IMG/VR virus record: IMGVR_UViG_3300040801_004939
Span: 1 to 29,855 of that record
Direction: 5' to 3' (one strand)
DNA from: a virus
Length of the DNA stretch: 29,855 nucleotides
The translations under genes were made by a program, and so were the position numbers. Positions 1 through 29,855 of the stretch are shown piece after piece; position 1 is the first letter of the stretch, and every line of letters starts with the position of its first letter. A model generated the notes under the pieces. The model was given only the letters and a program-made list of their open reading frames with translations, searched no databases and was not told where the DNA came from.

Positions 1-1082
1 CCAGATTCTTCTAAGAGATGACGCTTTATGAAAGTATCTTCTTGGGGGTGGAATCCTTTATCGTAACATTGGAATAACATTCCGCCTTTGGTGCGGATTT
101 TGATCCATCGGTAATCATTTTCCGTTTCTTTCGACAGAATTCTAGCAGGGCCATATTCGCCTTCACGCGATTTCGATTCAATCGGTCCTTGTTGTGCCCA
201 GCCGACATCACGGATTTCAATTCTCGACCCGTAGCGGGTCATCTGGATCATCTTCCTCTGATCCCCATCCTTTTGTTCCGCGCTAGACACATTGTCATTC
301 AGAAGACGTTGTAGGAACAACCATCTCTTTGTCTCGAATTGTTCGTCTTCTTTGGCGTCACCTTTGAATTCACCAAGTTCGCTATCGTCTTCTTTCTTCC
401 AATGATAACCCTGATCACCCATCAAGAATATATTCCCGTATTTTGTCACACGGGCCATATACTTTCTATCGGGGCTATTAACTTCTGGAGAATTCTGCTT
501 CTGATCGAAATTATTGCCCGCCACGGCATCGTGATCAGAGGGTGGTGGAGGGTCTTTATGTTCTACCGGAAAAAATCCAACAGCCGAATGAACTTCGAGA
601 TTTCCATAACGATCTTGCCACCCATGGCTCATCGGGCGGCCATCTTTCGGAAGATACTCTTCATCATAATCTTGCGGTCGGTCTGCCGGACGCCCATCGT
701 CATTGACGCTTAAAGGCGTTATCTGGAAGACCTGTGGATAAGTGTAAAACTTGCGTCTTGTTGGATCTGCAAAACCAGTCCAAATCGGACCGTACGGATG
801 TTGCCTCTCAAAAGTGATCCACACCCAATCGCCGATTACCGGTGACACAAAACGACCGGCTCGTTTACCGCCAAGGTCAAAACACGGCACAGCCCAAGGA
901 CAATCGGAACTTGGCAATGAAAAATCATGCAGATCAGGGCATTTAAAGCGGACCCTACACATATTAAGAGGATCATTAGTTTCGACCACCAAGGCACGGT
1001 AACAGCCAGGGAACCTTTCCCATAGGGTCCGTGTCCGATGGGAGAAAAACTTATTCCACACAACATTGATATTATCACTCAC
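1..1082 (-). CDS. Baseplate hub/spike protein, gp5-like OB-fold (partial)
   Basis: The gene starts at GTG (1082-1080) and is open to the left edge, so 360 codons are visible and the C-terminus is missing. The GTG overlaps the TGA of the preceding gene (GTGA), with CGGAG about 10 nt upstream as ribosome binding site. The first ~110 residues read as the OB-fold typical of T4 gp5/gpV-type spike proteins: YRALVVETNDP, CRVRFKCPDLH, then PVIGDWVWITFE and a YGPIWTGF segment. A proline-rich linker (PPPPS, near residue 205) follows, then YGN/RYGSRIEI-type beta stretches. I see no lysozyme catalytic motif in the visible part. By analogy the protein sits at the centre of the baseplate and carries the membrane-piercing spike. 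It follows a gp53-like gene, which fits a baseplate operon. Family assignment is inferred from pattern and context. Confidence 0.72.
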   Translation of the reverse strand, partial: MSDNINVVWNKFFSHRTRTLWERFPGCYRALVVETNDPLNMCRVRFKCPDLHDFSLPSSDCPWAVPCFDLGGKRAGRFVSPVIGDWVWITFERQHPYGPIWTGFADPTRRKFYTYPQVFQITPLSVNDDGRPADRPQDYDEEYLPKDGRPMSHGWQDRYGNLEVHSAVGFFPVEHKDPPPPSDHDAVAGNNFDQKQNSPEVNSPDRKYMARVTKYGNIFLMGDQGYHWKKEDDSELGEFKGDAKEDEQFETKRWLFLQRLLNDNVSSAEQKDGDQRKMIQMTRYGSRIEIRDVGWAQQGPIESKSREGEYGPARILSKETENDYRWIKIRTKGGMLFQCYDKGFHPQEDTFIKRHLLEES

Positions 1083-1408
1083 CCTAACAACTCCGGCAGT
1101 ACTACTGTATCAAGTGGGTATTCAATGGTATCACCAGCCCTCGGCCAATTCAACGCACGCCTAGCATTATTGAAAGAAATTAATACCCAATCAAACAATG
1201 GAGTACCATATAATTGATTGGCGATTAAATCAGGGCGTCCTTCAAGTGCAGAAGTAACCCTAAATATCCCGATTTTATCTTCTTGGGGACGCTCCCGCAA
1301 AAACGACGGTTGCACCCAAGTACCAAATGTTTCAACACCATCATAAATGATTGGTTGAGATGTCTGAAACCTGGAAAACTGATGTAAATCTGCCATATTT
1401 AGTACCAT
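1079..1408 (-). CDS. Baseplate wedge protein, gp53-like (LysM-like)
   Basis: This encodes 109 aa. The central segment, DLIANQLYGTPLFDWVLISF followed by NW-P-GD-I-YP, matches the conserved core of T4 gp53 (ELANAIYGNPQLYWVLL) and the LysM-like end of the family. In T4, gp53 joins adjacent baseplate wedges; here the protein is shorter (T4 has 196 aa), as in many non-T4 myoviruses. The start is uncertain: ATG at 1408 overlaps the preceding stop by 10 nt, while ATG at 1396 (MADLHQ) avoids the overlap; neither has a clear Shine-Dalgarno. The stop overlaps the GTG start of the gp5-like gene, suggesting translational coupling. Confidence 0.72.
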   Translation of the reverse strand: MVLNMADLHQFSRFQTSQPIIYDGVETFGTWVQPSFLRERPQEDKIGIFRVTSALEGRPDLIANQLYGTPLFDWVLISFNNARRALNWPRAGDTIEYPLDTVVLPELLG

Positions 1409-1974
1409 TCAGGAGTCAAATTATGAAACAATCTTGCTATATCCTGCGTCTGTTCATTTTTACCACCCTTGGTCCATAATCGCAACTCCACATTAATATC
1501 TGTCCGCAAGGGAAATGCTTGATCAACTCTGCCCGGAGGAAAAACAAGAGTATCACCATGTTTTATATCGATAGACTTAATACGAGCAGACATATGCTTC
1601 ATAGGATCACCATACAACACATACTTAAAATCAACCACCAAATTCCTTGATTTCTCTTCTATATCACGCACTGCCGCGAAATAGCCACGAATCGCATGTA
1701 CTTCCTTAGCAATCTTCGCAGTATTCCACTCACCACTCCCATCGACAATATAAGTCCACGATAGAGTGATTTCACGCGGACCGGACGTCTCAAAAACACT
1801 TATAGGTTCTTTGCCTCGCAAATCGCCTTCGGCCCAAGAGCCCTTACGATTATCACTCAATATACGCGGCGGAAACTGGAACGCAACAATATGTTCCTTT
1901 TTATCGAGAAGCCTAAGCCTCAATAGACATTCATTACGAAGATCTATATCATGCTGGGTGTAAACTTGACCCAT
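1399..1974 (-). CDS. Baseplate/tube-end protein, CIS-tube-like (gp48/gp54 position)
   Basis: This encodes 191 aa and begins 1 nt after the tape-measure stop, with GGATG upstream of the ATG. The N-terminal half contains FQFPPR...W then PISVFETSGPREITLSWTY, and a later segment of alternating strands and charged turns. This resembles the N-terminal domain of contractile-injection-system tube/cap proteins, which join the tube to the baseplate hub. Between the tape measure and the gp53-like gene, the product is most simply the tube-initiating or hub-capping protein (the job of gp48/gp54 in T4). The family match is by pattern only. A further minor tube protein is the main alternative. Confidence 0.55.
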   Translation of the reverse strand: MGQVYTQHDIDLRNECLLRLRLLDKKEHIVAFQFPPRILSDNRKGSWAEGDLRGKEPISVFETSGPREITLSWTYIVDGSGEWNTAKIAKEVHAIRGYFAAVRDIEEKSRNLVVDFKYVLYGDPMKHMSARIKSIDIKHGDTLVFPPGRVDQAFPLRTDINVELRLWTKGGKNEQTQDIARLFHNLTPEWY

Positions 1975-1975
1975 C

Positions 1976-4900
1976 TTATTTCATCCATTGGTTAAATTCA
2001 GAGGTTAGACCCTGATCTTTGGTAGTCATCTCTGGCAAGTACGTTTCCAAAAGCTCAATAATTGTTCCCAGCTCAGTCCCACCGTCACCCATAACAGTCA
2101 TTTTTTCATTGATACCACGCAAATTGGTGACCATCTCCGACAATAGAATAGTATGCTGATCCAGTATACCAGCATCACCTTCCGTCTTATCCATTACTTG
2201 TACCGTCGTGATGGTTTCAGACCGGACCGCATCTTCCAAACCCTCTTCCCTCGCAGTAGCCATGGCCGGTTGAGCCTTAGAAACAACAGCAAGCTCAATC
2301 CGTTGAGCGGTTCCCTCCAACAGACTTGTATATTTCTCCAACATAGACCCAAGTCTGTCCATATCACCTTGGACCATCAGGCCCTGGCTACCAATATTAG
2401 CCAAAGCCCCACCAAGTTCCTCCAGGCTAGCAGAAATCTCACGTACCGGTTTCACAAATTTGTCCGCCGCAGATTGGAAAAGACCCGCCGACTTATCTAG
2501 TTCACGTGCGAGTTTATTCACATTCGGTATCGCATCTAACGCAGCACCAGCCGCATCCCCAATAGAATCGATCGGAGCTTTACTCAAGACCTCAAAAGAA
2601 GCGGCGAACAGATGCATACCCCTACCCATCTGTTCAATATCGGTGACCGAAGACTTAAATCTCTTGGTAGCTGATTCAAGCCAAGTCATTCCCCTATAAA
2701 TATCCATAGATGCAGGACGCAACCAAATAGCTGCTTTACGCAAAATCGATGCTGCTGGTAATAATAAGTTAGCACCTATTTGTAATCCAATAGAACCATG
2801 TTGAATCCTCGGAGCAGACACCATCATAGCATTACCAGCAGACAAAAGCTTCTGACCAGATTGGTCCAGATCATCCGCTGCTGTCTTAATATCAGTGGCA
2901 CCCTTGGCAAGACTCTTACCAGCAGACGCTATCCTACCACCGGCAAAAGCAAAAGCAATACCAATAAATGCGAACGCTCCAGTAGCATAACTCAATGGCC
3001 CAACCGATTGAAGAAGTAATATCCCACCTTTAGCCAAATCCCTAGCTATCTCTTCAAGCTTGATATCCTTCAATTCTTGTGCACCCTTACCCAATGACGC
3101 CAGACCCTTACCAAGAATGAAAGCACCAATCCCAACTATCGTGGCACCAGCAACAAAAGTAAGACCAGCCAAAGTAAGGTATATCCCACCAGCAGCCAAT
3201 TGATATGCTATCTTGGCGAAATCAACACCCTCTAACTCTTGTGCACCTTTACCCAAAGCCGATAAACCATGACCCAAGAGAAGTGCACCGACACCAACCG
3301 CAGCAGCACTGATAGTGAAAGTAATAGCAGCGAACATCAAGAAGACACCACCAGCGGCCAAATGGGCAGACATAGCTGCAAAATCAACACCGACTAATTC
3401 TTTCGCACCCTTGCCCAGAGCAGACAAACCATAACCTAGAAGAATCGCACCGATACCAACTAAGGATGCACCAATAAAGAAAGATAATGCAGCAAAACTT
3501 AGATAAATACCACCTATTGCTAATTGGCCAGCTATACTAACCAAATCCACACCCTGGAGAGCTTTAGCACCTTCTCCCAGCGACTTCAACCCAATACCAA
3601 GTATCCAAGCACCAGCACCAACCAAAACCGCACCAATCATAAACACCGTAGCCGCCACAAGCAATGCTGGAGCAGCAATAGCCATAGCAATAGATACACC
3701 AATTATTATAGCCACTACCGGAATCAACATAACCGACGCTTGAAGCATATTCCAGGCAAGATCACGCACACCCTCACCAAATGCCTTCATCGCCTCAGGT
3801 GACAACATACCTAAAGCATTAGACACATTCTGCATCGCAACACTGATCACCACCAATGGGACAACCAGAAGCCATAAAGCACCAGCCAACATCATAAGAC
3901 CAGCAAATCCAGCTATACCAGCCAAAGCCAACATGGTAATACCCCATGCCAAAGCTGGTAATGCCGCAGCAGCCATCAACCCGTATATTGCTATTGATTC
4001 TATAGATAATCCAACAAAGTACATCCCAAGCCCAGCCAACAACGCTGCCGCACCCAATATTAGTACGGCAGCGGCTAGAGCAACAATAAGTGGTATAGCG
4101 GGAGCAGCAACAGTAGCAATAATAGCGAAAACAATAATAAATGTCAACATTGCCGCAGACATAGCGACAAGCATACCAAACGCAGCCCAGCCATGTTCGG
4201 CTGCCGCCTTCAACCCCATCCCCATCAACCAAAAGCCAGCACCAACCAAAAGCACCGCAAGGCTAAGCTGCATTAACGGAATAATAACTGATTTAACCGA
4301 ACTTCCCAAAGCCCTAAGGCCATTACCGAGACCAGTTAGAACAACCTCTATAGATGTACCAATAGCCTGTGCGATCGCTATAATCGCTTTACCGACACCT
4401 TTAATAATATTGAGACTACCTAACACTGCCTTGGATACGGAGCCAAATGCAAAAGCAAATGATGCTAAAGCTACACCAGCACTAACCAGAATTATGACCA
4501 ACCCAATAAGTAAACCACCCACAAATCTGATGGCTTTCATGAGCAAACCGAATCCCGGAATCCATTCCTCCATCCACCCAATGGTTGATCGGATCATTCC
4601 GATGAATACTCCAACCACTTGGATAACGAAGTTAAGGACATAAAGAACCGGAATAAGTGCGTCCGCCACCATCTGAACTAGCCAACCCACAATACCAGTT
4701 ATAGCTGATCTCAATCGGTTTAACTGGGCGGTAAGAGTAGCCATACTCTCCCGCCATCGCTTGTCGGCATCCAATTGATTGCGGAAGGTTTCTTCCAGCC
4801 CAGCCATTGTGAGGAATTGCCTTTTTTGCTCATCTGTCAGATTAGCTTCCGCACGAGCCATCATATAAAGTTGATCGGTAGTAATCCCGAATTTTTCTGT

Positions 4901-6214
4901 TAGCTTCGATAATGCGACGGCATCATCGCCAGTCACTTTTTCGAGGCCAAGCATCTGCCTCTCTGTGATCCCAAGCTCATTGACAAAGCCAGCAGCCGCC
5001 GAACTCATCGCTTCGAATTTCTCCGTTATCGTGGCGTCTGCACTAATCCCGGCAAAGCCCTCCCAGAAAATTGCTGCTTTAACACCTGTTAGTTGCAATG
5101 TTTTGAGCCAATCATCGGCTGCTTTTTGATTAACACCCAGTTCTTTTGCCACACCTCGAAGACCAAGGCCAGCTTTCATAAAGGCTTCTGGAGCATCCTT
5201 CCCAAAGTAAACAATTTGCTCTTCCATCGAGAGATTGTTGGCTTCCAATGCTTTTTGCATATCATAAGTGCTCAACCCAAATGCCCGTTGAGCCGCAGAA
5301 AGCATATCGATTTGCTTTCTGGTTCTAGACGCATCAAAACCAGCACCACGCAATTCGCGAGTATATCCGGCAATCTGATCGATACCAACACCAGTTACCC
5401 GATTCGCCCTGCCCACAGTGGCCGACAATTTATAAAGCTCTTCACGCGGAGTCTTGACATCCGCCAACGCCTTATACGTGGCGAGAGCTTCTTCTCGAAA
5501 AATCCCAAATTCTACGGATAATTGCCGGGTATTATTGACGAGCTTCTGTTGTGAGCCATATACACGATAATTCGCAGTTACAAACTTCTCTGTTTCCTTA
5601 TCGAATTGTTCGAGCAGCGTCAAAATCGATCCCATAGTGATTTTGATCTGCTTTAGAATATCTCCAGAATCGATTTGTTTCGTCTTAACCTTTTCCCATT
5701 TATTACCCATTCCTTCGACTAGACTCTGTTCGGCCTTAATCATCTCACCTTCTTTATCGTGGATGAGATTCTTTCCCTCCAGCGTTTTCACCAGACGACC
5801 GATAGTGCCGAGATACTCCTCCCCTATTTTCTGCTCTTTTTCTAGTGATTTTTCGATCTTGGATTGGAGATCTTCAATATCTTCAATATATTCTAATCGT
5901 TCTTCAAGATCCTTCAAGCTCTCCTGTTCGGTATCGTAGGAGTCCTTGAGAGAGCTAGCCACGCTGGTTAATTTGCTTTCCACATCGGTTGCCACATTGG
6001 CAAATTGTCCGGTGGTAATAACCGCCTGAGACAACTGTTGGTTCAGGCTATCGATGAGGCCAGAGATGGCGTTGATAGAATTCTTTGCAGCAGTGGAGAC
6101 ACGTTCTTCCACATTTGCTGCGGCCTGACTGAATTCCTCTAGAGTAGAGAATGCGTCAGAGGATTCTAATTGTAAGGATATGCTGAGAGCATATACATTG
6201 GGGTCTACTGCCAT
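1976..6214 (-). CDS. Tail tape measure protein
   Basis: At 1412 aa this is the longest gene in the window. Residues ~15-230 are heptad-rich and charged (coiled coil). Residues ~230-510 are mixed helical. Residues ~510-1090 are a very long run of Gly/Ala/Val/Ile/Leu hydrophobic segments interrupted by short polar turns. Residues ~1090-1412 are again helical and polar, ending in FNQWMK. This layout is characteristic of tape measures, which fill the tail tube, set its length and insert into the host membrane on ejection. By the rule of thumb of ~0.15 nm per residue the tail would be about 210 nm at most. The ATG at 6214 has AAGGATC just upstream. Position after tube and chaperone genes and before baseplate genes supports the call. 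It contains 54-residue internal repeats (separate entry). Confidence 0.9.
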   Translation of the reverse strand: MAVDPNVYALSISLQLESSDAFSTLEEFSQAAANVEERVSTAAKNSINAISGLIDSLNQQLSQAVITTGQFANVATDVESKLTSVASSLKDSYDTEQESLKDLEERLEYIEDIEDLQSKIEKSLEKEQKIGEEYLGTIGRLVKTLEGKNLIHDKEGEMIKAEQSLVEGMGNKWEKVKTKQIDSGDILKQIKITMGSILTLLEQFDKETEKFVTANYRVYGSQQKLVNNTRQLSVEFGIFREEALATYKALADVKTPREELYKLSATVGRANRVTGVGIDQIAGYTRELRGAGFDASRTRKQIDMLSAAQRAFGLSTYDMQKALEANNLSMEEQIVYFGKDAPEAFMKAGLGLRGVAKELGVNQKAADDWLKTLQLTGVKAAIFWEGFAGISADATITEKFEAMSSAAAGFVNELGITERQMLGLEKVTGDDAVALSKLTEKFGITTDQLYMMARAEANLTDEQKRQFLTMAGLEETFRNQLDADKRWRESMATLTAQLNRLRSAITGIVGWLVQMVADALIPVLYVLNFVIQVVGVFIGMIRSTIGWMEEWIPGFGLLMKAIRFVGGLLIGLVIILVSAGVALASFAFAFGSVSKAVLGSLNIIKGVGKAIIAIAQAIGTSIEVVLTGLGNGLRALGSSVKSVIIPLMQLSLAVLLVGAGFWLMGMGLKAAAEHGWAAFGMLVAMSAAMLTFIIVFAIIATVAAPAIPLIVALAAAVLILGAAALLAGLGMYFVGLSIESIAIYGLMAAAALPALAWGITMLALAGIAGFAGLMMLAGALWLLVVPLVVISVAMQNVSNALGMLSPEAMKAFGEGVRDLAWNMLQASVMLIPVVAIIIGVSIAMAIAAPALLVAATVFMIGAVLVGAGAWILGIGLKSLGEGAKALQGVDLVSIAGQLAIGGIYLSFAALSFFIGASLVGIGAILLGYGLSALGKGAKELVGVDFAAMSAHLAAGGVFLMFAAITFTISAAAVGVGALLLGHGLSALGKGAQELEGVDFAKIAYQLAAGGIYLTLAGLTFVAGATIVGIGAFILGKGLASLGKGAQELKDIKLEEIARDLAKGGILLLQSVGPLSYATGAFAFIGIAFAFAGGRIASAGKSLAKGATDIKTAADDLDQSGQKLLSAGNAMMVSAPRIQHGSIGLQIGANLLLPAASILRKAAIWLRPASMDIYRGMTWLESATKRFKSSVTDIEQMGRGMHLFAASFEVLSKAPIDSIGDAAGAALDAIPNVNKLARELDKSAGLFQSAADKFVKPVREISASLEELGGALANIGSQGLMVQGDMDRLGSMLEKYTSLLEGTAQRIELAVVSKAQPAMATAREEGLEDAVRSETITTVQVMDKTEGDAGILDQHTILLSEMVTNLRGINEKMTVMGDGGTELGTIIELLETYLPEMTTKDQGLTSEFNQWMK
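3060..3610 (-). repeat. 162-bp tandem repeats inside the tape measure gene
   Basis: Four copies of a 54-codon unit are visible at protein level, at about residues 870-1060. Each has a conserved turn, LGKGAKEL-GVD, followed by a Gly/Ala/Val hydrophobic hairpin. At DNA level the turn recurs near 3081, 3242, 3404 and 3566, which is a constant 162-nt step. The copies have drifted in sequence but not in length, so the frame and the length increment are preserved. I read these as duplicated hydrophobic modules that lengthen the tape measure. Confidence 0.8.
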
Positions 6215-6292
6215 ATCTTGATCCTTTACGGATATTTTTGATATGTACGGCAGAATCCAGAATTGGATTTGAAGAGAATAGGTGAGATACGC

Positions 6293-6323
6293 AACGAGCC
6301 CCGATCATAAGACGGGGCTCGTT
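6293..6323 (-). terminator. Hairpin after the 128-aa gene
   Basis: A perfect 11-bp GC-rich stem (AACGAGCCCCG / CGGGGCTCGTT) closes a 9-nt loop in the 126-nt gap between the 128-aa gene and the tape measure. In the minus reading direction only two T residues follow the stem before GCG, so as an intrinsic terminator it is weak; it may attenuate transcription or define an mRNA 3' end. Confidence 0.55.
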
Positions 6324-6340
6324 TTGATACCAATTGGGTA

Positions 6341-6727
6341 TTATTTTTGTGGTTTGAGGTATTGCCTCAGACCACCATCGCCCTTCGTCCCTGACCAGAG
6401 AGTCGATGCAATGTCACCCATAATAAGTCCAGAAACCGCCGCCATGCAAACGCTCCCGAAGGTGAGTGGCGGGCCTGTTCGAACCACAAGCACATCACCG
6501 CGATCATTAGCAGCCTGCAACGCTCGGATTACCGATTTGGCTTGGATCTTGAATTCATGGGAATTTTCATACGCCGGGTTGATGAGTGTGTCGTCCGTAA
6601 GTTTGTCCTTGAGCCGACCCAATTCCTCCAAACTCATTTTGGAAATTTCGGTTATGCGGTCGTGCTCCGCAGCGGTCTCGATCCACTCGTGGAGATTTTG
6701 GTTAAAGTATCGTTGGAATTGGGCCAT
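6341..6727 (-). CDS. Unknown protein, 128 aa, upstream of tape measure
   Basis: I do not recognise this protein. The N-terminal ~75 residues are charged and probably helical (FNQNLHEWIETAAEHDR, SLEELGRLKDKL). Residues ~88-108 are a hydrophobic stretch (PPLTFGSVCMAAVSGLIMG) that could be one membrane segment or a buried helix. The ATG has a good ribosome binding site (AGGGAGAAAGAC). It is followed by a strong hairpin and preceded by a 244-nt gap holding a promoter-like element, so it may be a separate transcript from the tape measure. A minor virion or assembly role is possible from position only. Confidence 0.7.
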   Translation of the reverse strand: MAQFQRYFNQNLHEWIETAAEHDRITEISKMSLEELGRLKDKLTDDTLINPAYENSHEFKIQAKSVIRALQAANDRGDVLVVRTGPPLTFGSVCMAAVSGLIMGDIASTLWSGTKGDGGLRQYLKPQK

Positions 6728-6884
6728 TGTCTTTCTCCCTTGAGATAGGCGGTTCGTTTCTACTATACTGTTGCACGCGGAACCTATCCGTTAATACCCA
6801 CTCTTGAAGATAATTGCTTGCGTATCCCGTTTGCGTAGTCCCACAACAAGTTGCGAGGACAACCCACCCAATAGTCTTCGTCGT

Positions 6885-6896
6885 CTATTTTCGACG
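6885..6896 (-). promoter_or_regulatory. Weak match to the shared late-promoter-like element
   Basis: The plus-strand sequence CTATTTTCGACG matches 10 of 12 bases of the element found before the sheath and 132-aa genes (TTATTTTTGACG). It lies in the 244-nt gap before the 128-aa gene, but 157 nt from its start, farther than in the other two cases. I saw nothing else of note in this gap. Confidence 0.25.
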
Positions 6897-6971
6897 AAAA
6901 CACCTTGTAAAGCAGAACGCATACTTCATGCCCGAGTGCAAAAAACTGTAACTTGTCGTACGATTTTCATA

Positions 6972-7586
6972 TCAACCACCGAGGGTACGACCAATAGCCT
7001 CTTCCACCTTATCCACCATCTTCCGGAGCGGATGTTTTTCGAGGACCAATTGGTTCTTGGTGGCCCGTTGCGAATGCCCCAAAATATCGTAGGTTTTTTC
7101 GAGCGTAAAAAGGAAACGAAATCTGGTACGACCGTCGATTTCTTTCCGCGTTTCGAAGTCCACCACGATCGCCGGGTTACATGCGGGGTCGTACAGCCGA
7201 TCTTCTGTGATATTCTTGAAGAAGACGGCTTCCCCGGCTTCGGTCTCGATCTCCACCCACTGAAAGTTGTGACACTTGTTTTGGGTCCCTACAACTGCTG
7301 CTTCGGTGTGCAGACGGTCGAGAGTGGCCTGAGTGATGGGTTTGCCGTTGTGTTTGTCGGTGTAGCCCTTGCGGCGTTTCTCATCGAATTTACTCTCGAT
7401 GAATCTGATGGAAGAATAACGACCACTTTTGTTGTGGGTCTTGGACTGACCTTTAGTCCCGATGCGACCCCAGCGAACATGAACAAGATCTGTCTGTTCA
7501 TCCCACCATGCAGCCCAAAACTTGTTGTGCTCGTCGCCTTGGTGGACAAGGATTCTTTCTTCTTTGTACTGATCGTACCAGGACAT
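6972..7586 (-). CDS. WGR-domain protein
   Basis: This encodes 204 aa. Residues ~20-80 form a WGR domain: FWAAWWDEQTDLVHVRWGRIG with the signature Trp-Gly-Arg at 39-41, then GTKGQSKTH and a helix with FIESKFDEKRRKGY. In PARP-type proteins WGR domains contact DNA ends and phosphates; stand-alone WGR proteins are of unknown function. The C-terminal ~120 residues have no recognisable poly(ADP-ribose) polymerase or other catalytic motif. They include a charged beta region and a helical end. The ATG has CGGAG 8 nt upstream. The gene sits between tail genes and is separated from its upstream neighbour by a structured intergenic region. A DNA-binding role is inferred from the domain alone. Confidence 0.8.
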   Translation of the reverse strand: MSWYDQYKEERILVHQGDEHNKFWAAWWDEQTDLVHVRWGRIGTKGQSKTHNKSGRYSSIRFIESKFDEKRRKGYTDKHNGKPITQATLDRLHTEAAVVGTQNKCHNFQWVEIETEAGEAVFFKNITEDRLYDPACNPAIVVDFETRKEIDGRTRFRFLFTLEKTYDILGHSQRATKNQLVLEKHPLRKMVDKVEEAIGRTLGG

Positions 7587-7614
7587 CGTTATTCTCCGTT
7601 GGTTCGAGGATAAA

Positions 7615-7698
7615 GCGGGAAGGCAGTCGGGTTATTTCTCCGCTCGGCTATTTCTCCCGACTCCCACCGTAGCTGGGAGGATCACAATTCCTTCCCGC
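7615..7698 (-). other. Structured intergenic region (three-helix fold)
   Basis: A 9-bp perfect outer stem (GCGGGAAGG 7615-7623 / CCTTCCCGC 7690-7698) encloses a 7-bp stem (AGTCGGG 7625-7631 / CCCGACT 7656-7662) and a 6-bp hairpin (CTCCCA 7661-7666 / TGGGAG 7674-7679, 7-nt loop). The two inner helices share two bases, so they compete slightly. The region lies between the stop of the 94-aa gene and the start of the WGR gene, so it could be a 5' leader, a 3' end or a small RNA. Strand of action is not certain. Confidence 0.4.
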
Positions 7699-7742
7699 CA
7701 CTAACCAACTGTTACAAGGACCACCAACTGGTAAAATACATT

Positions 7743-8027
7743 CTAAGCAATCGGATGTCTGCTCACGACAATATAATTATTTTCGTAAATCTCACGGTAG
7801 CCCTTACGATACGCTATGGGGCAATGGTGTTTGAGCCATTCGAGCTTACGCTCCAAAGATAATGTTGCCAGTCTTTCTTTGTTAGAGCGTATACGAGTAA
7901 CTTCACCGTTGGGGATTTCTCTCGTCGCGATAGCACATAATTTCCCATTGCGACTACCAAGTGGGTATAATAGTAGATATTTAGATTGCCTATTTGCTGG
8001 TCGATAAAGGACGTAAAGCAATTCCAT
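7743..8027 (-). CDS. Unknown small protein, 94 aa
   Basis: I do not recognise this protein. I chose the ATG at 8027 (MELLYVLYRP) because the frame upstream of it lies antisense to the hub gene and reads as non-protein-like. The product is basic, with an N-terminal beta-like stretch (YLLLYPLGSRNGKLCAIA) and a helical middle (LERKLEWLKHHC). No strong Shine-Dalgarno precedes the start. Its start codon overlaps that of the divergent hub gene by 2 nt (CATG at 8025-8028), so each gene's promoter must lie inside the other gene or farther away. A 94-aa product with normal composition makes it likely real. Confidence 0.55.
   Translation of the reverse strand: MELLYVLYRPANRQSKYLLLYPLGSRNGKLCAIATREIPNGEVTRIRSNKERLATLSLERKLEWLKHHCPIAYRKGYREIYENNYIVVSRHPIA
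7966..7971 (+). promoter_or_regulatory. Possible -10 box for the plus-strand hub gene
   Basis: A perfect TATAAT lies 54 nt before the hub ATG, inside the divergent 94-aa gene. No good -35 hexamer is present at 16-18 nt spacing (TTGCGA occurs only 12 nt upstream), so this is a weak candidate. Confidence 0.25.
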
Positions 8028-9345
8028 GTCAGTACCCAAAGCTAAAGCCAGACCCCAAATTACCTTTATCTTCGATCTACCAGATACCGGCCTACAAGAA
8101 CAAGATGTAGGAAAAATGCTGTCTAGTTTCGAATTCAAAGGAATGGTCAACGGTGGTTATGTAGTCAAAGGGAAATTAGTTGACCCCAATTTCAACATGC
8201 TCAACCTATTGATAGATTCTGGATATTTCGCCGAAACAAGAACGCGCCCAGTCCCAGTTATTTTTCAAATCAGATGGGGACCAAAAGCGGAAACGCAGTT
8301 CCCAGAATCCGCCACTAAGCGACAAATAGCCTACCTACTATCACTAAGAGCATCTGGGCAATCCGCTGATAAGGCAGTCCTAGAATTCATCGCCCTAGAC
8401 CCACCATCCTGGTTCTTGAATATGGGTGATGCAAGTGGTGGTGCCTATACAGGGCGAGCTAGTGATGCTATAAGGCAAGTCGTAAATCAATACGCACCAA
8501 AGGTGAAACTCGATATAAGCAAGACAACAGATTCTGAGCAGGGTAAATGGTGGATGATGCGCCAAGACCCGAAGACCTTCATCTCATCCATCTTCGACTG
8601 GTCAGCATCAATAACCAGAAAACAGACCCAATGGGTATTCGCACCAGACGGAATGAATCTCGTCATCAAAGAGCAAGCTGAACTCATCTCCAAACAACGC
8701 GGCTTCTATCGTTTCATGGAATTAGATGAACATGATACAATTAGGAATTGGGAATTTTTAGCTGATAATGCACTATCAACAGTAGAAACAAAACTGGTGA
8801 CTCAGGGTATTAGTGCGATCTCTGGTCAGTATCTGGATCGTATAACTGACAAGAATGAAGATAAAGTGTTCATTAAGGACTCACGAACTCCAAACAAAAA
8901 GATCGCCAATATCAAGGATGATCAGGGCTTCAAGAAACCACCAGACGCCAAACCACAAGAAGTCGGGTGGTCCTCTGTAACCACAATTCCAGAAATATAT
9001 TCCGCTGGTGATCTCGGATTACGTTATGAAGAATATATTGATGGTCGCCCACGTGCGATGTGGTTAAATCTAGTAAATGCTCTTATGCGAGTGAAGATCG
9101 AATGCGTCGGACACGGAGAATGGTCGAGTTGTGAGGGACTTGGAGTTGATACTGCGTTTATAAAGTGGACTACCGCCAAGAAAGGCAGTGGACCGGACAA
9201 GCCATACTGGTGGATGAGTGGCAATTGGTTAGTCTACGGTTTCCATCACCGAGTGAATCGTGGTTTTTGGTTCACAGATCTTTATTTGGCACGATTCGAC
9301 CACGACGCAAGTGCTAAGAAGGTCGGTGGAAGCGGTGGGACGTAA
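8026..9345 (+). CDS. Baseplate hub protein, gp27-like
   Basis: This encodes 439 aa and is one of only two plus-strand genes. The N-terminus has a beta-rich hub domain (ITFIFDLPD, VKGKLVDPNFNMLNLLIDSG, PVPVIFQIRWG). A middle segment follows the gp27 pattern (SDAIRQVV, then DPKTFISSIFDWSASIT with an aromatic strand). The C-terminal part has the hallmark of gpD/gp27 hubs: MRVKIECVGHGEW...GLGVDTAFIKW, then WMSGNWLVYGFHHRVN ending in a WFTDLYLARFD strand. Its trimer would cap the tube and hold the gp5-like spike encoded at the left edge. AAAGGA lies about 14 nt before the ATG. Its end abuts the primase end with zero spacing (TAA 9343-9345, TGA 9348-9346). Inversion relative to the other tail genes is unusual. 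Confidence 0.75.
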   Translation: MSVPKAKARPQITFIFDLPDTGLQEQDVGKMLSSFEFKGMVNGGYVVKGKLVDPNFNMLNLLIDSGYFAETRTRPVPVIFQIRWGPKAETQFPESATKRQIAYLLSLRASGQSADKAVLEFIALDPPSWFLNMGDASGGAYTGRASDAIRQVVNQYAPKVKLDISKTTDSEQGKWWMMRQDPKTFISSIFDWSASITRKQTQWVFAPDGMNLVIKEQAELISKQRGFYRFMELDEHDTIRNWEFLADNALSTVETKLVTQGISAISGQYLDRITDKNEDKVFIKDSRTPNKKIANIKDDQGFKKPPDAKPQEVGWSSVTTIPEIYSAGDLGLRYEEYIDGRPRAMWLNLVNALMRVKIECVGHGEWSSCEGLGVDTAFIKWTTAKKGSGPDKPYWWMSGNWLVYGFHHRVNRGFWFTDLYLARFDHDASAKKVGGSGGT

Positions 9346-10461
9346 TCAGTTTCTTGAAAGTGATCGTTTTAACCGTAGAACTTCTTGGACCGTCAATTTC
9401 CGAATACCATCGTCGTGAATTTTGCGAACTTCACCAAAACCAGTCATTTTTTCGCCTATTTCATTCCAATCTTTGGTGTACTTTTTCTCATCGTTTTCGA
9501 GGTATTCTAGTTTGGGTGGGATACTATAGAAGATTGGGTAACCCAAACTTTCTAAGACTTGCTTATTACGGATGATGCTACTTACACCAGCCTTATCATT
9601 ATCTGGTGATAAAATAATGCCTTTCCTTGGTCCAAGGATTTTCAATTTACGCACTTGGTTTGGTGTGAGATCGGCTCCTCCGGATGCTAGACATTGTTCG
9701 TAGAGAGTATTTTGGTCGAAGATGGCTTCAGTGATTATTACGTAAGAAGCTGGCTCTACTTCATCAAAGCCATAGAAGAAATCTCCTTTGGTGCCTTCTG
9801 TTTTGCCGGTGATTTCACCTTTTGCGTCATAAATGTTTTCTGGTGGGAATTCGAATCGTTTGTTCAGGCGTGATCTGGCTTGCCAGTAGACTAGTATTTC
9901 GAATTCGAAGTATGGCCAGTATACGTCCATTCCAAGGTGGTATAATTCCGCCTTTTCCATTCGCTCTAAAGTGTAGCCCCTGGATTTAAGCCAACTGCGG
10001 AGAGGACGTGCTTGGAGGTCTTTCGAGGTGGCTAGGATTTCTACGCCATCTGGGAGGGCCACGGAGACGGTTCTCTTGACCTCTGAGACATTTACCCGGC
10101 CTTCGGGTCGCAAAAAAGCAGAAACGTCTTCCGTGGCTCCGAGAAGCTCGGAGAGGGCTTCTCTATAAGAACATTTCCGGTAAGCTTTAATGAACTTAAC
10201 AATTGAACAATTCCGTTTACCAGATTGGGGATTTATTGGCCCAGCCCATTCGTCTCCATGCCACGAATGACAGACTCCGCTCTCTGGATTTATGTTGAAT
10301 CGGAATCTTGTGTCCCCATCGAATGGGTCACAGATGAGATATTCGCTGCCGCCCTTCCGGGTCTTATATTCGAAATTTTGTTCTATCCAAGCAATGACTT
10401 TGCGGGCTGGTATTTTCTTCCAACCACCGGTTTTCTTACGAAAGTCAGCGTATTTGTCCAT
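9346..10461 (-). CDS. DNA primase, Toprim domain
   Basis: This encodes 371 aa. The C-terminal half holds a Toprim domain: YVIITEAIFDQNTLYEQ with the catalytic Glu near residue 243, a Gly-rich turn (CLASGGADLT), and ILSPDNDKAG near residue 285 with the metal-binding Asp-x-Asp. The N-terminal ~110 residues resemble a CHC2-type zinc-binding primase domain (ICDPFDGDTRFRFNI, GVCHSWHGDEW, then NCSIVKFIKAY--CSYREALSELLG), with Cys/His spacing that departs from the usual C-H-C-C. The protein would make RNA primers for phage DNA replication. No helicase motif is present. It is a replication gene within a tail-gene cluster, with AGGCGG before its ATG and 14 nt from the upstream gene. Confidence 0.85.
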   Translation of the reverse strand: MDKYADFRKKTGGWKKIPARKVIAWIEQNFEYKTRKGGSEYLICDPFDGDTRFRFNINPESGVCHSWHGDEWAGPINPQSGKRNCSIVKFIKAYRKCSYREALSELLGATEDVSAFLRPEGRVNVSEVKRTVSVALPDGVEILATSKDLQARPLRSWLKSRGYTLERMEKAELYHLGMDVYWPYFEFEILVYWQARSRLNKRFEFPPENIYDAKGEITGKTEGTKGDFFYGFDEVEPASYVIITEAIFDQNTLYEQCLASGGADLTPNQVRKLKILGPRKGIILSPDNDKAGVSSIIRNKQVLESLGYPIFYSIPPKLEYLENDEKKYTKDWNEIGEKMTGFGEVRKIHDDGIRKLTVQEVLRLKRSLSRN

Positions 10462-10475
10462 GCCGCCTAAAATAC

Positions 10476-10883
10476 TTACGGCTTAAGCGCGACTATAAGA
10501 CTAATAATTGAGACAATTAAAGAACCAATAATGGAAATTACCGCAGCCCAAAAGCCCCATTTACTGGCAATCGTAGAATCCTTTTGCTGGTCTTTTTTGT
10601 AACTGGAGAATTTTTGATCTAATTCATCCAAATCATGTTGAACAGCAATCATTTGATTATGGGTTGGATGATCCTTGTTTAAATTATTGATTTTATCGCT
10701 AAAGGATTCCCGAATTGTTCCAGTCTCGATTTGGATATTATGTTGGATTTCTACGCATTGATCCTTAAGCTTCTCCACTGCTTGATTGAGGCGTTCAAGC
10801 TCAGAAAGAACAAGCCTTTTATATTCAGTCCAATCGTCGATGATCGGTACATCGATCCTACTCGGTTTTTGTGGTGCTGCCAT
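10476..10883 (-). CDS. Coiled-coil protein with C-terminal membrane anchor
   Basis: This encodes 135 aa. Residues ~18-105 are highly charged with heptad spacing (LVLSELERLNQAVEKLKDQ, LDELDQKFSSYKKDQQ), consistent with a coiled coil. Residues ~109-133 are one hydrophobic helix (FWAAVISIIGSLIVSIISLI) ending in LKP. The architecture resembles XhlA-type holin accessory proteins, but those are usually shorter, so lysis or membrane tethering is only a possibility. The gene starts 26 nt inside the end of the PAS-domain gene, so the two are probably translationally coupled. Confidence 0.65.
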   Translation of the reverse strand: MAAPQKPSRIDVPIIDDWTEYKRLVLSELERLNQAVEKLKDQCVEIQHNIQIETGTIRESFSDKINNLNKDHPTHNQMIAVQHDLDELDQKFSSYKKDQQKDSTIASKWGFWAAVISIIGSLIVSIISLIVALKP

Positions 10884-11376
10884 TCAATAATCCGCGTTTT
10901 TGCAGCCAACCAAAATACTCATCTACAGAGCGATTAACACAATTCATTGGTACCTGTCGTGCTGCAGCATAAGTTAATCCATTGCGCCAAACCGTTGCAT
11001 TCCATTCTATGACCGCATAATCTCCATCACCGGCAATTGTTCCTCCAAAGTCAACAGTACCGGGTTTTATTCGATATCGATTATAAAATCTCATCAAATT
11101 ACCATATTCCATATGCCGCATGACACTGCGAGTTCGCAAAACATCATCAGGATGGACGAACTTTATAAATGGCACGGCTAGTAATTCATCCTCTGTCCAC
11201 CCAAGAGTCGTTTCCCAAGCTTTGTTCACTCTCCTAAAATAACCTGTTTGGTCAGCGATACAAAACATATCCGGGGATAATTTGAAGAATAAAAACAAAG
11301 TAGTCTCTTCTTCGTTTATATCTTCTGTAAGTTCGCGAATTCTAACTAGTTGTGTCGGGCCAAAATCGATTTGCAT
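10858..11376 (-). CDS. Stand-alone PAS-domain protein
   Basis: This encodes 172 aa. Residues ~28-142 form a complete PAS fold with its PAC tail: LSPDMFCIADQTGYFRRVN, AWETTLGWTEDELL, FVHPDDV, then FYNRYRIKPG, YAVIEWNATVWRNGLTYAAA. In bacteria PAS domains sense ligands, redox state or light and pass the signal to a kinase, cyclase or DNA-binding domain; none of these is fused here. The C-terminal 30 residues are short and polar. The ATG has AGGG 7 nt upstream, and the start lies 7 nt after the 288-aa gene. Overlap with the coiled-coil/membrane gene suggests the two products could work together. It may instead be a virion protein using PAS as a structural module. Confidence 0.82.
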   Translation of the reverse strand: MQIDFGPTQLVRIRELTEDINEEETTLFLFFKLSPDMFCIADQTGYFRRVNKAWETTLGWTEDELLAVPFIKFVHPDDVLRTRSVMRHMEYGNLMRFYNRYRIKPGTVDFGGTIAGDGDYAVIEWNATVWRNGLTYAAARQVPMNCVNRSVDEYFGWLQKRGLLNGSTTKTE

Positions 11377-11383
11377 GATAACC

Positions 11384-12250
11384 CTAACTGATCGTAAAAA
11401 TGAACTTTCTACTGACTCTAGTGGAGCCGTCTGGTAGAGTCAGTGTGATCCAGTAACGATATGTGCCCTTGAGGAACTTAGTGGTATCAAGGTCATACTG
11501 GATCACCCACGGATTAGAACGATATGAACCCTGGCGAATACCCATGCGGGCAGAGTCATTATCAACTAGCAATTCATAATGCTGGGTTTCAACGGAAATT
11601 GTGGGACGTAGGAATGGAATCAGCGGATTGACTAAGTTGAAGTTATAATCATACAAAGGAAGCGGCATCAAACCGACTTCTAAAGGACGAATCTCCGGAG
11701 AATGAAACTTCTGATCAAGTGGCTCAAAGGCAAAGCGAACAGTCTGAAGATTGTCATTGCAAAACCACCCATCTGGATATAACCAAAACCGGTGACAACA
11801 CTTCAGGAGAAAGGGATCATACTGCTCATCATCTATGTTACATTCAGTTACCTCTGTTCCAAGCTCACCACAAGGATTTTCTGCAAAATAATACCAAAGA
11901 TCAAAATACACATCTGGTGCTTGAAAATCAGTTGGTATAGAATATAACAGATGATACTTGCCAACAATTGGTACACTAGTTTCAGTTGGTTCGGTGCCAC
12001 ATGCGCCAGTTTCTGCGTCGATCTGTTCCTGATAGACGGGGGTTGGATATAACGAATCATCAGGTAATACAACTGGGATTGTCGCGACGAGATTATGAGG
12101 TGCTACGTTCGTCTTATAAATTTCGACATATCTGATAGCGAAAGGATCTGTAAGTATTCCATTACGCAGAAAATCCACATTTAGATCAACTACCTGGCCA
12201 GTACGGGCAGAGATCCGTGGAAAAGCATTCGCCAGCAATATATTACTCAT
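11384..12250 (-). CDS. Putative virion structural protein, 288 aa
   Basis: I do not recognise a family with certainty. The N-terminus (ARTGQVVDLNVDFLRNG...YVEIYKT) reads like an immunoglobulin-like beta domain, and the C-terminus (YRYWITLTLPDGSTRVSRKF) like another beta-sandwich edge. The middle contains a cluster of cysteines (GACG, NPCG, ECN, KCCH, FCN) that might bind metal or form disulphides. The ATG has one of the strongest ribosome binding sites in the window (GAGGAGG, 8 nt). It sits between the chaperone-position genes and the PAS gene. A minor tail or baseplate decoration role fits the context, but this is inference. Confidence 0.65.
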   Translation of the reverse strand: MSNILLANAFPRISARTGQVVDLNVDFLRNGILTDPFAIRYVEIYKTNVAPHNLVATIPVVLPDDSLYPTPVYQEQIDAETGACGTEPTETSVPIVGKYHLLYSIPTDFQAPDVYFDLWYYFAENPCGELGTEVTECNIDDEQYDPFLLKCCHRFWLYPDGWFCNDNLQTVRFAFEPLDQKFHSPEIRPLEVGLMPLPLYDYNFNLVNPLIPFLRPTISVETQHYELLVDNDSARMGIRQGSYRSNPWVIQYDLDTTKFLKGTYRYWITLTLPDGSTRVSRKFIFTIS

Positions 12251-12311
12251 TTAGGGACCTCCTCGATGGCCTTATTCTTATTTTTGGCCGACGAGGTATC
12301 CCCGATAACCG

Positions 12312-12500
12312 TCATCTACGTGGTATCGACGGTTTGCGCGGGCGCGGCATAGATCGCGTCTGTTGCTCTTCTCTTTCTTTCCGCTCCTTGAATTCCTTTT
12401 CAAGCCGCTTCAAGAACCATGATCTTTCCTCTGCAGTCATCTGATTCTGCTCGAAAAGATCTAATTTCCCATAATGTTTGAGTTGGAATTGCTGCTCCAT
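12312..12500 (-). CDS. gp51-like/tail-assembly chaperone small protein
   Basis: From the ATG at 12500 (GGA about 9 nt upstream, 19 nt after the preceding stop) this encodes 62 aa. The segment YGKLDLFEQNQMTAEERSWF followed by LKRLEKEFKERKE has the feel of the short helical proteins that follow gp26-like genes (gp51/assembly-chaperone type, with an M-x-x-x-E-R-x-W-F core). The frame is open upstream for another 195 nt, overlapping the end of the gp26-like gene in the +1 frame, and reads naturally across it (QSEQEYERAWNNL). The protein may therefore also be made as a frameshift fusion of 432 aa. Function by position and pattern only. Confidence 0.5.
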   Translation of the reverse strand: MEQQFQLKHYGKLDLFEQNQMTAEERSWFLKRLEKEFKERKEREEQQTRSMPRPRKPSIPRR

Positions 12501-12519
12501 CAGGTTATTCCAAGCTCGT

Positions 12520-13611
12520 TCATACTCTTGTTCGCTTTGACGGGCGAAAGAATGCTTCCGTAATCGGAAGCTCCACTGTGTGTTCTGTGTTACAATCGGG
12601 GCAACCGACAATAACTGAGTTATCGATACCAGGAGTGTTCTCACGCAACCATTCGCGCACAGTGGCAGTATCTTGAGCATGCATCTGAGCGACAAATTGC
12701 CGAATCTTGAGTTGGTCCGTTGAACCCATCACATCAACAATTACTTTTTCAAGATTCTCGCTAATTGTGTCATCCAATTGTTGCATTTGTTGGCGTTGTT
12801 GAGCAATATCCATAGGACGCTGACGACCACGCGTCCGAACAGAATTCCCAGGTCTAACGCGAGTCTTGTCTTTGGCTCTCCGCCGAGCCAAAATATCATT
12901 GGCATCATAAGTCCGAAGGAATCGAACCGAAACCCAAAGATCTCGCTTGGTCGCCTCGCTCAAATAAGGCAAATTAATGCGAAATGGTTCGGGACCGAGG
13001 GCTTCGCTCGCCCAAGTAACCGTGCCAGCTAATTCATTTAGATCATAAACATGAGTTGAAACAGACTGACATTCCTGGTTTGGACAAGTAAAAGCGAATT
13101 CGTAGATATTACCATGGGTGATACCACGGATAAAGTATAAAAGAAAAACACGATCCCCAAGCAATAAATTCACAGGATCAAAGCCATCTGGAAAACGACA
13201 ACATTCACGGAACAGATAATCGATTGACTGTCCAGATTGTGCTAAACGTTGCGTCGCGAGGATCTTTTCTGCAGTCTGACCCATAGCCCGTACTTTGACT
13301 ATACCGCCTTCCCAAGCACCATCATAATAAAGACCCTTACTCGGGAGATAACAATCTTCCCAAGGAATTAATTGGTCATGTGGGATTTGGAGAAGTTTAT
13401 CGAGAAACTCGTCGGTATTATCACCAGGACCGCTTACACCCGCCAAATTAGCGACATGCTTTTCGATCTTGTTTCTGATGTCGTCACTTCGCTCACTCGT
13501 AACATTTCCGACAGGTTCGTTACTATCGATACTTAGCGATTCTTCGCCTGACGTGTTTAGGTCGTCGGGCAATACACCATCTGGTAGTTCTTGTTCTGCC
13601 ATTTTATGCAT
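12520..13611 (-). CDS. Baseplate hub/assembly protein, gp26-like (T4_baseplate family)
   Basis: This encodes 363 aa. The first ~75 residues are acidic and probably disordered. The core (EDCYLPSKGLYYDG, ILATQRLAQSGQSIDYLFRE, DRVFLLYFIRGITHG) matches the pattern of the gp26-type T4 baseplate-hub/assembly family. Two cysteine pairs, CPNQEC near residue 176 and CPDC near 336, could bind zinc. Located after the tube genes and before the tape measure, it occupies the slot of tail assembly chaperones. The start is ambiguous: ATG at 13611 or ATG at 13602 (MAEQELPD). The overlapping +1-frame ORF at its 3' end is described separately. Confidence 0.62.
   Translation of the reverse strand: MHKMAEQELPDGVLPDDLNTSGEESLSIDSNEPVGNVTSERSDDIRNKIEKHVANLAGVSGPGDNTDEFLDKLLQIPHDQLIPWEDCYLPSKGLYYDGAWEGGIVKVRAMGQTAEKILATQRLAQSGQSIDYLFRECCRFPDGFDPVNLLLGDRVFLLYFIRGITHGNIYEFAFTCPNQECQSVSTHVYDLNELAGTVTWASEALGPEPFRINLPYLSEATKRDLWVSVRFLRTYDANDILARRRAKDKTRVRPGNSVRTRGRQRPMDIAQQRQQMQQLDDTISENLEKVIVDVMGSTDQLKIRQFVAQMHAQDTATVREWLRENTPGIDNSVIVGCPDCNTEHTVELPITEAFFRPSKRTRV
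12546..12549 (-). other. Candidate +1 frameshift site (TTT-C)
   Basis: Eight codons before the end of the gp26-like gene the minus-strand sequence reads TTC TTT CGC. A Phe tRNA (anticodon GAA) on TTT could slip +1 onto TTC with full pairing, continuing as FARQSEQEYERAW into the downstream frame. No stimulatory structure was confirmed. A -2 slip would reach the same frame. Confidence 0.22.
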
Positions 13612-13676
13612 CCAGGGTCTATAGGTAGAGCCAATTTTTCAAGCTCTATCTACTTTGAAATGTATAAAAGAGTTGA

Positions 13677-14282
13677 TTATACCAGACCAGCAGGGTTGAT
13701 GCCTGGTGGGGCCGTTGGATTACCATAATTAATGGCTAGATCTGGTCCGGTACCCTCCCAGCCTTGCTCTTCTTCTGCCCAATCATAAGTCACTGTTACT
13801 TCGACTATCTTGACATCACTAGAAGTATAAGTTAGTTCGCCATGCCGGATAACAGATGGCCATGAACCTATAAGTTTCCAATTTGTTGCTTTATCCTCTT
13901 CCCAAGTCGGTGGATAAATTAAGAGCCTGGAATTGCGTTTATACCTTTCGGCAAGTTTCAGCCCTTCAGCCGCTGTCCAGACACGTTGTCTCCAACCTTT
14001 CAAGATGCGGATCAACCCTACTGTATCATAAAAAGTGACTTTCACATCGTCGTAAGACACACTTTTGGCGAATTTATATTCGAGACTAGCACCTTGTTGC
14101 ATTTCTATACCCACAGAGAACGTGGGGGTAGTGAGTTCTTTGGCATGCACAAGTAAAGGCTCTTGAGTCTCAAAAAGCTCGAAAATCTCCCAAGTGTAGG
14201 TATATAGATATTCTTGAGTTGCCGTTGCTGTCCGCATACCAGCCATACCGCCAAAATTTTGACCTACAGCAAAACCGGGCAT
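13677..14282 (-). CDS. Tail tube protein paralogue C (gp19-like)
   Basis: This encodes 201 aa starting MPGFAVGQNFGG, the same PGF start as the other two tube genes. It keeps the gp19-type plan: an N-terminal strand (YLYTYTWEIFELFE), a threonine-rich TTPTFSVGIEM strand, a VKVTFYDTVG strand, a central helix, and the terminal WKLIGSWPSVI...GELTYTSSDVKIVEVTVTYD that gp19-fold proteins use for ring contacts. It is divergent from copies A and B, so it is likely a minor tube ring, perhaps at the baseplate or neck end. The ATG overlaps the preceding TAA by 1 nt (TAATG) with GAAGAG upstream. A C-terminal Gly/Pro tail follows the fold. Confidence 0.75.
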   Translation of the reverse strand: MPGFAVGQNFGGMAGMRTATATQEYLYTYTWEIFELFETQEPLLVHAKELTTPTFSVGIEMQQGASLEYKFAKSVSYDDVKVTFYDTVGLIRILKGWRQRVWTAAEGLKLAERYKRNSRLLIYPPTWEEDKATNWKLIGSWPSVIRHGELTYTSSDVKIVEVTVTYDWAEEEQGWEGTGPDLAINYGNPTAPPGINPAGLV

Positions 14283-14866
14283 TATGTTCTTTTCTCTTCA
14301 GCTTTGTTAAATCGGAGGGTCACTGTAATTGTGGCAATATCGGAATCAGAATATGACAATTCAATCGGCGATACTTTCTGAGGCCAACAATCATATAAGT
14401 AATATGACCAAATAGGGTGACCCACACCATCAAGCATTTGCAACACCGCCGATTTATAATAATTCGTTACTCTATTATGTGTTGATCTAGTGAGGGCAAT
14501 CATTGTTTGCCCCCACCACGAATAAATTCGTTCCGCTACTTCGTCAACTCTATCGTCGGCCTTTTCGTAAAATGTAAATTCAATTGGACTCCAACGTTGT
14601 TTACCTGGGCGGTATATCTCGTCTTGTGCGTTATGGATCGTGATTTCATCAACTTCAAGTGTTGGACGAGTACATTTCTCCAAAAAGAGTAGAATACCAT
14701 AAGAATCCGAATAACCAAATGGTTCAAGCAATTCTAGACGAAATCGGTGTTTGCGGGCGGTCTCTGATAGATATGTAGGCCCTAGGAATGCCGCTTGTTC
14801 TGTGAAAACATCGGTTGATAATCCACAACCCGGAGCCGGTAGATTTGGTATGTTGAATCCTGGAAT
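14282..14866 (-). CDS. Tail tube protein paralogue B (gp19-like), ATT start
   Basis: This encodes 194 aa. The only ATG/GTG/TTG-type start in this frame is a TTG at 14731, which would remove the first 45 residues of the fold. Upstream, the frame continues as IPGFNIPNLPAPG...ARKHRFRLELLEPFGY, closely matching copy A (PGFNINPF...RKHRWVFETLG). A TAG lies 12 nt before the ATT at 14866-14864, and AGGTG sits 6 nt before that ATT. The best start is therefore ATT, at the position where A has GTG and C has ATG. The rest fits the gp19 fold (PTLEVDEITI, PIEFTFYE, LQMLDGVG, WPQKVSPIELSYSDSDIATI). Confidence 0.72.
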   Translation of the reverse strand: MPGFNIPNLPAPGCGLSTDVFTEQAAFLGPTYLSETARKHRFRLELLEPFGYSDSYGILLFLEKCTRPTLEVDEITIHNAQDEIYRPGKQRWSPIEFTFYEKADDRVDEVAERIYSWWGQTMIALTRSTHNRVTNYYKSAVLQMLDGVGHPIWSYYLYDCWPQKVSPIELSYSDSDIATITVTLRFNKAEEKRT

Positions 14867-14918
14867 CGCATCACCTATCTATTAAACTTTGTTCTATTTA
14901 TTTTTTATCTCGTATACA

Positions 14919-14946
14919 ACAAAGGCCCGGTTGACCGGGCCTTTGT
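14919..14946 (-). terminator. Hairpin after tail tube gene A
   Basis: A perfect 12-bp stem (ACAAAGGCCCGG / CCGGGCCTTTGT) closes a 4-nt loop, 22 nt after the tube A stop. In the reading direction the stem ends in TTTGT and is followed by TGTATACG, a modest U-tract. It separates sheath plus tube A from tube B and probably lowers transcription of the downstream copies. Confidence 0.65.
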
Positions 14947-14968
14947 GTGTCGTGAAACGTCCCCACCA

Positions 14969-15571
14969 TTAGACATTCTGCGGACAATTCGGTTGAATCG
15001 GCACAGGGGCAGGTGCCTGAACGCAAGAACCATCAGATTTGGCTCGGACTGCACGATCGTATCGCATAGTCGCTTCACAGGTCATCAGGTCAGTAGAACT
15101 ATAATCTAGTTCTTGCCAATTACAGGCTGCTGGCCACGTACCCATCATCGACCATTGCTCATTTGCTTGACCAGTACCATCCAGCATGAGCAATGCGGCA
15201 GTTCTCTTGTAAAACCGAGGATGAGCAACCGCAATCGATTGCATATTCACCACAGTCTCAATCCAATGATAAATACCGCGCGAGATATCTGGGTCTTGCT
15301 CGACATCATACCATACCAAAGTCACAGGGTCCCAGTCTTGCTTACCGGCGAACCGTGCGACCTCTTGATTATGGTGCATTTCCGGCTCTTCGAATTTGAA
15401 GCTTGGCCGGGAAGCTGATTGGAGCACGAGCAACTCGGATTGCGAGAAGACACCCGTGCCGCGACCCAATGTCTCAAAAACCCAACGATGTTTACGGCGA
15501 ACCTCAACAGTATTCGCTGGGCCTTGGGCGGAAAAACCTCCACCAAATGGGTTAATGTTGAATCCTGGCAC
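14969..15571 (-). CDS. Major tail tube protein (gp19-like), paralogue A
   Basis: This encodes 200 aa starting at GTG (15571) with a strong GGAGGA 6 nt upstream; the N-terminus is MPGFNINPFGGGF. Gp19-type features are the RKHRWVFETLG strand, SASRPSFKFEEPEMHHNQEV, DPVTLVWYDVEQDPDIS, a helix before LLMLDGTG, and WPAACNWQELDYSSTDLMT followed by a final strand. It stacks as hexameric rings inside the sheath. It lies directly after the sheath and is followed by a hairpin, which is why I take it as the abundant tube subunit and the other two paralogues as minor. The Pro-rich C-terminus (APAPVPIQPNCP) is an added tail. Confidence 0.85.
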   Translation of the reverse strand: MPGFNINPFGGGFSAQGPANTVEVRRKHRWVFETLGRGTGVFSQSELLVLQSASRPSFKFEEPEMHHNQEVARFAGKQDWDPVTLVWYDVEQDPDISRGIYHWIETVVNMQSIAVAHPRFYKRTAALLMLDGTGQANEQWSMMGTWPAACNWQELDYSSTDLMTCEATMRYDRAVRAKSDGSCVQAPAPVPIQPNCPQNV

Positions 15572-15636
15572 GTCGCATCCTCCAGTCTACGTCTTAGAAC
15601 TTGATAGTTCAACGCTTTGTAATCAATAAGCTAGGA

Positions 15637-18504
15637 CTAAGTAGCCGTCGCAGCCGTCACAATACCACCAGCGGCTAGAACTTCTTCAGCCGAGAAGCTC
15701 GCACCAGTACGCAGAACAACAAGGTTCAGAACGATAAACTCAACAGTTTTTGTGGGCTTCAAGAAAACCGAAACCCACAATTCGTTACGGTCAATTCGCT
15801 CAGGCGTGTTATTCGTCTCGTTGACAATAACCCGAAATGCAGTCAAACCACGTCGTGATTGAATGTCTGCCAAAAACGGCTCAACCGTAGCGGAAACCTG
15901 CCGCCACAAAATCCTATCATTCGGCTCGAAGATAAAATTCCGTAGAAGCTGAGTCAAATTCTTCTTAATGAAGATCAACAACATGCGGACGCTGACCCGA
16001 TCCAAAGCTGTCTGGGTTCGTTGCAAAGTCCGCTGACCCCAAATCGTAATCCCATCTTGTGGGAATTTCACGATTGGGTTCACAGCATTCCCAGAGCCAT
16101 ACAGCAGATCACGTTCACCTTGGGTCGGTGAGTACTCGACATCCAAAGCTGTCAACAAACGGCCACGACGAAGACCGGCTGGAGCAAACCATTGTTCCGC
16201 TTCGCGTGCCGTTCTACTGAACACTGACATAACGTGACCAGACGTCGGAATCCAGATCTCGTCTGCACTAAACTGATCAAACACCCGCAACCAGCCCCAA
16301 TATAGGGCACCATAGCTACTATTCACAGCCGCTTTAAGATCGGAGAGTAGCATTCCATTATGCCAATCTACTACCTGCTGCGGACGAAGCCCAAATGGCG
16401 GATCTACAATGTAAAGAACATCCCCACGGCTCTCACACATCTGCAAAGCAGTTCCAATCACCGCACCAGTAGAGAAACCAGGAGTCGCCAGCAAATTAAT
16501 ATCAATCGACTCAGGGTTTTGGAAAGCATAAATCCCAGAGGAAATGGCTGGATTTCCAATAACCGCCGCATCCAACTCACTTGAGTAAACAGGGTCAGTT
16601 GGAATTCCATTTGCCATTCCTTGGAACTCTTTTCCATTCAACGCGGATGGTTGGCGAACCACAAAAGTAGAAAGATTTACATTATTATCCAAGAATGCCG
16701 GACGCTCTTCCCAATTCACAAATGAATTACCATTGGCACCACCGAGCGATGTTCCCGGATTAACAAGGTTCGCAATGTACCTTGCTTCTCGCTTATCAAA
16801 GCTGATATCCTGAATAGCATCAACTGGCTGACCGTTATTGTCTAAAATGGTAAGAGTATAACGACCAGCAGCATCACCGATACCAGCAGTAAAGATTTCG
16901 AGATTGATGCTATATCCAGTCAGCCATGTTCCAGCCGAAGGAGCAACCAACCATCCAACAACGCTCTGGAAGTAAGCTGTATCAGCCGCACACGTGGCAC
17001 TGAGAGGATCAGTCTCACAAGAAAGAGGTGTTGCAGCAGTCGTCTCACCAGAACTAGGCAAAACAAGCCGGTTATCAGAAAAACCACGGTATGATCGTTT
17101 GTACGGATACGGGATATTCACTTCTTCCGCAAATCGGAGAGTCCGAAGATTGGAGAAATTGGCGAGCATCTGCAGCGTATCTAGCTGGTGAGCAGCAGAT
17201 ACTTCGATCACAACATGTGTTTGTCCACCCGGCACCGTCAATTCGAAAGAATCCCATAGGACCGTTCCGGCCACAATACCAGCAGCATCAATAACAGCCG
17301 CAATCGACGCCGTAGTTTGGTCCAAACCAACCGGAATATTGAATTCGACTTCAGTCGTTTCGCTTTCACCGATCAGATTCATCTTGACGCGGTTGTTTTG
17401 CGTCGTGATGTTATAAGGACCTGGATCAAGACCAAGCAGGAATGATCGTGGGATATCCCAGGCATATTGCTCGGTGCCACATTCTAGAGCGAATGCGGCA
17501 GTGGACATAATTTGAATCCGCTCTCCTGCAATGGTGCTGCGAATCTGTGGGATGGTAGTTACACCATCTTCGAGTGTGAATTCGATAAATAGGTAATCTT
17601 CACCAGCAAAAAGTGCATTGGCGGCTGCAATGAAATCAGCGGCTGTGCTGTAGGTCCCCGCTGGCATTGTGTATGTTGAGGGTGCAGCGTCGCCATCAAC
17701 TGCAATCGAGAAATCCCGATTATCTGGTTCAGCACCCCAGGTGAACGTATCATTTTCGTCCAGGTTGCCACTTGTGACGGTCACTGTGATTGTCAAACCG
17801 TCACCAATGCTGATGGGATCTGATACGCCATCATCATCACCGTCGGCCAAGATACCTTCTGCAACAATCGAACCATCGCTATTTCGAACGATTTGGTATC
17901 CGGCACCAGCAACTGGTGCACCATCGGAAACATCCGGTGCTGAAGTGATGATCATCACCCAAGAATCGTCGATATAACCAGTATAGGTACCACTGATCGT
18001 ACCGGACGCTGCGGTTGGGCCATCTGTGGTGGAGAGATCGACATCATTGTAGATAACAGCATCAACTGAAGCCGCATGGAAAACTAGCGGTTCAGCATTT
18101 GTACCAATACCGTCACCAACCTCGCGAAGATTGATCCGGCCATAATCGATCCCGGAGAAGAGCGGGATTCGTCCCCAACCAGACCCACGTCCACCAGAAG
18201 TATCAATGGCAATATCTGCCAGTTCGGTCGGCTGACCTTCCTCAGACTCGACACCTACTCGCATAACATATGTTGCATTACCTTCTTCAAGGTAAGCCAA
18301 CACATTGTACATCAAATAACTTTCTGGGAATGGTTCACCGAAAGTATCGATAGCTTGTGCGGCATTTGTAATGAGGATTGGTGTATTGAGGGGACCTTTT
18401 TTAGCGGTCCCAATAAACCCTGGTCGCAACGGACCAATAGAGGTTGGGAGAACGCTTAAATCGATCTCTCGTGGGAAAACACCTGGACTAAGGTATACTG
18501 CCAT
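15637..18504 (-). CDS. Tail sheath protein (gp18-like), long form
   Basis: This encodes 955 aa against 659 in T4. The N-terminus (YLSPGVFPREIDLS...GFIGTAKKGP, then an FGEPFPES turn) and the C-terminal third (DILYIVDPPFG-like strand, INPSVKFP-like turn, TVEPFLADIQSRRGLTAFRV, KPTKTVEFIVLNLVVLRTG) are typical of contractile sheaths. The sheath surrounds the tube and contracts on host binding. Residues ~115-480 form extra Asp/Thr/Gly-rich beta domains that would project from the sheath. The Asp-rich loop near residue 220 (ADGDDDGVSDP) resembles a calcium-binding turn. The ATG has GGAG 9 nt upstream and a promoter-like element 45 nt upstream. Confidence 0.92.
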   Translation of the reverse strand: MAVYLSPGVFPREIDLSVLPTSIGPLRPGFIGTAKKGPLNTPILITNAAQAIDTFGEPFPESYLMYNVLAYLEEGNATYVMRVGVESEEGQPTELADIAIDTSGGRGSGWGRIPLFSGIDYGRINLREVGDGIGTNAEPLVFHAASVDAVIYNDVDLSTTDGPTAASGTISGTYTGYIDDSWVMIITSAPDVSDGAPVAGAGYQIVRNSDGSIVAEGILADGDDDGVSDPISIGDGLTITVTVTSGNLDENDTFTWGAEPDNRDFSIAVDGDAAPSTYTMPAGTYSTAADFIAAANALFAGEDYLFIEFTLEDGVTTIPQIRSTIAGERIQIMSTAAFALECGTEQYAWDIPRSFLLGLDPGPYNITTQNNRVKMNLIGESETTEVEFNIPVGLDQTTASIAAVIDAAGIVAGTVLWDSFELTVPGGQTHVVIEVSAAHQLDTLQMLANFSNLRTLRFAEEVNIPYPYKRSYRGFSDNRLVLPSSGETTAATPLSCETDPLSATCAADTAYFQSVVGWLVAPSAGTWLTGYSINLEIFTAGIGDAAGRYTLTILDNNGQPVDAIQDISFDKREARYIANLVNPGTSLGGANGNSFVNWEERPAFLDNNVNLSTFVVRQPSALNGKEFQGMANGIPTDPVYSSELDAAVIGNPAISSGIYAFQNPESIDINLLATPGFSTGAVIGTALQMCESRGDVLYIVDPPFGLRPQQVVDWHNGMLLSDLKAAVNSSYGALYWGWLRVFDQFSADEIWIPTSGHVMSVFSRTAREAEQWFAPAGLRRGRLLTALDVEYSPTQGERDLLYGSGNAVNPIVKFPQDGITIWGQRTLQRTQTALDRVSVRMLLIFIKKNLTQLLRNFIFEPNDRILWRQVSATVEPFLADIQSRRGLTAFRVIVNETNNTPERIDRNELWVSVFLKPTKTVEFIVLNLVVLRTGASFSAEEVLAAGGIVTAATAT

Positions 18505-18549
18505 CGTTTATCACTCCATCGCCGTCAATATTGGCTTGGCTCGTCTGAA

Positions 18550-18561
18550 TTATTTTTGACG
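18550..18561 (-). promoter_or_regulatory. Putative late promoter before the sheath gene
   Basis: The minus-strand 12-mer CGTCAAAAATAA lies in the 63-nt gap before the sheath, 45 nt from the ATG. The identical 12-mer lies 49 nt before the 132-aa gene at 25315. It has an A/T-rich core as expected of a phage late promoter but is not the T4 TATAAATA sequence. Confidence 0.5.
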
Positions 18562-18567
18562 GGGGTG

Positions 18568-18828
18568 TTATGAATTCACCAATGCTTCTTGTAACTCTTC
18601 CACCGCCTCACTGTCATGCAGAACCTTTATGAAACCTTTCTTCTTCAGATTTTCAATCTGATTCCAAAGCAAATGAGACTTTGGTAGAAGAACGTCCTCA
18701 TTCGGAAATATCCGCACCTGTGATTCGTTCGTGAAAAAGTCGCTACCAGGTGGCCGCATCTGCAATTGGATCAGTTGCTTACTGCTGTTGTAGATTCTGA
18801 CCACATGACTTTTCTTGGCTTTACTCAT
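18568..18828 (-). CDS. Unknown small protein, 86 aa
   Basis: I do not recognise this protein. It is basic at the N-terminus (SKAKKSHVVRIYN), with a beta-like first half (KQLIQLQMRPPGSDFF, VRIFPNEDVLLPKSHL) and a helical end (IENLKKKGFIKVL). The first half reads like a small beta-sandwich as found in virion accessory proteins. The ATG at 18828 overlaps the gp15-like stop by 1 nt (TGATG) with GGAG 7 nt upstream. Placement between the sheath terminator and the sheath suggests a tail-completion or sheath-assembly role, by position only. Confidence 0.7.
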   Translation of the reverse strand: MSKAKKSHVVRIYNSSKQLIQLQMRPPGSDFFTNESQVRIFPNEDVLLPKSHLLWNQIENLKKKGFIKVLHDSEAVEELQEALVNS

Positions 18829-19727
18829 CAAGTACTCCGAATAGATTGTTCAGCTAATTCAGGATCAGTAATTGGCTCGTACCATTGGTTTCCACCTACG
18901 GCCCCTGTCGCTTGCGATTTTGAAGTTACCAGGATCTGACCGAGCCTTTCTTGGAGATTAACAACTCTACCAAGAACAGTTTTGACGATCTTCTCAGGTA
19001 ACGGCAGCCAAGCTTCCGCAGTAGTCGTTACCTCATACCGTACGTTTGCGTGTTGGTCAAATCCCGTTTCCTTATCGCTCGCGTCGGTAGAGCCACCAAA
19101 CCGAAGCTGCACATTACCCTCGATCTTACCATCAAACATCCTAAATTCAGCCAAAGGATTGAAACGAGGTAAAATCTGAAACAAGATGTATTCCGCGTCA
19201 CGCTTCCTCTCGGCCCAAACAATCAACTTATAATCGACGAGCCACGGAGTAGGTCGATAAACTTTAGCCACCTGATCACCCCGCTTTGATAAATATCTAG
19301 CAGTCATCGCATGATAAGGTGGACTAAATTTTTCTGGATTAAATTCAGCACTTTCACGACTAATAGCCGCCAAAGGAAGACGAGCCCTACCCTCCTTCAA
19401 GTCATCGCTCCAAATAAGCAAACTCTTATCACCACCAGCAATCTTAACCCGCATAAAGCGATACGAATCTTTGGTCGGGACACGAATTCCAGACCAATAT
19501 TGCTTCATCGCGTCATCCAAAGAACGAAAACCGGGCTGCAGAAACTCTTCAAGGTGATATGGGTAAGCAAGAAAATCACTACCATCAAAAGGATTACGCC
19601 CACCCTCGGAATGACTCAATTGCCTGATAGATGGAATCTCCTTCAATCCATCAGGGATCTGCTTCGGAGCCACCTCAGTAGCCCGTTGTGAAACAGAAAA
19701 ATCAGAACTCCAATTATATTGAGGCAT
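18828..19727 (-). CDS. Tail sheath stabiliser/terminator, gp15-like
   Basis: This encodes 299 aa from the ATG at 19727 (MPQYNWSS); an upstream in-frame GTG would deepen the overlap with the preceding gene, so I prefer the ATG. The diagnostic stretch is residues ~165-215: RPTPWLVDYKLIVWAERKRD then YILFQILPRFNPLAEFRMFD, matching T4 gp15 (SPIKMIYELSIFTRYEDD, QIVEQILPYFQPHFN). An LPLAAIS segment with conserved spacing precedes it, and EVTTTAEAWLPLP follows. Gp15 forms the hexamer that ends the tail and docks to the neck. Gene order (gp14-like, small genes, gp15-like, sheath) agrees. Confidence 0.8.
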   Translation of the reverse strand: MPQYNWSSDFSVSQRATEVAPKQIPDGLKEIPSIRQLSHSEGGRNPFDGSDFLAYPYHLEEFLQPGFRSLDDAMKQYWSGIRVPTKDSYRFMRVKIAGGDKSLLIWSDDLKEGRARLPLAAISRESAEFNPEKFSPPYHAMTARYLSKRGDQVAKVYRPTPWLVDYKLIVWAERKRDAEYILFQILPRFNPLAEFRMFDGKIEGNVQLRFGGSTDASDKETGFDQHANVRYEVTTTAEAWLPLPEKIVKTVLGRVVNLQERLGQILVTSKSQATGAVGGNQWYEPITDPELAEQSIRST

Positions 19728-19986
19728 TGCCGCTACCCAAAAAACCACGGTGATGTTGTGGCAAACTTTTAATCTTTTCCCAAAGTGGACGATCCTTGAA
19801 AGAAAGCACGACTTTATAATTAGTCATGAATTCTTTAAAATCCTCGGGAGAAAATCCCATACGCTTCAAATCAAAAACGAATGGGACTCTTTTCCCATCG
19901 ATGACTGTCGCAGTATCCCCGAAAAAGACATAATAACCATCAGGGATTTCCTCGCTCGGACCTTCACATATCGTTTTTAGCTTCAT
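19714..19986 (-). CDS. Unknown small protein, 90 aa
   Basis: I do not recognise this protein. I chose the ATG at 19986 (MKLKTICEG), 5 nt after the preceding stop; the longer frame upstream of it is Cys/His/Trp-rich shadow sequence. The product has an N-terminal beta stretch (GYYVFFGDTATVIDGKRVPF) and a helical C-terminal half (SPEDFKEFMTNYKVVLSF). It overlaps the gp15-like gene by 14 nt, which argues for co-translation in the neck/tail-completion operon. Confidence 0.65.
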   Translation of the reverse strand: MKLKTICEGPSEEIPDGYYVFFGDTATVIDGKRVPFVFDLKRMGFSPEDFKEFMTNYKVVLSFKDRPLWEKIKSLPQHHRGFLGSGNASI

Positions 19987-19990
19987 CTTG

Positions 19991-20290
19991 TTATTCCAAC
20001 AATGACAATAGATTAGATGGATTCTTAAGTGAATCCAATAATTGGCGAACCTTCTCACCAGTATCCTCAACTTTTGTCTCATCTTCCAGCACAACCTGAC
20101 CCATTAAAGTCAAGGAAATATTACCCTTGCTGGATTTCTTCCCGAGTGGCACAATATTTAATTCGGGAACAATCTCACTCACACGTTCCTGTAGGCCGGT
20201 GGTTAGTTGATTAAGTAATGTATGATTGGAAATCTCGAATTGACCCCCAATCGCTTTTGTTTGGCTAGAGACTTTCACGGTACTGACCAT
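19991..20290 (-). CDS. Unknown small protein, 99 aa
   Basis: I do not recognise this protein. It begins MVSTVKVSSQTKAIGGQF and contains a helix (LLNQLTTGLQERVSEIVPEL), a Ser/Gly strand (KGNISLTLMGQVVLED) and an amphipathic helix (VRQLLDSLKNPSNLLSLL). The ATG at 20290 has AAGGA a few nt upstream and lies 26 nt inside the gp14-like gene. A scaffold or adaptor role between neck and tail terminator is possible from position only. Confidence 0.68.
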   Translation of the reverse strand: MVSTVKVSSQTKAIGGQFEISNHTLLNQLTTGLQERVSEIVPELNIVPLGKKSSKGNISLTLMGQVVLEDETKVEDTGEKVRQLLDSLKNPSNLLSLLE

Positions 20291-20900
20291 TAGTCCTTAG
20301 TGGTTCATCACCAATTGGCATGTCTTCTTCAGGTCGAACAGTAATATCAGCGGTGAGGGTTTCAAGTTGGCAAGTCAAGTATAACCAAGTATACCGAAAA
20401 TTCCCACTTGGTGTTGCATTCAAGATACGATAATTTTTGGGATTGATGGCCATCGTAGCGGCATTATAAGGAATCTGGACAACATCACCAGTCCTTAACA
20501 TCCGGTCCCCAGCGATCTGGTGAATCTCAAAATGGTCAAAAATAATTTCTATTTTATTGACAATTTCTGCACCCCATTGCTTTAGTTCAGCTTCCAATGG
20601 TTGCGGCTTGAAATAACCTTTCAGCTTTATCGGAGCCCAGTATGTCGGATCTGGATCTTCGTCCCAAACCGCATCAAAGTCGCTGTTTTCCGTTCGCATG
20701 TACACAGTTACTTCGGCACCGGAAACATTAATCATTTCCCTCGCTTTAGAACGAGCAAGTTTGATATCTGCCGATCCCGGATCATATAAAGCAATAGGAG
20801 TATGCCTCTGCTCCGCATCTGACCTATAGCTAGCCAGAATAGTATCGAACTGGTCAGGACTTATTTGTCCTGTATCAACCGCAAAAGTGTGAATTGCCAT
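20265..20900 (-). CDS. Neck protein, gp14-like
   Basis: This encodes 211 aa. The middle and end (WGAEIVNKIEIIFDHFEIHQ, GDRMLRTGDVVQIPYNA, then a YRILNATPSGNFRYTWLYLT strand) follow T4 gp14 ([46 protein letters not shown]). In T4, gp14 forms the lower neck hexamer that receives the tail. The upstream helix (ASYRSDAEQRHTPIAL...AREMINVSGAEVTVYMR) also fits the family. The ATG at 20900 has no strong Shine-Dalgarno. It is separated from the gp13-like gene by two structural genes and a plus-strand ORFan. Confidence 0.7.
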   Translation of the reverse strand: MAIHTFAVDTGQISPDQFDTILASYRSDAEQRHTPIALYDPGSADIKLARSKAREMINVSGAEVTVYMRTENSDFDAVWDEDPDPTYWAPIKLKGYFKPQPLEAELKQWGAEIVNKIEIIFDHFEIHQIAGDRMLRTGDVVQIPYNAATMAINPKNYRILNATPSGNFRYTWLYLTCQLETLTADITVRPEEDMPIGDEPLRTNGQYRESL

Positions 20901-20924
20901 ATCATATCTTTGTATTTGATAGGT

Positions 20925-21542
20925 ATGCTAAAAGAAAAGAACCAAATCGATTTATTATGGCAATTCACCCATCCCATTGACTCATGGATAATTGAGCATA
21001 TTTCGTTCTCCAAGAATGCATGGGGACAACGAATTCAAATCGGGTCTTGCATAGTCCATATCCACGAAAATGCTGAAGATTACGATGCTATCAGATATGA
21101 TCGTGCGGCTGGTAAAACTGGAAATGAAGACGATAAGGATGCACTCTTCATTATCTATTTCTATGCTGAGTATGCATTATTTGCTCTCTACGACCACCGA
21201 GAAGGCAACAAGATACAATTAAATTATGAAGATCCAAGCATGTTTGCTAAGTTGGAATCGATGATTTGGAATGCCCGCACGGTCGATTATATCTATGCCG
21301 ACTTAAACGCCATGGAAGAGAACTTGCGTTTGATTAGAGACACAATGTGGTATAAACCAGAAAAAATGGTGAATAAAAGTATCCACCACTTGGGAAGTAT
21401 CTTTGAGCTAGTGTCGCAATTAGACGCTCATGTCCGAAGGACCACTCGTCTCTTCGTCAGAGACGAAAACATAGCCCATAGCTATAATACTCGCGAATCC
21501 CGGCAACAAGAATTAATTGAACCCTACGAAGCACCATTCTAA
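20925..21542 (+). CDS. Plus-strand ORFan, 205 aa
   Basis: I do not recognise this protein. I chose the ATG at 20925 (MLKEKNQIDLLWQF), which has GATAGGT immediately upstream; the 20 residues before it overlap the divergent gp14-like gene. The product is helix-rich and charged, with a beta start (IIEHISFSKNAWGQRIQIGS) and a long helical C-terminus (LGSIFELVSQLDAHVRRTTR). There are no membrane segments. It is inserted against transcription in the neck operon, 24 nt from the gp14-like start and sharing its stop region with the next gene (TAA 21540-21542 against TAG 21541-21539). This is the pattern of a moron-type accessory gene. Confidence 0.72.
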   Translation: MLKEKNQIDLLWQFTHPIDSWIIEHISFSKNAWGQRIQIGSCIVHIHENAEDYDAIRYDRAAGKTGNEDDKDALFIIYFYAEYALFALYDHREGNKIQLNYEDPSMFAKLESMIWNARTVDYIYADLNAMEENLRLIRDTMWYKPEKMVNKSIHHLGSIFELVSQLDAHVRRTTRLFVRDENIAHSYNTRESRQQELIEPYEAPF

Positions 21543-22375
21543 GTCTTCGATAATCCCCAAGGCGGTACAGGAGGCAATATTCCGACTCCCGCAGGGAAAG
21601 ACCCCTCTTCTTTATATGGGCTTTTGGGAGGGGCTGCGATATCCTCGAAATCTGGTGACGGGCAATATCCCATACCAATTATATCACAAGCATCATATTC
21701 TTCTTCAACTGGCAACTCTTCATTAGCCAATTCACGCAAAATACGATACCAATCGGTATATTGATCACATGGGCAATCGGTGTCGGTAGGTGGTAAGACA
21801 AACCACTTTTGGCGATAACCGCCTCTACAAAAATTCGATCCAAGTTTCACCCAAGAGCCAGGAATCGCCTCAAGAGCATCATTAAGATCCACAAGTGCAT
21901 TTCCACACCCAGCATCAGCGAGATAGCTAGAGAGAGTAGTAGAAGAAAGAGCAGAGGTTGGTTCGCATCCAGGAACAAGGATTTTATTGTTAGCGATTAC
22001 TTCGAGTTGCAGGCTTATTGTAATTGCAACGCGTGATGGAATATATTTTGTGATTGGGATAATCTCAAAGATTATTGAATATTCACTATTATCGAGCAAC
22101 ACGATCCCACTGACAGTCAAATCGAACCTTTCGGGAGACGTAATCATTTCACCTTCAGCAAGCTTCAATAACCCATCAATAAAACCGACACTCTCCGATT
22201 CGATCTCTATCACGAAGTTCAAACCACTCATTGTGGTTAAAATTATATTACCAAGGCCACGAATACTAATTAATCCCACATCGGCCCCAGTCGCATTAAA
22301 CTGGACCCTATTATTAGCCAAAGTCACCGATGGCTGAGGATAAGTCAGATTATTCTGAACAAGTGGAGCAAGCAT
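21539..22375 (-). CDS. Putative virion structural protein, 278 aa
   Basis: I do not recognise a family. I chose the ATG at 22375 (MLAPLVQNNL), which overlaps the previous TGA by 1 nt (TGATG) with GAGG about 10 nt upstream. The N-terminal ~135 residues are all beta (VTLANNRVQFNATGADVGLI, FEIIPITKY, VAITISLQLEV). The rest is helical and Cys-rich (PGCEPTS, DAGCGNALVDLNDAL, DCPCDQYTDWYRILREL), ending in a Pro-rich tail. Co-located with the neck genes, it may be a head-fibre, whisker or neck-decoration protein. This is a positional guess. Confidence 0.6.
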   Translation of the reverse strand: MLAPLVQNNLTYPQPSVTLANNRVQFNATGADVGLISIRGLGNIILTTMSGLNFVIEIESESVGFIDGLLKLAEGEMITSPERFDLTVSGIVLLDNSEYSIIFEIIPITKYIPSRVAITISLQLEVIANNKILVPGCEPTSALSSTTLSSYLADAGCGNALVDLNDALEAIPGSWVKLGSNFCRGGYRQKWFVLPPTDTDCPCDQYTDWYRILRELANEELPVEEEYDACDIIGMGYCPSPDFEDIAAPPKSPYKEEGSFPAGVGILPPVPPWGLSKT

Positions 22376-23262
22376 CAACCACAAACCTCGTAGCCCGTAA
22401 AGACTCCGGTCACTACAACATTACCAGTTGTCGTGATTCTTACTCTATTTCCTGCTGCGCTGGATACGAATGGCGGGCTAAAAGAAGCATTCGAAAATTG
22501 CGAATTATCATTCGACTTGACCTCCGCAGCAAATATCCAATTATCTGACGAGTCAACCTCGTCATAAATTCTAATCGACCCACTCTCAGATATGGCCAGT
22601 GCATAACTCGTAATATTGAACCTGCGGGGATGAATAACAGAAGTTGGTGTATAAAGAACTTGACTAGTCACAGCTCCAGTAATATTAACACCGAAACGGA
22701 CAATACGCACACCTATATTGTGTGGAGGATTGCCATGTTCAATTCCTTCAATTGTAGAAGGTGGATCAACTATTCTACCAGCGACAGAACCAGGAGCAGA
22801 TCCAGCAATCGATACTCGCCAGCGTATGCTGCGAAAACCGGCAATTGATCCAGTGAAATCTTCGTTAAAATGAGCGTGACTCCTAAAACCATCTGCTCCG
22901 ATCTGCCTATATGTGGTTGACACCCAATTGATATTGTCATACGACCCTTCAAATTCAACTGTCCCACCGGTCGGCACGACAAGATGAAATCCGAGTGCCG
23001 AAGAAGCACGCGGATTCTCTAGTGTATAGGCATCGTTGACATTTTGACCTATCACACCTTCGAAGTCAGTGTGCTTTATATCCTCAACTGGAAATCGACC
23101 ACTATTACTATACCCTTCAACTGGCCGATTAATATTGAGTAGTGTGTCAAAGAATATTGGGTGAGTTTTCTGAACCTTCAGAACTCCATCCGTAGTGGTG
23201 GCCATCTTATCGCCATCAACACCACGATTTAATTGTGTAAAGTCACTTTGGTTAAGTGTCAT
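22375..23262 (-). CDS. Putative virion adhesin/decoration protein, 295 aa
   Basis: The start is the ATG at 23262 (MTLNQSDF) with AGGAG 5 nt upstream, 8 nt after the gp13-like stop. The middle contains LGFHLVVPTGGTVEFEGSYD then NINWVSTTYRQIG and FRSIRWRVSIAG, a beta-sandwich pattern seen in many phage virion proteins and some carbohydrate-binding modules. The C-terminal part repeats beta strands with polar loops (FNITSYALAISESGSIRIYD, VRITTTGNVVVTGVFTGYEV). It is probably a neck- or head-associated decoration or fibre that contacts the cell surface. The role is inferred from fold-like sequence only. Confidence 0.6.
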   Translation of the reverse strand: MTLNQSDFTQLNRGVDGDKMATTTDGVLKVQKTHPIFFDTLLNINRPVEGYSNSGRFPVEDIKHTDFEGVIGQNVNDAYTLENPRASSALGFHLVVPTGGTVEFEGSYDNINWVSTTYRQIGADGFRSHAHFNEDFTGSIAGFRSIRWRVSIAGSAPGSVAGRIVDPPSTIEGIEHGNPPHNIGVRIVRFGVNITGAVTSQVLYTPTSVIHPRRFNITSYALAISESGSIRIYDEVDSSDNWIFAAEVKSNDNSQFSNASFSPPFVSSAAGNRVRITTTGNVVVTGVFTGYEVCG

Positions 23263-23270
23263 AGGTACTC

Positions 23271-24053
23271 CTACCACATCCAAAAGCCCATCGGTTCACC
23301 CAATTTAATAGCATTTTCAATGATTTCGGATTTCATCTTCTCGCCCTCTTGAACGAGATCAGAACCGTCATAACTGATTGACCCACCGTCCGGCGTAGGC
23401 ATACCAGCAACTTTGCGACGGGAATGACCAAGAACGCATTTGGCCTCAGCAAGCATCATATCATAACAAATCTTGCGGGCTTGTGGACTTCGGAAATGTG
23501 TAACAACAGGAATATAAAGTACAACTACCGGGAAAGCCCCCTTCGGTGTTGGGTATAATCTAATCAGTTGGTCTTTAGCACTCAATGAATCACCATCGAC
23601 AGTGCTATTCCCCTCATTAATCACTTCCCAATGCCCCTCAGTCCCGAGTACCTTTTGGGAGAATTTTCTATAAGCCTGCAAAAGATGATAATCCGTCAGT
23701 ATATTCTGGATTCCTGATATATTACCTATGTTGAATAAAAAGCTTTCCGCACCGAAGACGTCATCAATTCTTGTTGTTACAGGGTCCCAGTTAACTTCTT
23801 GAATCCAGTATGCATCTTCCGGAAGTGGATAAGTCGATTGTAATGGAGTGGTCCAGAAGAGCCCAAGTTTTTGTTCACGTGGGAAGTAAGAAGTAATGAA
23901 GTCTCCACTGACTTTCCAGATTGTTTCCCATTGATCTTCTACCATTTCGACTTCGGAGACGGGGTGTCCCAATTCCGTCATGACATATTTCTTCATCGGC
24001 TCACTACGGAGCTTGAGGATCGATGGGACGTCTGCTGGTGCCAATATCGCCAT
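23271..24053 (-). CDS. Neck protein, gp13-like
   Basis: This encodes 260 aa. The N-terminal SEPMKKYVMTELGHPVSEVE aligns in pattern with T4 gp13 ([20 protein letters not shown]), as does the following acidic helix. The C-terminal ARKICYDMMLAEAKCVLG...MPTPDGGSISYDGSDLVQE, ending in PMGFWMW, matches gp13's LAKELNGQILARHQG, LPGGVTIDGQRLIEEARLE and final PPFGI. The insert with FGAESFLFNIGN and the RLYPTPKGAFPVVVLY strand is also typical. In T4, gp13 joins the portal to gp14. The ATG overlaps the preceding TAA by 1 nt (TAATG). Confidence 0.82.
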   Translation of the reverse strand: MAILAPADVPSILKLRSEPMKKYVMTELGHPVSEVEMVEDQWETIWKVSGDFITSYFPREQKLGLFWTTPLQSTYPLPEDAYWIQEVNWDPVTTRIDDVFGAESFLFNIGNISGIQNILTDYHLLQAYRKFSQKVLGTEGHWEVINEGNSTVDGDSLSAKDQLIRLYPTPKGAFPVVVLYIPVVTHFRSPQARKICYDMMLAEAKCVLGHSRRKVAGMPTPDGGSISYDGSDLVQEGEKMKSEIIENAIKLGEPMGFWMW

Positions 24054-24235
24054 TAGTTATTCTTTTCTTTGGCCATTTTTTCTCTGGCTCTTGTCACCAG
24101 ACCGGGTTCATTAACGATTTCTAATTTCGGTCTTACTTTCTTCAGGAGATCAATCATTTGTTGGGGAGTCAATTCGCTACCTCTTTCAGCAGCGATTTGT
24201 CGAATCATTAAGAGGTCTTCTTTTGCCATTTTCAT
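24053..24235 (-). CDS. Unknown small helical protein, 60 aa
   Basis: I do not recognise this protein. It is entirely charged and helical (EDLLMIRQIAAERGSELTPQ, QMIDLLKKVRPKLEIV). The ATG at 24235 overlaps the preceding TGA in an ATGA junction; a second ATG (24229, MAKED) is also possible. The TAATG junction with the gp13-like gene suggests coupled translation. It could be a chaperone or connector accessory protein; nothing more can be said. Confidence 0.6.
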   Translation of the reverse strand: MKMAKEDLLMIRQIAAERGSELTPQQMIDLLKKVRPKLEIVNEPGLVTRAREKMAKEKNN

Positions 24236-24777
24236 GGAAAATGATATCCTCTATCTCCGTAGATCACGCCAGATATATCGATCCGAAAAATACTAAACGT
24301 AATCCCACTGGGGAGATCTGTCCCAAAAGCGGCCTCAACGGCGTTCTTGAGATCTTGCACCATTCCGTCAACCGCTGTGGTTGGGTTCTGGCTCCATGGG
24401 ATTGCGGTAGCTGGGCCTGTAAAGATTTCACCACCAGAGATGCGTTGGTGTTCTGGATGTGGCTGGTCGTTCTTGGCCGTGCTATCCCAGAAGCCGGTGA
24501 TTTGTGTTTGGGCTGGTGTTTCGCCGATTTGTGGTTTTACTGCCATACCACGTGTCAAACCGCTCATCCCGCTTCGGCCTGTTCCACCAAAGGATTGGTG
24601 TTGACCACCACCTGGTTCTGCAACACTGATACTACTTATACTTTCGAGTGACTCGTACATCAGATTGGCGATTTTTTGCATGTCACGCCAATTTTCGAAT
24701 CGTTTGCTTTTGAGTTGCCCAGAGCCTTGGCTCGGAACGATTCGAACATGCATTGTGAAGGGGACCCATTTAGTCAT
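24232..24777 (-). CDS. Unknown protein upstream of the neck genes, 181 aa
   Basis: I do not recognise this protein. The N-terminus is a strand-helix unit (VPFTMHVRIVPSQG...FENWRDMQKIANLMYESL). The middle is Gly/Gln/Ser/Thr-rich and probably flexible (GGGQHQSFGGTGRSGMSGLT). The C-terminus returns to helix plus strand (AVDGMVQDLKNAVEAAFG, ITFSIFRIDISGVIYGD). AGGG is about 9 nt before the ATG. It starts the run of genes leading into the gp13-like neck gene, so a head-completion role is plausible by position. The 139-nt gap before it holds a strong hairpin and no clear promoter. Confidence 0.6.
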   Translation of the reverse strand: MTKWVPFTMHVRIVPSQGSGQLKSKRFENWRDMQKIANLMYESLESISSISVAEPGGGQHQSFGGTGRSGMSGLTRGMAVKPQIGETPAQTQITGFWDSTAKNDQPHPEHQRISGGEIFTGPATAIPWSQNPTTAVDGMVQDLKNAVEAAFGTDLPSGITFSIFRIDISGVIYGDRGYHFP

Positions 24778-24855
24778 ATTATTAGCCCTATACTCGGTGT
24801 GCTTTACAAATTATCTTTGCCAAGTCATTCATAGTGATATGAGCCAATATACAGA

Positions 24856-24885
24856 ATCGGCCCGATGGGTAACCATCGGGCCGAT
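24856..24885 (-). terminator. Hairpin after the 132-aa gene
   Basis: A perfect 13-bp stem (ATCGGCCCGATGG / CCATCGGGCCGAT) closes a 4-nt loop, 31 nt after the 132-aa stop. In the reading direction it is followed by TCTGTATATT, so the U-tract is poor. It is the strongest hairpin in the window and isolates the 132-aa gene from the neck operon. Confidence 0.6.
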
Positions 24886-24916
24886 CCAAAAACCGATTTT
24901 AACCTGACAATACCAA

Positions 24917-25315
24917 TTACAGGTCTGGTGTCAGGTCGCGAGCGTCTTGATGGAGATCGCCGGTTAGACCAGCAACTGTGTTCTCCATGAACTTGTCGTG
25001 ACCGATTTGGAAAGCGAAATCAATGTCGGTCAGATTCGTTTGGGCATTCGCGAAGGAAACTTGGTCCTTCAGGCCGATAACAATCGGGAATCCGCGAGTC
25101 GCGTTGTGGCGAGCCTCGCCCATATACGGGCTGAAGTCCGACACACTCGTATCGCGAGTCTTCACCTCGACCAAGATCTCGTCCGCAGGGATGCTCATGA
25201 CCAGCGGACGGAGCCGTTTGATCAAGGCGGCTACGGACTCGTGCCTATGCCCTTGCCGGAACGACCGAATTCTTCGGTGAACCCGAATGTCGGTGTTTGC
25301 GGGTTGTGCAGCCAT
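24917..25315 (-). CDS. Unknown protein in its own late cassette, 132 aa
   Basis: I do not recognise this protein. It begins with a basic segment (RVHRRIRSFRQGHRHESV), continues with a helix and a strand (ALIKRLRPLVMSIPADEILV) and later FPIVIGLKDQVSFANAQTNL followed by FAFQIGHDKF. There is no signal peptide or membrane segment. The ATG has AAGGAG 10 nt upstream. It is bounded by the promoter-like element shared with the sheath gene and by a strong hairpin, so I infer an abundant late, possibly virion, protein (for example a capsid or tail decoration subunit). Codon choice looks more GC-rich than in neighbours, consistent with high expression. Confidence 0.72.
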   Translation of the reverse strand: MAAQPANTDIRVHRRIRSFRQGHRHESVAALIKRLRPLVMSIPADEILVEVKTRDTSVSDFSPYMGEARHNATRGFPIVIGLKDQVSFANAQTNLTDIDFAFQIGHDKFMENTVAGLTGDLHQDARDLTPDL

Positions 25316-25364
25316 GAGCTACGTCTCCTTGAATAAGTTTTTTGGTTTTCTCTCAACCAACATC

Positions 25365-25376
25365 TTATTTTTGACG
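25365..25376 (-). promoter_or_regulatory. Putative late promoter before the 132-aa gene
   Basis: The minus-strand 12-mer CGTCAAAAATAA is identical to the one before the sheath gene and lies 49 nt from this ATG, in the 87-nt gap after the exported-protein gene. Confidence 0.5.
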
Positions 25377-25402
25377 AAATCCCGTGCCACTACAAATCAT
25401 TC

Positions 25403-25699
25403 CTAACGGCAGCAAGCACGGCCCAAGTTCCTACCAAGATACCAACCTCCGTTGGTCGCCGCAGCCTGCCTTCTACGGATCAACGACTTACCAGGATACC
25501 AACGCACGCCAGCACGAGCGGCATGGCAAATACCCGCTTTCTGCACACACGCAGCTTGCCCAACAGCAACCACGACACGAACAGGGGCTGTCACAACGCG
25601 GCATACCTTCCCGTCGCAAACAGTTCCAGCCTGAGTATCCGGTACCAAAAATAGTACCATACCCAACACGATAGCAACAATCAGCAACATCCGAACCAT
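25403..25699 (-). CDS. Small exported cysteine-rich protein, 98 aa
   Basis: The N-terminus is a clear Sec-type signal peptide: a short basic n-region (MVRM), a hydrophobic core (LLIVAIVLGMVLFLV) and a likely cleavage site after DTQA. The mature ~74 residues are basic with six cysteines (VCDGKVC, AACVQKAGIC, ACC), an even number that suggests disulphides outside the cytoplasm. I do not recognise a family. The ribosome binding site is very strong (AAGGAGG, 5 nt before ATG). It lies 17 nt after gmd, so the two are probably co-transcribed. Exported phage proteins of this size may act in superinfection exclusion, lysis or envelope change; none is shown here. Confidence 0.68.
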   Translation of the reverse strand: MVRMLLIVAIVLGMVLFLVPDTQAGTVCDGKVCRVVTAPVRVVVAVGQAACVQKAGICHAARAGVRWYPGKSLIRRRQAAATNGGWYLGRNLGRACCR

Positions 25700-25716
25700 G
25701 GTCTTCCTCCTTTTGG

Positions 25717-26694
25717 TTAGACCGACAAACTTTCTAGTTCACTGAGGTCACTATCGACCATCAATTGAACTAATTCTCGGAAGCCAACTTCAAGCTCCCA
25801 CCCCAACTCTTCCTTAATTTTACTCGCGTCCCCGCAAAGAACATGCACCTCAGCAGGCCGGTAAAATTTTGAGTCTATTTCTACGTACTTGTTCCAATCT
25901 AATCCAACATGGCCAAATGCACAATCCAAAAAGTCTCGAATACTATACGTTTCACCAGTAGCAACCACATAATCCTTAGGTTCAGCACCCTGGAGCATGA
26001 GCCACATCGCACGAACATAATCCCCGGCAAAACCCCAATCACGCTTGGCATCAAGATTCCCAAGACGCAACTTGTCTTGTTTCCCGCACACAATTCTCGC
26101 CACAGCATTCGTAATTTTCCTGGTTACAAATTCCAACCCTCGTCGTGGCGACTCATGGTTGAATAGAATGCCAGATACACAAAACATATCATAACTCTCA
26201 CGGTAATTTACCGTTATCCAATGCCCATAAAGTTTAGCAACTCCATATGGACTACGAGGATAAAACCGAGTCTGCTCATTTTGTGGGCTATTGGCCACCT
26301 TTCCAAACATCTCGCTAGAACTAGCTTGATAAAATTTGATCGATTTATCCACATGTCTGATAGCATCAAGAAGCCTTGTTACTCCAAGTGCCGTCATATC
26401 CCCAGTCGCAACCGGTGAATTCCAACTTTCATGAACAAAAGATTGAGCGGCCAAATTATAAACTTCGTCGGGCCGCACATCCTGAATAAGACGCAATAAA
26501 GAACCAGAATCTGTCAAATCTGCTGGATGAATAGTAATTAATTGGGTGATATGATTAATTCTGTCCAGCCTAGGCATACTACATCGCCGAACAACCCCAT
26601 GAACTTCATACCCCTTGCTAAGTAAGAATTCAGCGAGATATGAACCATCTTGCCCTGATACCCCAGTAATCAACGCTTTTGGCTGCTTCGACAT
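25717..26694 (-). CDS. gmd: GDP-mannose 4,6-dehydratase
   Basis: This 325-aa short-chain dehydrogenase/reductase converts GDP-mannose to GDP-4-keto-6-deoxymannose, the precursor of GDP-fucose, GDP-rhamnose and GDP-perosamine. Visible motifs are the nucleotide-binding [15 protein letters not shown] (11-25), VRRCS for NADP(H) recognition, SSSEMFG (125-131) with the catalytic Ser/Glu, [10 protein letters not shown] with Tyr150 and Lys154, NHESPRRG, and [11 protein letters not shown]. All catalytic residues are present and the length is close to but shorter than E. coli Gmd (373). No GDP-fucose synthase or glycosyltransferase is adjacent, so the sugar may be finished by host enzymes or by genes outside the window. 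It likely alters host surface polysaccharide or glycosylates a virion part. Confidence 0.93.
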
Positions 26695-26699
26695 TATAA

Positions 26700-26756
26700 C
26701 CCCAATATCTAGAATTGTTCAAAATATATATTTACAATCTAGATACCTCACTGGGG
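26700..26756 (-). promoter_or_regulatory. Inverted repeat overlapping the gmd ribosome binding site
   Basis: TATCTAG/CTAGATA plus ATTGT/ACAAT form a 12-bp stem with one bulged A and an A/T-rich loop. Outside it, CCCCA/TGGGG add 5 bp across an internal loop. In the mRNA the TGGGG arm is the likely Shine-Dalgarno, 6 nt before the gmd ATG, so folding could hide it. It fills most of the gap between the stop of the amidohydrolase-like gene and gmd and could also act as an RNA end. Confidence 0.4.
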
Positions 26757-26777
26757 CAAAAACCATTAACAGAAGAT

Positions 26778-27770
26778 CTAATGGATTGTACCGGCCATCC
26801 ATTGGCCGTTGACAACTTTTCCACCGTTCAGAACAACGGTTTCTACCGATCCTCTAAAGTGCCGAAGATCATAGGGAATCCACCCGCACTTAGTATAGAT
26901 CTGACGACCATCTATGGCGGGTTTGTTGAAGGCAAGCACGGGGATATTTGCCTTATAACCTTCCTTAATTCTACCTATCATCAGAGGTGTATCAGATATC
27001 CACAAAGACGGATTGAAACAAGCAGCCCTAAAGATGACTTCTGGCGGAACACCTTCTTCAATCAACCACACCATCATAGAGCCAAACGTATCTAATTCCG
27101 GAACGCCACTCTCGGGATCTAATAAACTGCGTGGTGTGTGCCCGCTAGAAATAATATCAATATGCCCTTCAGCAAATGCTTGCAACAAAGCTTTGCGTTT
27201 GTCTGACGAACGCAAAGGTGGATTAGTTCGCAAAGATCGTTCATTCTCCGCTGTTATCATCGATGTATCAAAATACAAGTTTATCGGATGAACCTCCGAA
27301 AAGACGTATAGGCCCTCTTTCTTCGCTTGCCGGATTAACTCCAATTCTTCAACAGTTGATATAATTATCCTAGACCTCAAGTTATACGTTTTAGTCGCCT
27401 GGATGATGGTTTTAGTATATTCAATTGATTTAGATATATTGAATATCATGCTTGAATGATCTGTGAAATCGACAAGATCACCAGGCTCGACATAAATACC
27501 ATAATTAATAATCGACGTAACACCACCATTCGACGCCGCCAAGCGCTCTGGGATTCTCGCATAGAGATCAATAAAGCCTGGAAAAATAAGGAATTCAGGA
27601 ATCCCTCGTTTGCCCTCATAACTACCAAAACTCAATACCTCTCTGGTTGACCCACAAGGTTGGCTCCTATCAATATGGCGTATGAATGACGCAATATGAT
27701 CATCCTCGATAGTAATACAACCTGGATGAACACCATCTTCCTCAACAACTGCACCGTGTATTACTAACAT
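26778..27770 (-). CDS. Dihydroorotase-like amidohydrolase without catalytic residues
   Basis: This encodes 330 aa, short for the family (~420). The dihydroorotase/amidohydrolase framework is clear: PGFID (64-68), NGGVTSIINYG, SEVHPINLYFD, NPPLRSSDKRKALLQAF (183-), GHIDIISSGHTPRS, a helix before NPSLW, then IGRIKEGYKANIPVLAF and VLNGGKVVNG. The metal site is gone. The HxH after PGFID is Y70-A-R72, the HHL motif is INL (163-165), and the catalytic DHAPH is GHTPR. It therefore cannot be a normal zinc dihydroorotase. In some bacteria inactive dihydroorotase homologues are structural partners of aspartate transcarbamoylase; such a role here is speculation. It overlaps the upstream 234-aa gene by 7 nt. 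Confidence 0.78.
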   Translation of the reverse strand: MLVIHGAVVEEDGVHPGCITIEDDHIASFIRHIDRSQPCGSTREVLSFGSYEGKRGIPEFLIFPGFIDLYARIPERLAASNGGVTSIINYGIYVEPGDLVDFTDHSSMIFNISKSIEYTKTIIQATKTYNLRSRIIISTVEELELIRQAKKEGLYVFSEVHPINLYFDTSMITAENERSLRTNPPLRSSDKRKALLQAFAEGHIDIISSGHTPRSLLDPESGVPELDTFGSMMVWLIEEGVPPEVIFRAACFNPSLWISDTPLMIGRIKEGYKANIPVLAFNKPAIDGRQIYTKCGWIPYDLRHFRGSVETVVLNGGKVVNGQWMAGTIH

Positions 27771-28468
27771 CTTAGTCCGTCTGGTAATAATTCATTCGGG
27801 ATTGATTTGAGGCGGCTGAAAATAAATCTAGCTGCTGTTAAAACTTGTTCTTCAGATGCTTCCCAACGCAAAGTATTTTCTGGATTCACCATCGGTTCCC
27901 AGGTTTTGATAATATTCAACAAGTCGATTTCGCCACCTTTTTGTTTTTTACTTAACACGACCTGCAGTAAATCTTCGACGTATCCACTATTGTCTGAATA
28001 GACTTGACCATACTCAATATGTGTTGGTCTGTATTCTAACAAATGCTCAGCCACAAGGACAGCCGCAGCACCTGCGGAAAATACCTTTATCTTTATGCTA
28101 TCAGCAGGTAATATTTCACCAGACTTCCAACCGAGAAGACGCATCACACTGCGGTAGAAACTGTAATAAGAATCTGGTTCACTGTTGGCCACAAAATCAT
28201 CAATACTATATTGACCCTTGAACCAATCCAACAACTTCAACATATCGTCGTGCTTATTTACGACATATGGAGAAGTCGCTACCATCAATGTGGCTTCTTC
28301 ACCGGGCCTACAGAAATGAAAACGCCCGGCTACAGAGAGATATCCGTCTGGAATGATGATATGATCACTCTTAGAAGGATAATCTAAGAAATCCATATGA
28401 ATAGTAAAACCGCAGGACCGGTCAGAAGCCCGGTCCCGCAGTTCTATTCGAACAGGAAGTTTAATCAT
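27764..28468 (-). CDS. Unknown protein between ligase and the amidohydrolase-like gene, 234 aa
   Basis: I do not recognise this protein. The N-terminus is beta-rich (IKLPVRIELRD, CGFTIHMDFLDYPS, HIIIPDGYLSVAGRFHFC). The middle and end are helical (MLKLLDWFKGQYSIDDFVAN, EDLLQVVLSKKQKG, EEQVLTAARFIFSRLKS). There is no signal peptide or membrane segment. The ATG overlaps the ligase stop by 4 nt (ATGA) and the stop overlaps the next gene by 7 nt, so the three genes are tightly coupled and probably expressed together. A link to ligase or to the pseudo-dihydroorotase is suggested by this coupling only. Confidence 0.7.
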   Translation of the reverse strand: MIKLPVRIELRDRASDRSCGFTIHMDFLDYPSKSDHIIIPDGYLSVAGRFHFCRPGEEATLMVATSPYVVNKHDDMLKLLDWFKGQYSIDDFVANSEPDSYYSFYRSVMRLLGWKSGEILPADSIKIKVFSAGAAAVLVAEHLLEYRPTHIEYGQVYSDNSGYVEDLLQVVLSKKQKGGEIDLLNIIKTWEPMVNPENTLRWEASEEQVLTAARFIFSRLKSIPNELLPDGLRC

Positions 28469-29855
28469 TCGGCGATTTCTGCTGCTAAAGCATCCGTATC
28501 AATCTCAGGCCGCTCAATATTGGTGGTGGCGACGACCGGAGTGGTATCGTCAAGACTAGCCTTACCAGCCAATACTTGCTTTAGATACTCTAGCGATATA
28601 ATCCGAGTGTGGCCGTTTGCCTCCGCATTTTGCGTTTTATTCGATGTGCTCAGCGGGTCCTTCTGCACCAAAAAATCAGGAGAAGGTTTTGATTTGGCCA
28701 CGCTATTCTTGATCGTCGCACCGAGCCTTTGTACCTCTTCGATGAATTCGCGTGTCCCGGTAAAACAGAAAGAAACGTCCTGCAATGACGCATTATCGTT
28801 CGATTCCGCTTTGGCGACAGGCATCTTGATTGTAACACCGACTTCGATCAACTTCTCAATCAAAGCACGATTGGTATCAATTCCATCGCGAACCGCCAAA
28901 CGAATAGTATCTCCAAATCCTTCGACTTGAATCCGCGCCAATTTGGCATCGTCAAGCCAATCATCCAAAGTATCGAGTTCGCCACTAGCAGCTTCCTGCA
29001 AAATCTGCACACGACGTCGCCCTAGCAACTCGATACCAAGAGAACCCAAGAAAACAGGCAATGTCAGATCCCTCTTGGCGGCAATGTTGTTGACAATCTC
29101 GGTCGCCCGCGATTCACCGATACGACCGCCACCGTTCATTTCCAGGTTCTTGATTTGATCAACGGTCATTGTGTAGAGATCAGCCGGATCGCTGATGATC
29201 TGTGCGTCCCACAAAGTCCGCAAAATCGTATCACCAATACCTAGGATACCGACTCCCTTTTTGGATGAACCAATCCAGTGGTCGATCTTTTGCAGCATTT
29301 TTTCAGGGCAAGTTGGGTTGGTGCAGAATACCACAGCACCATCTTTTCCACGGAGATTACGCGTTGTCGGATCACCGCAAGATGGGCATCGCTTCGGTTC
29401 CGGAATCTCTTGACGATTGTCGCCTTTAACGACGACACGGATAATCTTCGGTATGATATCACCAGCCAAGACAACCTCGACGGTATCGCCGATAGCGACC
29501 CCGAGCCTTCCAATTTCATCCCAGTTATTCAGCAACGCATGCGTCACATTCACGCCACCAATCCGCACTACTTGCAGGTTTGCGGTTGGAATGATCGCAC
29601 CAGTATGACCAACGGTCAGATCAACACTTTCCAAGATCGTCTTGTTGGATTTGTGCGGGAACTTGATCGCTCTCGCATATTTCGGACGAAGGCGAGTTTT
29701 GGTATCACTTGTGACGAATTGGTCTTGCTGGTCCAAAGAATTGAGACAGACCACCACACCATCAATCTCGAATGGCAATTGATCACGCTGATCGACTGTC
29801 TGCGAATAGAACTGTTCTATATCAATAGTCGATTCGCAAACGCGATATGGGACCG
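28465..29855 (-). CDS. ligA: NAD+-dependent DNA ligase, C-terminal part (partial)
   Basis: The gene enters from the right edge; 462 codons are visible. It opens inside the adenylation domain (motif IV region LPFEIDGVVV, motif V YARAIKFPH with its Lys). It continues through the OB-fold (VGHTGAIIPTANL, GDTVEVVLAGDIIP), a four-Cys zinc finger (CPSC...CTNPTC), helix-hairpin-helix repeats (LEMNGGGRIGESRA; LGRRRVQILQ) and a BRCT domain (VSFCFTGTREFIEEVQRLGA). A short acidic tail follows. The enzyme seals nicks using NAD+. Motif IV, normally DGVVIK, here reads DGVVVC, so the Lys that is important in E. coli LigA (K290) is Cys. The active-site Lys motif lies outside the window. It leads a tightly overlapping operon. 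Confidence 0.93.
   Translation of the reverse strand, partial: VPYRVCESTIDIEQFYSQTVDQRDQLPFEIDGVVVCLNSLDQQDQFVTSDTKTRLRPKYARAIKFPHKSNKTILESVDLTVGHTGAIIPTANLQVVRIGGVNVTHALLNNWDEIGRLGVAIGDTVEVVLAGDIIPKIIRVVVKGDNRQEIPEPKRCPSCGDPTTRNLRGKDGAVVFCTNPTCPEKMLQKIDHWIGSSKKGVGILGIGDTILRTLWDAQIISDPADLYTMTVDQIKNLEMNGGGRIGESRATEIVNNIAAKRDLTLPVFLGSLGIELLGRRRVQILQEAASGELDTLDDWLDDAKLARIQVEGFGDTIRLAVRDGIDTNRALIEKLIEVGVTIKMPVAKAESNDNASLQDVSFCFTGTREFIEEVQRLGATIKNSVAKSKPSPDFLVQKDPLSTSNKTQNAEANGHTRIISLEYLKQVLAGKASLDDTTPVVATTNIERPEIDTDALAAEIAE

Follow-up and report, generated by a model that had tools for sequence, protein, structure and literature searches.

A dihydroorotase-derived pseudoenzyme with a trimmed barrel in one group of large myophages

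In the CRMP/DPYSL proteins of animals, which are dihydropyrimidinase pseudoenzymes, a non-catalytic cyclic-amidohydrolase fold serves binding; these proteins have a complete barrel and are tetrameric. Dihydroorotase (DHO) has inactive derivatives of its own. DHO subunits bind aspartate transcarbamoylase (ATCase) in Aquifex and Pseudomonas, and in Pseudomonas an inactive pDHO is required for ATCase activity (PMC7053772; PMC3880350). The pDHO (PyrC') of Pseudomonas and Acinetobacter is full length and encoded beside pyrB, and resembles the phage protein described here in being DHO-derived, in having lost its metal ligands and in a non-catalytic role. As for the DHO-like domain of the fungal CAD-like/URA2 protein, its zinc ligands and substrate residues have been lost with the fold retained (PMC7053772). 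Unlike the phage protein, that domain is full-size and resides within a eukaryotic multienzyme. In the open literature that we searched, no phage DHO pseudoenzyme was reported.

The stretch of DNA that we analysed (the window) is a 29,855-bp IMG/VR record with a myovirus gene set that includes a 955-aa sheath, three tube paralogues and baseplate genes. Four of its genes are at issue:

26778..27770, minus strand: DHO-derived pseudoenzyme of 330 aa (open reading frame, homology, family and tree)
27764..28468, minus strand: gene X, 234 aa, overlapping upstream partner in 5/5 lineages, with no Pfam or PDB-fold match
28465..29853, minus strand: C-terminal part of an NAD-dependent DNA ligase, with an ATGA overlap with X; a context gene that does not always accompany the module
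25717..26694, minus strand: GDP-mannose 4,6-dehydratase (GMD), the downstream flank in most relatives

A sequence-only reading had described 26778-27770 as a clean open frame related to dihydroorotase, and both points hold. The frame is open on the minus strand from its ATG at 27770 to its stop at 26778. A phmmer search of the PDB sequences matched the protein to dihydroorotase 3gri (1.9e-11), and the NCBIfam model TIGR00857 (pyrC_multi) matched it at 2.2e-26 with 92.8 bits, far below the family cut-off of 279 bits. A profile of 4 phage homologues found the Methanocaldococcus jannaschii DHO 7uof (2.7e-34) and 3mpg (3.3e-29), both over almost the full length. The homology of the window protein to DHO spans both the sandwich and the barrel; a Pfam search did not recognise it.

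Single-protein IMG/VR scans with the DHO-like ORF and with gene X found no relatives, which were reached only through the ligase and a conserved gene at 24917-25315. The ligase pointed to a phage genome of 408 kb (IMGVR_UViG_3300000976_000008, hereafter G001) with a syntenic DHO-like homologue of 291 aa, and the conserved gene led to 29 related loci, all metagenomic. The latter gene had no homologue in a catalogue of 50,697 phage records, so that the group seems to be recorded in metagenomic data alone. Its product of 132 aa, 73-88% identical in most of the 29 loci, would be a good marker for this uncultured large-myophage group. The DHO-like gene is carried by five syntenic lineages of the group, namely the window and four further ones: G001, L018/L021/L022, L031/L032/L036, and L182 (IMGVR_UViG_3300045256_000294, 137 kb), the sheath of which shares 74% identity with that of the window. 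L016 and L025 also belong to the family. The proteins measure 441 aa in L182, 413 aa in L032, 330 aa in the window and 306 aa in L018. As in the rest of the phage pseudo-DHO family, X lies upstream in the window with overlapping frames, ahead of the block formed by GMD and gene 24917.

Two remote DHO-like proteins of 324-325 aa (L030 and L035; profile matches of 1.6e-8 and 4.5e-6) match amidohydrolases only weakly when taken by themselves, and we set them apart as remote members that carry little weight in the argument. Their genes, which are without X, lie beside glycosyltransferase genes (L030 3190-7062, L035 1-2398), at the position that GMD occupies in the other phages. Other candidates were rejected. 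Most tblastn matches among 'phages' were unannotated faecal or wastewater fragments with an ordinary bacterial-type DHO, and one was an Acinetobacter pyrB-pDHO locus; all of these are presumably host DNA. The phage-like contig G002/L011, with an intact PyrC and a PyrD-like gene, is another phage with a DHO of another clade. At 5339-7489 of L011 (IMGVR_UViG_3300025117_000177), the PyrD-like gene directly follows PyrC, and a dCMP-deaminase-like gene is also present; by their predicted products, these genes are phage-borne pyrimidine steps.

The motifs of the former active site map as follows in the window:

27555..27563, minus strand: Y70-A71-R72 in place of the strand-1 HxH metal site (alignment)
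27276..27284, minus strand: I163-N164-L165 in place of the PHHL motif (alignment)
27129..27143, minus strand: G210-H-T-P-R214 in place of the DHAPH catalytic Asp motif (alignment, tree and column count)

The replacements of HxH, HHL and DHAPH had been read correctly from the sequence, and the accompanying claim that all catalytic and metal positions are substituted is borne out, with each of them either replaced or deleted. Also missing, by replacement or because they fall in the deleted stretch, are the histidines of HxxT and HCED and the carboxy-Lys position. Among nine catalytic or substrate columns, defined as invariant in 10 cellular DHOs and one phage DHO (L182), the window and G001 keep 0/9 each and L018 keeps 1/9. 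In the type-I DHO of Aquifex, the alpha-zinc ligands are His61, His63 and Asp153, with Asp305 next closest, and that enzyme can do without its beta-site histidines (PMC3880350). Neither the two strand-1 histidines nor Asp305 have a counterpart in the window protein, which has thus lost even the most economical metal site. Judged from its sequence, it is a DHO-derived pseudoenzyme.

Two full-length phage homologues bracket the loss. L182 has an intact site, with the motifs HTH, R, MPNN, YKAFIG, HCED, HVST and DHAPH, and its nine catalytic columns read H, H, R, N, K, H, H, D, H. L032 is dead, with NTH, MPDN, YNVYMG, HCE, QVST and SGHAPH, and its columns read N, H, R, D, N, H, Q, G, H. The Asp-to-Gly change at DHAPH is common to all four dead phage lineages; the earlier suggestion was to look for homologues in other phages with the same substitutions, and this key loss is indeed shared.

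In a maximum-likelihood tree, the nearest neighbours of the phage clade (support 100/99) are active-site-intact Patescibacteria DHOs and an intact provirus-like copy, and the phage and Patescibacteria-type DHOs form a joint clade (100/100). The nearest cellular group is the archaeal/Patescibacteria clade of active type-I DHOs (PyrC; L079 from Ca. Doudnabacteria, L159 and L160). The full-length phage forms share 41-46% identity with the Patescibacteria-type DHOs, and their conserved segments come in the same order. In contrast to the active type-I enzymes, the window protein is devoid of the nine catalytic or substrate residues and of about three barrel strands, the phage proteins have a DLR/KxVxG C-terminus, and the phage gene lies outside a pyrimidine operon. 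Of the same clade is an intact DHO, 45% identical to L032, at the end of a provirus-like contig with tail genes (L183 7833-9107; IMGVR_UViG_2547132368_000002), where it may be a host gene or cargo.

Within the phage clade, the dead forms group together with L182 outside (94/86), and the trimmed forms are nested inside the dead group (94/82). As Asp-to-Gly is found in 4/4 dead lineages, the simplest history would be a single loss of catalysis with trimming afterwards, the support of the relevant node being 94/86 and not 100. Trimming after this loss would have taken at least one event, and probably two. The inactive pDHO from the Acinetobacter pyrB locus (L007) lies in the opposite half of the tree, with its long branch as a caveat, which indicates an independent origin of the phage pseudoenzyme; the catalytic Asp has become His in pDHO and Gly in the phage form. 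At the sequence level, the transition from an enzyme to a trimmed pseudoenzyme is documented at one phage locus. Pseudoenzymes are usually visible as end points only, and here the same locus has an intact-site form, a full-length form that is dead and three that are trimmed, so that the order in which catalysis is lost and the fold is then cut back is open to a direct test by expression.

The trimming centres on one feature of the window protein:

27441..27506, minus strand: residues 89-110, a low-confidence loop that replaces barrel strands 3-5 (AlphaFold2 pLDDT < 50; L032 alignment)

The alignment with the full-length phage homologue L032 leaves a gap of about 85 residues, located between strands 2 and 6, and the missing stretch would carry the carboxy-Lys and HCED ligands. 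With strand numbers inferred from the order of motifs in type-I DHO, the central deletion removes strands 3-5 in the window and strands 3-6 in L018 and G001. The AlphaFold2 model of the window protein, built with 12 sequences, is of moderate quality (pLDDT 75, pTM 0.81), with a well-predicted N-terminal sandwich, barrel strands 1, 2, 6 and 7, a weak strand 8 and no structure over residues 89-110, where the deletion lies; it does not form a complete eight-stranded barrel. The view that the fold-defining motifs are kept is not upheld in that form, three barrel strands being absent and the fold incomplete. A Foldseek search of the PDB matched the model to allantoinase 3hm7 (8.8e-19) and to the DHOs 2gwn (1.6e-17) and 4yiw (3.3e-17), with TM-scores of 0.69-0.73 by query length and an rmsd of 6-7 angstrom, as expected of a barrel with a missing segment. 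CRMP/DPYSL proteins are also among the Foldseek matches; they are derived from dihydropyrimidinase, not from DHO. For an eight-stranded barrel to lose three or four strands under continued selection is unexpected for the fold.

Is the gene under selection? In the ten cellular DHOs and L182, 59 columns are invariant, 9 of them catalytic and 50 other. L032 has lost 5/9 catalytic columns vs 4/50 of the others (Fisher p 0.002), and among the columns present in the window 0/7 catalytic ones are kept vs 33/43 of the others (p 0.0002); alignment columns are not independent, and these p-values are descriptive. The frames are open in every lineage, with pS of 0.67-0.78 and pN of 0.36-0.46 between pairs of main lineages, such that synonymous sites are near or at saturation and dN/dS among these lineages is unreliable. 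Third codon positions are the most variable in all pairs. The last quarter of the protein holds all eleven positions that are invariant across the five phage sequences and not in cellular DHOs, including:

26862..26870, minus strand: D301-L302-R303, invariant in 5/5 phage proteins including L182, where cellular DHOs have E-G-x

This C-terminal constraint is common to intact and dead forms, which suggests a second, non-catalytic role older than the loss of catalysis. The pair formed by the DHO-like gene and X is 28-43% identical between lineages vs 56-88% for most flanking structural genes, a fast divergence that would also fit relaxed constraint. The central proposal of the sequence-only reading, a DHO-derived pseudoenzyme kept by selection, is nevertheless upheld by frames open past synonymous saturation and by losses concentrated at catalytic columns. 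On these comparisons, a non-catalytic role of the phage pseudo-DHO is well supported.

Gene X and the DHO-like gene overlap by ATGTTAG in the window, by TAATG in L018 and L032, by TGATG in L182 and by 26 bases in G001. Scanning the collection for X and, independently, with the DHO-like profile gave identical contigs except for one contig-end fragment. The association has exceptions, as a relative of X is present without a DHO-like gene in L033 and the remote genes of L030 and L035 have no X. The structural model of X is confident (pLDDT 86); fold searches with it yielded no significant match in the PDB or among viral structures, and Pfam, PADLOC and fold searches found no function for X. Co-transcription with the ligase and an unknown gene, as proposed earlier, stands in part: the frame overlaps (ATGA, ATGTTAG) agree with it, but the ligase does not always adjoin the pair. 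Only the window and the L031/L032/L036 lineage have it directly upstream, and it lies elsewhere in the 408-kb genome. On the other side, an 83-bp gap with promoter-like sites precedes GMD, which is thus probably outside the operon. Relatives with the same structural block but no DHO-like gene, such as L027 and L017, have the ligase and GMD nearly adjacent. In two lineages, similar homing-endonuclease-like ORFs sit between the DHO-like gene and GMD (L016 8440-9240, L018 7715-8698).

We propose that an ancestor of this large-myophage group acquired an active archaeal/Patescibacteria-type DHO gene, which would have been placed directly behind X, overlapping it. In one branch, catalysis may have been lost once, with the Asp-to-Gly change and the loss of metal ligands. 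From then on, the dead protein would have persisted in a role other than catalysis, with trimming of the barrel following in later lineages. The likeliest role is that of a binding scaffold working with the X protein, the two being co-produced via their overlapping frames, and the target might be a host or phage factor that differs between lineages. A selected non-catalytic scaffold or binding protein working with X is the best explanation in our eyes, and a reasonably probable one. Its basis lies in the homology, the loss of the site, the order on the tree, the frames open past saturation and the overlap with X. The partnership with X is the likeliest one given gene order and overlap; a physical complex of the two, and any target together with its identity, are inferred. 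It is tempting to speculate that the DHO fold bound X before catalysis was lost, and that, barrel strands having become dispensable after the loss, X completes or stabilises the partial barrel, which would act on a host target specific to each lineage; we offer this more specific version tentatively. In any case, phage biology gains a coupled two-gene module, X and pseudo-DHO, to test.

Alternatively, the phage protein might be a decoy or scaffold for the host ATCase that alters pyrimidine flux, in the manner of the inactive Pseudomonas pDHO. The binding of DHO subunits to ATCase in Aquifex and Pseudomonas, and the need of the Pseudomonas enzyme for its pDHO, lend this idea some appeal (PMC7053772; PMC3880350). 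Searches for OTCace_N (ATCase) and DHO_dh (DHODH) gave 0 matches in 14 phage records of the group, some of them possibly fragments, with positive controls detected in 14/14 genomes. The searched records thus show no sign of a phage pyrimidine pathway to regulate; host enzymes might still be regulated, and an ATCase target would be the host's. We nonetheless find this role unlikely, as the known pDHO is far off on the tree and full length, whereas three phage lineages are without barrel strands. Moreover, the constant partner is X and not a pyrimidine gene, and the cellular DHO relatives adjoin pyrD and carAB in the examined MAGs, whereas the phage gene does not.

An accessory structural protein of the virion or its assembly, encoded within the head and tail block, seems more doubtful. 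The surrounding gene order is conserved and the neighbours include sheath, tube, baseplate and adaptor-like genes, but L027, L017 and other relatives with the same structural block have no DHO-like gene, and the block also holds non-structural genes (ligase, GMD, homing-type endonucleases). Still less probable is a different chemistry, in which a rebuilt pocket (e.g. Y70/R72/H211) would support a new metal-free activity or small-ligand binding. The amidohydrolase superfamily is chemically versatile, and His211 and a PPL segment are conserved across the four dead lineages; however, the former pocket residues vary among them (Y/G/G/N; R/T/Y/H; R/Y/H/H), unlike a conserved new active site, and the pocket-forming strands are absent in 3/4. 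Least credible of all is a functionless dying gene open by chance in this genome, which progressive shortening, fast divergence and absence from several relatives might suggest, but which sits poorly with open frames in all lineages despite synonymous sites at or near saturation (even the remote L030 and L035, 70% identical, have a dN of 0.215 with synonymous sites saturated) and with losses concentrated in catalytic columns while the remainder is kept.

Several other genes of the window deserve mention. The product of 1976-6214 is a 1412-aa baseplate-region protein with no convincing family match. A small ORF at 25403-25699 has a signal-peptide-like start and a cysteine-rich tail, and similar short, secreted-looking, fast-changing ORFs precede gene 24917 in several relatives. 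Finally, the three tail-tube paralogues lie in tandem (13677-14282, 14282-14731 and 14969-15571) beside the unusually long sheath, and all match phrog_4542.
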